A stretch of DNA of 64,000 bases, taken from contig VXNL01000064.1 of assembly GCA_009840635.1 (NCBI GenBank), positions 1 through 64,000 on the forward strand, given 5' to 3'. The notes under the pieces were generated by a model. It was not told the DNA's origin. It was given only the letters and a program-made list of their open reading frames with translations, and ran no database searches. Positions 1 to 64,000 of the stretch are shown here, piece by piece. A program made the position numbers and the translations under genes. Source of the DNA: Acidobacteriota bacterium. Its GTDB lineage: Bacteria; Acidobacteriota; Vicinamibacteria; Marinacidobacterales; Marinacidobacteraceae. Position 1 is the first letter of the stretch; the number at the start of each line of letters is the position of its first letter.

Positions 1-64
1 CCCCCCCCCCCCCCCGTGCCGGTCTGGAGGCCGCTACCGCGAGAACCGGCCGGCGGCCCCTCCC

Positions 65-3000
65 TTACCGCGTGCGCACCGGGTCGGCCGGGCGGGGTGG
101 GAGGGGACGCGGGTCCGCCTCCACCGCCGCCATGATCTCGGCGATGGCGCGCTCGAGTTGCGGATCGCCGCCCTCGATGACCGACTTGGGGTCGTTCTCA
201 ACCTCGATGTCGGGGTCCACGCCGTAGCCCTCGATTACCCACTCGCCTTCCGCGGAAGCGAAGCCGAACTCGGGGACGTTCACTCCGCCGCCGTCCATCA
301 GCACGCCGCGGTTCGTGATCCCGATGACGCCGCCCCAGCTCCGCTTGCCGATCAGGGGGCCAAGTCCGGCCTTCTTGAACATCGCGGGGAAGATGTCGCC
401 GTCCGAGCCCGAGTTCTCGTCGAGCAGGCAGACGAGGTGCGGCGGCGGAACGACGCCCGGATAGGTGCTCGCCGCCTCGTTCGTCCGCGAGTAGCCGAGC
501 GAGAGGATCTCCCGCCGGAAGCGCTCGATCAGCATCTGGGAGATGTTCCCGCCGCCGTTCCGGCGCACGTCCACGATCATCCCCTCGCGGCGGACCTGGC
601 TGTAGTACCACTTGATGAACTCGCGGATGCCGTTCGCGCCCATGTCGGGGATGTGGATGTACCCGATCCGGCCTCCCGTGGCCTCCTCGACGCGCCGGCG
701 GTTCGCCTCGATGTCGTTCAGGTAGATCAGCGGATCCTCGTTGGCGACGGGCTGGAAGGTCACCTTCCGGGCCCCCTCGAACGTCGGCTCGGCGTTCACG
801 GTGAGCTCGATCGGCCGGCCGGCCTTGTGGATGAGTTGTCGGTAGGGGCTCTCGTCCCCGCGCAGTTCCACCCCGTCGATGGCGAGCAGGTAGTCCCCCT
901 CGGAGACGTTCACGCCGACCTCGCGAAGCGGCGAGCGGTAGCGCGCCTCCTCGTTGTGGCCCTCGAAGATCCGCGCGATCCGGTAACGCCCCGCGTCCGC
1001 GTCCCAGGCGAACCGCGCCCCCGGGAAGCCGGCGCCCGGCCGGTCGGGGATCTCCATGTCGCCGCCCTGGATGTAGGCGTGCGAGACCTGGAGCTCGGCG
1101 ATCATCTCGTTGATGACGTAGTTCAGGTCGGACCGGTGCTCGACGTAGGGCAGGAGCGACCGGTAGCGCGCGCGCAGGTCGTCCCAGTCGTGCCCGTGCA
1201 GGTTCTCGACGTAGAAGAAGTCGCGGAACCGCCGCCAGACCTCGTCGAAGATCTGCACCCACTCGGCCTTCGGATCCCGGTCCGCCTCGAGCCCGGCCGT
1301 GGACACCGTCTTCTTCGATGACCCGGTGTTGGTCCCGACGTTGTAGCGGTTGAACGCGCTGCCTTCCCGGACCGCCACCGTCTTCCCGTCCGCGCTCACC
1401 GCGTAGCCGGAGATTCCGGTGGCCAGCGTCCCCGATGTCCGGGCCGTGAGGTCGAAGACCCTCAGCTCCGGCGGGCTCGGGGCGCTCCGCCCGTAGAAGA
1501 AAGCGGAGGTCTTCGCAAACAGCAGGAAGCCGTCCACCGCGGCGAGCCCCTGGTAGTTGTCCTCGTCCACCGGCACCCGCATCACCCGGTCCTGCAGTCC
1601 GTCGAAGGCGATCCCGATCGGGCCTTCCGCGTCTCCGGCGTCCTCCTCGTCGTCGCCATCCTCGGCATCACCCTCCTCCGCCGGCGCCGGCTCCTCGTCG
1701 CTCTCCGGCGGGAAGAGGTGCGGCACGTCGGGACGGAGCGCCACCGCGTAGATGCCGCTCTCCCGGTCGAGCGCGTAGTTCCACTCGAAGTCGGCGATCT
1801 GCGGCTGGAACATCCGGTCGCTGATGTAGAAGAGGTAGTTCCCCTTCGCCCCCCAGGCCGGCGAGAACTCGTTGAAGTAGGGCCCCGTCACCCGGCGCAG
1901 CTCGCCGTCGCCCGCCGACCAGACGTAGATCGACGAGAACCCGCCCGGATCGTCGAGGCTCATGGCGAGGTGGCCGCTCCGGGGCGACCAGACGTAGTCG
2001 TTCGCCTGGCCGTGCTTCTCGTTCGCGATCTCGACGACGGTCTTGTCCGCGACGGTGACCACAAAGACGCGGCCGTCCTTGTCGCTGAAGGCGATCCGGT
2101 CGCCGTCCGGGGACCAGACCGGGTTGTAGCGCATCGCCCGGCCCCGCTCGGTGAGCTGCTCCGCTTCGCCTCCGGACTGGGACACGACGTAGATCTCCTC
2201 CTCCCCGCTCGCGTCGGAGATGTAGGCGATCTTCGTCCCGTCCGGGGACCAGGCGGGCCACTTCTCGTGGGCGCCGGGACTCGCCACCACGGTGCGGGTC
2301 GCGCCCTTCTCTACCGGGGCCGAGAAGAGCTCTCCCCGTGCCGCGAAGACCATGCGCTTCCCGGTCGGGGAGATGTCGAAGTGTTCGATGTTGCCGGCCG
2401 CCGAGACGCGGGAAGGGCGGCTGTGGAGCCCGTCGGTGGGGACGGTGATCTCGATGGGAACGGAGGTCCCGTCCCCGTTCGTGTCGAGCAGATGCAGCGT
2501 GCCCGCCTGCTCGAAGACGATCCGCCCGTCCGCGTCGGCGCCCGGCCAGCGCAGGTCCCAGGTGTCCGATTCGGTCCAGGTCCGGGTCTCGCCGCTCCCG
2601 GTGTCGTAGGAGTAAAGGTTGTTCGTTCCCTGGCGGTCGGAGGTGAAGAAGATCCGGGAGCCGATCCACATCGGATCGCGGTCGGAGCGCGGGTCGTCGG
2701 TGATCTGCGTCAGCTCGCGGCTCTCCAACTCGAAGATGTAGAGGTCCTGCGCCCAGCCGCCGGCGTAGCGCTTCCAGGCTCGGAAGTCCCGGAAGAGCGG
2801 CGAATAGACCACGCTGCCGCCGTCCGGAGACCAGGCCCCGGCCCCGGCGCGCGGCATCGGGAGCGCCGTGGGGAGCCCCCCGCCCCGCGCCACCTCGTGG
2901 AGCCGGCCCTCGGCCACTCCGTTGCCGTCCCGGAGCGATCGGAAGAGAATCCGCTCGCCGTCGGGCGACCAGTCGTAGACGATGTTGTCGAAGCCCCAGC

Positions 3001-3340
3001 GGGTCGGCATCGGCCCGGTCGCCGGATAGAACGTCAGCTGCTTCGGGGCGCCGCCCCCCGACGGCATCACGTAAACCTGCTCGTCGCCGTCGTACTGGCC
3101 GGTGAAGGCGATCTGGCTCCCGTCGGGCGAGAACCGCGCGAAGAGTTCGCGGCCCGGGTGCGACGTCAGCCGCATTGCGGTGCCACCGGTGACCGGGGCC
3201 GACCACAGGTCGCCGGCGTAGGTGAAGACGACGCGGTCCCCGTGGATATCGGGGAAGCGGAGGAGCCGCGTCTCGGCGCCGGCGGGTTGCGCCAGCGCCG
3301 CTAGGGCGGCGGCGATCAGGAAGGTGGTGAAGGTGCGCAT
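65..3340 (-). CDS. Secreted Tricorn-like S41 serine protease
   Basis: This 1091-residue protein has a signal peptide (about residues 1-22, ending AQPAGAE) and then a long run of WSPDG/FSPDG-type repeats typical of the beta-propellers of Tricorn protease. A PDZ-like stretch (around residues 770-870, with VSEGDYLLAIDGVEL) precedes the S41 catalytic core. The nucleophile is most likely Ser979 in the motif NSGSDGDIF, the position of the Tricorn serine. Tricorn degrades peptides released by upstream proteases; the signal peptide places this copy outside the cytoplasm. A very acidic linker (about residues 543-572, rich in Glu/Asp/Ala) separates the propellers from the C-terminal half. The gene ends with TAA 64 bases from the window edge and is divergent from the SulP gene. 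The family assignment is firm; the substrate is unknown. Confidence 0.9.
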   Translation of the reverse strand: MRTFTTFLIAAALAALAQPAGAETRLLRFPDIHGDRVVFTYAGDLWSAPVTGGTAMRLTSHPGRELFARFSPDGSQIAFTGQYDGDEQVYVMPSGGGAPKQLTFYPATGPMPTRWGFDNIVYDWSPDGERILFRSLRDGNGVAEGRLHEVARGGGLPTALPMPRAGAGAWSPDGGSVVYSPLFRDFRAWKRYAGGWAQDLYIFELESRELTQITDDPRSDRDPMWIGSRIFFTSDRQGTNNLYSYDTGSGETRTWTESDTWDLRWPGADADGRIVFEQAGTLHLLDTNGDGTSVPIEITVPTDGLHSRPSRVSAAGNIEHFDISPTGKRMVFAARGELFSAPVEKGATRTVVASPGAHEKWPAWSPDGTKIAYISDASGEEEIYVVSQSGGEAEQLTERGRAMRYNPVWSPDGDRIAFSDKDGRVFVVTVADKTVVEIANEKHGQANDYVWSPRSGHLAMSLDDPGGFSSIYVWSAGDGELRRVTGPYFNEFSPAWGAKGNYLFYISDRMFQPQIADFEWNYALDRESGIYAVALRPDVPHLFPPESDEEPAPAEEGDAEDGDDEEDAGDAEGPIGIAFDGLQDRVMRVPVDEDNYQGLAAVDGFLLFAKTSAFFYGRSAPSPPELRVFDLTARTSGTLATGISGYAVSADGKTVAVREGSAFNRYNVGTNTGSSKKTVSTAGLEADRDPKAEWVQIFDEVWRRFRDFFYVENLHGHDWDDLRARYRSLLPYVEHRSDLNYVINEMIAELQVSHAYIQGGDMEIPDRPGAGFPGARFAWDADAGRYRIARIFEGHNEEARYRSPLREVGVNVSEGDYLLAIDGVELRGDESPYRQLIHKAGRPIELTVNAEPTFEGARKVTFQPVANEDPLIYLNDIEANRRRVEEATGGRIGYIHIPDMGANGIREFIKWYYSQVRREGMIVDVRRNGGGNISQMLIERFRREILSLGYSRTNEAASTYPGVVPPPHLVCLLDENSGSDGDIFPAMFKKAGLGPLIGKRSWGGVIGITNRGVLMDGGGVNVPEFGFASAEGEWVIEGYGVDPDIEVENDPKSVIEGGDPQLERAIAEIMAAVEADPRPLPPRPADPVRTR

Positions 3341-3528
3341 CTTGGATTTCCTCGTCGAATCGGGGTTTCGGGCCCGCCGTTCGCGTACGGCGCGGCTCGG
3401 CGTGCGAAACGAAGCGTGTCCGGATTCGTTCCGTCACCGGCCGCGGGCCCGGGTCAACGGATTCTCGCCGCAACGCTTCGGCGTCCGTAATGGCGGGAAT
3501 ACACTCCACCCCCTTGGGGAGGTTGCCA

Positions 3529-5232
3529 ATGACGCGCCTGGTGGAAGGACTTCGCTCGCAGTACCGGCGGGTCGTGCCCGAGGGCTACTCGGTTTCCGAC
3601 CTCACGACGGACCTCTCGGCGGGTCTCACGGTCTCGGTCGTCGCCCTGCCCCTCGGCCTGGTCGTCGCGATCGCCGCCGGAGCGAGCCCGGACAAGGGCC
3701 TTGTCGGCATCATCATCGGCGGGGCGGTCATCGCGCTGTTCACCGCGAGCCGCTTCCAGATCGGCGGGCCGACCGAGGCCTGCATCCTGATCGCGGTGGT
3801 GGTGATCGAACTGTTCGGTTACGAGGGACTGCTCGCCGCGACACTGATGGCCGGCGTCTTCCTGGTGGGAATGGCCATTTCCCGGGTGGGAATCCTGATC
3901 GAGGCCATGCCGCAAGCGGTGATCACCGGGTTCGTCACCGGGATGGGGGTGATCATCTTCACCGGACAGATCGTGCCCTTCTTCGGGCTCGCGAGTTCGG
4001 TGCACACGCACGACCACAGCGGCGCTGAACACTCGCACTCCTTCCTGTTCATCATGGAGGGGGTTATGAGCCGCGTCGGCAACTTCGACATGACCACCTT
4101 CCTGGTGGGCGCCGCCTCGCTGGCCGCCGTGTTCGTGACGAAGCGGTACCTGCCGAGGCTGCCGGCCTACGTGATGGGGCTCCTGGTCGGCGCGCTCGCG
4201 ACCTTCGCGCTGCGGCTGGACGTCGCGACCATCGGCAGCACCTTCGGTGAACTGCCCAACCGGCTGCCGCTGCCCCTGATCCCGTCGCTGGACAACTGGG
4301 TGCCCCTGCTGCCCTATGCGGTGGCCATCGCCTTCCTCTCGAGCGCCGAGTCCCTGCTCGCGGCCCAGATGGCGAGCCGTTCCCGCGGCGTGCCGAGCCT
4401 TCCCAACCAGGAGTTCACCGCCCTCGGCCTCGGGAACATCGCGACCGCCGTCTGGGGAGGCTTCCCGGTGGGCGGATGCGTGGCGCGGACCGCGACCTGT
4501 CTGGCCTCCGGGGCGCGGTCCCCGCTCGCCGGTCTCTTCCACGCCATCTTCGTCGCCCTCTTCGTCCTCTTCTTCTCGTGGGCACTCGAGTACATCCCGC
4601 TCACCTCGCTGGCGGCGGTGCTGCTCATCGTCGCGGGCCGGATGGTCGAGGTCCACCGGATGAAGGTGATCTGGAGGGCCCCGATCGGCGACCGGATCAT
4701 CCTGCTCGGCACGCTCGGCACCACCCTCTTCTGGGACCTCCGCTTCGTGTTGCCGGTCGGGCTCGCGCTCGCGTCGATCATCTTCATCCAGCGCGTCTCG
4801 GGAATCTTCGAGGTGCGGCGCGGCGACGCGGCGCTCTTCGATTCCGACGAGCTGGTGCCCCCGCGGCCGCTGCCATTCGAGATGCCCGACGGGGTCCAGA
4901 TGTTCACCTTCCGCGGAGCGCTTTTCTACGGCACGGTGAGCAGCCTCTCGGACCTGCTCGCGCGGGCGGCCGACGAGCGGCCGGCCTGCGTGTTCGGGAT
5001 GCGCAACGTGTATTTCATCGATCCGACCGCCTGCCTGCTGCTGAAGGACCTGGCCCGCGCCCTGGGCCGAAGCGGCACCGAGTGCTACTTCTGGGGCATC
5101 CAGCCCGAGGTCGCCGAGGTCATGCACGCCACCGACTTCAAGCCCGAGGAGGGCATCCACTTCTTCCCCGACGCCGCGGGCGCGGTGGAGGCCGCCAGCG
5201 CGCGCGCCGCCGAGGTGGGCCACTCTGGCTGA
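3529..5232 (+). CDS. SulP-family inorganic anion transporter with STAS domain
   Basis: The protein is a 567-residue membrane transporter of the SulP/SLC26 type. It opens with a hydrophilic stretch and the family motif region LSAGLTVSVVALPLGL, continues through roughly a dozen hydrophobic segments and ends in a cytoplasmic STAS domain (about residues 440-550). Expected substrates are sulfate, bicarbonate or another anion; sequence alone does not decide. I chose the ATG at 3529 over the in-frame ATG at 3490 because GGGGAGG lies 6 nt upstream of it. An unusual histidine-rich loop (HTHDHSGAEHSHS, about residues 159-171) sits between membrane segments. The stop is 4 nt before the M19 dipeptidase gene, so the two are probably co-transcribed. 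Confidence 0.9.
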   Translation: MTRLVEGLRSQYRRVVPEGYSVSDLTTDLSAGLTVSVVALPLGLVVAIAAGASPDKGLVGIIIGGAVIALFTASRFQIGGPTEACILIAVVVIELFGYEGLLAATLMAGVFLVGMAISRVGILIEAMPQAVITGFVTGMGVIIFTGQIVPFFGLASSVHTHDHSGAEHSHSFLFIMEGVMSRVGNFDMTTFLVGAASLAAVFVTKRYLPRLPAYVMGLLVGALATFALRLDVATIGSTFGELPNRLPLPLIPSLDNWVPLLPYAVAIAFLSSAESLLAAQMASRSRGVPSLPNQEFTALGLGNIATAVWGGFPVGGCVARTATCLASGARSPLAGLFHAIFVALFVLFFSWALEYIPLTSLAAVLLIVAGRMVEVHRMKVIWRAPIGDRIILLGTLGTTLFWDLRFVLPVGLALASIIFIQRVSGIFEVRRGDAALFDSDELVPPRPLPFEMPDGVQMFTFRGALFYGTVSSLSDLLARAADERPACVFGMRNVYFIDPTACLLLKDLARALGRSGTECYFWGIQPEVAEVMHATDFKPEEGIHFFPDAAGAVEAASARAAEVGHSG

Positions 5233-5236
5233 CGCA

Positions 5237-6310
5237 ATGGAACGCCGCACGTTCCTCGGCCTGCTGGGCGCCTCGCTCGCCACCAGCCGTGCGCTGGGAC
5301 AGCAGCCGCCCCGCAACCCGGCGATCGACGCCCTCTACGACCGCTCGGTCGTCATCGATTCGCTGGCGGTGGGCTACGAGTGGGACGAGGTGGAGTACGA
5401 CGCGATCACGCGTTCGGGATACACCGGCATCCAGACCACCCTCCCGAGCACCAACTTCCAGGTCGCGGCGCGGGCGCTCGCCGAGTGGCGCCGCCGCATC
5501 CGCGAGAACCCCGACAGGCTCGTCCACGCCACGAAGGCGGCCCACATCGAACAGGCGAAGGCCGACGGGAAGATGGCGGTCGTCTTCGGCTTCCAGAACG
5601 CCACCATGCTGGAGGGGGCGCTCGAGAACCTGGATCCGCTCTACGACCTCGGGACCCGCTGCATCCAGCTCACCTACAACTCCCAGAACCGTCTCGGGAG
5701 CGGCTGCACCGAGCGGGTGGACGGGGGACTCTCCGACTTCGGGGTCGAGGTGGTGGAGCGGATGAACGAACTGGGGATCATCGTGGACCTCTCCCACTGC
5801 GGCCCGAAGACATCCATGGACGGGATCGAGGTCTCCTCTAGCCCCGCGGCGTTCACCCACACCTTCTGCGAGGCGATCTACAACGACCACCCGCGCGCCA
5901 AGACCGACGAGCAGATCCGCGCCATGTCGGACAAGGGCGGGGTCACCGGGATCGCGAGCCTCGGCTACTTCGTGGGCCCCGACCCGGACACTTCGCTCGA
6001 GGACTACGTGAACCACATCCTGCACGCGGTGAACGTCGGCGGGATCGAGCACGTGGGGGTCTCCACCGACCACGCGATCCGCGGCCTGAGGTCCTGGGCC
6101 ACCCGCGAGAACTGGTACGAGCCGCGGCTGAGGAACTTCAAGCCGAGCTACCGCGTCCGCTGGCCTCCCTTCATCGAGGGCCTCGACGAGCCCGAGCGGT
6201 TCCGCAACGTCGCCCACGCGCTCGACCGCCGCGGCGTGTCCGAGGTGGACATCGCCAGGATCCTCGGCGGCAACTGGGTCCGCTACTTCCGCGACATCTT
6301 TGGGGGGTAG
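5237..6310 (+). CDS. Exported M19 (renal-type) dipeptidase family protein
   Basis: This 357-residue metallo-dipeptidase-family protein begins with a Tat-like signal (ERRTFLGLLGASLA), so it is probably exported folded. Family motifs include LTYNSQNRLGSGC, DLSHCGPKTSMDGIE and the THTFC region, which supply the second-metal histidines. The first-metal HxD motif of classical M19 enzymes reads VIDSLAVGYEW here, and the bridging Glu region reads VFGFQNATM with Gln. This matches a large M19 subfamily with altered metal ligands, so activity on dipeptides is uncertain. It follows the SulP gene by 4 nt and ends just before a paired inverted repeat. Confidence 0.85.
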   Translation: MERRTFLGLLGASLATSRALGQQPPRNPAIDALYDRSVVIDSLAVGYEWDEVEYDAITRSGYTGIQTTLPSTNFQVAARALAEWRRRIRENPDRLVHATKAAHIEQAKADGKMAVVFGFQNATMLEGALENLDPLYDLGTRCIQLTYNSQNRLGSGCTERVDGGLSDFGVEVVERMNELGIIVDLSHCGPKTSMDGIEVSSSPAAFTHTFCEAIYNDHPRAKTDEQIRAMSDKGGVTGIASLGYFVGPDPDTSLEDYVNHILHAVNVGGIEHVGVSTDHAIRGLRSWATRENWYEPRLRNFKPSYRVRWPPFIEGLDEPERFRNVAHALDRRGVSEVDIARILGGNWVRYFRDIFGG

Positions 6311-6315
6311 ACACA

Positions 6316-6482
6316 CCGGCTTGGAGCGCCGGCTTCAGCCGGCACAGCCCGCCGAAGGCGGGCGGCGGGACCGACCTCGTGCGCCGGGATGGCTCGGCTG
6401 CGCGCCTACGACCCCGGGTAGCGACAAACCGCCCGCGGCCCTCCGGGCCGCTGTGCCGGCTGAAGCCGGCGTTCCAAGCCGG
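6316..6482. repeat. Paired inverted double-hairpin repeat, copy 1
   Basis: Two 33-nt arms (6316-6348 and 6450-6482) are inverted copies of each other, with one difference. Each arm contains a small hairpin, GCCGGC-TTCA-GCCGGC, next to CTTGGARCG. Inside the arms are further GC hairpins, for example GCCCGCC-GAA-GGCGGGC. The element fills the gap between the 3' ends of the M19 and SDR genes. A near-identical element lies at 43603-43771, and variants lie at 19723, 23071 and 44405. It resembles REP/BIME elements; a terminator role is inferred from position. Confidence 0.85.
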
Positions 6483-6521
6483 CGGCGCCATCACAGCCGT
6501 TGGCCCGGACCGTCCGGACCC

Positions 6522-7178
6522 TCACCAGTCGATCCGTCTCCGGTCCCGGAAGAAACCCCCGGTCGGCCCATCGGCGCCGAGCGTCGCCAGCCAGAGCGCG
6601 GTGTCGGCCCCTTCCTCGACCGACCGGTTGGCGCCGACGCCACCCATCCGGGTGCGGACCCAGCCGGGGCACATGACGTTCACCTTGACCGACTTCGGCA
6701 GGCTGCGGGCCGCCGCCACCGTCAGGGCGTTCAGCGCCGCCTTGGCCACACCGTAGCCGCCGGGCCCTCCCATACCCTCCGAAAAGGCGCCCCAGCCAGA
6801 GGAGACGTTGACGACCCGCCCATAGCCCCGCGCCACCATGCCCGGGGTCAGGTGGTGCATCAGCAGCCAGGGACCGTGGACCATGACGGCCATGGATTCG
6901 GCGAAGTCCTCCGGGTCGTCCAGAACGCCGCCGGACCCGAGAAAGCCGGCGTTGTTGACGAGGACGTCGACCGGCCCGGCCTCCTCCACCGCGCGGCGGA
7001 TGCTGGCGGGATCGGCAACGTCCAGTTGCAGGGCGGCGGCGCCGATCCGGCGAGCGGCGTTGTCTCCGGCGGAAGGGTCACGGGCGCCCAGCAGGACCTC
7101 ATGGCCCAGGTCCACCAGCCCGCCGGCGATGGCAAGACCGATGCCGCGATTGGCTCCGGTCACGAGCGCGCGTTTCAT
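6522..7178 (-). CDS. Short-chain dehydrogenase/reductase (SDR)
   Basis: The 218-residue protein is a classical SDR with a Rossmann fold. It shows the nucleotide motif TGANRGIG at the N-terminus, the structural motif NNAG, a catalytic serine in NVSSGWG and the YGVAK (YxxxK) pair. It should use NAD(H) or NADP(H) on a small carbonyl or alcohol, but the substrate cannot be named. The length is slightly short for the family and the C-terminus is intact. The gene is divergent from the homocysteine methyltransferase gene across 32 bp and is followed by the paired repeat. Confidence 0.88.
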
Positions 7179-7210
7179 GATCTCCGCCTCAATCGGCCAT
7201 CCGCGGGGTC

Positions 7211-8194
7211 ATGCCGATGATCTTGTCCGCTTCCCCGGCCCCGCGTAAAGAGGAGCCGGACCCGAGCCGCACCCTCTTCGAAACCCTCATCCTGGACGGT
7301 GGGCTCGCCACCGAACTCGAGGCCGACGGGTTCGACCTGAACCACCCGCTGTGGTCGGCGAAGGTGCTCATCGAAACGCCCGAGGCCGTCCGTGCGGTCC
7401 ACGCCCGGTTCCTCGCCGCAGGCGCCGACTGCGTCATTTCGGCCACCTACCAGGCGAGCTTCCCCGGCCTCGCGCGCTACGGGCTCTCGGACAAGGAGTC
7501 GGAGCGCCTGTTCCGGCTCGCCGTGGAGCTCGCGGCGGAAGAACGGAACCGCTTCTGGCGTGAACCGGCGAACCGGGAGGGACGGCGGCGGCCGCTGGTG
7601 GCGGCCAGCGTCGGCCCCTACGGAGCCTTCCTGGCCGACGGCTCGGAATACACCGGCGACTACCGGGCCGACGACGCGGCGCTCGCCGCCTTCCACTGGA
7701 GGCGGCTGGACCTCCTCGCGCGCTCGGGCGCCGACCTGCTGGCGGTCGAGACGATCCCCTCGGCGCGCGAGGGACGGGTGCTCCGGCGCCTCCTCGACCG
7801 GCTCGACGACCCCCCGCCGGCGTGGGTCTCCTTCACCTGCCGGGACGGGGGCCACCTCTCCGACGGGACGCCCGTCGAGGAGGCCGCGGCGGACCTCGCC
7901 GACTGCGCCCGGGTCCGCTGGGTCGGCGTCAACTGCACGCCGCCGAGACACCTCGCCGCGCTCATCCCGAAATTCCGGGCGGCGACCGGGAAACCCGCCG
8001 TCGCCTACCCGAACGGCGACGGCCGCTGGGACCCGGTCCGGAAGGTCTGGGAGATGCCGGCGGAGACGGCCGACCTGCCGGAGCTGGCCCTCGAATGGCG
8101 CCGCCTCGGGGCCGAACTCATCGGCGGCTGCTGCCGGACCCGGCCCGCGGACATTCGGGAGATCCGCAGCGCCCTGACCAAAGACGGCGCCTGA
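7211..8194 (+). CDS. Homocysteine S-methyltransferase family protein
   Basis: This 327-residue protein resembles MmuM, which methylates homocysteine from S-methylmethionine or S-adenosylmethionine. The family opening LILDGGLATELEADG is followed by the zinc ligands: one Cys in VGVNCTPPRH and the pair in IGGCCRT. About 20 residues precede the conserved start, so the true start may lie downstream of the ATG at 7211 (another ATG is at 7217). Its 3' end converges with the minus-strand thioredoxin/PDZ gene only 4 bp away, leaving no room for a separate terminator. The family is clear; the methyl donor is inferred. Confidence 0.87.
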   Translation: MPMILSASPAPRKEEPDPSRTLFETLILDGGLATELEADGFDLNHPLWSAKVLIETPEAVRAVHARFLAAGADCVISATYQASFPGLARYGLSDKESERLFRLAVELAAEERNRFWREPANREGRRRPLVAASVGPYGAFLADGSEYTGDYRADDAALAAFHWRRLDLLARSGADLLAVETIPSAREGRVLRRLLDRLDDPPPAWVSFTCRDGGHLSDGTPVEEAAADLADCARVRWVGVNCTPPRHLAALIPKFRAATGKPAVAYPNGDGRWDPVRKVWEMPAETADLPELALEWRRLGAELIGGCCRTRPADIREIRSALTKDGA

Positions 8195-8198
8195 TCCC

Positions 8199-9512
8199 TC
8201 AGGGGGTCCCGAGCTTGCGGAAACGCTGGCGGTAGCTCCGGACGGTCATCGGGGTGCGGACTCCGTCACGGAGCACTCCGAGGTCCAACGGCTCCCCGGC
8301 AGTGACGTTCAGCCGCAGATAGACGAGACAGTCCCAGACCGCCGGGTCCGATTCGACCCCGTCCACGGAGTAGATGACGTCTCCCGGCCGGAGGTCGTGG
8401 AGCTCGAGCACCCCGGCGCGGGCGTTGACGCGGGTGACTTCACAGGCAAAGCCTTCGGGATCGAAGCCCAGGTCGCGCTTCCGCGCTTCGGTGAGCGGCG
8501 CGGTGGTCAGATGGGTCTGGGGATCGATCGACCAGTAGCGGTAGGCGATGTCGGAAACCCACCACTGCAGCGGCAGTCCGATCACGAGCTCCACCGGCCC
8601 CGCCCCCGGCCGCTCCACGGTCAGGGGGAGGCGCGTCGCAGTGCGGTCGAGGCCGTCGTAGGCGTAGAGCAGGTCCCCGAACGTCAGGACCCGGCTTCCG
8701 GCGAAGTTCACGATGGCGTCGCCGGGGAGCAGTCCGGCGGCCATGGCCGCTCCCTCGGCGCGCTCGACCACGAGGCCCCGCGGCACGTCGAGGTGGATGC
8801 CGAGGTCCCGGATGTCGGGTGAGCGGAACATCTCGCGCCGCTTGTCGAGGGTTCCCTCCCGCTCCCTCGCAGCGGCCCGGTAGTCCCCGATCATGTGGCA
8901 CTCGACGCAGCGCCCCCGCTCCAGCTCCTGCACGCGCAGGCGGTCCAGCTCGCGGGCGAAGAAAGGCGGCGGACGCGGACTTGCCGGCAACTCGCCGGCG
9001 AGCCATCGCTCGTGCTCCTCGAGGCCCGCCCGGAGCGCGAGGGTGAAGCTGTCGAGGTCCAGGTACGAGTCCGCCGAAACCGCGTCGCGCCCGCCGTAGC
9101 GCAGGTAGATCTGCTCGTCAGGACTGACGATGAAGAAGTAGATCGAGTGGTGCCAGTCGAAGTCGAACAGGCCCACGTCGATCCGGTTCATCCGCGTGAT
9201 GCGGGCGCGGACGAACCGTTCGAGCAGACGTCCCCTCTCGGAATCTCGCGGCGACAGCACCACCTGTGCGTCGAATCGTCGGCCGGTGATTCAGGGGGAG
9301 CAGCGGAACTCGACCAGGAGCGGCCGTCCCGTCTCTTTCGCCAGCGCCAGCGCCTGCTGGTAGTTGCCGAGCCACTCGAGCGTGTCGTCCTCGAACGGCT
9401 GGCCTTGAGCCGCCGACGAATGCCCCGAAGCGCTCAGCCCGACGAGCAGGCCGGCGGCGGCGAGGAGCGGAGCGCCGCGTCTCACCAGTTCATGTTGTTG
9501 CATGACAGTCAT
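8199..9512 (-). CDS. Candidate selenoprotein: thioredoxin-CxxCH-PDZ-PDZ, in-frame TGA at codon 74
   Basis: Read through one TGA (9293-9291), this frame encodes 437 residues. Codons 1-73 give a signal peptide (LLAAAGLLVGLSASG) and a thioredoxin start, GRPLLVEFRCSP. The TGA is codon 74, so the motif reads C71-S-P-TGA, the second redox position of CxxC. The frame then runs open to 8199. It contains the rest of the thioredoxin fold (VGLFDFDWHHSIYFFI), a haem-like CVECH motif (Cys202, Cys205, His206) and two PDZ-like domains (about 235-310 and 345-430, with LLPGDAIVNFAG and LRPGDVIYSVDG). The ATG at 9512 overlaps the stop of the upstream gene by 4 nt. A SECIS-like hairpin follows the TGA. I infer selenocysteine; a nonsense mutation or base error is the alternative. 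An automated call would start at the GTG at 9263 and lose the redox motif. Confidence 0.7.
9252..9273 (-). promoter_or_regulatory. SECIS-like hairpin downstream of the in-frame TGA
   Basis: In the mRNA, the hairpin starts 18 nt after the UGA. CGAC and GCAC form the 5' side, the loop is AGGUG, and GUGC, a bulged U and GUCG form the 3' side, giving eight pairs, all Watson-Crick. Bacterial SECIS elements need a hairpin close behind the UGA with a G near the start of the apical loop. E. coli fdhF has the loop AGGUCU and a bulged U that SelB contacts. Here the loop also starts AGGU, but the bulged U is on the 3' side. An outer stem AUCACC/GGUGGU next to the UGA is an alternative fold. Confidence 0.55.
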
Positions 9513-10069
9513 TCCTCCGCGCTTTGTACCGCCGCGAGAGACTCGGGGTCGACGGAACGCCCGCCGCTCTCCGTCACCGGGACCCGCAGCCCGTCCACCA
9601 TCGCGCACAACCTGTCGGTGCAGGCCTGCGCATCCACCTGGACCCAGCCTCCGGGATCCGCGCGCAGGACGCGGGCCGCAAAGAACGAGCGGTCCGCGAA
9701 GCCCCAGGTGTACCAGCGGAGTTCGGGTTGGGAGAGCTCGGTGGGAGCCGTCTGCCGCCACGACGCGTCCAGTTCGATCCCGGGTGAGGGCGTGATCACC
9801 GTCGGCAGCTCGGTGTCCGGCCTGGCTTTCCCCGTCACCTCTCGCGCGCGCTGCACATTGTCCATCGCGTAGGTGTGCCAGCCCGGCTCGTGCCAGACGT
9901 CGATGATGAGCCAGTCGCCTTCGGTCCGCGCCGCGTAACTCACGGCGAGGTTCTCGCCCAGCCAGACCTCCTGGCGCGGCGGTTCCGCGGTTCCCTGGGC
10001 GCCGGCTGCCGCGGCGATGCCGGCGAGCATCAGCGCCGCCAAACCGGTTGTGGGGATCAGGTTCTTCAT
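9509..10069 (-). CDS. DsbD-alpha-like periplasmic redox protein
   Basis: This 186-residue exported protein (signal MKNLIPTTGLAALMLAGIAA) resembles the N-terminal domain of DsbD, a periplasmic thiol carrier. Supporting features are the WHTYA region and the cysteine pair QACTDRLC near the C-terminus, placed like the DsbD-alpha CxxxxxC pair. It lacks the membrane and thioredoxin domains of full DsbD. The gene overlaps the thioredoxin/PDZ reading frame by 4 nt (ATGA), so the two are translationally coupled and may pass electrons between their thiol or selenol sites (inference). I start at the ATG at 10069 because the signal peptide begins there; the frame is open 15 codons further upstream. Confidence 0.7.
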   Translation of the reverse strand: MKNLIPTTGLAALMLAGIAAAAGAQGTAEPPRQEVWLGENLAVSYAARTEGDWLIIDVWHEPGWHTYAMDNVQRAREVTGKARPDTELPTVITPSPGIELDASWRQTAPTELSQPELRWYTWGFADRSFFAARVLRADPGGWVQVDAQACTDRLCAMVDGLRVPVTESGGRSVDPESLAAVQSAEE

Positions 10070-10160
10070 GGAATCGCTCCCGGTTCGTTCCGTGTCGCAG
10101 AAATCGTACGGCATTGGTGTCTACGTCGGGAATGACGCGGGCTCGACTCGATGGAAGACC

Positions 10161-10182
10161 ATTGACAAATAGTTTTGTCAAT
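10161..10182. promoter_or_regulatory. Perfect palindrome, probable ArsR-type operator
   Basis: The arms ATTGACAAA (10161-10169) and TTTGTCAAT (10174-10182) are perfect inverted copies separated by TAGT. The site is AT-rich in a GC-rich setting and overlaps the candidate starts of the ArsR-type regulator (TTG 10175, ATG 10181). It also contains TTGACA, a -35-like hexamer. Autoregulation by the adjacent regulator is the simplest reading. The site also lies upstream of the divergent DsbD-alpha gene and could control that redox operon. Confidence 0.65.
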
Positions 10183-10801
10183 GATTTCATTCCGGCCCAT
10201 GCTCGATGTGGCCGTTATCGAAGAGCCCGCCGCGGCGGCGGTAACCCTCGACCCGAAGCGCGCCCGGCTGCTCGCGGAGATGGCGGAGCCGGTGTCGGCG
10301 GCAACCCTGGCCGTCCGGGTCGGCCTCCCCCGGCAGAAGGTCAACTACCACCTCCGGACGCTCGAGAAACACGGCCTGGCCCGGGTCGCCGAGGAGCGCC
10401 GCTGGGGCGGGCTGACCGAACGGCGGCTGGTGGCGACCGCCCGCTCCTACGTGGTGAGCCCGGCGGCCCTCGGCCCCCTCGCCAGCGACCCCGGGCGCAC
10501 GCGGGACCGGCTCTCGGCCGGCTACCTGGTCGCGCTCGCGGCCCGCGCCGTGCGTGAGCTGAGCCAACTCCTGCGGCGCGCCGGTGAGACCGGCAAGCGC
10601 CTCGCCACCCTCTCCATCGATACCGAGATCCGGTTCGCCTCTGCGGAGGCCCGGGCCCGGTTCAGCAGTGAACTCCTCGCCGCAGTCGGTGATCTGGCGC
10701 GGCGCTACCACGACGAATCCGCCCCCGGCGGCCGGCGGCACCGGCTGGTGGTCGTCGCCTACCCGACGCCGGCGGGCGCCCCCGCCAAGGAGGCAACATG
10801 A
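10181..10801 (+). CDS. ArsR-type winged-helix transcriptional regulator
   Basis: The 206-residue protein has an N-terminal winged helix-turn-helix. VSAATLAVRVGLPRQKVNYH forms the HTH and LRTLEKHGLARV the recognition-helix end and wing start. The longer C-terminal half is helical and has no recognised ligand motif. Starts are possible at TTG 10175, ATG 10181 and ATG 10199; none has a clear ribosome site, and the first two overlap the palindrome. The stop overlaps the next gene by 4 nt (ATGA). ArsR regulators paired with SRPBCC proteins are a common module, probably sensing a small molecule, but the ligand is unknown. Confidence 0.82.
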   Translation: MISFRPMLDVAVIEEPAAAAVTLDPKRARLLAEMAEPVSAATLAVRVGLPRQKVNYHLRTLEKHGLARVAEERRWGGLTERRLVATARSYVVSPAALGPLASDPGRTRDRLSAGYLVALAARAVRELSQLLRRAGETGKRLATLSIDTEIRFASAEARARFSSELLAAVGDLARRYHDESAPGGRRHRLVVVAYPTPAGAPAKEAT

Positions 10802-11601
10802 GCATCAAGCGCGATCCATCCGGCCGCCGCTCGATCCAGGCGGAAGCCGAAGTCCCCGGCACGCCCGAGGAAGTCTGGGAGGCGATCGCCACCGGCCCCG
10901 GCATCGGTTCCTGGTTCTACCCGACCGACGTCGACGAACGCGTCGGCGGCGCCCTCAGCTACCACACCGGCTCCGAGATGGACCACATCCCGGCGAAGGT
11001 GACCGCCTGGGACCCGCCCCGGCGCTTCCGCCACGAGGGAAAGGACTGCGGGCCGGACGGACCACCGACGGCCACCGAGTGGACCATCGAGCCGCGGGCC
11101 GGCGGCCGCTGCCTCGTACGCGTGGTGCACAGCCTGTTCGCGAGCACCGACGACTGGGACGACCAGCTCGAGAACTTCGAGGCCGGCTGGCCGCAGGCGC
11201 TCGTCATCCTCCGGCTCTACCTCACCCATTTCCGGGATCAACGCGCCTCGATCCTCCGGGCCTACGGAGCGTTCGACGGCTCGGTGGACGAAGCCTGGAC
11301 GGCGCTCCTGGCCGCACTCGACGCGCGCGGGCTCGCGTCGGGAGACTCCTGGACGCTCTCCGCTTCAGGCGCGGCGAGCCTCGCCGGCGCCCTCGCAGAG
11401 GTCCACGCGAACTCCCGCCAACCGACCGTCTTCTTCCGAACCACCGAGCCGGCGCCGGGAATCGCGGCGGCGTGCGCCTACAAGATCGCCGAGCGGGCGA
11501 CGGTGGTCCTCAGCGTCTACTTCTACGGCGACGGGGCGCCGGCGGCAGCGGCCCGCGACGCGGAGGGGTGGCAAGCCTGGATCAAGGCGCGCTTCCCGTA
11601 G
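10798..11601 (+). CDS. SRPBCC (AHSA1-like) domain protein
   Basis: The 267-residue protein begins with a SRPBCC/AHSA1-type ligand-binding fold. The family signature VPGTPEEVWEAIATGPGIGS is followed by the W-F-Y-P segment and, later, the long C-terminal helix (WPQALVILRLYLTHF). About 110 further residues form a second, less recognisable domain that may be another copy of the fold (SVDEAWTALLAALDARG). There is no signal peptide. It overlaps the upstream ArsR gene by 4 nt, so the two are translationally coupled and probably act in one response. Confidence 0.8.
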   Translation: MSIKRDPSGRRSIQAEAEVPGTPEEVWEAIATGPGIGSWFYPTDVDERVGGALSYHTGSEMDHIPAKVTAWDPPRRFRHEGKDCGPDGPPTATEWTIEPRAGGRCLVRVVHSLFASTDDWDDQLENFEAGWPQALVILRLYLTHFRDQRASILRAYGAFDGSVDEAWTALLAALDARGLASGDSWTLSASGAASLAGALAEVHANSRQPTVFFRTTEPAPGIAAACAYKIAERATVVLSVYFYGDGAPAAAARDAEGWQAWIKARFP

Positions 11602-11647
11602 CTCGACCGCCAAACAAATCCCCCGCCGGCCTTAGGATTCGGCGGCC

Positions 11648-12313
11648 ATGAGAACCGCCGCCGGGCTGACGCTCCTCACCACCCTCTTCGCAGTATCCGG
11701 GGCGGCCCAATCCGGCCACAACCTCGAACGCCCCGGCCACTGGAAGGCGCGCTATGACGACGGAACCAGCGGTTCCGAGCGCCGTTTCGTGGTGATGCGG
11801 CCCGGCTGGCACGTCTTCGCCGGCCCGGGCGGACTGTTCTGGGACCCGGGGAGCTACGCCTCGGGCGCCTACGGGGTCAGCAGCACCATCTTCCTCTTCC
11901 CGGAAGGCGATCCGGAACAGTCCGGCTCCACCCGCCTCGACAGTCCCTTCGGCCTCTTTCTCGGCGGCAGCGACCTGGAGGCGGACGGAGCCCGCTACGT
12001 CGCGTTCGAGCTGCGGAACGACCGCCACTTCCGAATCGCCGAGCACACGGGCGGCAAGACACACGATCTAGTGCCCTGGACGGCCCACGACGCGGTCGTG
12101 ACGTCGGGCGCCGACACCACCGGCCCGGTCAGGAACCTGCTCGCCGTGGACGTGCGCGGGGATCGCACGGTGTTCTATCTGAACGATCAGGCGATCGCCG
12201 AACTGCCCGGCGACCGGGTGGCGCTCGACGGCTTGATCGGAGTTCGCGCGGGCGCCGGGCTCAGCATCCACGTGACCGAGGTGGATGTCGGCCCGAACCG
12301 CCGCGACGAGTAG
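11648..12313 (+). CDS. Secreted protein of unknown function, jelly-roll-like
   Basis: I do not recognise a definite family. The 221-residue product has a cleavable signal peptide (LLTTLFAVSGAAQSG) and a beta-rich body. VAFELRNDRHFRI and a late segment VFYLNDQAIAELPGD followed by GLIGVRAGAGLSIHV look like DUF1080 or concanavalin-like domains, which bind or cleave sugars. No catalytic set is evident. The gene lies 46 bp after the SRPBCC gene on the same strand and converges with the ADOP permease 26 bp downstream. Confidence 0.6.
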   Translation: MRTAAGLTLLTTLFAVSGAAQSGHNLERPGHWKARYDDGTSGSERRFVVMRPGWHVFAGPGGLFWDPGSYASGAYGVSSTIFLFPEGDPEQSGSTRLDSPFGLFLGGSDLEADGARYVAFELRNDRHFRIAEHTGGKTHDLVPWTAHDAVVTSGADTTGPVRNLLAVDVRGDRTVFYLNDQAIAELPGDRVALDGLIGVRAGAGLSIHVTEVDVGPNRRDE

Positions 12314-12339
12314 CGAATCTGGCCGTCCCCGACGGACCA

Positions 12340-14766
12340 CTACTCGGTCCGCAACGCCACCATGGGGTCCACGCGGGTGGCCCGGCGAGCCGGGACGTAG
12401 CACGCGAGCGCGGCAATGGCGAGGAGAGATGCCGGGGCGAGCACGAGCGTCACGGGATCGACCGGACTGACCTCGTACAACATGCCGGCAATCAGATGCC
12501 CGAAGGCGACGACCAACCCGAGCCCCACGGCGGCACCCACGACGGCTGGTCTCAAGCCGCGGGCAAGGATCTCGCGAACGATGCCGTCGGACCGCGCACC
12601 GAGCGCCCGGCGGATGCCGATGTCGCGCGTCTGTCGGCTCACGCTGTACGACAACACGCCGTAGAGACCGACGGCGGCCAACACGAGCGCCAGCACCGCG
12701 AAGCAGCCGAACAGCGCACCGGCAAGGCGACGTTGCCAGATTCGATTCGCGACGCGACCCTCGTAGGTCTGCACGTCCAGGAATGACTGGTTCGGATCCG
12801 TCTCGCCGATGATCGCTGTCGCAGCCTGGGCGATGAGCATCGGATCGCCACTGGTGCGAATGACGTAGTACGGACCTCTGGTCCCGACCTGGGCCTGCGC
12901 GCGATAGAGCTCGAATCCCGGGTCGCCGTCGATCTCGTGGTGAAGCACCGGGGCCGATACGCCGATCACCGTCCACCAAACATCTGCTCGTCCCGTGCTC
13001 TCCAGTTGCAGCCGTTGGCCGATTGGATCGCCAACGGGCCAGAGCCGTTCGGCGAGACGCTGGCTGACCACGGCCACTGGAAGCGTGTCGATTCGGTCCC
13101 AATGCTCGAAGGCGCGTCCCCGGCGGATGGCGATGTCCATCACCTCGAAGTAGTCCGGTCCGACCGAGTGGTGGTTGACGTACGGATTCCTGACCTCATC
13201 GTCCAGACCCTGTCCATCGACGCGGATGGCCACCGGCGCGCGCGGCGCGCCGCCCATCGGCAAGTTGTCGTCGAAGGTCACCGCCGTTACCCCGGGCAGC
13301 TCGCGAAACCGCGACACGACGCGATCGTGAAACGCACGCTCCTTCTCGAACGAGTTGTACGCCGCCCACCCCAGCTCGACCCGAAACGTCAGCGTGTGGG
13401 CCGCGTCGAACCCGGGGTCCACGCGCGTGAGGCGCCAGAGGCTCTGCAGCATCAGGCTGGCGCCGGCGACCAGGACCACGGCGAGTGCGACCTCGCCCAC
13501 GACGAGCAGCGTCTGCAACAGGCGGTGTTGCCCGCCTTCCGACGATCCTCGCGCGCCCTCCTTGAGCGCAGCGTACGGCGCCTGCGAGGTGATCCGCAAC
13601 GCCGGCACGAGCGCCGTGACCAGCGCCGTCAACACCGCGACGCTCATGAGAAAAGCCGCCACGGCCAGGTTCACCTCGATCTGCATCCATGGGGGAAGCT
13701 GGACGGGGACCAGCCTCGTCAGCACGCGAACGCCGGCGAGCGCCAGCACCGCTCCCACGACCGCGCCGCCAAGGGCGAGGACGATGCTCTCACCCAGGAA
13801 CGCCCGGATGACGCGCCAGCGGCCGGCTCCGAGCGCCGTGCGCGTGGCCATCTCACGATCGCGCGCGATCGCGCGCGACAGCAGCAGGTTCGCCACGTTG
13901 GCGCACACCACCATCAGGATCAGCGCCACGGCGCCGAACAGCAGCAGCACGTACGGCCGGACCTGACCGCTGTACATCTCGCGAAGCGACGTGACCTGAA
14001 AGCCGAGGCCGGTATTGGTGGCCGGGAACTCGCGCTCGAGCCGGCGCGCCAGGTCGTGGATGGCGTCGCGCGCGGCCTCGAGGCCGACACCGGGCGCCAG
14101 GCGCGCGAGCACCCACCGCCCGCGGATGTCACGCCGCTGATACGTCGCCGGGTCGGGCGCGATGCCGGGGCTGCGGAAGAGATCGGAATGCGACGGGAAG
14201 TTGAACCCGGGCGGCATCACCCCGTAGATCGTGTAGCCGGGCGCGCCGTCGAGCGTGATCGAGCGTCCGACGATATTCGGGTCCCGGCCGAACTTACGCA
14301 CCCACAGGCCGTGGCTGATGACGAGTCCGAAGGCCCGGGTGCGATCGAAGCTGGCGGGAAACGTCGTTCCGACGACCGGGTCGACCCCGAGCAGGCGAAA
14401 GAGATTGTGGGTCGTGAGCGTCGCTTGCAGTTCTTCCGGTGTCCCGAAGTCACTGGCGTTGTACATGGCCCCATCGGTGTACATCGCGGCGTCCTCGATC
14501 ACCGGCAGCGCAAGCAGATCGTCCAGCTCCGGCACTGCCAGCTGGCCGCCGTCCGCGCCGCCGCGGACGCTGGTCACGAGCACGAGCCGGTCGGGCTCGC
14601 TGAACGGCGGATCCCGCAGCAGGAGACTGTCAACGGCGCTGAAGACAGCGGCGTTCGCACCGATGCCCAGACCGAGTGTCAGGACCGAAAGCAGCGCGAA
14701 CCCCGGGCGTGCACACAACGCACGCACCGCGCGGCGGATGTCAGTAACGATGGAATCGTGCAGCAT
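12340..14766 (-). CDS. ADOP-type ABC transporter permease (MacB/FtsX-like)
   Basis: This 808-residue permease has the two-unit MacB-FtsX layout. A first membrane helix (FALLSVLTLGLGIGANAAVFS) is followed by a periplasmic MacB_PCD domain, three helices with FtsX motifs, then a second helix-domain-helices set ending in ARRATRVDPMVALRTE. The repeated layout in a gene with no ATPase beside it is typical of the acidobacterial duplicated orphan permease (ADOP) group. Codon choice is visibly more relaxed than in its neighbours (TTG, GCA, TGT, GTT and ACT codons occur), which suggests a different expression history or recent arrival. The gene is complete and the substrate is unknown. Confidence 0.9.
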   Translation of the reverse strand: MLHDSIVTDIRRAVRALCARPGFALLSVLTLGLGIGANAAVFSAVDSLLLRDPPFSEPDRLVLVTSVRGGADGGQLAVPELDDLLALPVIEDAAMYTDGAMYNASDFGTPEELQATLTTHNLFRLLGVDPVVGTTFPASFDRTRAFGLVISHGLWVRKFGRDPNIVGRSITLDGAPGYTIYGVMPPGFNFPSHSDLFRSPGIAPDPATYQRRDIRGRWVLARLAPGVGLEAARDAIHDLARRLEREFPATNTGLGFQVTSLREMYSGQVRPYVLLLFGAVALILMVVCANVANLLLSRAIARDREMATRTALGAGRWRVIRAFLGESIVLALGGAVVGAVLALAGVRVLTRLVPVQLPPWMQIEVNLAVAAFLMSVAVLTALVTALVPALRITSQAPYAALKEGARGSSEGGQHRLLQTLLVVGEVALAVVLVAGASLMLQSLWRLTRVDPGFDAAHTLTFRVELGWAAYNSFEKERAFHDRVVSRFRELPGVTAVTFDDNLPMGGAPRAPVAIRVDGQGLDDEVRNPYVNHHSVGPDYFEVMDIAIRRGRAFEHWDRIDTLPVAVVSQRLAERLWPVGDPIGQRLQLESTGRADVWWTVIGVSAPVLHHEIDGDPGFELYRAQAQVGTRGPYYVIRTSGDPMLIAQAATAIIGETDPNQSFLDVQTYEGRVANRIWQRRLAGALFGCFAVLALVLAAVGLYGVLSYSVSRQTRDIGIRRALGARSDGIVREILARGLRPAVVGAAVGLGLVVAFGHLIAGMLYEVSPVDPVTLVLAPASLLAIAALACYVPARRATRVDPMVALRTE

Positions 14767-14959
14767 GGGTTGGACCGACCCGCGTGGTCGCGCCGCTCCG
14801 GGCTACCGGGGCGGCCGGTTGGCTCGACGCTCTCATGCGTACTTCCTGGGTTGACATCGGGCTCTCCTCCCGGACGGGGACGCCGGCGCACCTGAGCGGG
14901 CGCGCGAGCGGGAACAGGGCGGAACCGCCGGCTCGGCGGCCGCTACGGCGCTTCGGGAG

Positions 14960-15244
14960 TCAGGCGGGAGGCGCCCGGGAGCCGCGCCCCGCGGGCGTCA
15001 TCCCGTGGATGCGCGGTGGGGCAACCGGAAGGCCGGCCGAAAGGACGACCGGGTCCGGATTCGCCGGGAGGCCGGAGGCGATGATGGGCGCGTCCTGGGC
15101 GTGACAGAGGACACAGCGGTCCGACTGCTCATCGACCTCGTCGTGCAGATGAGGGAAGGCGCTGACGGCCATCAGCAGGAACGCCGCGAGGGCGGCCCAC
15201 GGAAGCACCTTGCGCCAGTTCGACCCCATTGCGCGGATTCTCAT
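14960..15244 (-). CDS. Small membrane-anchored CxxCH protein, unknown function
   Basis: The predicted 94-residue product starts MRIRAMGSNWRKVLP and has one hydrophobic segment (AALAAFLLMAVSAF). Next come HLHDEVDEQSD and a CVLCH motif, then a proline-rich tail. CxxCH is the haem c attachment pattern, and similar short proteins with paired cysteines behind one helix bind metals, but I cannot assign a family. The start is uncertain (ATG 15244 or 15229). Its 5' end faces the FG-GAP gene. Confidence 0.45.
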   Translation of the reverse strand: MRIRAMGSNWRKVLPWAALAAFLLMAVSAFPHLHDEVDEQSDRCVLCHAQDAPIIASGLPANPDPVVLSAGLPVAPPRIHGMTPAGRGSRAPPA

Positions 15245-15338
15245 TCCAACCGGCGGACGCGTCAATTTGGAGTACAGGGCCCCGGGATATGGCACCAATG
15301 GCAAACTGCGGTCGACCTTGAAAAAATGCAACCCGACC

Positions 15339-16496
15339 GTGGAATTTCAAGGTAGCGGCCGCCTGCGGACGCGCCTCCCCCTTCTCCGGGCCGCGGCGCC
15401 GGCGTGCGTTGGGCTGCTGTTGGTCGCACCGTGCGCGGGTGCCCAGGAGATGCACGCGATCGCTCTCGAGGCCACCGCCGAGACCAGCGCCAATGCGAGT
15501 CTCGGGGATCTCGACGGGGACGGCGATCTGGACATCGTCCTCGCGAAGGGGCGCCACTGGCCGCTGAAGGACTGGGTCCTGCTGAACGACGGTGCGGGCG
15601 GCTTCGCGGAACGCCACGAACTCCCCGGCTCCGCGGACAACACCTACACCGCGGCGCTCGCCGATCTGGACGGTGACGGGGACCTCGACCTGGTGGTGGG
15701 GAACGACCGCCCCGACGACAAGCGCATCTATCTCGGCGACGGCAGCGGTTCGTTCGTCCTCGCGGGAACGTTCGGCGACGCGTCCTGGCCCACCCGAAAC
15801 GTCACGGTGGCCGACCTGAACGGCGACGGCCGGCCCGAGATCGTCGTCGCGAACCGGGGTGGGCCGGACAACCGCAGCGCCAACTACGTCTGCGTCAACG
15901 ACGGGTCCGGGGCGTTTCCGGACTGTTCGGTCCTGTCGCGGAACTCCGCCACGACGATCGGGGCAGCGGACCTCACCGGCGACGGATTCACGGACCTGTT
16001 CGTGCCGCACCGGGACGGCGGCCAGAGCTACGTCTACGTGAACGACGGCAAGGGCGGATTCTCCGAGGCCCACGCGGTCGGTCCCCCCGAATCCGCGACC
16101 CGAGCGGTGACCTTTGGCGACCTGAACGGCGACGGAAGGCTCGACATCGTGCTGGGCGACCAGCTCGCGGGCGGGGTGTGGCTCTACCTCGGCCGGGACG
16201 GCACTTCCTTCGAGAAGCGCCGGCAGATCGGGGCGTCGGCCGACAACGCCTACTCGCTGGCGGTCGCCGACCTCGACGGGAACGGAGACCCGGACGTGGT
16301 GATCGGCAACCGCGGGGCGCCCGGCGCCATCCTCACGAACGACGGGTCCGCAACCTTCACCCGGGCCCCCTTCGGCGACGCCGAGGGCGCCATCTACGGG
16401 CTCGCCATCGGCGACGTCAATGGCGACGACGTTCCCGACATCGTCGCCGGCCGGTCTGACGCACCGAACACCCTGTATCTCGGCCGGAGCCGGTAG
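15339..16496 (+). CDS. Secreted FG-GAP/VCBS repeat beta-propeller protein
   Basis: The protein consists of a signal peptide (APACVGLLLVAPCAGAQ) and about seven FG-GAP/VCBS repeats. Each carries a calcium-loop motif such as GDLDGDGDLDIV, ADLDGDGDLDLV, ADLNGDGRPEIV and GDLNGDGRLDIV. This forms an integrin-alpha-like propeller, probably extracellular and calcium-stabilised. The start is uncertain: the frame is open from ATG 15210, but that would overlap the opposite-strand small gene and place 48 extra residues before the signal. I favour the GTG at 15339 (385 residues). No binding partner is evident. Confidence 0.82.
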   Translation: MEFQGSGRLRTRLPLLRAAAPACVGLLLVAPCAGAQEMHAIALEATAETSANASLGDLDGDGDLDIVLAKGRHWPLKDWVLLNDGAGGFAERHELPGSADNTYTAALADLDGDGDLDLVVGNDRPDDKRIYLGDGSGSFVLAGTFGDASWPTRNVTVADLNGDGRPEIVVANRGGPDNRSANYVCVNDGSGAFPDCSVLSRNSATTIGAADLTGDGFTDLFVPHRDGGQSYVYVNDGKGGFSEAHAVGPPESATRAVTFGDLNGDGRLDIVLGDQLAGGVWLYLGRDGTSFEKRRQIGASADNAYSLAVADLDGNGDPDVVIGNRGAPGAILTNDGSATFTRAPFGDAEGAIYGLAIGDVNGDDVPDIVAGRSDAPNTLYLGRSR

Positions 16497-16527
16497 CGAT
16501 TCCGGGGCCCGGCCGCGGCCCGAACCG

Positions 16528-17619
16528 CTACGCCGGGTTGCCCAGCGTCTTCAGGTGCCGGTAGTGGGACTGCAGGGCCGCGAGAAACGACGGATAGGAG
16601 TGGTAGCGAACCGAGAAGTCGCGGCACGTCGCCTCGACGATCTTCCTGAGGCGCGGGTAGTGGAGATGGCAGATGTTCGGGAACAGGTGGTGTTCGATCT
16701 GGTTGTTCAGACCTCCCAGGTACCAGGCCGCCAGCTTGCTCCGGGGCGCGAAGTTCGCCGTCGTCTCCACCTCGTGAACGGCCCACTCCTTTTCCATCGC
16801 GCCCGACTCCGGATCGGGTGACGGAAAGGCGGTGACTTCCACGGTATGGGCCAGCGAGAACACGAGTGACAGGGTCAGGCTGGCGACCAGGTTGATGAGC
16901 AACAGCACGACCAGCACGTGCCACCAGGTGTTGAAAAAGAGCGGGAGGACCAGGGCGATTCCGACGTAGAAGGCCTTGGTCAGCCAGAAGTTGGCGTGCT
17001 GCGACGGACTCGGCTTCGGCAGGTTGTAGTTGCCGATTCGCCCGGAGATGATCCGCTGGATGTCGCTGTAGATCACGTTGAGGGTCAACAGGCTGTACAT
17101 CGGGAAGGCGTAGAGGTGCTGAAACCGGTGCCAGGGCCGCCATTCCTGCAGATGGCTCCAGCGCACCATCCCGCCCGTCTGGATGTCCGTGTCCATTTCC
17201 TCGACGTTCGTGTAGGTGTGATGGAGGACGTTGTGCTTGTGCTGCCAGATCATCTGGCTGGCCCCGATGAAGCTCGCGGTGGAGCCGGCCAGCCAGTTGA
17301 CCGTCCGGTTGCTGCTGTAGCTGCCGTGGGCGCCTTCATGCACCAGGTTGAAGCCGATGAGCGCGAGCGCCTGCGACAGGGCGAAGGCGGCGACGATCGT
17401 CGTGAGGACGTGCGGGGAGAAGAAGACCAGGAAGACGTACGAAACGACGAACCCGGTCAGGATGATCGCGGTCTTGGGCAGCATGCGCCAGCCGCCCGTC
17501 CCCCGGGTCCTGATGCCGGGGAAGCGCTCATCGACGCGCTTTTTCAGGGTCGCGTAGAAGCCTACGTCCTTGTCGAAGGTGATCTTCCGGTAGGTGGCTT
17601 GCGAAGAGGTCGGCGACAT
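16528..17619 (-). CDS. Membrane fatty acid desaturase
   Basis: The protein is a 363-residue di-iron desaturase of the acyl-lipid/front-end type. All three histidine boxes are present: HEGAHG, HKHNVLHH and QIEHH. They are separated by pairs of membrane helices (for example TAIILTGFVVSYVFLVFF). The QIEHH third box is characteristic of front-end or linoleoyl-CoA-type desaturases. It should insert a double bond into membrane acyl chains using an electron donor encoded elsewhere. It lies 75 bp upstream of the PQQ-type gene's end on the same strand, and its 3' end converges with the FG-GAP gene. The position of desaturation is not predictable here. Confidence 0.92.
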   Translation of the reverse strand: MSPTSSQATYRKITFDKDVGFYATLKKRVDERFPGIRTRGTGGWRMLPKTAIILTGFVVSYVFLVFFSPHVLTTIVAAFALSQALALIGFNLVHEGAHGSYSSNRTVNWLAGSTASFIGASQMIWQHKHNVLHHTYTNVEEMDTDIQTGGMVRWSHLQEWRPWHRFQHLYAFPMYSLLTLNVIYSDIQRIISGRIGNYNLPKPSPSQHANFWLTKAFYVGIALVLPLFFNTWWHVLVVLLLINLVASLTLSLVFSLAHTVEVTAFPSPDPESGAMEKEWAVHEVETTANFAPRSKLAAWYLGGLNNQIEHHLFPNICHLHYPRLRKIVEATCRDFSVRYHSYPSFLAALQSHYRHLKTLGNPA

Positions 17620-17694
17620 GGATTCTCGCTTTCAGTTTCGGGTTTCAGGATTTGCCGGAGCCGGCCGGCCGATAAAGGCGTCAGCGGGGATCCG

Positions 17695-19653
17695 CTAGCG
17701 GGGCCTCGATTCCCAGGCGTCCTCGCCGTAGAGGGTGAATTCGTCCACCTCGAACCAGAACTCGCCCAGCTCCGACTCGCCGCGGCGTGAGAGGTAGAGC
17801 CCGGTGCAGCGGGCCCCGTCCCAGAGGGCGGCGCCCTCGGGTACCTCGACCGGCTTCAGGTCGTCGGCGCCGAGTTCGACCAGCCGCCAGTCGTCCCCCA
17901 CTTCCACCCGCTGCCCGAAGCCGACGCCGCTGCAGCGCACGGTGAGTTCGAAGGCGTGACTGCCCCGGGCGTGGAAGCGGATGCCCCCCAGGTTCTCCAG
18001 GCTGACCGGATTCCCGCCGCGATCGAAGGGCTGGTACATCTGGGCGAGCGGGCCGCGCGCGGCGCCGCTGGCCAGGGTGCCGTCCACGCGGGCGGCCGCC
18101 GGCGTCGAGGCGCCGCCGCCGGCAATGAGCGAGAGGTCGGCGCTCGAGACGCCGTTCGTGAACGTGTGCCAGCGGACCCCGGTGTGGGCGAAGAGGTCGC
18201 CGTCCTCGAAGTCGTCGAACGCCAGCACCTGATCGGAGGCCAGGTTCTCCGGGAAGGGTGTCGAGGAGGGCTTCGACCCGGCCATCGTCGGGGCGATGCC
18301 GTTCGAGAGGGCCACCAGGTGGTTCGTCGTCCGGATGATGAGTTGTCCTTCGGAGATCGCCGGCGTGGCGAGGCACACCTCGTCCATGGAGTTCATCGCG
18401 AGTTCTTCGTACTCCGGACCGGCGCGGATGACGAAAACGTCGCCGTCCTCGCTGGTCAGATAGACGCGGCCGTCGGCGGCGATGGGCGAAGCGGTGTAGG
18501 CGCCGCCCCGCTGGCCGATCCGCCGCCGGTACGCCCGCTCGCCGGTCGCGGCGTCGAAGACGGTGAGGACCCCGTTCGTCGCGACCACGTAGAGATAGCC
18601 CTGGTACACCAGCGGCGAGGCCATGTACGGCCCGTCGCGGGGTGAACTCCAGGCGACGTGGTCGTTGGAATTCGTCCCCTCCGCCAGCGAGATGTCGCCG
18701 CTGGCGCCCGTCCGGATCGCGAAGATCGGGCGGATCCGGTAGCCGCTCGTCAGGTAGATGAGCTCCCCGTCCACCACCGGGGTCGGGGTGGTGTTGTTCG
18801 AACTGCCCGACATCCGCCAGAGTTCCGCCCCGGTCATCGGGTCGTAGCCGAACATGGTGCCGGCGCCGTTCGTGATGAGCTCGGCCCGCTCGGGTCCCGC
18901 GTGGACGGTCGGTGTCGAGAACGCGGAGATCAGGTCCCGCTCCGTCCGCCAGACCTCCTCGCCACTGGCCACGTCAAAGGCAGCGATGAAGGAGCCTTCC
19001 TGCTGGTCGGCCTGCACGATCACCAGGTTCTCCCAGATGATCGGGGAGCTGGCGGCCCCCCACTGGTAGGTGTCGTCGTAGGAGGCGCCCGAGTCCAGCG
19101 GGCCGAGATCCACCTGCCACTGCAACTCGCCGTCGAAGTCGTAGAGGAACAGGTTGCCGGTAGCGATCAGCACCGCGACGTGTTTCCCGTCGGTGGCCGG
19201 CGTGGCCGAGGCGTAGCTGTTCTTGGGGTGCCGCGAGATCTCCGGGGCCTCGGCGACCGCCTCGCGCACCCACAGCACGTCGCCGCCCTGACGGTCGATC
19301 GCGTACACGAACCAGGTGTTCCGCTCCCGGTCGGAGCGGCGGTCCATCCGCCCGTCCGGCCCGTAGCGGAAGACCGGGTCGGGATCGTCGCTGACCGCGG
19401 TGGTCAGAAAGATCCGGTCGTCCCAGATCACCGGGCTCGAGTGACCGAGGCCCGGGACCCTTGTCTTCCAGAGGACGTTGTGCCCCGTCTCCGCATCCCA
19501 GAGCGTCGGCGGGTTCTGGCCGTCAGCGACCCCGGAGGCGAGCGGACCCCGGAACGACGGCCACTGGAACCGGTCGTCGCCGCCCTGAGCGCCCGCCGCC
19601 ATCGGCACGAGACACACCAGAGCAAACCCCAGGAAGACCCGCAGACGCTCCAT
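17695..19653 (-). CDS. Secreted PQQ-like beta-propeller protein
   Basis: The 652-residue product has a signal peptide (VFLGFALVCLVPMAAGAQ) followed by repeats of the PQQ-enzyme/BamB type, such as VLWKTRVPGLGHSSPVIWDD, AWSSPRDGPYMASPLVYQG and AYTASPIAADGRVYLTSEDG. It lacks the catalytic signature of PQQ alcohol dehydrogenases, so a scaffold or ligand-binding role is likelier. After about residue 480 a separate beta-domain begins (DFEDGDLFAHTGVRWHTF) that resembles a carbohydrate-binding jelly roll. An alternative ATG lies at 19665. No operon partner is close. Confidence 0.82.
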   Translation of the reverse strand: MERLRVFLGFALVCLVPMAAGAQGGDDRFQWPSFRGPLASGVADGQNPPTLWDAETGHNVLWKTRVPGLGHSSPVIWDDRIFLTTAVSDDPDPVFRYGPDGRMDRRSDRERNTWFVYAIDRQGGDVLWVREAVAEAPEISRHPKNSYASATPATDGKHVAVLIATGNLFLYDFDGELQWQVDLGPLDSGASYDDTYQWGAASSPIIWENLVIVQADQQEGSFIAAFDVASGEEVWRTERDLISAFSTPTVHAGPERAELITNGAGTMFGYDPMTGAELWRMSGSSNNTTPTPVVDGELIYLTSGYRIRPIFAIRTGASGDISLAEGTNSNDHVAWSSPRDGPYMASPLVYQGYLYVVATNGVLTVFDAATGERAYRRRIGQRGGAYTASPIAADGRVYLTSEDGDVFVIRAGPEYEELAMNSMDEVCLATPAISEGQLIIRTTNHLVALSNGIAPTMAGSKPSSTPFPENLASDQVLAFDDFEDGDLFAHTGVRWHTFTNGVSSADLSLIAGGGASTPAAARVDGTLASGAARGPLAQMYQPFDRGGNPVSLENLGGIRFHARGSHAFELTVRCSGVGFGQRVEVGDDWRLVELGADDLKPVEVPEGAALWDGARCTGLYLSRRGESELGEFWFEVDEFTLYGEDAWESRPR

Positions 19654-19722
19654 CGGACCGCCCATCGTACCCGGTCAAAGGTTCATCGGGACGCCTGACT
19701 CTCACGGCGGCCTGGTGGCGCG

Positions 19723-19752
19723 CCGGCTTGGAACGCCGGCTTCAGCCGGCAC
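19723..19752 (+). repeat. Single arm of the double-hairpin repeat
   Basis: CCGGCTTGGAACGCCGGC followed by TTCAGCCGGCAC matches one arm of the paired repeats at 6316 and 43603, but no inverted partner follows. It is joined to a second hairpin (CTGCGC-GTCA-GCGCAG) instead of the usual one. It lies upstream of the PQQ-type gene, in a tandem rather than a convergent gap. Confidence 0.7.
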
Positions 19753-20108
19753 CCGCTGCGCGTCAGCGCAGCAGAACCGCGTCACGCCCGAAACATAAGA
19801 GCGCCCCGCCGCGGGACGATTACAAATAAAGCGTGCTGCGCGATCACAAGTGTTTCTTGCATCGGAACACTGAGCGGGAAGCAGAGAACGACGCGCTCGC
19901 CCCGGCGAGATGACGGCGGAACGGCTTGGAACGCCGTGCTCCAGACACGTTCCTCCGGTTGGTTGCTCCCGGCGGGTCGGCTAACAGGGTGTGAGATCCG
20001 GCTCTCCGGCGCCTCCTACGCTGGAGAGCCCACAAGAAAGACTCCCCGAACGGTATAGACCTCCGGTCGGCACGGCGGGCCCGAGGCCCGCGACGCAACC
20101 CGACGCTT
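19753..20108. other. Gene-free remnant region next to an orphan antitoxin
   Basis: I see no coding sequence with family resemblance here. A fragment of the repeat arm (GGCTTGGAACGCCG) recurs at about 19923. The place downstream of the Phd-like antitoxin, where a toxin gene would normally sit, holds no PIN, RelE or Doc-like reading frame on the minus strand. The region is probably decayed. Confidence 0.5.
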
Positions 20109-20402
20109 TCAGCGAAACAGATCGCCGCGGTCTCCGAAGCCAGGAGCCGAGCGGCGGTCCCGCTCAAGCTTCAGTCCAGCTCCCACGAGCGGTGATCGCG
20201 CCAGAAACTCCGCGAACGACGGTCGCGGGCGCCGCAGGCGATCGTAGTCCGCTGCGGAGAGCACAACGGCTATCGGACGCCCACTTGAAAGGATGGTCTG
20301 GGGGCCGGAGGCAATGGCGGTTCGGACAAGCGCCGCAAAGCATGACCTCGCTTTCTGCGCGGTCCAGACCCCCGACCGGGGCGCCTCTTTCATCATTCCC
20401 AT
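20109..20402 (-). CDS. Phd/YefM-type antitoxin without a toxin partner
   Basis: The 97-residue protein matches the Phd/YefM antitoxin pattern. An N-terminal DNA-binding fold (VWTAQKARSCFAALVRTA), the hallmark SSGRPIAVVLSAADYDRL and a C-terminal toxin-neutralising tail (EFLARSPLVGAGLKLERDR) are all present. Such proteins repress their own operon and bind a RelE, Doc or PIN toxin. No toxin follows. Three ATG codons (20402, 20396, 20393) compete as start. It may be the remnant of a decayed module or an antitoxin acting in trans. Confidence 0.75.
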   Translation of the reverse strand: MGMMKEAPRSGVWTAQKARSCFAALVRTAIASGPQTILSSGRPIAVVLSAADYDRLRRPRPSFAEFLARSPLVGAGLKLERDRRSAPGFGDRGDLFR

Positions 20403-20449
20403 GGAAAGCCTACTCAGGCTTCGCCGTTGACGCGGATCAGCGTTCAGTC

Positions 20450-22696
20450 CTACTGGCCTGTTCCCATCGCCTCCCGGGCCGCCCGGGCCACGATGTCCCG
20501 CGGCGAGGCCATCGCGGCGGCCTCCTCGATGACGGCCACCGCGTCGCCGCCGCCCACCTCACCCAGCGCCGTGACCGCCGCTGCCTGTGCGCGGTAGCTG
20601 GAATCGTTCCGGAACCGCTCGATCAGGAACTCGGCGCCCGCCGAGCCGCCCAGCCGGACGACCGCGGCCGTCCGGACGTCGGACTTCGCGTCCTCCACCG
20701 CCGCTGTCCGCAAAACCTCCGCGTCGCCCGCACTCCCCGGATCCAGCCCCTCGACCGCCGCCTGGCGGACCGCCCAGAACGTGTCGCCGGCCGCCGCGTT
20801 CCGCAGGGCGGCCCGGGCCTCGTCGCCGCCCATCTCGCCGAGCGCCACCGCGGCCCGGCGCCGTCCGGCGGCGTCGTCATCCAGGAGCTGGGCCATCCAC
20901 TCGGCGGCGGGTTTCGTGATGTTCAGCTCCGCCAGCAGCACGTCGTCCGCGTCGAACCGCACGTAATGGGGCTCCTCCGCCGAAGGGAAACTGAGGTGCT
21001 GTTCCCGGCCCTCGAGCGTGAAGGGATGGACCTCGGAACCCGACTCGGTGACCACTCGCACCGAGAGCGGAGCGCGGTACGCCTCCGGCACCGTGCCCAT
21101 GCTGGCTTCGGGCCCCTGCACCTGGACGATGTGCATCTCGACGGAGTCCCCGTCCCACTCGGACACGATCTCGAGCACCGGGTGGCCCGGGCGGCGCAGC
21201 CACATGTCGATGAACCAGCGGATGTCCTGGCCCGTGGCCTCGGCCATGGCGGTAATGAAGTCCTCCGTGTCCACCGGCTGGAAGGAGTGCTTCTCCAGGA
21301 AGTGCTTCATTCCCGCGCGGAACTCGGCGTCCCCGGTGATGTGGCGGAGCAGCCGGAGCAGCGCCGCGCCCTTCGGATAGGTGTGGGCGTCGAAGTTGTC
21401 GTTCGGCCGCCGCCACTGGTTCGTGACCACCGGCCGGAGGACAGTCTGGGCCTGGCGAAGGTAGGACTCGCGCTTCCGGCGCATGTTCTCGCCGGCCTCG
21501 TCGGGGCCCAGCTCAAAGGCGTGCCAGAGGTACTCCGAGTAGGTCCCGAAGCTCTCGGTCAGCCACGTCTCTCCCCAGTCGCGGTAGGTCGTGAGGTCGC
21601 CCCACCAGTGGTGCGCCACCTCGTGGGCGACGAGTCCGTGGCTCGGGAAGTCCTGCTCGGCGCGCTCGTCGTGGATCGTGCTCTGGCCGAGCACTGTGGC
21701 GGTGGTGCTCTCGGCGCCGCCGCCGATCCCGGGAATGGTGATCTGGTCGTACTTGTTCCACGGATAGGGAACGCCGAACTCCTCGTCGAAGAAGGCCATC
21801 ATCGCCGTGGTCTTGTGGAAGCTGCGATGAGCGTCTTCCACGGCCTTCGGATACACCCAGTAGTTCACCGGGATGTCTCCGTGGAAGTCCTCGATGACCT
21901 CGTAGGGACCCGCGACCAGCACCGAGAGATAGGTCGGATGGGGCAGGTCGAGCCGCCAGTGATGCGTCCGGGTGCCAGGCCGCGCTCCCTCGCTGATGCC
22001 GATCAGCGCGCCGTTCGAGAGCACCTTCCAGTCCTCCCGCACGGTGGCGAGCAGCTCGAAGGTGGACCGGTCCGCCGGGTGGTCCACCGAGGGATACCAG
22101 TGCCGCGCGCCCTCGGGGAAGGAGAGGGTGTTGATGAGCTGGGGATTGGCGTCCGTCTCGTCCTTGAAGTCGAGCCCGAGGTCGTAGCTCGCCGCCATTC
22201 CGTACTGCGTCGCGTCCACGTCGATGCCGGACCCGCCGTAGTCGATCTCGAGGACGAGCGTCTCGCCTGCCGCGAGCGGCTCGGCGAGCGCGACGGTGAG
22301 CGTTTCATCCGCGTGGGTGAAGTCGAGTTCCTCGCCGCCCGCGCGGGCCGCGTGGACCCCGTAGGTCGCGGCGTCCAGCGCGACCTCGGTGATGTCCTCC
22401 TCGGCCTGCAGCTCGATCTGCACCTGTCCGTCCATGCTCTTGGTGGTCTCGTCCAGGTCGAGGGCGACCCGGTAGTGCAGGACGTCGAAGGGCTCGTCGC
22501 GTAGCTCCCGGACCGGCCAGTCGGAGCGGTCCTCGTAGGGTGACTCGGCCGGGGGTGGCTCGCTGCTCCCGCCGCCGCAGGCGATGAGGACGAGGGCGGC
22601 GGCGAGCGCGCTCGTCCACCCTGAGAACACGCTGGCGAGGAACGGGCGGTTACCGATCAAGCCGGCAATCGTACCGGCTGGCGGTTGGACCCGCAT
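20450..22696 (-). CDS. M1-family aminopeptidase lipoprotein with HEAT-like repeats
   Basis: The 748-residue protein begins with a lipoprotein signal (AAALVLIACGGG), so it is probably membrane-anchored outside the cytoplasm. The M1 catalytic domain shows the zinc motif HEVAHHWWGD with the third ligand in WLTESFGTYSEY; the exopeptidase motif reads GIGGGAES. Four to five HEAT-like repeats occupy the C-terminal fifth (AVALGEMGGDEARAALRNAA, AVVRLGGSAGAEFLIERF). I start at the ATG at 22696 because the signal begins there; the frame is open to 22858. Its 5' end diverges from the VapB-like gene. The HEAT tail may replace the M1 C-terminal cap. Confidence 0.88.
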   Translation of the reverse strand: MRVQPPAGTIAGLIGNRPFLASVFSGWTSALAAALVLIACGGGSSEPPPAESPYEDRSDWPVRELRDEPFDVLHYRVALDLDETTKSMDGQVQIELQAEEDITEVALDAATYGVHAARAGGEELDFTHADETLTVALAEPLAAGETLVLEIDYGGSGIDVDATQYGMAASYDLGLDFKDETDANPQLINTLSFPEGARHWYPSVDHPADRSTFELLATVREDWKVLSNGALIGISEGARPGTRTHHWRLDLPHPTYLSVLVAGPYEVIEDFHGDIPVNYWVYPKAVEDAHRSFHKTTAMMAFFDEEFGVPYPWNKYDQITIPGIGGGAESTTATVLGQSTIHDERAEQDFPSHGLVAHEVAHHWWGDLTTYRDWGETWLTESFGTYSEYLWHAFELGPDEAGENMRRKRESYLRQAQTVLRPVVTNQWRRPNDNFDAHTYPKGAALLRLLRHITGDAEFRAGMKHFLEKHSFQPVDTEDFITAMAEATGQDIRWFIDMWLRRPGHPVLEIVSEWDGDSVEMHIVQVQGPEASMGTVPEAYRAPLSVRVVTESGSEVHPFTLEGREQHLSFPSAEEPHYVRFDADDVLLAELNITKPAAEWMAQLLDDDAAGRRRAAVALGEMGGDEARAALRNAAAGDTFWAVRQAAVEGLDPGSAGDAEVLRTAAVEDAKSDVRTAAVVRLGGSAGAEFLIERFRNDSSYRAQAAAVTALGEVGGGDAVAVIEEAAAMASPRDIVARAAREAMGTGQ

Positions 22697-22775
22697 GGAT
22701 GTCCGTCGCGCTCTCGCAGGGATGCAATGGGTGCTGCGTGCCGAATACCATGGGTGGATGGGACCGAATCCCGCC

Positions 22776-22985
22776 ATGAGGAAGACCACCGTGGAGATTG
22801 ACGAGCGCCTGATCGCCGAGGCGAAGCGCGTTCTGGGAACGTCGTCGATCAAGGACACGATTCACGGCGCGCTGCGTGAGGTCGTCCAAAGGGAAGCGCG
22901 GCGGGAGGAGATCCGGGCGCTCACCACAATGGACTGCCTCGACCTCGCCGACGAACGCGTCATGGCGAAGGCCTGGCGGCGCTGA
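22776..22985 (+). CDS. VapB-type ribbon-helix-helix antitoxin, no toxin found
   Basis: The 69-residue protein begins MRKTTVEIDERLIAEAKRVL, the ribbon-helix-helix start of VapB antitoxins. SSIKDTIHGALREVV follows, and the short toxin-binding tail is DLADERVMAKAWRR. VapB proteins repress their operon and neutralise a PIN-domain RNase encoded just downstream. No PIN reading frame lies between 22986 and 23283; a repeat pair occupies that space. The ATG at 22776 is chosen because the fold starts there. Together with the Phd-like gene it is one of two partnerless antitoxins within 3 kb. Confidence 0.75.
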   Translation: MRKTTVEIDERLIAEAKRVLGTSSIKDTIHGALREVVQREARREEIRALTTMDCLDLADERVMAKAWRR

Positions 22986-23070
22986 CCGCGGGAGGAGGAA
23001 GCCGCGCGAGCAGGGAGCCTTTCGGCCATCCCAGTTGTCCGATGAACTGAGGCAAGCTCAGGACCTGTCT

Positions 23071-23268
23071 CGGAGCGCCGGCCTCCGGCCGGCATCGCGG
23101 CCCTAGGCCGCGAAACGCGCGCCGCAACCGATTCCCAGGGAGCGGTCCCAGCCGGTAACGGAGTAGCGCTGCCCGCAACGAGCGGAGCGTGGCCCCGTTC
23201 ACGGGGAGGAGCGCGGTCAGTGCGGGTTTCGCGCTCCCGCGCGATGCCAGCCGGAGGCTGGCGCTCCG
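23071..23268. repeat. Paired inverted repeat, diverged copy
   Basis: Two arms of about 29 nt (23071-23099 and 23240-23268) are inverted copies: CGGAGCGCCGGC followed by CTCCGGCCGGCATCGCG. In one arm the inner stem is CCGGCC/GGCCGG; in the other it is CCAGCC/GGCTGG, so both strands of the stem changed together and pairing is kept. It lies in the convergent gap between the VapB-like gene and the TonB receptor. The overall design matches the copies at 6316 and 43603 with a different loop. Confidence 0.75.
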
Positions 23269-23283
23269 ACGCGCAGCGGCTCG

Positions 23284-25257
23284 TTACCTGGCGAAGTCGA
23301 CGTCCACGCCGATGTGGACGGCGCGCGGTGTGCCCAGCGTCTCGATGGGTGTGCGGGCCGAGATGATCTCGGCGTCGAGGAGGTTCTCGCCCGCGAGAAA
23401 GACGTGGAGCCGGTCGTTCACCGGATAGGACACGCGGAGCCCCACCGAGACGAAACCCTCCATGGGCAGCTCGTTCCGGTCGTCCTCGAACTGGTCGCTC
23501 ATGAAGCGCAGGTCGGCGCGCACCGAGACGGGGCCGTGCCAGGCGCCGCCCACCACGCCCTGGTGGAACGGAACCTGGGGCAGGCGGAGGCCCGTCTCCT
23601 CCACCTTGGAAACGGAGAACAGGTAGGCCGCGAAGAACTCGCTGTTCGGGTCGGGGTAGACGTAGACCTCGGCCTCGAACCCACGGGCCCGGGAGCGTCC
23701 GATGTTCTGCCGCTGCCGGAAGACGCCCTCGTCGTTCACCTCCAGGGTGACGTTCCCCACCGTGTCGCGCATCCAGTTCCAGTAGGCGTTCCCGCGCACC
23801 AGCATCCGCTCGGTCGGGTAGAAGTCGAGGCCGCCTTCCGCTCCGTAGAGGGACTCCTCACCGAGCTGATCGTTCGCGGCGACCCGCACGTTCCCGACCC
23901 GGAACGGCCGATAGAGCTCGTTCAGCGAGGGAGCGCGGAACCCGCGGTAGGCGGACGCGCGGAGCGTCGTGCTCGGGAGGACGTGGTAGCGAACCCCGAG
24001 GCGGGGGTTCAAGCTGGCTTTGGAGCCCGCGTTCTGCCACATGTCCACCCGGCCGTCGGCGAGCACCTCGAGGCTCGGCATCAGCTCCAGCCGTTGCTGC
24101 ACGAACGCGCCGACCCGGTTCTGGGAGTGGTCGCCCCACGAGGAGCGCATCCAGTCGGCGCCCGCCTGCAGGCCTTCGGCGATCCGGGTGGTGAAGACGC
24201 CGCCCACCCCGGAGTACTCGAACGTCGTCTGCGCGGTCTGCCTTTCCTCGTTACGGCCCGGAAAGATGCGCGAGAAGTCGCTGTTCAGGCGGGAGTCCTG
24301 GCCGAACACCCGGAGATCCCAGTTGTCCTGGGTGATGCCGCCTTCCAGCATCACGAGGCGTGAGCTGTTGACCTGGAGGGGGGTGCCGTTCCGCCGGTCC
24401 TCCGAGTAGTAGTTGATCGAGAAGTGGACCGGTCCGGACGTGGCGCGGCCAACCATGGACCGGAAGTCCACCCCGGCCGGCTGATCGACGGCCCCGCGCT
24501 CCGCCTCCCGGATCCGGTGATAGCCCTCGCTGTTCAGCATCCGCGCCGCGCCGACAACCGAGATCCCGTCGGCCTCGTGGGATCCCAGCACCTCCGCGTC
24601 CTGGATCCCGAAGCTGCCCAGTTGCGCCCGCGCCCGCAGGATCCCCGGCTCCGGGCGCCGCGAGAAGAGCTGCACCGTGCCGCCGAGCGCCGAGCTTCCG
24701 TAGAGGGGGCTCGCGGCGCCGCGCGCCACCTCGATGCGGTCGAGGAACAGCGTCGGCATCCGGTTCCAGTAGACCCAGTTGCCGAAGGGATCGTTGAGCG
24801 GAATCCCGTCCCAGAGCACCAGCGTGCGGCTCGCTCCGCTCGGCCCGATCCCCCGGAGGGAGACCCCGGTGGTGGTGGGATGGGAGATGAAGCTGGTGTT
24901 CCGCCGGAAGAGGCCGAACCCCGGCACCCGGCTCAGCGCCTCGTCCACGAGGGTGCCCGGTGAGTTCGAGAGCTCCTCGCTGTCCACCGCGGTCACCAGC
25001 GCGATCGAGTCCACGAGCGCCTCCTCGCCCCGGGTCGCGGTGACGACCACGGTCTCGGTATGGGTCGGGCGGCCGGTCTCTTCCTGTTCCGCTTCCTCCT
25101 GGGTGTCCGCCGCTTGGGTCTCTTCGGGTTCGGGCCGCCGGTTCTCTTCCGCGCGGCCGCTCATCGGAATCGCCAGCGACAGCGCAAACCCGACCAGGAT
25201 GAGGCGCCGAAGGGGAACGCCCGGCGGGGAAGGGGGAGAAACGTCGGGACGATCCAT
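23284..25257 (-). CDS. TonB-dependent outer-membrane receptor
   Basis: This 657-residue outer-membrane transporter has a signal peptide (ILVGFALSLAIPMSGRAEE), an acidic linker, a TonB-box-like ETVVVTATR and a plug domain (VDEALSRVPGFGLFRRN, GVSLRGIGPSGASRTLVLWD, ASPLYGSSALGGTV). The following beta-barrel has paired aromatic strands. The barrel ends DVDFAR, not in the usual terminal Phe. Size and plug resemble vitamin B12 or siderophore receptors, but the substrate cannot be fixed. The ATG at 25257 is supported by the signal. It is divergent from the sirtuin gene with 60 bp between them. Confidence 0.9.
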   Translation of the reverse strand: MDRPDVSPPSPPGVPLRRLILVGFALSLAIPMSGRAEENRRPEPEETQAADTQEEAEQEETGRPTHTETVVVTATRGEEALVDSIALVTAVDSEELSNSPGTLVDEALSRVPGFGLFRRNTSFISHPTTTGVSLRGIGPSGASRTLVLWDGIPLNDPFGNWVYWNRMPTLFLDRIEVARGAASPLYGSSALGGTVQLFSRRPEPGILRARAQLGSFGIQDAEVLGSHEADGISVVGAARMLNSEGYHRIREAERGAVDQPAGVDFRSMVGRATSGPVHFSINYYSEDRRNGTPLQVNSSRLVMLEGGITQDNWDLRVFGQDSRLNSDFSRIFPGRNEERQTAQTTFEYSGVGGVFTTRIAEGLQAGADWMRSSWGDHSQNRVGAFVQQRLELMPSLEVLADGRVDMWQNAGSKASLNPRLGVRYHVLPSTTLRASAYRGFRAPSLNELYRPFRVGNVRVAANDQLGEESLYGAEGGLDFYPTERMLVRGNAYWNWMRDTVGNVTLEVNDEGVFRQRQNIGRSRARGFEAEVYVYPDPNSEFFAAYLFSVSKVEETGLRLPQVPFHQGVVGGAWHGPVSVRADLRFMSDQFEDDRNELPMEGFVSVGLRVSYPVNDRLHVFLAGENLLDAEIISARTPIETLGTPRAVHIGVDVDFAR

Positions 25258-25317
25258 GGGTCGGGCGCGATGATAGCGGGCGGCGGGCCGCCGGGCGCCG
25301 GGGCCATACTCCCCACG

Positions 25318-26088
25318 ATGGGCACCGGGATGATCTCCGGCACCACGGTCGCTACCGCCCGGCGGTTGGTGGCCGGCGCGTCGCGCATCGTGGGTTTCAC
25401 GGGCGCCGGCATCTCTACGGAGTCGGGGGTCCCGGACTTCCGCAGCCCCGGCGGGGTGTGGGCCGAGAACCGGATCGTGGACTTCCAGGAGTTCGTCTCC
25501 AGCGAGGCGGGGCGGATCGAGTACTGGCGGCAGAAGAGCATCGGCTGGCCCGCCATGCGCGACGCGCAGCCGAATGCGGGGCACCACGCCTTTTTCGAGC
25601 TTCACCGCCAGGGCCGGCTCGACGCGCTGATCACCCAGAACATCGAACGGCTGCACCAGAGCTCCGGGGTGCCGGCCGAGAAGGTCTTCGAACTGCACGG
25701 CACCACGACCGAGGCGGCGTGTCTGACCTGCGGCGACCGCATCACCTCGGACGAGGCGTGCCGGCGGATCGAGGCCGGCGAGAAGGCGCCGCGCTGCCGC
25801 GAGTGCGGCGGGTTCCTGAAGCCCGCGACGATCTCCTTCGGCCAGGCGATGCCGCACGACGTCCTGGAGCAGTCGGTGGCGGCAGCGGAGGCGTGCGACC
25901 TGATGCTCGCGGTCGGCTCGTCGCTGGTCGTCGAGCCGGCCGCGTCGATTCCCCGGGTGGCCAGATTCGCGGGCGCGCGCCTGGTCATCGTCAACCGGGA
26001 CCCGACGCCGCTCGACGGCATCGCCGACGCGGTGGTGCGTGGCGAGATCGGCGTGGTGCTGCCGGAGCTGGTCCGCCTGCCCGGTTAG
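25318..26088 (+). CDS. Sir2-family NAD-dependent protein deacylase
   Basis: The 256-residue sirtuin carries all key motifs: GFTGAGISTESGVPDFRSP for NAD binding, TQNIERLH, the catalytic histidine in FELHGT, and a zinc site made by CLTC and CREC. The closing VGSSLVVEPAA and VNRDPTP segments bind NAD. It removes acyl groups from lysines in the cytoplasm at the cost of NAD. The ATG at 25318 fits the usual N-terminus; an in-frame ATG at 25270 would add 16 residues. There is no operon partner; the 3' end converges with the VapBC pair. Confidence 0.93.
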   Translation: MGTGMISGTTVATARRLVAGASRIVGFTGAGISTESGVPDFRSPGGVWAENRIVDFQEFVSSEAGRIEYWRQKSIGWPAMRDAQPNAGHHAFFELHRQGRLDALITQNIERLHQSSGVPAEKVFELHGTTTEAACLTCGDRITSDEACRRIEAGEKAPRCRECGGFLKPATISFGQAMPHDVLEQSVAAAEACDLMLAVGSSLVVEPAASIPRVARFAGARLVIVNRDPTPLDGIADAVVRGEIGVVLPELVRLPG

Positions 26089-26161
26089 GGGTTGGCGGAG
26101 GCCGACACTCTCGCTTCTGCTTGAGGGACGTGCCGGGTCGCGGACGCGGTGCGACGCAGGC

Positions 26162-26542
26162 TCAAAGCCGCTCGGTCCCTTCCACCCTTGAGAGCCGCCG
26201 GTCGAACGTTCCGACCGGTCGATGCCCCGCCTTGCGGGCCGTTTCGACAATGAGGCAGTCGGAGAACTCGACTGTCGGCTCGCCCCGGAAGGTCGCGTGC
26301 GCCCGTCGGACCACGTCTTCGTCCTGAAGCGTGAGCCGGTCGTGGTCCAGGAGCATCTCGACCGCGGTGACAACGCGCCGTTGGTCCAACGCGTACACGG
26401 ACTGCAGCACCCACACCGTCTCCGCCAGCACCAACAAAGACACCCAGGCTCCCGTCTCGACGAACGCCTCAGCGCGGGTCACCTGGTCCGGGTCGTCCCG
26501 GACGATCAGCCGGACCAGGACGTTCGTGTCAAGAGCCCGCAT
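26162..26542 (-). CDS. vapC: VapC-type PIN-domain toxin (RNase)
   Basis: The 126-residue PIN protein shows the acidic residues of the metal site: Asp in MRALDTNVLVR, Glu in LAETVWVL, Asp in VEFSDCL and Asp in GTFDRRL. VapC toxins cleave structured RNA such as tRNA and stop translation until bound by VapB. It overlaps the antitoxin gene by 14 nt and is downstream of it, the standard order. The ATG at 26542 gives the usual length. The active-site set looks complete, so the toxin is probably functional. Confidence 0.88.
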   Translation of the reverse strand: MRALDTNVLVRLIVRDDPDQVTRAEAFVETGAWVSLLVLAETVWVLQSVYALDQRRVVTAVEMLLDHDRLTLQDEDVVRRAHATFRGEPTVEFSDCLIVETARKAGHRPVGTFDRRLSRVEGTERL

Positions 26543-26789
26543 GCCGACGCCGCATGTGGTCCCCAATCCCCACGTCCATCTCTTCGGCGCTCTTCCGTTC
26601 GGGCGGCGACGGGAAGACGGCCTGGTGAATCTCCAGCGACGAGTACTTTGTCGCCCGCCGTACAAGCACTTCGGGTCCCCGCTCGCACCACTCCACCGTC
26701 GAACCCGGTGTCAGACCCAGCTTGCGCCGGATCCGTGCGGGGATGGACACCTGACCCTGGGAAGTGATCCGGGATTGAACGTTCTGCAT
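26529..26789 (-). CDS. vapB: AbrB/MazE-fold VapB antitoxin
   Basis: The 86-residue protein starts with the swapped-hairpin AbrB fold: QSRITSQGQVSIPARIRRKL followed by LGLTPGSTVEW. It should repress the operon and occlude the PIN toxin through its C-terminal tail. This antitoxin is of the AbrB type, unlike the ribbon-helix-helix VapB at 22776, so the two are not recent duplicates. It precedes and overlaps vapC. Confidence 0.87.
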   Translation of the reverse strand: MQNVQSRITSQGQVSIPARIRRKLGLTPGSTVEWCERGPEVLVRRATKYSSLEIHQAVFPSPPERKSAEEMDVGIGDHMRRRHAGS

Positions 26790-26912
26790 GTGCCTATCGG
26801 AGAGGTTGCTCTAGGCCATTCTCGTTCCCATTACCCCGGTAAGTCAAATGTGCCGGGCTCGACCGCGTTGGACTCGCGCGGCAAACCGCCGTGCCCTCTC
26901 GGAAGATGCCGG

Positions 26913-27641
26913 CTACCGGGTTTCCACCACCTCCGCCACGAACCTTCGCAGGAGGCCGGCGGCGCCGGGGGTCTCGGGGGTCATGGTCCGGAGTTCGTCG
27001 ATCGAGCGGGCGCCGGTGAGCGGCAGGTACGGGGGATAGGCGGCGATCCGCTGGATGAGGTCCTCCTTGACCAGTTCCGGATGGAACTGGGTCGCATAGA
27101 TCGGCTTTCCAAGGAACTTCAGGGCCTCGTTCTCGATGGTGGGGCTCGACGCGAGGCTCACCGCCCCCTCCGGCAGCTCGTCCACGATGTCCTCGTGGCC
27201 GATGACCACCGGGAACCCCGACCCGATCGGACCGAAGACGGGATCGCGTTCCCCCGCTTCCGTGAGGTCCAGCGGCAGCACTCCCACCTCGGCGCGCGCG
27301 TGGTCCGTGACCACCCGGCCGCCGAGCGCCTTCGCGAGGCCCTGGAAGCCCCAGCAGGAGGCGAAGGTGGGGATGGAGTGTTCGTAGAGGAGTTCCATCG
27401 CACCGAGCGCGCCGGCAAGCCACGGGCCTCCCCGCACCACCGAGTGGTCCCCGCTCCCGCCGATGAGGACCGCATCGGCGGTTCGGAGGAGAGACAGCGC
27501 CGGCGCTCCCGCGAGCAGATCGAACACTTCGAGCTGGTCCGGTTGCAGACCGAGCGCCCGGCGGAAGGCGAACGCCTCGTTCGCCGCCATGGGGTCGCCG
27601 GGCTCGCGCACCTGGAGCAGGAGGAAGCGGGGCGGTGTCAC
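26913..27641 (-). CDS. Class I glutamine amidotransferase-like protein
   Basis: The 242-residue protein has the class I amidotransferase triad: Cys in FASCWGFQ and the His/Glu pair in ATQFHPEL. It starts at a GTG. Stand-alone proteins of this kind resemble GMP synthase subunits or gamma-glutamyl peptidases (GGP/PuuD-like), and no synthetase domain is nearby. An oxyanion segment IGGSGDHSV precedes the nucleophile. It lies 65 bp downstream of the D-aminoacylase-like gene on the same strand. The substrate is unknown; hydrolysis of gamma-glutamyl amides is the general expectation. Confidence 0.82.
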   Translation of the reverse strand: MTPPRFLLLQVREPGDPMAANEAFAFRRALGLQPDQLEVFDLLAGAPALSLLRTADAVLIGGSGDHSVVRGGPWLAGALGAMELLYEHSIPTFASCWGFQGLAKALGGRVVTDHARAEVGVLPLDLTEAGERDPVFGPIGSGFPVVIGHEDIVDELPEGAVSLASSPTIENEALKFLGKPIYATQFHPELVKEDLIQRIAAYPPYLPLTGARSIDELRTMTPETPGAAGLLRRFVAEVVETR

Positions 27642-27706
27642 GGGGCGCAGAGGGTACGGGAACGGCGCTACCCCGGCGGCGGGAGAGCCGCCCGGCTCGG
27701 GTGTCG

Positions 27707-29209
27707 TTACTCCGACGTGAAGCGGCTCAGCAGCGGTTTCCCGGGGAACACGCCCTCGATGAGCGCGCCGTCCCGCACCACCGGTACCCCGTCCACCACC
27801 ACGTGGGTCACGCCCTCCGAGAACGTGAGGTCATCCTCGAAGGTCGCGGTGTCGATGATGGTGTCCGGATCGAACACGGTGATGTCGGCGATGGCGCCGA
27901 TCTGGATGCGTCCCTTGCGCCGCATCAGCGGCGCGACCTCCTGGAGCCGTTGAGCCGGCATCAGGGTCATCCGCCGGAGCGCGTCATTCAGCGTCATCAC
28001 TCCCCAGTCCCGGACATAGCGTCCCAGGACCCGGGAGAAAGTCCCCGCCGTACGGGGATGGGCGCCGGGGGCGTAGGGCATCCCGTCGGACGCCACCATC
28101 ACGAAGGGGGTCCGCATCGCCAGCTCGATCATCTCGGGATCCATCATGTGCATGATCACCGTGCCTCCCTCCTCCTGGAAGAAGTTGAAGGTCTCCTCGG
28201 TGAGCCGCTCGCCGGTGTCCTGCCACTGGATGTCCCCGTAGGTCATTCCGAGCTTCTCCTGCCAGCCCTCGTCGAAGATGGCCGAGGAGATCCCGGTGGA
28301 AGCCGCCGTGTACGGGTAGGCCTCGGTGGTGACGTCCACCCCGGCGTCCCGGGCGCCCTTGATCAGGGCGAGGTTGACCGGCAGGTGGTGCAGGCTGGAG
28401 CTGTTCAGGTGCACGATGTGGAGCGACGCTCCGGTGGCCGTCGCGTTCGAGATCACCTCCTGGACGGCCGAGATGGCCATGTCGCGCACGTGGCAGTAGA
28501 TGGGCACGTCCAGCTCCGCCGCGAGTTCGAAGATGTGGAAGATCTCGGTGTGGTCGGCGCCCGGGTAGTACTGGTGGGGCAGGCCGATCCCGAGCGCTCC
28601 GGCGCGCATCTCCGCGGCGATCGCCTGGTGGACCGCTTCGGTGTCCTCCACGCCGGCGTAGTTGGCGTCGCGGAGAAGGTTCGCGTGTTCGATGACCAGT
28701 TCGGCGCCCGTGCTCTCGGCTTCCAGGACCCCTTCCGCCACCTCGCTGACACCCGGGATTCCCACCAGGCGCAGTCCCCCGTGGGACGCCGAGGCGCCGT
28801 AGTGGACGATGGCGTTGCCGGTCCGGCTCTCGATGAAGCTGGCCATGCGGGGAACGCCGCCTTCCAGCTCCAGCGCGGTCGTAACGCCGTCCATCGCCTG
28901 GAACCGGTTCGCCTCGACCGACTGTCCGTGGACGTGGAGGTCGATGAACCCGGGGCTCACCACCTTCCCGGACGCGTCCAGGAGCACCCCGCCCTGCTTG
29001 AGCCGGTTCTGGAGCACCTCGCGGGAGATGGCCACGATCTCGTTCCGCACCACCCCCACGTCGCGCACCGCGTCGAGCCCGGTCTCGGGGTCGATGACCC
29101 GGCCACCGGTGACCACGAGGTCCAGGTCGCGCTCCTGGGCCGCGAGCGCGGCGGGTAGCAGAAGAACGAGGAACAGGGCGCGGGAACGGCGCCGGAGACG
29201 CGAATTCAT
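27707..29209 (-). CDS. Secreted D-aminoacylase-like amidohydrolase
   Basis: The 500-residue amidohydrolase has a signal peptide (RALFLVLLLPAALAAQ) and the metal-binding motif DLHVHGQ. Further ligands are in IYCHVRD and IVHLNSS, and the late Asp is in VASDGMPY. The layout with DLVVTGGRVIDPETGLD at the start and ITVFDPDTI at the end is typical of N-acyl-D-amino-acid deacylases and dihydroorotase-like proteins. It probably works in the periplasm on an acylated D-amino acid or peptide. I use the ATG at 29209 at the signal; the frame is open to 29371. It lies 35 bp after the CocE-like gene, probably co-transcribed. Confidence 0.85.
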   Translation of the reverse strand: MNSRLRRRSRALFLVLLLPAALAAQERDLDLVVTGGRVIDPETGLDAVRDVGVVRNEIVAISREVLQNRLKQGGVLLDASGKVVSPGFIDLHVHGQSVEANRFQAMDGVTTALELEGGVPRMASFIESRTGNAIVHYGASASHGGLRLVGIPGVSEVAEGVLEAESTGAELVIEHANLLRDANYAGVEDTEAVHQAIAAEMRAGALGIGLPHQYYPGADHTEIFHIFELAAELDVPIYCHVRDMAISAVQEVISNATATGASLHIVHLNSSSLHHLPVNLALIKGARDAGVDVTTEAYPYTAASTGISSAIFDEGWQEKLGMTYGDIQWQDTGERLTEETFNFFQEEGGTVIMHMMDPEMIELAMRTPFVMVASDGMPYAPGAHPRTAGTFSRVLGRYVRDWGVMTLNDALRRMTLMPAQRLQEVAPLMRRKGRIQIGAIADITVFDPDTIIDTATFEDDLTFSEGVTHVVVDGVPVVRDGALIEGVFPGKPLLSRFTSE

Positions 29210-29244
29210 GAGTCGGAATCTCCTTGTCGGAATCATCTTCGGGG

Positions 29245-31008
29245 TCATCGAGGAATCACCGGAAGCACCACCTTCGAGGGATGCTCGGCGTCGTGGTAGA
29301 TGGTGTTCGTGGCCACGACGCCGGGGCGGTCCTCCATCATCTCCCGGCCGGTGTTCCCGTTCGGGTACCACTTCGGGAAGCTCGAACTGGTGACCGTCAG
29401 CCGGATCCGCTGACCCGGCAGGAAGACGTTGGACATCGGGTAGAGCTCGACGGTGTAGGGAACGATCTCGCCCGGCGTCAACAGCACCGGCGCCTCGTCA
29501 CCCTCGCGGTAGCGGGCGCGCTGGATCATCTGGCGGAGCAGTTGCGAGTAGCCGGACTCGTGGACCGCATTCATGGTGACCACCCAGTCGGTGTCCACCG
29601 CCGACGACGCGGCGAAGAACTCCACCCGCACGATGCCCGTCACCTCGAGCGGCGCGTCGAGCGGCTCCGAGGTGTAGGTCAGGCTCACGCGGTCGGCCGG
29701 CCGGTGGTCCTGCGCGCCCCGGGGCTCGACGAAGAGGTCGCCGCCGATGGTCGGCGCCGGCTTCCGGGGGTCGTACTCGTAGGAATCCGGGGCCTCGGCG
29801 CCCGGCGCCTCCCGGGACAGCAGGCCGTCGTTCCGCGAATCGACGCTGTCGGCGGGGCCGGCGCGCAGGTACCAGTCCTCCTCCTGCTGCCGGGCGAGGG
29901 GAAACTCGTTCTCCTCGCGCCAGACGTTGTCGCCCATCACGTAGATGAGCACCGGGGCCTCGTCCATGATGCCGTTGTCGTGGCCCTTCAGGTGGTGGTC
30001 GAACCAGCGGAGGCGGAGCGCCAGGTGGTCGATGCTGGAACCAGGGAAGTTCATGTCGCCGACGCGATCGTCCCCGGGCGGCCAGCCGTGGATCCAGGGG
30101 CCGACGATGAGCTTCTGCCGTCCCCGGCCCCGCGGGCCGCCGACTTCGTTCACCCGCTTGAAGTGTTCGACCGTGCCGTGAATGTGCCGGTCGTACCAAC
30201 CGCCGAGGTGATAGATCGGGACATCGAACTTGTCGTAGTGCTCGTCCACCGCGAGACGGCGCCAGTAGTCGTTGTAGTAGGGGTTCCCGACCAGGTCGTT
30301 GTACATGTCCGAGAACATGCTCTCGGTGAACGAGTCGCCGACCTCGCGGTGTTCGTCGTACCAGGAGGTCCACGCCTCGCCGGAGCCCAGGTAGCCCCGG
30401 TGGCCCGGGACGTTCATCCGGAGCGGCTTCACCATCTCTCGCTGCGTGAGCAGCCAGGTCGGCAGGACCATGTGCAGCGCGCCGCCCTGCCAGAAGATGT
30501 CCCGGTAGCTGTTCGACGCGTACTGCGAACAGAACATGGCCTCGAGGTGGGGAGGCTGGGTGGGCGCCGTCAGGAGCTGGTTCGCGCAGGTGAACGAAAG
30601 CCCGTGGGTTCCCACCTTCCCGCTCGACATCGGGTGGCGGGCGGCCCACTCGATGGTGTCGTAGCCGTCCTGACGCTCGCCCCAGCCTTCGTCCATCAGC
30701 CAGTAGTACTCCCCCTCGGACTCGTAGCGGCCGCGCTCGTCCTGCGCCATCGCGATGTAACCGCGGGCCGCGAAGTACTCCGCGGAGGAACGGGCGCAGG
30801 CGCCCTTGTTGTAGGGGGTGCGTTCGAGAACCACCGGGAACGGGCCCGGCCCCTGGCCGCGCGGGAGGTAGACGTCGGTCGCGAGGCGGGTGCCGTCCCG
30901 CATCGGGACCATCACCTGCTCGCAGGTCCAGTTCTGGGCGGCGCCAAGCGCCGGGAACAGCAGGAGGCAGGCGGCTGCGGCTACCAGCCGATGCGGCAAT
31001 CGAGGCAT
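29245..31008 (-). CDS. CocE/NonD-family secreted hydrolase (S15-like)
   Basis: The 587-residue protein has a signal peptide (LVAAAACLLLFPALGAAQ) and the CocE/X-prolyl dipeptidyl-peptidase fold. The opening region reads VPMRDGTRLATDVYLPRG. The nucleophile is in THGLSFTCANQ, a variant of the usual GxSYxG. The C-terminal jelly-roll domain includes LDAPLEVTGIVRVEFF and PGQRIRLTVTSS. Family members cleave acyl esters or N-terminal dipeptides. With the D-aminoacylase-like gene 35 bp downstream and an M1 aminopeptidase nearby, it fits extracellular peptide use. The exact substrate is not predictable. Confidence 0.87.
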   Translation of the reverse strand: MPRLPHRLVAAAACLLLFPALGAAQNWTCEQVMVPMRDGTRLATDVYLPRGQGPGPFPVVLERTPYNKGACARSSAEYFAARGYIAMAQDERGRYESEGEYYWLMDEGWGERQDGYDTIEWAARHPMSSGKVGTHGLSFTCANQLLTAPTQPPHLEAMFCSQYASNSYRDIFWQGGALHMVLPTWLLTQREMVKPLRMNVPGHRGYLGSGEAWTSWYDEHREVGDSFTESMFSDMYNDLVGNPYYNDYWRRLAVDEHYDKFDVPIYHLGGWYDRHIHGTVEHFKRVNEVGGPRGRGRQKLIVGPWIHGWPPGDDRVGDMNFPGSSIDHLALRLRWFDHHLKGHDNGIMDEAPVLIYVMGDNVWREENEFPLARQQEEDWYLRAGPADSVDSRNDGLLSREAPGAEAPDSYEYDPRKPAPTIGGDLFVEPRGAQDHRPADRVSLTYTSEPLDAPLEVTGIVRVEFFAASSAVDTDWVVTMNAVHESGYSQLLRQMIQRARYREGDEAPVLLTPGEIVPYTVELYPMSNVFLPGQRIRLTVTSSSFPKWYPNGNTGREMMEDRPGVVATNTIYHDAEHPSKVVLPVIPR

Positions 31009-31108
31009 TGCTACCTCCCTCGATGGAAGAGCACGGAAGACTTCAATCTTCCCACGGCCTTCTTGGCCGCTCCAAACGGCCGAAGAGATTCCCGGCGGAG
31101 GCGTGCGC

Positions 31109-33160
31109 TCAGCGATCCGCTTCGTCGAGCTGGACGAAGTGGTCCACGTAGCCGCGGTAGAGGTCCCGGATGTCCCGCACGTAGCGCGTCACCTCGGAAC
31201 CCCGGACGTACCCGTAAGCCGCCCGGTTGGCGTACTGCGGATCGCTCAACCGCTTCATGGCCTCCTCGACGTGGCCGAACCAGAGCGATCCGTCGAGTCC
31301 GAGTTGGCGCGCGAGGCGGCGGGCGTCGCGGACGTGGCCGGGTCCGGCGTTGTAGGCGGCCAACGCGAACCAGAGCTGTTCCCCGGGCGGCAGGTCCGGA
31401 AACCGTTCCCGGACCCAGGCCAGATAGCGGACGCCGGCATCGATGCCCACCTCGGGAACCGCGAGCCGGTCGGGGTCCACCCCGAGTTCCTCCGCGGTGC
31501 GCGGCATCACCTGCATGAGGCCGCGGGCCCCGGCGAAGCTGACCGTGTCGGGATCGAAGCCGCTCTCCTGGTACATCTGCGCGACGATCAGGCGCCAGTC
31601 GAAGTCCTCGGCATCGGCGGCGGGCTTGACCAGGGCGTCGTACTGCGAGAGTTCGTCCCCGGTGACCCGATGCTCGCGCTGGCGCGCCTGGCGGCGCCGG
31701 TTCACGAAGTACTTGTTGTAGAGGCTGTTGAACTCGAGGCCGCGATAGCCCGCGTCCAGGAAAGCGTCCAGCTCGCGCTTCAGGTCGGCGCGCAGCGGCC
31801 CCACCGCCCAGACGAGCTGCACCGTGGGCTCCAGCGCGAGCCCCAGGGTCAACCGCGGCTCGAAGAGCGCCGCCAGTTCGGCGCGGTGGCTGTCCACCAG
31901 CGTCAGGTCGATCTCGCCCTCCGCCACCGCTTCCAGAATGGCGTGGCTCGAAAGCTCCGATGCCGCGATTTCGAAGTCTCCCTCCAAGCCGCCGAGCGTC
32001 GCCAGGTAGCTGGTCGCCTCCGGAACGGTCACCGTGCGCCCGGCGAGGTCCGTCAGGTCCGCAACCGGCTCACCGGCGGTGACGAAGGTCTCCTGGATCT
32101 CGAGGTAGTGACGGGTGAAGAGCAGACCTTCCGCCGCGCGGGCGGGCGTCTGCACCCAGCCGGCCGCCACCAGGTCGCCCCGCCCGGTGAGCAGCCCTTC
32201 GACGAGCTCGGGATGGTCGCGGGCCACGATCACCGCCAGGTCCAGACCGTGACTCTCCGCGAACTGCTGCACGAGTTCGTACTCGAACCCGAGCCGCTCG
32301 CCCCGCCAGAGGTAGTGGGTCACGGGCGAACTGATGGTGAGGAGCCGGAGCTGGCCGGACGCCCGGATGGCCTCCCAATCCCTGAACTCCGAGGGCTCGT
32401 CGGCGACGGTGTGGTGCTCCGTCAGAAAATCGTCAAGCGCGCCCCGGAGTTCCGGGTTCCCGTGCCGCACGGCCCAGGCGATGCGCCGCGCCTCGGGCAG
32501 CTCCGCGAGTTTCCGGATTTCCGAACTCGTCCGGACGACGACCCTCGCGGCCGCTTCATCCATGATCGTGGTGTCGAAGGCGCCGTCTTCGATCAGCGTC
32601 CGGATGTTGAGGGGATCGAACACGCCGGCCACCGCCACCCGGGGCGCATCCGGATAGTGGGCGGCAAGGCTCTCCTCGTACGAGGTCCCGGCGGGGACGC
32701 CGAACACGCCCTCGCCGCTGCCGATGACCCACTCGCGGGAGATGGTGAGCGGGACGGTGAACGCCACCCGCTGCTGGCGGGTCTCCGTGACCGTCAGGGT
32801 GGCGACGGCGACGTCGGCGCGGCCCTCTTCGAGCGCGACCAACAGCCCATCCACGTCGGGAGAGACGACCCACTCGGTGCGAACGCCGTGACGCTCGGCG
32901 AACTGTTCGGCGAGGAAGCGATAGCGCTCCTTGGACAATCCCTGAGAAGGGAGAGTGTCGAACGCCTCGAATCCGTGCCGCACGAAGCGGACCACGCCCC
33001 GATCCTGGATGTCCGGCCAGTCGTCGACGGTCCCGTCCGGGACCGCGGAGGGAGCCTCCGGTTCCGGCGCTCCGCACCCGGACAACAGGACCACGAAAAC
33101 CAGGAGGCCCAGGAACAACCCGATGGACCCGAACAGGCGCGAGGTGTTCGTCTTCAACAT
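31109..33160 (-). CDS. MltF-like lytic transglycosylase with two solute-binding domains
   Basis: The 683-residue lipoprotein (lipobox LLSGC) carries two consecutive type-3 solute-binding domains (about residues 50-260 and 265-480) and a C-terminal SLT transglycosylase domain. The catalytic Glu is in MYQESGFD, followed by GARGLMQVMP and ALAAYNAGPGHV. MltF normally has a single solute-binding-like domain that regulates cleavage of peptidoglycan glycan strands. Here a second copy is present, the first with YRFLAEQFAERHGV and the second with EYELVQQFAESHGL. I chose the ATG at 33160 over the GTG at 33169. It lies downstream of the tRNA-Arg gene on the same strand. Confidence 0.88.
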   Translation of the reverse strand: MLKTNTSRLFGSIGLFLGLLVFVVLLSGCGAPEPEAPSAVPDGTVDDWPDIQDRGVVRFVRHGFEAFDTLPSQGLSKERYRFLAEQFAERHGVRTEWVVSPDVDGLLVALEEGRADVAVATLTVTETRQQRVAFTVPLTISREWVIGSGEGVFGVPAGTSYEESLAAHYPDAPRVAVAGVFDPLNIRTLIEDGAFDTTIMDEAAARVVVRTSSEIRKLAELPEARRIAWAVRHGNPELRGALDDFLTEHHTVADEPSEFRDWEAIRASGQLRLLTISSPVTHYLWRGERLGFEYELVQQFAESHGLDLAVIVARDHPELVEGLLTGRGDLVAAGWVQTPARAAEGLLFTRHYLEIQETFVTAGEPVADLTDLAGRTVTVPEATSYLATLGGLEGDFEIAASELSSHAILEAVAEGEIDLTLVDSHRAELAALFEPRLTLGLALEPTVQLVWAVGPLRADLKRELDAFLDAGYRGLEFNSLYNKYFVNRRRQARQREHRVTGDELSQYDALVKPAADAEDFDWRLIVAQMYQESGFDPDTVSFAGARGLMQVMPRTAEELGVDPDRLAVPEVGIDAGVRYLAWVRERFPDLPPGEQLWFALAAYNAGPGHVRDARRLARQLGLDGSLWFGHVEEAMKRLSDPQYANRAAYGYVRGSEVTRYVRDIRDLYRGYVDHFVQLDEADR

Positions 33161-33229
33161 CGCAAGCACTCGGCCGGACGGCCGCGACCAGCCGCCAGGT
33201 GGGACGACGGTTCCGAAGCCTAGCTTGGG

Positions 33230-33305
33230 TGGCGCGCCCTGAGGGATTCGAACCCCCGACCTACAGGTTCGTAGCCTGTTGCTCTATCCACTGAGCTAAG
33301 GGCGC
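33230..33305 (-). tRNA. tRNA-Arg (anticodon ACG), CCA encoded
   Basis: Read on the minus strand, a complete cloverleaf can be drawn. The acceptor stem is GCGCCCT with AGGGCGC, the D-arm region TTAGCTCAGTGGATAGAGC, the anticodon stem ACAGG/CCTGT around the loop CTACGAA, and the T arm GGGGG-TTCGAAT-CCCTC. The discriminator is G and CCA is encoded (33232-33230). ACG would be edited to ICG to read CGU, CGC and CGA. Confidence 0.95.
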
Positions 33306-33360
33306 TCGCGACCCGGGGGCGCGCAATCTAGCAGGTTTCCGCGGTGGACGATGGCGCGTC

Positions 33361-34287
33361 TCAGGCTGCGGCGGCGGGGGTTTCCATGCCGCCGTGGGCC
33401 CAGCCGCGCGCCATCCGGGGCGTGCTCCAGGCCGTCACCAGGCGCGAGTCCGGGGTGACGATCAGCAGCCCGGCGGTGCCGCCGAGCCGCGACCAGCAGG
33501 CGGCCAGCAGCTCGCGGGCGGCATCCGCCGGATCCTGGCCGCCTTCCATCCGGGCGAGTACGGCCCGGGCCATGGAAAGGCGCGCGATTCCCTCGCCCCA
33601 TCCGGTGCAGGCCACCCCCCCGACCCGGGAATCGGCGTAGAGCCCGGCGCCGGGCAGGGGCGTGTCTCCCACGCGCCCCGGACGCTTGTTCAGCGTGCCG
33701 CCGGTGGACCCGGCTGCCGCAATGCGCCCCTCGGAGTCGATGGCGACCGCGCCGACGGTGTCTCCCGGCACGGCGGCCCGCCGGCGCGCCCGGTGTTCGC
33801 GGAGCCGCTCCACCTCCCGGGGCACCACGAGTTCTTCGGGACGGATCGCCTCGAACCCCTGCTCCCGGGCGAACTCCTCGGCGCCCGGTCCGGCGAGCAG
33901 CACCTGCCGCGTGGCGTCGATCACCCGGCGGGCGACCCGGACGGGATTGCGGATGGTGCGTACCGCCGCCACACCGCCGACCCGGAGATCTTCGCCGTCC
34001 ATGATCGACGCGTCGAGCACCGCTTCGCCCCGGCGGTTGAGCACCGAACCGGTCCCCGCGTTCAGGGCCGGATCGTCCTCGAGCAGCGTGACCACCGCTT
34101 CCACGGTGTCGAGTGCCGCTGCGCCGCCCCGCAGGGAGTCGAAGCCGAGCCGGGCCGCGGCGAACGCGCCGGTCTCGTGCGCTTCCCGCTCGTCGGGAGG
34201 AATGTCCCAGGCGCCTCCGTGCACCAGGAGGGCCGGTCCGGATCCCCGGACGACTTCGCAATGGATCCGGGGCTCGCTGCTGGTCAC
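33361..34287 (-). CDS. Isoaspartyl peptidase / type 2 L-asparaginase (Ntn hydrolase)
   Basis: The 308-residue protein belongs to the plant-type asparaginase family. It is made as a precursor that cleaves itself to expose the catalytic Thr in PGDTVGAVA. It shows LLVHGGAWDIP, NAGTGSVLNRRGEAVLDAS and the substrate-site GTLNKRPGRVGDTPLPGAG. It would split beta-aspartyl dipeptides or asparagine in the cytoplasm. The frame is open far upstream through a tRNA gene; I start at the GTG at 34287, which gives the family length. It sits between two tRNA genes, all on the minus strand. Confidence 0.9.
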   Translation of the reverse strand: MTSSEPRIHCEVVRGSGPALLVHGGAWDIPPDEREAHETGAFAAARLGFDSLRGGAAALDTVEAVVTLLEDDPALNAGTGSVLNRRGEAVLDASIMDGEDLRVGGVAAVRTIRNPVRVARRVIDATRQVLLAGPGAEEFAREQGFEAIRPEELVVPREVERLREHRARRRAAVPGDTVGAVAIDSEGRIAAAGSTGGTLNKRPGRVGDTPLPGAGLYADSRVGGVACTGWGEGIARLSMARAVLARMEGGQDPADAARELLAACWSRLGGTAGLLIVTPDSRLVTAWSTPRMARGWAHGGMETPAAAA

Positions 34288-34307
34288 CGGAAAAACAAAA
34301 CCACGCC

Positions 34308-34382
34308 TGGTACCGCTACGGGGATTCGAACCCCGGTTTGATGGCTGAGAACCACCCGTCCTAACCCCTAGACGATAGCGGC
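34308..34382 (-). tRNA. tRNA-Glu (anticodon CTC), CCA encoded
   Basis: On the minus strand the acceptor stem GCCGCTA pairs with TAGCGGT, with G-U at the first pair. The D region is GTCTAGGGGTTAGGAC, as in other tRNA-Glu genes. The anticodon stem GGTGG/CCATC encloses TTCTCAG, giving CTC. The T arm is CGGGG-TTCGAAT-CCCCG, the discriminator is A, and CCA is encoded (34310-34308). Confidence 0.93.
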
Positions 34383-34426
34383 ACCCGCAGGCGTGGGACC
34401 GACGATGATAGCACTCCCCCTCGCGG

Positions 34427-35209
34427 TCACGGCCTTTGAACGACCGTGGCTGTGGACAGGTGCCAGTCGGCGATGGACGGCGCCGGGAGGTCCCGGTCCC
34501 CGTGCTGGCGCACCAGCACCCGGGCCCGCGAGCGGCGCGGGAGGAAACGGGCCAAGAAGAGCCCCCGGGCCAGTAGCCGGTGCGGCGTCTCGAACGAGAC
34601 GGACGGGGCCGAACCGGCGGCCCGAAGCGCCCCTCCGGCAAGCAGCGCGGTGAGGTCGGGTTCCCGGGGTGGCGCGATCCACCAGGGCACCGCCAGCGCG
34701 CCCTCGGCCTCCGGTTCGAACCGGCAGCTCGCGACCGGTCGGCCAGCCCGCATCAGGTGCACGCCCGCGGTCGGAGACGGAGCGCCGGCCGGCAGCCCGG
34801 CAACCGCGCCGAAGTCAGGCGCGAGGCGTTCCCGGAGGCTCGCTTCCTCCGAATCCGACAACGCTTCGGGAACCACCGTCACGTCCGTTATGGTGCGGGC
34901 TCGCGGCAGGAGGAGCGCCGGCGCAACGCGACGCAGCCAGCCGGGCCGCACGGGAGAGGAGTAACGCGGCAGAGGGCCCGCGTCGTCGAACCCGAGCGAG
35001 CGGAGATCCGGGATCAGGGCGCTGGCGCCCTCTTCGAGGACCACCGCGGAAACCCCGGCGTCGCGCGACCAGGCGGCGAGCCGCGCCAGCCCCTCGCGGC
35101 GCGACTCCGCAGCGGAAAGAGTGAGGCCGCACAGGAACTTCCCCGGAGCCGCGCCACCGGCCTGCCGCACGAGGAGCGGCGCGGCAACGACTCCCGGACG
35201 GGGTTCCAC
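34427..35209 (-). CDS. Conserved-looking protein of unknown function
   Basis: I do not recognise this 260-residue protein. It starts with a GTG and has no signal peptide or membrane segment. The N-terminal half contains LARLAAWSRDAGVSAVVLEE followed by a LGFDDAG segment, which resembles part of a GNAT acetyltransferase, but the acetyl-CoA motif is not visible. The C-terminal half is rich in Arg and Ala (RRSRARVLVRQHG). It stands between tRNA-Glu and the PspC gene on the same strand. The reading frame is credible from codon bias; function is open. Confidence 0.5.
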   Translation of the reverse strand: MEPRPGVVAAPLLVRQAGGAAPGKFLCGLTLSAAESRREGLARLAAWSRDAGVSAVVLEEGASALIPDLRSLGFDDAGPLPRYSSPVRPGWLRRVAPALLLPRARTITDVTVVPEALSDSEEASLRERLAPDFGAVAGLPAGAPSPTAGVHLMRAGRPVASCRFEPEAEGALAVPWWIAPPREPDLTALLAGGALRAAGSAPSVSFETPHRLLARGLFLARFLPRRSRARVLVRQHGDRDLPAPSIADWHLSTATVVQRP

Positions 35210-35270
35210 GGGCGTTCCGCCAGCACCCGCTACGGCGTGCCGCCCCGGCGGAAAAAGTGGGACTCCCTGC

Positions 35271-35459
35271 TCACTCCTCGGGCGGCATCAGGATCCCGAG
35301 GACGATGTAGCAGAGGATGCCGGGAAAGGCGGCCGAACAGACGCTCACCAGCACGTAGAGAACGCGGAGCAGCGTCCGGTCCATGTTCCACCAGTCCGCG
35401 AGCCCGGCGCAGACCCCGAGCAGCATCCGGCCCTGGGAGGGGCGAACCAGCTTGGCCAT
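35271..35459 (-). CDS. PspC-domain small membrane protein
   Basis: The 62-residue protein is a single PspC domain. KLVRPSQGRMLLGVCAGLAD is the family start, followed by WWNMDRTLLRVLYVLVSV and a second hydrophobic segment, GILCYIVLGILMP. PspC proteins sit in the inner membrane and, in enterobacteria, take part in the phage-shock response; small stand-alone forms are common and less understood. It is 33 bp downstream of the rhomboid protease gene on the same strand, probably in one transcript. Confidence 0.88.
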   Translation of the reverse strand: MAKLVRPSQGRMLLGVCAGLADWWNMDRTLLRVLYVLVSVCSAAFPGILCYIVLGILMPPEE

Positions 35460-35492
35460 TGTCTTCTCCTACGAAATGTCGGGGACGATAGT

Positions 35493-36341
35493 TCAGGCGA
35501 TGGGAGATACGCCCACCGCGGACGCCAGGATCGCGAAGGCGCTCGCGGCAAGCAGGACCAGCGCCCAGAGGCCGTGCTTGCCCCGTTCGGGCGAGTAGAC
35601 CCCGAAACGCGAGGCCACGAAGTAGCCGCCGAGGAATCCACCCAGATGGGCGGCGTTGTCGATGCCCGGCACGAGCGCGCCGAAGATGGCGATGAAGATC
35701 ACGTAGCGCCAGACCTGTCGGGCGAAGTCCGAACTCGTGCGCCGCCCGAAGTACAGAAGCGCCCCGATCAGGCCGCACAGCGACGCCGACGCCCCGACCG
35801 TGATTCCCGGCGCCCCTCCCAGGAACGGAATGGCGATGCCGGACGCTCCCATGAACGAGGACAGCGCGAAGCCGGTGACCGCTGCAACCTGGTAGATCAC
35901 GAGCGCCCGGCTGGTACCGAACATCTCCCCCACGGCCGGGAACAGGTTCCAGAGCCAGTACATGTTGAAGAGGATGTGCAGCAACCCGCCGTGCAGCCAG
36001 CCGGCGCTCAGGACCGCGGACCACTTCCCGACCCCGAAGACGGGGATGGCCCCCGCGGCGCCGAGCCGGTAGAGGATGCGGCCGTCCGGGCTCAGGAAAC
36101 CCAGGAACCCGCGCATCTCGATCGCGCCCACGCTCAGCACCAGGGCCACCAGGAAGAGCCCGATGTTGGCCGCGAGCAGGACCTTCAGAACGCTTTCGGT
36201 ATCGAAACGGAGGATCCCGGCGAGACCGAAGAGCCCGGGGTTCCGGCGGCCGCAGGAAAGACACTCCCGGTCGTTGACTCCAACGAGTTTTCCGCAGCCG
36301 GGGCAGAGCACCGCGCCCTGCCGTTTCACGCCGAACGCCAC
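35493..36341 (-). CDS. Rhomboid intramembrane protease with N-terminal zinc ribbon
   Basis: The 282-residue protein starts with a zinc ribbon (CPGCGKL and CLSCGRR) and continues as a six-helix rhomboid. WLHGGLLHILFNMYWLWNLF carries the conserved HxxxxHxxxN element, GASASLCGLIGA the catalytic serine and HLGGFLGGYFVA the catalytic histidine. It cleaves membrane proteins within the bilayer. The start is a GTG at 36341 (or TTG at 36344), just behind the stop of the aminotransferase gene, so the two are coupled. The PspC gene follows. The zinc ribbon may recruit a substrate; this is an inference. Confidence 0.88.
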   Translation of the reverse strand: MAFGVKRQGAVLCPGCGKLVGVNDRECLSCGRRNPGLFGLAGILRFDTESVLKVLLAANIGLFLVALVLSVGAIEMRGFLGFLSPDGRILYRLGAAGAIPVFGVGKWSAVLSAGWLHGGLLHILFNMYWLWNLFPAVGEMFGTSRALVIYQVAAVTGFALSSFMGASGIAIPFLGGAPGITVGASASLCGLIGALLYFGRRTSSDFARQVWRYVIFIAIFGALVPGIDNAAHLGGFLGGYFVASRFGVYSPERGKHGLWALVLLAASAFAILASAVGVSPIA

Positions 36342-36345
36342 CAAC

Positions 36346-37473
36346 CTATTCTGACACCGGTTCGGGGGACCGTTCCGGTGCGAAGAACGCACGCACCGTC
36401 GCCGCGACCCGTTCGACCTCGCGCTCCGACAGGCCGGGATGGAGCGGGAGGCTCAACACCTGCCGGGCCGCCGCCTCGGCCTCCGGACAGGAACCACCGG
36501 CCAACGAAGCGTCCGCGAAGGCGGGCTGTTCCGTGAGCGCGGCCGGATAGTGCACGAGCGCGTCGATTCCGGCGCGTTCGAGGTGCTCGCGGAGCGCGTC
36601 CCGGCGCGCCGTCCGGATCACGAAGAGATGCGAGGATCCCTCCACTCCCGGGCCCGGGGTCACGAACCGAAGCGGCAGCCCGTTGAGCAACTCCCGGTAG
36701 CGAAGCGCGAGGGCGACGCGCCGCCGGTTCCCTGCCGGCAGGGCGGGAAGCCGCTCGTTCAGCACCGCGGCCTGGATCTCATCGAGGCGGCTGTTCCAGC
36801 CTGGCGCGAGGTGGTGGTGGCGCTTTCCCTGCGCACCGGAGCGGAGGCTCCGCACGCGCGCCGCGAGCCCCTCGTCCGCCGTGGCCACGAGCCCGGCGTC
36901 CCCGAGGGCCCCAAGGTTCTTGGTGGGATAGAAGCTGAACGCGGCGGCCCTCCCGAAGGAGCCGAGCGCCCGCCCCGAAGCGCGAGCTCCGTGCGCCTGG
37001 CAGGCGTCCTCGATGACGGGAACGCCGTGGCGGTCCGCAACCTCCAGCAGCTTCCCCCAGCCGGCGCCCGCGCCGCCGAAGATGTGCACCGGAACGATCG
37101 CCCGAACCTCGTGTTCCCCAAGCGTCCGGGCCACGGCGCCGGCGTCGAGGCACAGGCTCTCCGGCTCGACGTCGGCGAAGACCGGGGTGGCGCCGGCGTG
37201 ACGGATGCCGATCGCCGTGTAGCCGGTGGAGAACGCGGCGGTCAGGACCCGGTCGCCGGGGCCGATCCCGGCGGCCGCGAGCGCCAGGGTGATCGCGTCC
37301 GTGCCGGAGGCCACTCCCACGGCGTGCGCGACGCCGATCGAGGCGGCGAAGGCCCGCTCGAACGCCTCCACCTCAGGACCCAGGACGAAGCGGCCCGAGG
37401 CGAGCACCCGCTCGACGGCCTGCCGGACGCCGGGGTCGGAGTCGGCCGCGAGGCGCTGAAACGGAATCTTCAT
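36346..37473 (-). CDS. DegT/DnrJ/EryC1-family sugar aminotransferase
   Basis: The 375-residue PLP enzyme transfers an amino group to a keto-sugar nucleotide. It starts MKIPFQRLAADSDPGVRQAV and has ASGTDAITLALAAAGIGPGD and PVIEDACQAHGA for the cofactor. The lysine that binds PLP is in SFYPTKNLGALGDAG. The gene overlaps the epimerase gene by 4 nt (ATGA), and the rhomboid gene follows directly. Together with the epimerase it should make an amino-deoxy sugar for a surface polysaccharide. The sugar is not predictable. Confidence 0.9.
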   Translation of the reverse strand: MKIPFQRLAADSDPGVRQAVERVLASGRFVLGPEVEAFERAFAASIGVAHAVGVASGTDAITLALAAAGIGPGDRVLTAAFSTGYTAIGIRHAGATPVFADVEPESLCLDAGAVARTLGEHEVRAIVPVHIFGGAGAGWGKLLEVADRHGVPVIEDACQAHGARASGRALGSFGRAAAFSFYPTKNLGALGDAGLVATADEGLAARVRSLRSGAQGKRHHHLAPGWNSRLDEIQAAVLNERLPALPAGNRRRVALALRYRELLNGLPLRFVTPGPGVEGSSHLFVIRTARRDALREHLERAGIDALVHYPAALTEQPAFADASLAGGSCPEAEAAARQVLSLPLHPGLSEREVERVAATVRAFFAPERSPEPVSE

Positions 37474-38423
37474 GCCGCCTCGGAACGCATGGCGCGCACC
37501 GTCTCGGCGAGGCCGGATTCGAGGGTCCAGGCGGGCTCCCATCCGAGATCGCGCCGGATCGCCGACCAGTCGGAGTGGAAGGCGCCGATCGCGATGGCCT
37601 CGAAGCCCGGCGGGAGCGGCGCGGTCCGCAACCGCGGTTCCTCGCCGAGCGCCCGGAAGACCGCCTCCGCGAACTCGCGGAGGCAGACCGGCGCCGCGCC
37701 CAGATTCCAGGTCCCGGCGGGAGCCCCCGGCTCCCCGGCGCGCAGGAAGCCGTCCACCACGTCGTCCACGTAGTTGAAGTCCCGCAGCAACCCGGGATCG
37801 CCGAGGATCGTGATCTCCCGGCCGGCGAGCGCGTCGCCGAGGAAGCGGCCGGTCAGACCCGCTGCCGGTCCTGCGGTCGGCTGCCCGGGACCGTAGGTGT
37901 TCGTGAGCCGGAGGACGGAGAAAGAGACGCCCCGCTGCTCCGCGCTGTGGCGCACCAGGTGCTCGGCCGTCTCCTTGTGGATCGCGTGGACGTCGGGCGG
38001 GGCGACCGCGTGCCCCTCGTCCGCGGGAAGGGATGCGGCCCGGCCGTAGAGCTGGCGGGTGCTCGCGAACACCACGCGGGCCCGGGGCGCCCGCCGCGCC
38101 ACCGCCGCCAGCAGCGAGACGGTCCCCATCACGTTGTCCTCGAAGTCGGCCCGCGGCTCGTCCATGCTGGCCCGGTGCCCGTTCGCCGCCGCCAGGTGGA
38201 AGACCACGTCGGCATCCGCGACGGCGTCGTCGAGAGCATCGGAATCGCTTAGGTCCGCGTGGCGAAACTCGAGGTTCGTCCCCTGGCGGTTCGGCCGGAT
38301 CCGGTCGAAACCCGTGACCCGGGCGCCGGCGGCCCCGAGGCGCGTCGCGAGGCGGCGCCCGATGAAGCCCGCCGCGCCGGTAACGAGGACCCGGCGCTCG
38401 TTCCAGGCGGGGAAATCGTCCAT
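37470..38423 (-). CDS. NAD-dependent sugar epimerase/dehydratase, active-site Tyr replaced by His
   Basis: The 317-residue protein is an extended SDR with the motif VTGAAGFIGRRLATRLGAAG at its start. It has FHLAAANGH, the serine region VVFASTRQLYG and RLTNTYGPGQ. At the catalytic YxxxK site the sequence reads DVHAIHK, so the lysine is kept but the tyrosine is a histidine. The enzyme may therefore be impaired, or may use another base. It overlaps the DegT aminotransferase gene by 4 nt and diverges from rsmI. I use the ATG at 38423; a TTG lies at 38453. Confidence 0.85.
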   Translation of the reverse strand: MDDFPAWNERRVLVTGAAGFIGRRLATRLGAAGARVTGFDRIRPNRQGTNLEFRHADLSDSDALDDAVADADVVFHLAAANGHRASMDEPRADFEDNVMGTVSLLAAVARRAPRARVVFASTRQLYGRAASLPADEGHAVAPPDVHAIHKETAEHLVRHSAEQRGVSFSVLRLTNTYGPGQPTAGPAAGLTGRFLGDALAGREITILGDPGLLRDFNYVDDVVDGFLRAGEPGAPAGTWNLGAAPVCLREFAEAVFRALGEEPRLRTAPLPPGFEAIAIGAFHSDWSAIRRDLGWEPAWTLESGLAETVRAMRSEAA

Positions 38424-38491
38424 GTCGGGGCTCCGCCGGCCATTGTCCGGCAAAAACCCGCCGCCGTGGGCCCCGGGCTACCGTTCGCGGC

Positions 38492-39214
38492 ATGAAACCG
38501 GCAGCCGGGACGGGGGCTCGGGGCACCCTCTTCGTGGTCGCCACCCCCATCGGGAACCTCGAGGACCTATCGCCCCGAGCCCTGACCGTCCTGCGCGCCG
38601 TTCCCTGGATCGCCTGCGAGGACACCCGCGTCGCCCGGCGGCTCCGCACGCACTTCGGCCTGACCGCCCGGCTCGTCTCGTACCACGACCACAACGAAGC
38701 GCAACAGGTCGAGTTCCTGCTCGGCCGGCTCCGGTCCGGGGAGGACCTGGCGCTCATCTGCGATGCCGGGACGCCCTTGATCTCGGACCCCGGCTACCGG
38801 GTCGTCCGCGCCGCCCGCACCGAAGACCTCCCGGTGCGCACCGTCCCCGGGCCGTCCGCGGTCGCCTCGGCGCTCTCGGTCTCCGGCCTCCCGACCGACA
38901 TGTTCACGTTCTTCGGCTTCCCGCCGGGACGGCGAAGCGCAAAACGGCGGGCCTTCCTGCAGCGGTCGGCGGAGGCGCCCGGGTCGCTGGTCTTTTTCGA
39001 GTCGGCCCGGCGCGCGGCGGAACTCCTCGAGGAACTGGCGCAGATCCTCGGTCCCCGCGAGGCCTCCGTCTCCCGGGAAATGACGAAGATCCACGAAGAG
39101 CACTGGTTCGGCCCACTCCCCGACCTCGCCCGGCGGGCAAGGCAGGAGCCGCCGCGCGGCGAGGTGACGATCGTCGTCGCCCCGGCGGGCCGCCGGAAGC
39201 GGAGCGGCACGTAG
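38492..39214 (+). CDS. rsmI: 16S rRNA (cytidine(1402)-2'-O)-methyltransferase RsmI
   Basis: The 240-residue enzyme methylates the 2'-OH of C1402 in 16S rRNA with S-adenosylmethionine. It shows the family order GTLFVVATPIGNLEDLSPRA, CEDTRVARRL, ALICDAGTPLISDPG, TVPGPSAVASALSVSGLP and FFGFPPGR. The RsmI C-terminal tail is trimmed compared with E. coli. It is divergent from the epimerase gene by 68 bp and 101 bp upstream of the GlmU-like gene. Confidence 0.95.
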   Translation: MKPAAGTGARGTLFVVATPIGNLEDLSPRALTVLRAVPWIACEDTRVARRLRTHFGLTARLVSYHDHNEAQQVEFLLGRLRSGEDLALICDAGTPLISDPGYRVVRAARTEDLPVRTVPGPSAVASALSVSGLPTDMFTFFGFPPGRRSAKRRAFLQRSAEAPGSLVFFESARRAAELLEELAQILGPREASVSREMTKIHEEHWFGPLPDLARRARQEPPRGEVTIVVAPAGRRKRSGT

Positions 39215-39315
39215 AATTCCGGCCGGGGCAGGGTGACGCTGACCGCGGGCCTTGTCCGCCCGCCCGTTTCCTCGACCGCGGCCCGGCCTCCCGGGCACTG
39301 AGTTCCCTTCCGCAC

Positions 39316-40425
39316 ATGGATTTCCTGCTCGTCTATTCCGGATCGTCCGAGATCGGCCGTTATCCGTTTTTTGGCACCACCGTCGCGGCGGCAGCGGCCG
39401 GGGCGGCAGCCTCCTTTCAGGCGGACGAACTCGTCGTCGTGAACGGGGACGGGGGCGACTGCGCGGCCCTCGAACGCCGCGGCGTCCGGGGCGCCATCCT
39501 CGCGCCGGGAGTGGTCGCCCCACCCGTCGACGCCATCCGCGCGCTGGTGGCGGCGGCCGACGAACCGCAGCATCTCCGGAACTCTGCCGGCCAGATCCTC
39601 GCCCTCGCCGGGACCGCCGAGGCTCTCGCCCCCGCCGTGCGCCCGGGATTCGATGACACCGTCACGAACCTGGGAGCCGCAGAATCTCCTGCTGGCGCGG
39701 TACCGGGACATACCCGGGTGGAGGACGCCGCGACCTGGTCCGCGGCGATCCGCGAGTCCCAGCGCGCCACCGCCAGGCGATTCATCGAGAACGGGGCGCT
39801 GGTGGAGGATCCGGAGACCCTGTGGGCGGATCCCACCTGCGAGGCCGGGCCCGGCGCCCGGATCGGGGCCTCCGTGCGACTCGCCGGCAACACGAAGATC
39901 GCCGCCGGCGCCGAGGTCCAGAGCTTCTGCCGGCTCGAGAACACCGAGGTGGACGCCGGAGCGCGCATCCTGAGCCATTCGGTGCTGCTCGACAGTTCCA
40001 TCGGGCGCGATGCGAAGGTGGGTCCCTTCGCCCACATCCGCCCGAACACCCGGCTCGAGCCCGAGTCCTTCGCGGGCAGCTTCGTCGAGACCAAGAACGC
40101 CGTGCTCGCGCGGCGGTCCGCGCTGCCCCACCTGTCCTACGTGGGAGACGCAGACGTCGGCGTGCGCGCGAACCTGGGAGCCGGCACCATCACCTGCAAC
40201 TACGACGGGCGCGGGAAGTACCGGACCGTGGTGGAAGCGGGCGCCTTCGTGGGCAGCAACGCCATTCTGGTGGCGCCGGTGACCATCGGCCGGCGGGCCT
40301 TCGTCGCCGCGGGGTCGGTGATCGTCGAGGATGTCCCCGAGGGTGCGCTCGCCATCGCCCGGGGCCGTCAGGCGGTGAAGCCGGGCCGCGCGGCGGGCCG
40401 CTTCGAAGGAGCCGACGAGGTCTGA
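39316..40425 (+). CDS. GlmU-like acetyltransferase lacking the uridyltransferase active site
   Basis: The 369-residue protein has the left-handed beta-helix of GlmU in its second half. GPFAHIRPNTRLEPESFAGS, VETKNAVL, the active histidine in LPHLSYVGDADVG and LGAGTITCNYDGRGKYRT are conserved, so acetylation of glucosamine-1-phosphate is plausible. The first 180 residues do not contain the GxGTRM nucleotide motif or the Mg ligands; they start MDFLLVYSGSSEIGRYPFFG and only later match GlmU (RFIENGALVEDP). It may form an enzyme pair with a separate uridyltransferase. The next gene is 14 nt away and related to GlmS. Confidence 0.85.
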   Translation: MDFLLVYSGSSEIGRYPFFGTTVAAAAAGAAASFQADELVVVNGDGGDCAALERRGVRGAILAPGVVAPPVDAIRALVAAADEPQHLRNSAGQILALAGTAEALAPAVRPGFDDTVTNLGAAESPAGAVPGHTRVEDAATWSAAIRESQRATARRFIENGALVEDPETLWADPTCEAGPGARIGASVRLAGNTKIAAGAEVQSFCRLENTEVDAGARILSHSVLLDSSIGRDAKVGPFAHIRPNTRLEPESFAGSFVETKNAVLARRSALPHLSYVGDADVGVRANLGAGTITCNYDGRGKYRTVVEAGAFVGSNAILVAPVTIGRRAFVAAGSVIVEDVPEGALAIARGRQAVKPGRAAGRFEGADEV

Positions 40426-40439
40426 GCCCGACCCAGAAG

Positions 40440-41444
40440 ATGGAGGCGCTTCCGGCGCTCCTTGCCGAGATCCGCGACCAGCCGGCCGCGGCGCGGCGCA
40501 CGCTGGCCGCCCTCGCAGCCAGTGCGTCCCGGCGGGCCGCCGCACTTCGGGACGCCGACGCGCTCCGGCAGGCGAGGGTCCTCCTCGTCGGGGCCGGATC
40601 GAGCCGCTACGCCGCCGAGATCGGCGCCGACTGGTTCCGGGGCTGGAGACTCGATGGCGACGTCCGTTCGGCGAGCGGCGTCGGCGGGCCGCCGGCGAGC
40701 GGCGTCCTGCTGGTCGTCACCCAGTCCGGCGCCACCCGCAGCACCCTCCGGCTTCTCGACCAGGCCGCGGCCGCCGGCATCTTTCGCATCGTGGTTACCA
40801 ACGAGGCGGAGAGCCCGGCGGCGGGAAGCGCGGAGCTGGCGCTCATTACCGAGGCGGGACGGGAACGGGCGATTCCGGCGACCAAGACATTCACTTCGGC
40901 CCTGGTCGCGCTCCGGGTTCTGGGTCTCGAATGGGCCGCCGCGCGCGGCCGGCGGCCGCCCCAGCCAGGACCGCGCCACGACCCGGCGAACCTCCTCGAC
41001 GACGCGGTGGCGCGGGAGTCCGAGATCGCGGCGCGGATCGCCGAGATCGAGATCGGCGGTCCGTGGTTCTTCCTGGGAAGCGGCATCTTCAGTCCCCTCG
41101 CACGCGAAGGCGCCCTCAAGCTGATGGAGACCGCGCTGCTCCCGGCCATCCCGGTACCGGCCGGCGAGCTGGCCCACGGACCGGCCGCCCTGCTCGGGCC
41201 GACCACGCCCGTCGTGCTGCTGTCCGCCAACGCCCCTCTTTCCCGGAGCGCGGCGCGGTCCGTCGCCGCGGCCCGCGCCGCCGGCGCTCCGGTGCTCCGG
41301 TTCGGCGATTCCGGGGTCCCCGCGGAACTGCAACCCTTCGCGGTGGCGCCCGTCCTGCAACTGCTCGCCTTCTTCGCCGGACGGCAGCTCGGCCGCGACG
41401 TGGATGCCCCGGCGGGCCTCCAGAAGGCGGTCCGTGACGACTGA
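40440..41444 (+). CDS. SIS-domain isomerase resembling the C-terminal half of GlmS
   Basis: The 334-residue protein has two SIS domains. VLLVGAGSSRYAAEI and VTQSGATRSTLRLL bind the sugar phosphate. Residues of GlmS isomerase chemistry are kept: Glu in EGALKLMETALL, His in GELAHGPAAL and the C-terminal Lys in DVDAPAGLQKAV. The glutaminase domain of GlmS, with its N-terminal Cys, is absent, so ammonia must come from elsewhere, as in GlmD/NagB-II proteins (inference). It follows the GlmU-like gene by 14 nt and overlaps the helicase gene by 11 nt, so it belongs to that transcript. Confidence 0.87.
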   Translation: MEALPALLAEIRDQPAAARRTLAALAASASRRAAALRDADALRQARVLLVGAGSSRYAAEIGADWFRGWRLDGDVRSASGVGGPPASGVLLVVTQSGATRSTLRLLDQAAAAGIFRIVVTNEAESPAAGSAELALITEAGRERAIPATKTFTSALVALRVLGLEWAAARGRRPPQPGPRHDPANLLDDAVARESEIAARIAEIEIGGPWFFLGSGIFSPLAREGALKLMETALLPAIPVPAGELAHGPAALLGPTTPVVLLSANAPLSRSAARSVAAARAAGAPVLRFGDSGVPAELQPFAVAPVLQLLAFFAGRQLGRDVDAPAGLQKAVRDD

Positions 41445-43584
41445 TCCGGCCCGCTCTCACGACCGCGCCGGGCAATCGGTCCTCGCGGGGCTCAACGCCT
41501 CCCAGCAGGAGGCGGTCTCGGCGCCCGCCGGACCCACCCTGGTGCTCGCGGGAGCCGGCTCCGGCAAGACCCGGGTCATCACGCACCGGATCGGCTGGCG
41601 CCTGCTCGTGGACGGGGCCCCGCCGGAGTCCATCCTCGCCGTCACCTTCACGAACAAGGCCGCGCGGGAGATGCGCACCCGCGTGAACGCCCTCGCCGCC
41701 GAGGTGCGGGAAACCGGATCCCTGCCCTGGGTATCCACCTTCCACGCGTTCGGGCTCAACCTGCTGCGGCGCTTCGGCGGCGACATCGGCCTGGCGTCCG
41801 GGTTCCCGGTGTTCGGGGCCGACGAGAGCCGGGCCCTCGTTCGGCAGGTCGCCCGCGAACTCCTGATCGACGACGACCGCCTCCCGCTCGGGCGGCTCGT
41901 CCAGTTGATCTCCCGGCTCCGGAACGCCGAGGCCTCCGGGGCCGCCTTCCATGGACCGCGGGATCCCCGGCTGGGGGAGTCCGTGCGGGAGGCGACCGCC
42001 CTGTACCGGCGCAAGGTCGCCGAACTGAACGGCGTGGACTTCGACGACCTGCTGATTCGCGCCCTCGAATTGCTGGACGCCTCGGAGGCGGCCCGCGCGT
42101 TCGTCAGCCGGCGCGTCCGCCACCTGTTGATCGACGAGTATCAGGACACCGGTCCCACCCAGCACCGGTTGGTGCTGCGGCTGGCCGGTCACCGGGACGT
42201 CTTCGCGGTCGGCGACGACGACCAGGCGATCTACTCGTTCCGGGGCGCCGACTTTCGCAACATCCTCCGTTTCCGGGAGGACTTTCCGGGCGCGCGGGTC
42301 CTGCGGCTGGAGGAGAACTACCGGTCCACCGCCGCCATCGTGGATGCCGCCAACGCGGTGATCCGCCGCAACCGGCGCCGCGACGGCAAGACCCTCCGGC
42401 CGCTGGGAGAGCAGGGCGAGCGCGCCCGGTTCCGTTCGTTTGCCAGCGAAACGGCCGAAGCGCAGGCGATCGCCATCGAGATCGCGGCAGCGGGAGAGGG
42501 GCGCCGCTCCACCGCCGTGCTCCTCCGCACCCGCGCCCAGACCCGCGCGTTCGAAGAAGCGTTCGCCGCGCACCGGATCCCGCACGTGATCGTGGGCGGG
42601 CTCCGCTTCTACGAGCGGCGCGAAGTCCTGGACGCGCTCGCCTGCCTCCGGGTGGCGGCCAATCCCGGCGACGACTCCGCATTTCGGCGGGCCCTGGCGG
42701 CGATTCCGCGCGGCGTGGGCCCGAAGTCGCTCCGCCGCATCGAAGAGCAGGGGGCCGAGGACGAAACGTCCCTGCTCGCTGCGGCGGAGCAGGTCGTGGC
42801 GGACCGGGGCCTGCCGGCCCGGGCGCTGAACGGTCTCCACGCCTTCCTGGAAGGGATCGCGGCGGTTCGCCGCGCCATCCCCGGGGGACCGGAGAAGGTC
42901 GTCCGTTCGGCGATCGCGGACACGGGCCTCGGGCCCTTCTTCCAGGAGAACGACCGGGAGCGTTTCGAGAACCTCGTCTCGCTGCAGAACGCCGCCCGGG
43001 AGTTCGAACGCTCGAATCCGGACGGCACGGTGGACGCCTTTCTGGACCAGGTGAGCCTCCTGTCGGCGGAGGACCTGATGCCGGAAGAGGGGGCCGACCC
43101 CGGCGTTCCGCCGGTGATGGTGATGACCGTCCACGCCGCCAAGGGGCTCGAGTTCGACTCGGTCTTCCTGGCCGGCCTCTGGGAGGGGCTCTTCCCGCAC
43201 GCGTTCTCGCTCGAATCGGACGTCCAGCTCGAAGAGGAACGGCGCCTCTTCTACGTCGGGATGACCCGGGCGCGGAAGCGCCTGCAGCTTTCGGCGGCGC
43301 CGGGGGGAGCACCCTATCTGCGGTCGCGGGGCGGTGTTTCGCGGTTCCTCGGCGAGATTCCCCGGGACCTGCTGGACGCGGCGCGCGGGGAGGCCCGGGC
43401 CATTCCCCTGGGAACCGTGCCGGCCGCCGGGCCGTTCCGGAAGGGCGACACCGTGCGCCACCGCAAGTTCGGGGTCGGCCGGGTGGAGACGGTGGACCCC
43501 GACGGCAAGCGCCTCTCCGTCCTCTTCCGGTACTACGGCCGGCGGCGGCTCGTCGTCGAGTTCGCACGCCTCGAACGGGTTTAG
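41434..43584 (+). CDS. UvrD/PcrA-family superfamily 1 DNA helicase
   Basis: The 716-residue ATP-dependent 3'-5' helicase carries all SF1A motifs: NASQQEAVSAP with the Walker A GAGSGKT, IDEYQDTGPTQ, VGDDDQAIYSFRGA, LEENYRST, TVHAAKGLEFD and FYVGMTRARK. The C-terminus has the Tudor-like PcrA tail (FRKGDTVRHRKFGVGRVETV), which binds RNA polymerase in PcrA/UvrD. It should act in repair and clearing of stalled complexes. I take the GTG at 41434; an ATG at 41404 would extend the overlap with the SIS gene. It is followed by a paired repeat. Confidence 0.92.
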   Translation: MTTDPARSHDRAGQSVLAGLNASQQEAVSAPAGPTLVLAGAGSGKTRVITHRIGWRLLVDGAPPESILAVTFTNKAAREMRTRVNALAAEVRETGSLPWVSTFHAFGLNLLRRFGGDIGLASGFPVFGADESRALVRQVARELLIDDDRLPLGRLVQLISRLRNAEASGAAFHGPRDPRLGESVREATALYRRKVAELNGVDFDDLLIRALELLDASEAARAFVSRRVRHLLIDEYQDTGPTQHRLVLRLAGHRDVFAVGDDDQAIYSFRGADFRNILRFREDFPGARVLRLEENYRSTAAIVDAANAVIRRNRRRDGKTLRPLGEQGERARFRSFASETAEAQAIAIEIAAAGEGRRSTAVLLRTRAQTRAFEEAFAAHRIPHVIVGGLRFYERREVLDALACLRVAANPGDDSAFRRALAAIPRGVGPKSLRRIEEQGAEDETSLLAAAEQVVADRGLPARALNGLHAFLEGIAAVRRAIPGGPEKVVRSAIADTGLGPFFQENDRERFENLVSLQNAAREFERSNPDGTVDAFLDQVSLLSAEDLMPEEGADPGVPPVMVMTVHAAKGLEFDSVFLAGLWEGLFPHAFSLESDVQLEEERRLFYVGMTRARKRLQLSAAPGGAPYLRSRGGVSRFLGEIPRDLLDAARGEARAIPLGTVPAAGPFRKGDTVRHRKFGVGRVETVDPDGKRLSVLFRYYGRRRLVVEFARLERV

Positions 43585-43602
43585 TTGGTCGTGATGGCAC
43601 CG

Positions 43603-43771
43603 CCGGCTTGGAACGCCGGCTTCAGCCGGCACAGCCCGCCAAGGGCGGGCGGCGAGACGGACCTCATTGGCTGGATAGCGCGGCCACGCGCGCCAATGCG
43701 CCCGGGGTAACGACGAACCGCCCGCGGCCCTGCGGGCCGCTGTGCCGGCTGAAGCCGGCGTTCCAAGCCGG
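43603..43771. repeat. Paired inverted double-hairpin repeat, copy 2
   Basis: The two 33-nt arms (43603-43635 and 43739-43771) are perfect inverted copies: CCGGCTTGGAACGCCGGC, then TTCAGCCGGCACAGC. The element is nearly identical to the one at 6316-6482, about 37 kb away, including the inner hairpin GCCCGCC-AAG-GGCGGGC. It lies in the 3'-3' gap between the helicase gene and pyrE. Confidence 0.88.
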
Positions 43772-43794
43772 GTGCGCAGTCCCGGTGGGTGGGA

Positions 43795-44358
43795 TCAGCT
43801 TGGGGCGGGTTCCGTGAGATCGTCGAGTTCGAAGGCTGCGGCGTAGGGGACGCCCGCACCCGTCAACAGCGGACCGGCCCCCATCCCGCGGTCCACGAGC
43901 GCCACCGCTCCCACCACCTCGAAGCCGGCCTCGCGGGCGGCTTCCACCGCCGCCAGGGTGGATTTCCCCGTGGTGGCGGTGTCTTCGAGGATGACTGCCG
44001 CACCGTGCGGGCGCTCCACCCCCTCGATGCGCCGGCCGCGGCCGTGGTCCTTCGCCTCCTTGCGAACGAAGAACCCGGCGAGCTGCCGGCCGGCGGCGCT
44101 GGCTTCCATGACGACCGCGGTCGTCAGGGGGATCGCCCCGGCCGCCATCCCGCCCACCGCGGAGGCCTGAAAGCCCGAGCGGTCCATGGTGTCGAGCAGG
44201 ACGCGGCCGACCAGCGCCGCCGCGTCGGAACGCATGACGGTGAGCCGGGCGTCCACGTACACGTTGGAGGTCCCGCCGTGCGCCAGTTGGAACTCGCCGA
44301 ACCTGACGGATTCCCGGCGGAGGATGGCGAGCAGGGCGCTCCGGGGATCGCCGCTCAC
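43795..44358 (-). CDS. pyrE: Orotate phosphoribosyltransferase
   Basis: The 187-residue enzyme joins orotate to PRPP in pyrimidine synthesis. It shows the PRPP motif VILEDTATTGKST, the mobile catalytic loop region FVRKEAKDHGRGRRIEG and SNVYVDAR at the substrate site. The length fits short PyrE enzymes. The start is a GTG at 44358. It is downstream of the lipoprotein and gyrase genes on the same strand but separated by a repeat arm, and it converges with the helicase gene through the paired repeat. Confidence 0.92.
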   Translation of the reverse strand: MSGDPRSALLAILRRESVRFGEFQLAHGGTSNVYVDARLTVMRSDAAALVGRVLLDTMDRSGFQASAVGGMAAGAIPLTTAVVMEASAAGRQLAGFFVRKEAKDHGRGRRIEGVERPHGAAVILEDTATTGKSTLAAVEAAREAGFEVVGAVALVDRGMGAGPLLTGAGVPYAAAFELDDLTEPAPS

Positions 44359-44404
44359 GCTCCCGGGCGTCCCCGCAGTTTCTCTCCGTCGGCGGTCGCA
44401 GTTT

Positions 44405-44446
44405 CGCCCGCTGGGCGGGCGGTGCCGGTGTGAACACCGGCGCTCC
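44405..44446 (-). repeat. Single arm of the double-hairpin repeat, variant
   Basis: On the minus strand GGAGCGCCGGTG, TTCA and CACCGGCAC are followed by a second hairpin, CGCCCGCC-CAG-CGGGCG. It matches the arm at 6316 in order and spacing, but the first stem is CGGTG/CACCG instead of CCGGC/GCCGG, a change on both sides. It lies between the lipoprotein gene and pyrE. Confidence 0.6.
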
Positions 44447-44458
44447 CGAGGAGTCGTC

Positions 44459-45163
44459 TCACGTGGTCGGCTCGATGGCGGCGATGATCCAGCGCGCCGG
44501 CACGGCAGTGCCCTGCTGGTTCTGGAGGTCGTAGCGGATGAGGGCGAAGCGGTATTCGCGCGCCGCCCCTTCCTCCATCGTCCGCACCAGCACCTCCTGC
44601 TCCGAGATGTTCCCCGTCAGGTAGTCCACGGGCGCCTCCCGGAGCAGGCTCCGCTGGGCGCGCCGGCGTTCCTCATCGAGCGCCATCTGCACCTCGCTCA
44701 GCGAGGACACCAGCCGGCGCCGTTCCGCTGCGTGGGCGTCCCACTCGGCGGCGATCTCCCCCAGGCGTCCCCCGATGGGGACGTCCAGGTTTCCGTCCCG
44801 ACGGTCCAGGATCCTCCCGAGGGCGTCCTGGTTCCCCTGACGAAAGTCGTAGAAGATCTTGAACTGCTCGTCCCGGGCGGCCTCCGCGTCCGTCTCCTCC
44901 TGGCGAAGCTCCGGAACCCGGTACGGACCCTCGGTCACCATCCCGCTCTCGAGGATCTCCCACGATTCGACCGGGCCGCCGGGGAAGCCGGCCATCGAGA
45001 GCCCGGCGGCGCTCACCCGGTCCTCCGCCGCGAGGGCGCGAAAGAACTGCGAGAGGAGCGTTTCTTCGGGCGGGGAGGAACAGCCGGCTCCGAACGCCGC
45101 CACCGCAAACCCAAACAGAGCGGTGCGGAAGCCACGAGGGGCGGCGCGGAGGGACGCGGTCAT
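44459..45163 (-). CDS. Putative lipoprotein of unknown function
   Basis: I do not recognise a family for this 234-residue protein. A lipoprotein signal ends in FGAGCSS. The mature part starts with a short helical unit (LLSQFFRALAAEDRVSAAGL), has a charged coiled-coil stretch (about residues 130-175, with AAERRRLVSSLSEVQMALDE) and ends with a beta-rich domain (VLVRTMEEGAAREYRFALIR, WIIAAIEPTT). It begins 5 nt after the gyrA stop, so it is co-transcribed with gyrase. Confidence 0.65.
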   Translation of the reverse strand: MTASLRAAPRGFRTALFGFAVAAFGAGCSSPPEETLLSQFFRALAAEDRVSAAGLSMAGFPGGPVESWEILESGMVTEGPYRVPELRQEETDAEAARDEQFKIFYDFRQGNQDALGRILDRRDGNLDVPIGGRLGEIAAEWDAHAAERRRLVSSLSEVQMALDEERRRAQRSLLREAPVDYLTGNISEQEVLVRTMEEGAAREYRFALIRYDLQNQQGTAVPARWIIAAIEPTT

Positions 45164-45168
45164 CGCGG

Positions 45169-51494
<6,326 letters not shown>

Positions 51495-51639
51495 GGAACG
51501 CTCTTTTCTGAATCAGCAATTGGCGGCGCGGAAATGCGGGAGACTCCCGCGGATATCGACAGGATCAAAGACGCCTCGATTCGAAACCGTGAGAGGCGTA
51601 AAGATCGAACGGATCAATAGAAACAGAGGAGCCGCCGGG

Positions 51640-51859
51640 GGGAATTATAGTCAATAATTTAGCGTGTGGAAAGTGGGGATAAATCATCTAAATCATTGAA
51701 AATAGGACATTTGAAGGGTCTGTTGATTGTTGGGGAACTGCCCGGTTGATGGTGGGGTCCTGTGCAAAACCGCACAACCGGTGTCCGGCGGGTATGGGCA
51801 GGCCGGGTTTTCCACAGGAATCCACACGTTTTCCACAGGTTTTCCGCACCTTTTCCACA
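51640..51859. other. Chromosome replication origin oriC
   Basis: The 445-bp gap between dnaA and dnaN holds three perfect DnaA boxes TTTTCCACA (51808, 51829, 51851) and two near-boxes (GAATCCACA at 51818, TTTTCCGCA at 51840). All point the same way, with cores 10 or 11 bp apart, one helical turn. Two inverted near-boxes lie at 51665 (TGTGGAAAG) and 51674 (TGGGGATAA). The stretch 51640-51715 is strikingly AT-rich for this genome and is the likely unwinding element. No other gene was seen in this gap. Confidence 0.9.
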
Positions 51860-51939
51860 TTCTTCGGGAGGCCCGAGGAGCGTGCGCTTCCGCGTCCGGT
51901 CCAGGGGGGCTGGAGCAGGTTTCCGCTCGGTTCTGCCGA

Positions 51940-53403
51940 TCAGGAAAGCTGGTCCAGGAGTCGCTCGAGGAGCTTGTTGAGTCCCAGATCACGCTTGCGC
52001 GCCGCAGCGATGCGACGGATTCCGTAGGTCACCGTCGAGTGGTCCCGCCGGAACTCCTTCCCGATCTCCACGAGAGTCCGGCCCGTTGTCTGGCGGCAAA
52101 CGTACATGGCCACGTGGCGCGCAAGGACGAGCACGTTGGACCGCTGCTTCCCGACAAGACGTAGCGGCGCGAAGCCGAAGGCCTTCGCCACGGCCACCTG
52201 AACCTCCTGGATGGAGGGTTGTCGGCTTCGTCGGGAGGCACGCTCCGAGAGGATCCGGTCCAGGAGAGCGGGAGTTATCTGGACCCGGTCGGCATTCGAC
52301 TTGGCGGCCAGTTTGTTGACGGTTCCTTCGAGTTTCCGGACATCGTGCTGGTAGCGGGAGGCGACGGTCTCCGCGACCCCATCCGGCAGCTCCAGCCCCA
52401 GGGTGGCGGCCTTCCTGCGCACAATGGCCGCCCGCATTTCCCAGTCGGGACTGCCGATGTCGGTCGCCAGCCCGCTCTCGAGGCGGCTCCTGATCTGGCC
52501 GTCCAGGTTCGGGATATCCCGCGGGTCGCGGTCTGACGTCAGGACAATCGGCCGGCCCCGGTCCGACAGCGCAGCGAGCGCATAGAAGAACTCCTGGGCA
52601 ACCCGGGTGAAGCTGTCGAGACCGGTGATGAACTGGATGTTGTCCACCAGCAACATGTCGAGCTGGGCGCACTCGTGGCGAAAACCGAAAAGATCGTGCG
52701 ACTTGATGGCGTTGACCACCTGGGTGCTGAAGGTGTCCCCCCGGGTCAGGAGGATCGTCCGCCCCGGGTTCTGTTCCAGAAACCGCCGGGCGATTGCCTG
52801 GAGGAGGTGGGTCTTGCCGAGCCCGGCCTCTCCGTAGATCAGGAGTGGGTTGTAGGGGGAGTTCTCGACTCCCGGATTGCTCACGTCCAGAGCTGCCGAG
52901 TGGGCGAACCGGTTGCTCGCACCGACAACGAACGAATCGAAGGAGAAGGAAGCGCAAACGGCGTCGCTCCGCAAGCTGGGCCGTGGCGGCTCGCCGTTCC
53001 GGGCGCGATGGGAGCCGCCTGGGACATCGTTCACCGCCGACAGGCTGCCCGTCGACCCCGGAGCGGCGCCGGCGTTTTCGGCCGGGAAGGCGGTTCCCCC
53101 GGCGGCGGCGCAAGGACCCGCGGAGACCGAACACCGAATCGAGGCCATCGGGCTGCCCGTCGCTGCGAACGCGCGCAGGATCCGGTCCCGGTATTCGCCC
53201 TCGAGATGGTTCGCGAACATGGCGTTGGGAACGCGGATTACGACGACGTCGTTTTCGGCCCCCACGAACCGGGCCGGAGCGAACCAGGTGTCGAATTCAT
53301 GGGGAGAAAGGCTCGCCCTGATGGCGGACAGCACCTCCCTCCACTGGTCCTCGGCGGTTTCGGGCGCTTTGATGGCTGTTGTCAGGCGCGAAGGTCGGTG
53401 CAA
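51940..53403 (-). CDS. dnaA: Chromosomal replication initiator DnaA
   Basis: The 487-residue protein has the N-terminal DnaB-interacting domain (SAIRASLSPHEFDTWFAPAR), a long Ala/Pro-rich linker and the AAA+ domain with GEAGLGKTHLLQAIA and LDMLLVDNIQFI. The C-terminal HTH signature is RRDHSTVTYGIRRI, a variant of the usual DHTTV. It binds the boxes in the gap downstream. The start is uncertain: the longest frame begins with a TTG at 53403 without a clear ribosome site, and no ATG lies near the expected N-terminus. Confidence 0.94.
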   Translation of the reverse strand: MHRPSRLTTAIKAPETAEDQWREVLSAIRASLSPHEFDTWFAPARFVGAENDVVVIRVPNAMFANHLEGEYRDRILRAFAATGSPMASIRCSVSAGPCAAAGGTAFPAENAGAAPGSTGSLSAVNDVPGGSHRARNGEPPRPSLRSDAVCASFSFDSFVVGASNRFAHSAALDVSNPGVENSPYNPLLIYGEAGLGKTHLLQAIARRFLEQNPGRTILLTRGDTFSTQVVNAIKSHDLFGFRHECAQLDMLLVDNIQFITGLDSFTRVAQEFFYALAALSDRGRPIVLTSDRDPRDIPNLDGQIRSRLESGLATDIGSPDWEMRAAIVRRKAATLGLELPDGVAETVASRYQHDVRKLEGTVNKLAAKSNADRVQITPALLDRILSERASRRSRQPSIQEVQVAVAKAFGFAPLRLVGKQRSNVLVLARHVAMYVCRQTTGRTLVEIGKEFRRDHSTVTYGIRRIAAARKRDLGLNKLLERLLDQLS

Positions 53404-53511
53404 GAAAAGATCGGAAGATTGAGGCTGAAGGCGCAGCAGTAGCTGGGACGAAAAAGGGAAAAGAACCGCCCGCCCGGCTCGCGGCGGCGCGGTTCTCGAG
53501 GACCGGGGCGG

Positions 53512-53542
53512 AATGTAGCAACGCCCCTTCGGGACGCGTCAA
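53512..53542 (-). promoter_or_regulatory. dnaA: Possible dnaA promoter
   Basis: On the minus strand TTGACG (53542-53537) is followed after 19 bp by TACATT (53517-53512), about 110 bp upstream of dnaA. The -35 is good, but the spacing is longer than usual. The rest of the 53404-53862 gap holds no gene I can support. Confidence 0.3.
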
Positions 53543-53747
53543 CCCGGTCGTGACAATCCCAAGAATTCCCCGAGAAAAAACCAATGCAGGGCGGAACGGC
53601 GCGGCGTCCTTTCGGCCGGTTTTGGCCCGCTGGGAATCCAGTACCGCGGCTTCGGACGCGTGGTATTCGCAGGGACCGGCACCGCCCGAGGAACGTGTAC
53701 AGCGCCATGGACGACCCGCGGCCGTTCGGGCGGAAACCGAAACTGAC

Positions 53748-53777
53748 TTTACGTGAAACGTGCGTTGGCGGTATACT
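53748..53777 (+). promoter_or_regulatory. rpmH: Promoter of the rpmH-rnpA-yidC operon
   Basis: TTTACG (53748-53753) and TATACT (53772-53777) are separated by 18 bp and lie about 85 bp upstream of rpmH. The -35 overlaps the sequence ACGTGAAAC, identical to part of one parS arm, so ParB binding nearby is conceivable. Confidence 0.5.
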
Positions 53778-53862
53778 GTCGCGCTCGGCGGAGCGGGGCG
53801 GCGGCAGCGGCCTCGACCACCGGGTTTTTCTTTAGATTCAATGACTTGGAGAGGACAATCCC

Positions 53863-53997
53863 GTGAAACGGACGTTTCAGCCCAATAGGCGGCGGAGGAA
53901 GCGGAAGCACGGTTTCCGGGCGCGGATGAGCACTCCCGGCGGCCGCGCGGTCATCGCCCGCCGGCGTCGCCGGGGCCGTCGAAGGCTGTCGGCCTAG
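53863..53997 (+). CDS. rpmH: Ribosomal protein bL34
   Basis: The 44-residue, very basic protein reads [18 protein letters not shown] at the start, the bL34 signature, and ends [12 protein letters not shown]. It is a structural protein of the large ribosomal subunit. It starts with a GTG preceded by GGAGAGG 8 nt upstream. It is the first gene of the operon running through rnpA, yidD and yidC and is divergent from dnaA, the classical origin-region arrangement. Confidence 0.95.
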
Positions 53998-54013
53998 GCC
54001 GAGCCGCCGGTAG

Positions 54014-54427
54014 ATGATGGACGCCCGCCGGGACGGGTCTCTGTCGCGGGACCAGCGGATCGTCCGGTCCTCCGAGTTCCGTGCGGTGATGGCCTCCGGA
54101 GCGCGCGGCGTTTCCCCCTGCCTCGTGGCCATCCGGCCGGCCGGCGTCACCGGCAGCGCGCCTCCGCGCCTCGGCGTGGTGGCCAGCCGGAAGATCGGAG
54201 GGGCGGTCCGGCGGTCCCGGGCCAAGCGTCTCCTGCGCGAGGTGTACCGGCGGGGGGAACGTCCTGCCGGAGATCTCGTCCTGATCGCCCGCCGCGGAAT
54301 CGAGGACGCCTCCTGGCCGGACCTGGAGCGCGCCTACCGGACCGCGACGCGGATGGCCACCGCAAGGGGACGCGAACGGCGCCGGCGGGGACGACAGAAT
54401 CCGGACGGAAGCGGACGGCAGGCCTGA
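54014..54427 (+). CDS. rnpA: Ribonuclease P protein component
   Basis: The 137-residue protein binds the RNase P RNA and helps cut the 5' leader from tRNA precursors. The family signature RLGVVASRKIGGAVRRSRAK is followed by RLLREVYR. The start has two adjacent ATG codons (54014 and 54017). The C-terminal tail is unusually basic (RGRERRRRGRQN). It lies 16 bp after rpmH and ends 1 bp before yidD. Confidence 0.93.
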   Translation: MMDARRDGSLSRDQRIVRSSEFRAVMASGARGVSPCLVAIRPAGVTGSAPPRLGVVASRKIGGAVRRSRAKRLLREVYRRGERPAGDLVLIARRGIEDASWPDLERAYRTATRMATARGRERRRRGRQNPDGSGRQA

Positions 54428-54428
54428 G

Positions 54429-54752
54429 ATGGCGACCGGCATCCGCGCAACCACGGCTCTCGACGAGCCGCATCCGGGACTCCTGAGTCGCGCTCTCGCC
54501 GGGTTCTTCCTGAGCCTCATCTGGGCGTATCGGGTGGCGCTCAGCCCGCTCTTCGCAGGGGTCTGCCGGTTCCAGCCGTCGTGTTCGCACTATGCCGAGG
54601 AAGCCATCCGGCTTCACGGCCCGGGGCGCGGGTTTGTACTCGCCGCCCGCCGCCTGTTGCGCTGTCATCCGTTCGGCGGGTCCGGATACGACGCGGTGCC
54701 GGCGCCGACCGGCCAAAACGGCGGCCTCGGCGCTGACGTCAGGGACTGCTGA
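54429..54752 (+). CDS. yidD: Membrane protein insertion efficiency factor YidD
   Basis: The 107-residue protein is a small membrane-associated YidD. Typical features are WAYRVALSPLFAGVCRFQPS, CSHYAEEAIRLHGPGRG and a cysteine near HPFGGSGYD. It assists YidC-dependent insertion. It lies 1 bp after rnpA and 2 bp before yidC, so all are one transcript. The N-terminus carries about 25 extra residues. Confidence 0.93.
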   Translation: MATGIRATTALDEPHPGLLSRALAGFFLSLIWAYRVALSPLFAGVCRFQPSCSHYAEEAIRLHGPGRGFVLAARRLLRCHPFGGSGYDAVPAPTGQNGGLGADVRDC

Positions 54753-54754
54753 TC

Positions 54755-56503
54755 ATGGAACGGCGCGTCCTTCTCGCGTTCCTGCTGTCGTTCTTCGTCT
54801 TTCTCCTCTTCGTCCGTTTCTTCGGACCGGAGAGCGCGCCGCCGGCTCCCCCGGCCGAGGAAACTCCGGTCGCCGCGAGCCCCTCCCCGGCCCCGGACCT
54901 CTCCGTCCCTGCGCCCGAAACCGCAGCCCCGGCCGTCCCGGCGGAGATACGGGAAGCCGAGCGCGAGCAGACGGTCACAGTGGAGACGAGCCGATACGTG
55001 GCGGAGTTCTCGAACCGTGGTGGCCGGCTCCTTCGGCTTCGGCTCCTCGAACACACGAATTCCCTGGGGGCTCCGCTCGAGGCGCTGCCCCAGGGCGACG
55101 ATCTCGTGGACTCGGTCCGGCCGCTCGACGTCGTGCTCCCCGGCGACCCGGCCCCCACCCGGCTCACGACCGCGCTGCACGAGGTCGCCGTCGATGGGCA
55201 GATCCGAACGGGTCCGGTGCGGCTGGATTTGAGGGAGGGAGAAACCCGCGAGATCGAGTTCCGCTACGCGTCGGCCGACGGCCTGGAGGTCTCGAAGACC
55301 GTGCGGGTTCAGGGTGGCGACTATCGGATGGGGGTGTCCGTGTCGGCAATCCGGGGAGGTGCGGAGCAGTTGAAGGAGGTCTTGTTCGGTCCCGGGATCG
55401 AGCACGAAAGCTCCGTCGGGAGATACGAGACCGCCGAGCAGGGCGTCATCGAGTCCGGGGGTGAGAGCCGGCTCTTCTCCTTCTCCGAAGCGGCCGGCGG
55501 AGAGGCGGCGAGCCTGTCGGCCCAGGCGGTCGGCGTCGCGTCGCACTACTTCGCGGGACTGCTGGTGGCCGATCCCGGCCAGCGCTACGAGGCGCGGCTG
55601 GAGGCGCTGGCGATTCCCTGGGAGAGCTTTGAACTCGTCCCCGAGGACGCGAGCGGCTCCCGGAACCTTCTGGTCGCGCACCTGAGATCCGCGGGGACAA
55701 GCGAATTCACGCTGTTCACGGGCCCGAAGCAGGTGGAGCTGCTCACCGAACTCGGAGTGGACATCGTGGAATTCGGCGCCTGGCTGCGATTCCTGGTGGT
55801 TCCGATTCGGCAGGGACTGCTCTGGGCCTACGACCTGCTCGGGAACTACGGATGGGCCATCGTGCTGGTGACCATCCTGATCAGCCTGCTGCTCGCGCCG
55901 CTGAAGCACTACAGCTACGTCTCCATCCGGCGGATGCAGAAGATCAGCCCGCAGGTGAAGCGGATTCAGGACAAGTACAAGGCGCTGAAACCGACGGATC
56001 CGAAACGCAGCGAGATGAACCAGGAGATGGTGGCCCTGTACCGGGAGCACAACGTCTCACCCATCGGCGGCTGTCTGCCCATGCTGCTGATGATTCCCTT
56101 CTTCTTCGCCTTCTACCGGTTGCTCGTGGTTTCCGTCGAGCTGCGGCACGCCCCGTTCGTGTTCTGGGTTCAGGACCTGTCCCGGGAGGATCCGTACTTC
56201 ATCCTGCCGTTGCTGATGGGGGCGAGTCAGCTCATCATGCAGAAGATGACCGCGACCCAGGCAGAGGGCATCCAGGCCAAGATCATGATGTTCATGCCCG
56301 TGGTCTTCGTCCTGATCATGGCCTGGGCGCCGTCCGGCCTGGTGCTCTACTGGTTCGCGAACAACGTGATTTCCATGGGACAACAGGCGGTGACCAGCCG
56401 GATCATGGACCGCCGGGAGGCGGACGTCAGCGTCGTAGAGGTGGCGGGCAAGGGGAAGCGGAACAAGGGCGGCCCGAGACGAAAACTGACGGCCGGGAGG
56501 TGA
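54755..56503 (+). CDS. yidC: Membrane protein insertase YidC
   Basis: The 582-residue inner-membrane insertase is of the Gram-negative type. The first helix (LLAFLLSFFVFLLFVRFF) is followed by a proline-rich linker and the large periplasmic P1 domain (about residues 70-330). The conserved five-helix core then includes YGWAIVLVTILISLLLAPLK, the MQKISPQVKRIQDKYK hairpin, NVSPIGGCLPMLLMIPFFFA and GLVLYWFANNVISMGQQ. The tail is basic. It overlaps rsmG by 4 nt (GTGA); the jag, mnmE and mnmG genes often found between are absent. Confidence 0.95.
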   Translation: MERRVLLAFLLSFFVFLLFVRFFGPESAPPAPPAEETPVAASPSPAPDLSVPAPETAAPAVPAEIREAEREQTVTVETSRYVAEFSNRGGRLLRLRLLEHTNSLGAPLEALPQGDDLVDSVRPLDVVLPGDPAPTRLTTALHEVAVDGQIRTGPVRLDLREGETREIEFRYASADGLEVSKTVRVQGGDYRMGVSVSAIRGGAEQLKEVLFGPGIEHESSVGRYETAEQGVIESGGESRLFSFSEAAGGEAASLSAQAVGVASHYFAGLLVADPGQRYEARLEALAIPWESFELVPEDASGSRNLLVAHLRSAGTSEFTLFTGPKQVELLTELGVDIVEFGAWLRFLVVPIRQGLLWAYDLLGNYGWAIVLVTILISLLLAPLKHYSYVSIRRMQKISPQVKRIQDKYKALKPTDPKRSEMNQEMVALYREHNVSPIGGCLPMLLMIPFFFAFYRLLVVSVELRHAPFVFWVQDLSREDPYFILPLLMGASQLIMQKMTATQAEGIQAKIMMFMPVVFVLIMAWAPSGLVLYWFANNVISMGQQAVTSRIMDRREADVSVVEVAGKGKRNKGGPRRKLTAGR

Positions 56504-57132
56504 CTGGCGGGCCTCTCACCGAGGCCCTGTCCGGCGTCGAGCCGCCGATTCCCCCGGAAGCGCGCGAGCAGCTGGCGCACCTCTTCCGGATGCTCCGCGC
56601 CTGGCGAGGCGCGGGGATCGTGGGTTTTCGGTCGGCGGAGGATCTCGCGATCCACTACTTTCGGGAGGCGCTGCTCCTCGGCCGCCTGCTCCCGGAGCAC
56701 GGTCCTTTTCTGGACATCGGCAGCGGCGGCGGAACGCCGGCGCTGCCGCTCGCGATCGCCCGGGGCGGGCAATGGCTCCTGCTGGAGCCGCGGCAGGTCT
56801 CGGCTGCCTTTCTGGAGATGGCCACCGACAAGCTCGGGCTGAGCTCGCGCGTTCGTGTTATCAGACAAAGACTCAAGGAGTTCTTGAGCTCCGAGACGGG
56901 ACGTGCTGAAGTCCGGCGCGTTTCGGCCGTGACGATGCGCGCGGTCAAGCTGCAGCGCGGCGAATGGGCCATGCTGGCGGCGGGAACGTCCGCCGGCGTG
57001 CCGGTGATCTGGCCAACCTCCCGCGCCGCCCGGAAACGCGCCGCGCTCGAGAGCGGCGTTTTCGACGAGGAATTCATCCCTGCGGACCGGGGGATTGTCT
57101 GGGTCGGACGACGCGGCAAACAGTCGCCTTGA
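56500..57132 (+). CDS. rsmG: 16S rRNA (guanine(527)-N7)-methyltransferase RsmG
   Basis: The 210-residue S-adenosylmethionine enzyme methylates G527 of 16S rRNA. It shows HYFREALLLGRLLPEHG, the cofactor motif FLDIGSGGGTPALPLAIARG and VTMRAVKLQRG in place of the usual SRAV segment. It starts with a GTG overlapping the yidC stop. The end is followed after 9 nt by the parS site, then parA. Assignment rests on the fold and the neighbours, since several family positions are variant. Confidence 0.88.
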   Translation: MTGGPLTEALSGVEPPIPPEAREQLAHLFRMLRAWRGAGIVGFRSAEDLAIHYFREALLLGRLLPEHGPFLDIGSGGGTPALPLAIARGGQWLLLEPRQVSAAFLEMATDKLGLSSRVRVIRQRLKEFLSSETGRAEVRRVSAVTMRAVKLQRGEWAMLAAGTSAGVPVIWPTSRAARKRAALESGVFDEEFIPADRGIVWVGRRGKQSP

Positions 57133-57141
57133 GGGCCGCGT

Positions 57142-57157
57142 TGTTTCACGTGAAACA
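57142..57157. promoter_or_regulatory. Centromere site parS
   Basis: TGTTTCACGTGAAACA is a perfect 16-bp palindrome and matches the consensus parS sequence bound by ParB/Spo0J. It lies between rsmG and parA, 10 nt behind the rsmG stop and about 45 nt before parA. ParB loads here, spreads and is moved by ParA, which separates new origins. Confidence 0.96.
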
Positions 57158-57202
57158 CACGACGGTTCGTCGAAATGTCGTGGTAGTCTCGGGTTCCTCC
57201 AG

Positions 57203-57979
57203 ATGAGGATTCTGGCGGTCGTCAACCAGAAGGGGGGGGTTGGCAAGACCACCACCACGGTGAACCTGGGCGCGGCTCTGGCGATCAGCGGGCATCGATG
57301 CCTGGTCGTGGATCTGGATCCTCAGAGCAACCTCACCACCAGTCTCGGGCTTCAGATCGCCGAGGACGGATACAGCATCTATGACGTGCTCGTGGACCGG
57401 GAACCTCTTGGAAGCGCGGTCGTGGACACCGACATTCCGAATCTGATCGCGTGTCCTTCCGATCCGTCGCTGGCCGCCGCCGACCTGCAGATCGCTGCGG
57501 ACGATCCGGACCCCCACCGCCGGGCGCTCCGGCTCCGCGACGGCCTCTCGGATTTCGCCCGGGACGAGCCGGGCGCCGAATTCGTCCTGCTGGACTGTCC
57601 TCCGTCCCTGGGACTGCTGACCGTCAACGCCCTCGTCGCGGCCAGCGCCGTTGTCGTCCCCATGCAGTGCGAGTTCTTTGCGATGCAGGGACTTTCCCGA
57701 CTGCTCGATACCGTGAGTCGAATCGGGCGCTCCTGGAACCCGGGACTCGATCTGCTGGGGGTCCTCTTCACCATGGTTGATCGGCGCACGAACCTCGCCC
57801 GGGACGTGATCGCCGAGGTCCGGGACAAGCTCGGGGACCGGGTCTTCGACTCCGTCGTTCCTCGATCGGTCCGGGCCGCCGAGGCGCCCTCCTACGGGCT
57901 CCCGCTGCAGATCTACGACCCGCGGTCCAAGGTGGCGGTCGCCTACGCGGACGTTGCGCAGGAGGTTCTTGCCCGGTGA
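57203..57979 (+). CDS. parA: Chromosome-partitioning ATPase ParA
   Basis: The 258-residue ParA/Soj ATPase has the deviant Walker A motif NQKGGVGKTTTTVNLGAALA, DLDPQSNLTTSLG and VLLDCPPSLGLLTVNAL. It binds DNA non-specifically in the ATP state and moves ParB-parS complexes. It lacks the extra N-terminal HTH of plasmid ParA. I start at the ATG at 57203 (57095 would add 36 residues). The stop overlaps parB by 4 nt (GTGA). Confidence 0.95.
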   Translation: MRILAVVNQKGGVGKTTTTVNLGAALAISGHRCLVVDLDPQSNLTTSLGLQIAEDGYSIYDVLVDREPLGSAVVDTDIPNLIACPSDPSLAAADLQIAADDPDPHRRALRLRDGLSDFARDEPGAEFVLLDCPPSLGLLTVNALVAASAVVVPMQCEFFAMQGLSRLLDTVSRIGRSWNPGLDLLGVLFTMVDRRTNLARDVIAEVRDKLGDRVFDSVVPRSVRAAEAPSYGLPLQIYDPRSKVAVAYADVAQEVLAR

Positions 57980-58836
57980 AGCGGCGTGGTCTGGGGCGCG
58001 GCCTCGATGCCCTGCTTCCATCAGCCGTGTCGACCGACGGATCCCGTTCGGTACCGGTCGGCGAGCTGGTGCCCAATCCCGCGCAGCCGCGCTCGCAGAT
58101 CGCTGCCGAGGACCTGGAGGGGCTGGCGGCGTCCATCGCCGCCCGCGGCGTCATCGAACCGATCGTGGTCCGGCCACAGGCCGGGAGGTTCCAGATCATC
58201 GCCGGGGAGCGCCGGTGGCGCGCGGCGCAGTTGGCGGGGCTCGAGCGCGTGCCGGTGGTGGTTCGCGACGCCTCCGATGAGGACGTCGGGTTGCTGGCGC
58301 TGGTCGAGAACCTGCAACGGGAGGATCTCAACCCGATCGAGGAGGCGCTGGCGTTTCGCCGGCTCGCCGATGCGGGAGGAATGACCCACGGCGCGATTGC
58401 CACGGAGGTCGGGCGAAGCCGCACCGCGGTGACCAATACGCTGCGGCTGTTGGAGCTGACGCCCCACGTAAGGCGGCTGGTGGAAACGGGGAAGCTGCGC
58501 GCGGCGGCGGCCCGGGCGCTCGTTCCGCTCGATGCCGCAGCCCAGGCCGCGCTTGCCGAGGAGATCGTCCGCGGCGAGCTCTCGGTTCGGGAGGTCGAGC
58601 GCCGGGTCAAGCGAGCCAGGGGGGCGGGCGGGCCCGCTCCCGCAAAAGCGCCCAGGCCGTCCGGTCTGGATCCGAACACGCGCGACGCGCAGGAGCGGAT
58701 GCAGCGGGCGGTCGGCTTTCCGGTCCAGATCCGGCGGCGTGGTAAGGGCGGCGCCGTCCAGATACAATTTTTCTCCGAAGATGACCTGCACCGCATCTTC
58801 GTCGTGTTGACCAGCGAACGGGAAGTGAGCGAATAG
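57976..58836 (+). CDS. parB: Chromosome-partitioning CTPase ParB
   Basis: The 286-residue ParB/Spo0J protein starts KRRGLGRGLDALLPS, has PNPAQPRSQIAAEDLEGLA and the CTP-binding GERRWRAAQLAGL. LALVENLQREDLNPIEEALA is followed by the parS-reading HTH (GAIATEVGRSRTAVTNTLRL) and a C-terminal dimer domain (IRRRGKGGAVQIQFFSEDDL). It starts with a GTG. The linker before the C-terminus is proline-rich. It acts at the perfect parS site about 820 bp upstream. Confidence 0.95.
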   Translation: MKRRGLGRGLDALLPSAVSTDGSRSVPVGELVPNPAQPRSQIAAEDLEGLAASIAARGVIEPIVVRPQAGRFQIIAGERRWRAAQLAGLERVPVVVRDASDEDVGLLALVENLQREDLNPIEEALAFRRLADAGGMTHGAIATEVGRSRTAVTNTLRLLELTPHVRRLVETGKLRAAAARALVPLDAAAQAALAEEIVRGELSVREVERRVKRARGAGGPAPAKAPRPSGLDPNTRDAQERMQRAVGFPVQIRRRGKGGAVQIQFFSEDDLHRIFVVLTSEREVSE

Positions 58837-58840
58837 AACG

Positions 58841-59266
58841 ATGGCACGAGACCCATCGCGGGACGCCCATAGCGGATATGTCGGATCCGGGTCGCGTCTG
58901 TCAGGCCGACTGAACGCACCGGGCCCGTTCAACGTGAACGGGGAATTCGTGGGAGAAATCCACTCCGAGGACGAGGTTTCGGTGGGCAACTCCGGGAACT
59001 TCGATGGCCGGATCTACGCCCAGCGAGTCGTCGTGGAGGGCGGAGGCCGGGTGAGCGGCGAGATCGCGGCGCAGGACGTCATCGTGCATTCCGGAGGGTC
59101 CATTGCGGGCGTTGCGGTCCAGGCCGCCAATCTGACCCTGGAAGCCAAGAGCGATGCCGACGGCGCGCACTTCCGGGTCCACCGCGATTACAAGCGCTCG
59201 CCGTCCCAGGGAGCGGCCAACCCGGCTTCCCCACCACGGACAAAACCCCAAAGCGCCAGCGCCTGA
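58841..59266 (+). CDS. Bactofilin (polymer-forming cytoskeletal protein)
   Basis: The 141-residue protein has the bactofilin beta-helix core. SRLSGRLNAPGPFNVNGEFV, GEIHSEDEVSVGNSG, IYAQRVVVEGGGRVSGEIAA and IVHSGGSIAGVAVQAANL form the repeating strands. Bactofilins polymerise without nucleotide at the membrane and can hold ParA/ParB machinery in place, as in Myxococcus. Its position 4 nt after parB supports such a role here (inference). The tail is basic and proline-rich. Confidence 0.9.
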   Translation: MARDPSRDAHSGYVGSGSRLSGRLNAPGPFNVNGEFVGEIHSEDEVSVGNSGNFDGRIYAQRVVVEGGGRVSGEIAAQDVIVHSGGSIAGVAVQAANLTLEAKSDADGAHFRVHRDYKRSPSQGAANPASPPRTKPQSASA

Positions 59267-59449
59267 CGGCCATTTCAGGCCCCCGGACGTGTTGGCAAGG
59301 CCGGTGTCCGGTGATAGCCTTCCCGCCGTCCGTGACGGGTCAGTTCGCTGACCGCGCGCGTCCGGCTGCCCTCGGTTTTCCCGACTGGTGTCTTCCCGCT
59401 TTCTGGTGGGGCGGCCGACTTCCCTTGCATCCTGTAGGCCATAGGTTTC

Positions 59450-59878
59450 GTGACCATCATTCCTGACCTGACCGCCCTGATCGTGTCGGTGATCGTCGTG
59501 TGCCTGACGCTCGTCCTGAAGCGGCAGTTCTTCGAGCCGCTGGCGCATGCGATGGAAGCGAGGGAGACGCAGGCCGGCGGCGCCCGCGAGGCCCGGGAGG
59601 CGGCGGAGGCCGAGGTGCAGGCCGCGGAGACCCGGGTTGCGGATGCGGTCGCCGCCGTGCGCGAGGAGGGCTACCGCGAGATGGACCGGATACGGCGCGA
59701 GGCCGGCGAGCGTGCCGACGCCACGTTGCTGGCGGCCCGGGAAGCGGCGGCGGCGACACTCCAGGCGGGCAAGGACTCGCTCCGGGAACAGACCACGCGC
59801 GCGGCTTCCGAGCTCGAAACGGCTGCCGAGAGCCTGGCGAACGACCTGACCGCTCGCGTCCTGCGCCGCGCTTCATGA
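59450..59878 (+). CDS. ATP synthase F0 subunit b' (stator)
   Basis: The 142-residue protein has one N-terminal membrane helix (LTALIVSVIVVCLTLVLKRQ) and a long charged helix rich in Ala, Glu and Arg. It is one of two b-type subunits forming the peripheral stalk. It starts with a GTG. The 184-bp gap to the bactofilin gene may hold the operon promoter; TTGGCA near 59291 is only a weak candidate. The stop overlaps the next b gene by 4 nt. Confidence 0.85.
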   Translation: MTIIPDLTALIVSVIVVCLTLVLKRQFFEPLAHAMEARETQAGGAREAREAAEAEVQAAETRVADAVAAVREEGYREMDRIRREAGERADATLLAAREAAAATLQAGKDSLREQTTRAASELETAAESLANDLTARVLRRAS

Positions 59879-60474
59879 AGCGGTTTCAGCGACGCGTCTT
59901 CACCGGAACAGGAGTCATGCGGGCACTGCGGCCGCTCCTGGCGGCGGCTCTCGCCGGCATCCTCCTGGCCACCGTGGCGGCGCCGGCGTTCGCTGCCGAG
60001 GAGGGGGCCTCGTATCTGCCCAGGGTCGTCAACTTCACGATTCTCGCGACGATTCTGGTCCTCGCGCTTCGCAAGCCGATCGCCGGCTACCTCGAGGCGC
60101 GGGCGCTCCAGATTCGGGAGCAGCTTGCTGCGGCGCGGGCCGACCGCGAGGAGGCCGCCCGGGCGGCCGAACGCGCAACGGCGCGGTTCCGCGAACTGGA
60201 CGATGAGGTGGAGGCGGCGCGGCAGCGGATCACCGAGGCCGCTACCGCCGAGGGCCGCCGCATCGTGGCGGCCGCCGAGGAACAGGCCAGGAAAGTCGGT
60301 GCCGCGGCCGAGGCCGAACTGAACCAGGAAGTACGGCTCGCGGAGCGCCGCCTGGCCGCCGGAGCGGCCCGGGCCGCGGTCGAGATCGCGCGGACGCGCC
60401 TCCGCGACACCATGTCCGAGGAAGACCATCGGCGCCTCATCGACGCCGGGATGACGGCGATCCGCCGCGACTGA
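59875..60474 (+). CDS. atpF: ATP synthase F0 subunit b
   Basis: The 199-residue second b-type subunit begins with an additional hydrophobic leader (LAAALAGILLATVAAPAFAA) before the membrane segment VVNFTILATILVLAL, followed by an Ala/Glu/Arg-rich helix (EQLAAARADREEAARAAERA). The leader resembles a cleavable signal, as reported for some F0 b subunits. It overlaps subunit b' and lies 18 nt before atpH. A heterodimeric b/b' stalk is inferred. Confidence 0.88.
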   Translation: MKRFQRRVFTGTGVMRALRPLLAAALAGILLATVAAPAFAAEEGASYLPRVVNFTILATILVLALRKPIAGYLEARALQIREQLAAARADREEAARAAERATARFRELDDEVEAARQRITEAATAEGRRIVAAAEEQARKVGAAAEAELNQEVRLAERRLAAGAARAAVEIARTRLRDTMSEEDHRRLIDAGMTAIRRD

Positions 60475-60492
60475 TCGGAAGGCGCACCGGAG

Positions 60493-61038
60493 ATGTCCAG
60501 CGAAGTCGCCCGCCACTACGCGCGCGTCCTCCTGGACACGGTGGTCGCCGCCGGTGACGACGAGAGCCTGGAGACATTGGCGGGCGGTCTCGAGGAGTTC
60601 GCGGCGTCGCTCGAGCGTTCCGCCGGATTCCTCAAGACGTTGACCTCGCCAGCGATCACGAGGGGGCGGCGCGCGGCGGCCGCGAAGGCGGTCGCCGACC
60701 GGATCCTGCCCGACTCCCATCTGGGCAGGTTCGTCTCGGTCATGGTGGCCCGGGAGCGATCCGGACACCTGGTGGAGACCGCGGCAGCGTTTCGGGCGGC
60801 GCTGGATGAACATCGGGGGATCGTCGAAGCGGAGGTGGTGTCCGCGCGACAACTGGATGAGCGCGACCGGGAGAGCCTCCAGGCGGCGTTGGCGTCCGCC
60901 TTCTCCGGCACTCCGAGGCTGCGCTTCCGCGAGGATCCGGAGCTGCTCGGCGGATTCGTCATCCGCATCGGGAACCGCATCTACGACGCCAGCGTCAGCC
61001 GCCAGCTTTCCCGGTTCGAGGAGAAGCACGGAGTCTGA
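60493..61038 (+). CDS. atpH: ATP synthase F1 subunit delta
   Basis: The 181-residue delta subunit (OSCP) links the stator to the top of F1. It starts SSEVARHYARVLLDTVVA and has the C-terminal ELLGGFVIRIGNRIYDASV signature, ending SRQLSRFEEKH. An ATG at 60493 is preceded by GGAAGG. It is between atpF and atpA in the usual order. Confidence 0.93.
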   Translation: MSSEVARHYARVLLDTVVAAGDDESLETLAGGLEEFAASLERSAGFLKTLTSPAITRGRRAAAAKAVADRILPDSHLGRFVSVMVARERSGHLVETAAAFRAALDEHRGIVEAEVVSARQLDERDRESLQAALASAFSGTPRLRFREDPELLGGFVIRIGNRIYDASVSRQLSRFEEKHGV

Positions 61039-61081
61039 TTCTGTATAAACGATCTGGAATCAACGAGTTATAGGAAGACCC

Positions 61082-62644
61082 ATGAGTATTCGAGCAGACG
61101 AGATCGCCGCCCTGCTGCGGGAACAGATCGCCGGCCACGACACCGGCGTCGATGTCGCGGAAGTTGGAACCGTCGTCTCTTCAGGGGACGGGATCGCCCG
61201 CGTGCATGGCCTGGAAGGAGTCATGTACGGCGAACTGGTGGAACTGCCCAACGACGTGTTCGGCCTCGCGCTGAACCTCGAAGAGTCTTCGGTGGGACTC
61301 GTTCTCTTCGGGGACGTGACCTCCATCAGGGAGGGAGACACCGCGAAGCGCACCCGGCGGATCCTGCAGGTGCCCGTGGGCGAGGCCATGAAGGGGCGCG
61401 TGGTGGACGCCCTCGGCCGGCCGCTGGACGGCAAGGGACCCATCGAAACGAGCGAAATGGGCGCGGTGGAGCGCATCGCGCCGGGCATCGTCGCCCGGCA
61501 GCCGGTGAAGGAGCCCCTCCAGACCGGAGTCAAGGCCGTGGACGCCATGATTCCCATCGGCCGCGGCCAGCGCGAGCTCATCATCGGAGACCGCCAGACC
61601 GGAAAGACCGCGATCGCGGTGGACGCGATCATCAACCAGCGGGACACCGGCGTGGTCTGCGTGTATGTCGCGGTCGGCCAGAAACTGTCGACGGTTGCCC
61701 AGGTGGTGCAGACGCTCGAAGACCACGGGGCGCTCGACCACACGATCATCGTTGCCGCGGCGGCCTCGGAGCCGGCGCCGCTCCAGTACCTCGCGCCCTA
61801 TTCCGGTTGCGCCATGGGCGAGTTCTTCATGGATCACGGCGGCCACGCCCTCTGCATCTACGACGATCTCTCGAAGCACGCCGCCGCCTACCGCGAGATT
61901 TCGCTCCTCCTGCGGCGGCCGCCGGGCCGGGAGGCCTATCCCGGCGACGTCTTCTATCTCCATTCGCGGTTGCTGGAGCGTGCGGCAAAGCTCTCCGACA
62001 AGCGGGGCGGAGGCTCCCTAACCGCCTTTCCCTTCATCGAGACCCAGGCCGGCGACCTGTCGGCCTATGTGCCGACGAACGTGATCTCGATCACGGACGG
62101 GCAGATCTACCTGGAGGGAGACCTCTTCAACGCCGGCATCCGCCCGGCCATCAACGTCGGCAACTCGGTCAGCCGGGTGGGAGGTTCGGCGCAGATCCGC
62201 GCGATGCGGCAGGTCGCGGGCACCATGCGGCTGCAGCTCGCGCAGTATCGGGAGATGGCGGCGTTCGCCCAGTTCGGCTCGGACCTCGACAAGGCAACCC
62301 AGGCCCAGTTGGCCAAGGGAGAGCGCCTGACCGAAGTCCTGAAGCAGGACCAGTACGAGCCGCTGCCGGTCGAACAACAGGTGGCGATCATCTTTGCCGC
62401 GAACGAGGGCTTCCTCGATGACCTCGAGCCAAGCGAGTGCCGGAGTTTCGAGGCCGGGCTCTATGAGTTCCTCGAGACCCGCCACCCGGACACGCTGGCC
62501 CGGGTCCGCGAGGAACGGAAGCTGGACGATTCGCTGACCGCCGCGCTCAAGGAGGCGATCGCCGAGTTCAAGCGCGACGCCTTCCGCGCCGGCGGAGCGG
62601 CGATCACCTCGGCCGCGGAGGCGCGGGAGCCGGTCCCCGCATAA
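61082..62644 (+). CDS. atpA: ATP synthase F1 subunit alpha
   Basis: The 520-residue alpha subunit carries the non-catalytic nucleotide site: [18 protein letters not shown] (Walker A), [20 protein letters not shown] and the [14 protein letters not shown] segment. Its beginning ([13 protein letters not shown]) is the delta-binding helix. The last residues are extended and rich in Ala. It is 43 bp downstream of atpH and 15 bp upstream of atpG. Confidence 0.97.
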
Positions 62645-62659
62645 GCGCCCAACCGCCCC

Positions 62660-63541
62660 ATGCCGACCCTCCTCGAACTCCGCCGCCGCACCCGCAGCGT
62701 GCGGAACACCGAGCAGATCACCCGGGCCATGAAGATGGTCGCTACGGCGCGCCTTCGCCGGGCCCAGGAGGCCATCGTTTCGGCGCGGCCTTTCGCGGCG
62801 CGGATCCTGGAAGTCCTGAACTCGGTCGTGGTAGGGGCCAGGACCGACAGCCATCCGCTGCTTCGCGAGCGGCCGCCGCGCCGTGTCGAGGTGGTGGTGA
62901 TCACCTCGGACCGCGGGCTCTGCGGGTCCTTCAATACAAACGTCCTCAAGCGCGCCGAGATCCTCCTCAAGTCATTGAGCGAGCAGGAGGTTGGCGTCCG
63001 GGCGGTCGGACGCAAGGGCAGGGACCACTTCCGCCGCCGTGGGGTGCGCCTCGTGGATCCGCTGGAGGACATCTTCCGGGCGCTCGGCTACGAACACGCC
63101 CGGGAGATTGCGGCGCCCCTGATGGAGCGCTACCGCCGGGAGGATCCCGAGGACCCGGAGGGTCTGGACGCCATCTATCTGGTCTTCAACGAGTTCAAGA
63201 ACATCCTGCGCCAGGACGTCCGGGTCGAGCGGCTGCTGCCGCTCGAGAAGCTCGACCTGCCCGGGTCCGAAGACGGAACCGCCCGGGAGTTCTTCTATGA
63301 GCCGACGGAGGCCGAGATCTTCGCGGAACTCCTCCCGCGGCACGTCGAGTACCAGATCTGGCGGGCGCTGCTCGAATCGGTGGCCGCCGAGCAGGCGGCG
63401 CGGATGACCGCCATGGACAACGCAACCAAGAACGCGAATGAACTCATCGCCGACCTGACCCTGACCATGAACCGGGTCCGTCAGGCGGCGATCACGAAGG
63501 AGATTCTCGAGGTCGTGGGCGGCGCCGAAGCGCTCGACTGA
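62660..63541 (+). CDS. atpG: ATP synthase F1 subunit gamma
   Basis: The 293-residue gamma subunit forms the rotor shaft. It starts [20 protein letters not shown] followed by [15 protein letters not shown], has [19 protein letters not shown] and closes with [20 protein letters not shown] and [19 protein letters not shown]. It is complete. A good ribosome site (AGGAG) precedes the next gene, atpD. Confidence 0.96.
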
Positions 63542-63573
63542 GAGACAGCCGACCAGAAGGAGCGAGGAGCAAA

Positions 63574-64000
63574 GTGGCTGAGAACACCGGACGGGTCGTC
63601 CAGGTCATCGGGAACGTGGTGGACGTGGTCTTCGAGGGAGACCTTCCACCGATCCATAACGCGGTGCGGCTGCGCGACGACCGCGACCTTTCCACCGTGG
63701 ACATGGACATCGTCCTCGAGGTGCAGCAGCACCTCGGCGAGAACCGGGTCCGCACGGTCGCGATGCAACCGACCGACGGCGTGGTGCGCGGCCTGCTGGC
63801 CGAGGACACCGGGGCGCCGATCTCGGTCCCGGTGGGCGAGAGCACTCTCGGCCGCGTCATGAACGTGCTGGGGAATCCCGTGGACGAAGCGGGGGAGATC
63901 GAATCGGAGGAGCGGCGGCCGATCCACCGGGCGGCCCCCGAGTTCGTGTCCCAGAGCACGAGCCTCGAGATGTTCGAGACCGGCATCAAGGTGATCGACC
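63574..64000 (+). CDS. atpD: ATP synthase F1 subunit beta (5' part)
   Basis: Only the first 142 codons are present; the gene runs out of the window. It starts with a GTG after AGGAG and reads [39 protein letters not shown] and [20 protein letters not shown] identify the beta subunit, and [10 protein letters not shown] leads to the catalytic domain. The catalytic P-loop lies beyond the edge. With atpF, atpH, atpA and atpG upstream, the operon lacks genes for subunits a and c at its start. Confidence 0.93.

Follow-up and report, generated by a model that had tools for sequence, protein, structure and literature searches.

A 2026 review of selenoproteomes (PMC13188914) includes the family NF041199, with its CxxU motif, and cites a 2008 ocean-metagenome study. 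A 2022 review (PMC9312934) has an entry 'PDZ domain-containing protein, Thioredoxin_7, CxxU'. The ocean-metagenome paper (PMC2398784) reported a CxxU family, with two Sec and 12 Cys members, under the name 'putative secreted serine protease MucD'. Judging from the citation, this is presumably the NF041199 family. The passages on the family in these three papers make no mention of a DsbD-alpha-like partner protein.

Parts of the locus described below also resemble two systems outside this family, the DegP/DegQ proteases of the HtrA type and the thiol-disulfide relay protein DsbD. The alpha and gamma domains of DsbD are natural redox partners, as established for the protein of E. coli.

We analysed a window of 64,000 nucleotides, positions 1 to 64,000 of contig VXNL01000064.1 from an Acidobacteriota metagenome assembly. 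It holds a real selenoprotein gene, a member of the catalogued family. The new content is a conserved DsbD-alpha-like partner gene and the evidence for a hairpin downstream of the UGA. The features are listed in Table 1.

Table 1. Features of the selenoprotein locus, in coordinates of the window.
Feature	Coordinates	Strand	Remarks
Trx7/PDZ selenoprotein gene (NF041199 family)	8199..9512	-	437 codons from 9512
In-frame TGA, predicted selenocysteine (residue 74, second position of CxxU)	9291..9293	-	TGA in 16/16 homologous genes
bSECIS-like hairpin, CGACGCAC[AGGUG]GUGC.U.GUCG	9252..9273	-	Eight pairs, one bulged U
Partner gene, putatively secreted DsbD-alpha-like (DsbD_N) protein, CxxxxC (ACTDRLC)	9509..10114	-	Upstream, co-directional
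Thioredoxin_7 domain, residues 46-107	9192..9377	-	PF13899, 3.4e-7, over cut-off
CxxCH motif, C202-V-E-C205-H206	8895..8909	-	Invariant; might bind c-haem or serve as a metal/thiol site
Two PDZ domains, about residues 241-312 and 335-424	8241..8792	-	Pfam and fold

Gene, domains and family

An earlier note on this DNA had described two open stretches on the minus strand in one frame, separated by a single TGA at the second redox position of a thioredoxin motif. Re-reading of the frame 9512-8199 bore this out: codon 74 is the lone internal TGA and the only interruption, and it falls in C71-S-P-TGA. The surrounding residues are LLVEFRCSP-[TGA]-ITGRRFDAQVV, and the frame ends in a TGA stop at 8201-8199. 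As the note had expected of automated annotation, a standard ORF list cuts the gene into two separate ORFs, 10190-9291 and 9263-8199.

There are two possible starts. The start at 9512 is overlapped by the stop of the upstream gene (9511-9509). An alternative ATG at 9503, beginning MQQ, has GGAGG 10 nt upstream. This second ATG is probably the true start, because GGAGG precedes it and MQQ is common to the relatives; the ORF would then have 434 codons.

The note had also proposed that thioredoxin-fold sequence continues past the TGA and that a thioredoxin domain, CxxCH and two PDZ-like domains are combined in one protein. Both points were confirmed. The Thioredoxin_7 match spans the TGA, and the remainder of the fold runs on to about residue 171. 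The CxxCH motif lies between the Thioredoxin_7 domain and the PDZ stretches, for which two Pfam models (PF13180 and PF17820) scored over their cut-offs. In sequence and structure comparison, the PDZ tandem is most like those of DegP and RseP. It is thus akin in sequence and fold to the DegP/DegQ proteases; the selenoprotein, however, lacks their trypsin-like protease domain and has the thioredoxin domain in that place. When its predicted model was used in a structure search, the best non-PDZ fold match of the thioredoxin domain was 3f9u (TMt 0.61), the C-terminal domain of a cytochrome c biogenesis-related protein. The predicted structures used here and for the partner protein were built on 8-12 sequences and had mean pLDDT values of 71 and 77.

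One claim of the note did not hold. It had regarded the layout as unfamiliar among selenoproteins, but the NCBIfam model NF041199, 'Trx7/PDZ domain-containing (seleno)protein' (trx7_PDZ_seleno), already covers the thioredoxin domain, CxxCH and PDZ. The protein matched this model with 369.5 bits (cut-off 300), residues 46-424 aligning with positions 2-388 of 390. Since the match is over the full length and the entries in the two reviews cited above (PMC13188914, PMC9312934) list the family, the layout is not new. The score fell by 22 bits when CxxCH was replaced with Ala and by 7.5 bits for a replacement of either C71 or U74, which indicates that the model expects CxxCH and the redox pair. The positions of CxxU, CxxCH and PDZ are all as the model expects, and the selenoprotein itself shows no difference from the family.

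Partner gene and possible redox relay

The product of the gene directly upstream begins with a signal-like stretch and has a cysteine pair, ACT-x-x-LC, that is invariant; the stop codon of this gene and the start of the selenoprotein gene touch or overlap (ATGA). The Pfam model DsbD_N matched all eight aligned members of this partner family weakly, with every score below the curated cut-off. A sequence search of the PDB with the partner profile gave no match. A structure search of the PDB with the predicted partner model placed DsbD-alpha at all of ranks 1-17; 1vrs, the complex of DsbD-alpha and DsbD-gamma, appeared in this search.

Among 13 loci with enough flanking sequence, 12 have the partner gene next to the selenoprotein gene. 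In one genome (L058/G007), none was found near the selenoprotein gene. It lies upstream in close relatives and downstream in distant ones, so that the order is inverted. The linkage has therefore outlasted rearrangement, which argues for a joint function of the two proteins. In two of the more distant genomes, the partner is fused to EF-hand repeats (L063:7287-8609 and L064:5231-6580).

These observations invite comparison with DsbD. As in DsbD, a gamma-like thioredoxin fold is encoded along with an Ig-like alpha-like domain with CxxxxC, and each seems to have an export signal. In DsbD, alpha, beta and gamma are parts of one membrane protein, whereas here the alpha-like and gamma-like parts are on separate proteins encoded by two genes and the membrane beta domain is absent at the locus. 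The selenoprotein further differs in having Sec for the second Cys and in carrying the PDZ tandem and CxxCH, and some of the partners have EF hands.

Because the thioredoxin domain matches a cytochrome c biogenesis-related thioredoxin and because alpha and gamma are natural partners, we propose a Sec-dependent periplasmic relay of the DsbD-gamma/alpha type, to which we give about an even chance. SelB and tRNA-Sec would insert selenocysteine at the UGA of C-S-P-U, guided by the hairpin just downstream. The exported selenoprotein would then act as a periplasmic thiol-disulfide (selenenylsulfide) oxidoreductase, its DsbD-gamma-like Sec-thioredoxin domain passing electrons to or from the DsbD-alpha-like product of the neighbouring gene. 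The PDZ tandem probably binds clients and would hold or select them. The CxxCH segment would be a second redox site or a c-haem site: since cytochrome c assembly genes exist in the genome, it may carry c-haem, or it may act as a second thiol site. That the proteins are exported, which way the electrons flow, that the alpha-like and gamma-like parts pair, and what PDZ and CxxCH do are all points that we infer.

The electron source of such a relay could be a CcdA-type membrane protein encoded elsewhere in the genome. A CcdA-type DsbD_TM protein is encoded beside a TlpA-like thioredoxin in the source genome; no linkage of a membrane electron donor to the selenoprotein locus was seen. At L079 (G000:C58), genes for a CcdA-type protein, a small CxxCH cytochrome and a TlpA-like thioredoxin adjoin one another, a possible source of electrons for periplasmic thiols.

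The same protein could instead be a redox-regulated PDZ chaperone or a c-type haem protein, an explanation that is possible but on the doubtful side. In its haem version, CxxCH would be the haem site and the Sec-thioredoxin domain a haem-handling thiol reductase. This would agree with the invariance of CxxCH and its place in the NF041199 model, with the cytochrome c assembly proteins encoded in the genome, and with PDZ proteins of the MamP/MamE type among the weak family matches. However, the MamP match does not extend beyond the PDZ part, one CxxCH by itself does not prove haem, and the linked partner is DsbD-alpha-like. A more elaborate form of the DsbD-like relay, a two-gene, selenium-dependent split module with c-haem in which the redox state of haem is coupled to the reduction of periplasmic disulfides, is conceivable but improbable.

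Reading of the in-frame TGA

The codon at the position of residue 74 was TGA in every homologous gene found (16 genes in 15 genomes, about 57-98% identity), and no gene among the 16 examined had Cys there. The set covers all ten genomes of the bacterial family, two further genomes of the order, one of which has two copies, one further genome of the class and two genomes of a second class. All 16 genes read FRC-x-P-TGA-(I/V)-(S/T)-GRR. No Cys homologues were found in the genomes sampled (193 of the class, 396 of the phylum and 149 of the second class). The weaker matches that were aligned were rejected as family members: some were PDZ proteins of the HtrA type, and others were thioredoxin-like, with a TCTNCRW motif and much longer frames.

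Two of the homologues deviate elsewhere. In L063:6001-7266 / L066 (G469), a second in-frame stop, TAG, directly follows ECHMIGDY, which points to a damaged copy or to faulty assembly. In L036 (G181), the selenoprotein frame follows the family pattern only to about residue 258; the tail beyond resembles the EF-hand part of the partner gene read out of frame, which suggests a deletion or misassembly.

The source genome of the window (3.58 Mb, 92% complete) encodes the machinery for selenocysteine. A tRNA-Sec with a UCA anticodon scored 69.7 bits (gathering score 47). SelA (494 bits), SelB and SelD were all over their curated cut-offs, and SelB has an intact open frame with the C-terminal winged helix typical of SelB. 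Twelve of the class's 13 TGA-bearing genomes gave a tRNA-Sec match; the one without is a MAG of 75% completeness. Across the class as a whole, 150 of 193 genomes had tRNA-Sec, some with two matches. Coding for selenocysteine is thus common throughout this class of Acidobacteriota and, because so many of its genomes have tRNA-Sec, co-occurrence of the gene with tRNA-Sec is weak evidence when taken alone. The conserved TGA codon itself is strong evidence for a selenocysteine reading.

The hairpin starts 18 nt past the UGA, and its apical loop begins 25 nt past it. The loop is AGGUG or AGGUU among the homologues, which agrees with the bSECIS criterion of a G in the loop. Across ten divergent sequences, pairing was seen in 96.3% of cells, compared with 91% in shuffles and at most 65% with the partner strand slid. 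The outermost pair changed from C-G to U-A in 4 of the 10 sequences, a double change at two synonymous third positions, and the covariation score was reached by none of 500 shuffles.

Codon usage pointed to the same place. Codons 82 (GCA) and 84 (GTT), each with about 8% usage, ranked as the top two in the gene for anomalous conservation, and both are located inside the hairpin. Eight of the top ten anomalously conserved rare codons lie within codons 75-95. Since the sequences are related, neither the pairing counts nor the codon counts are independent trials, and the rest of the same gene served as the control. A simple count of invariant codons at the hairpin in seven homologues gave no excess. 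Synonymous shuffles of the 48 nt after the UGA were about as stable as the real sequence (mean z about 0.1), and a gain in stability was seen for the apical 24 nt only (z about -1.9). We read the apical hairpin as the bSECIS.

UGA might alternatively be recoded to Cys or Trp, or translation might restart and yield two polypeptides. A GTG start is indeed on hand 10 codons downstream (9263). A restart there would, however, cut the thioredoxin fold after its first strand, recoding conflicts with the use of TGA as terminator in both the upstream gene and the selenoprotein gene, and either would leave the downstream hairpin and the Sec machinery unexplained; we consider both very improbable. A gene broken by a nonsense mutation or a sequencing error at the TGA, as the metagenomic source and the other damage in two relatives (the extra TAG in L063/L066, the frameshift in L036) might suggest, is ruled out for practical purposes by conservation, the same TGA being carried by all 16 genes from independently assembled MAGs in a frame that elsewhere stays open and conserved.

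Selenocysteine at the CxxU position is thus strongly supported, as a prediction from the machinery, the conservation and the bSECIS-like hairpin. The earlier note fared well here. It had argued that chance nonsense would hardly strike this position, and every homologue has its TGA at the same codon. It had named in-frame TGA in homologues as support for selenocysteine, and this was found throughout. It had held that absence of selB or selC from the genome would speak against its reading, and all four of selA, selB, selC and selD are present. Taken jointly, selenocysteine at residue 74 and membership in NF041199 are highly probable.

Meaning for the family

A selenoprotein that a plain ORF search breaks in two at its UGA is confirmed here in Acidobacteriota MAGs of a Sec-rich class. 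For an orphan selenoprotein family that has been known chiefly by its domain layout, the linked DsbD-alpha-like protein suggests a specific function that can be put to the test.
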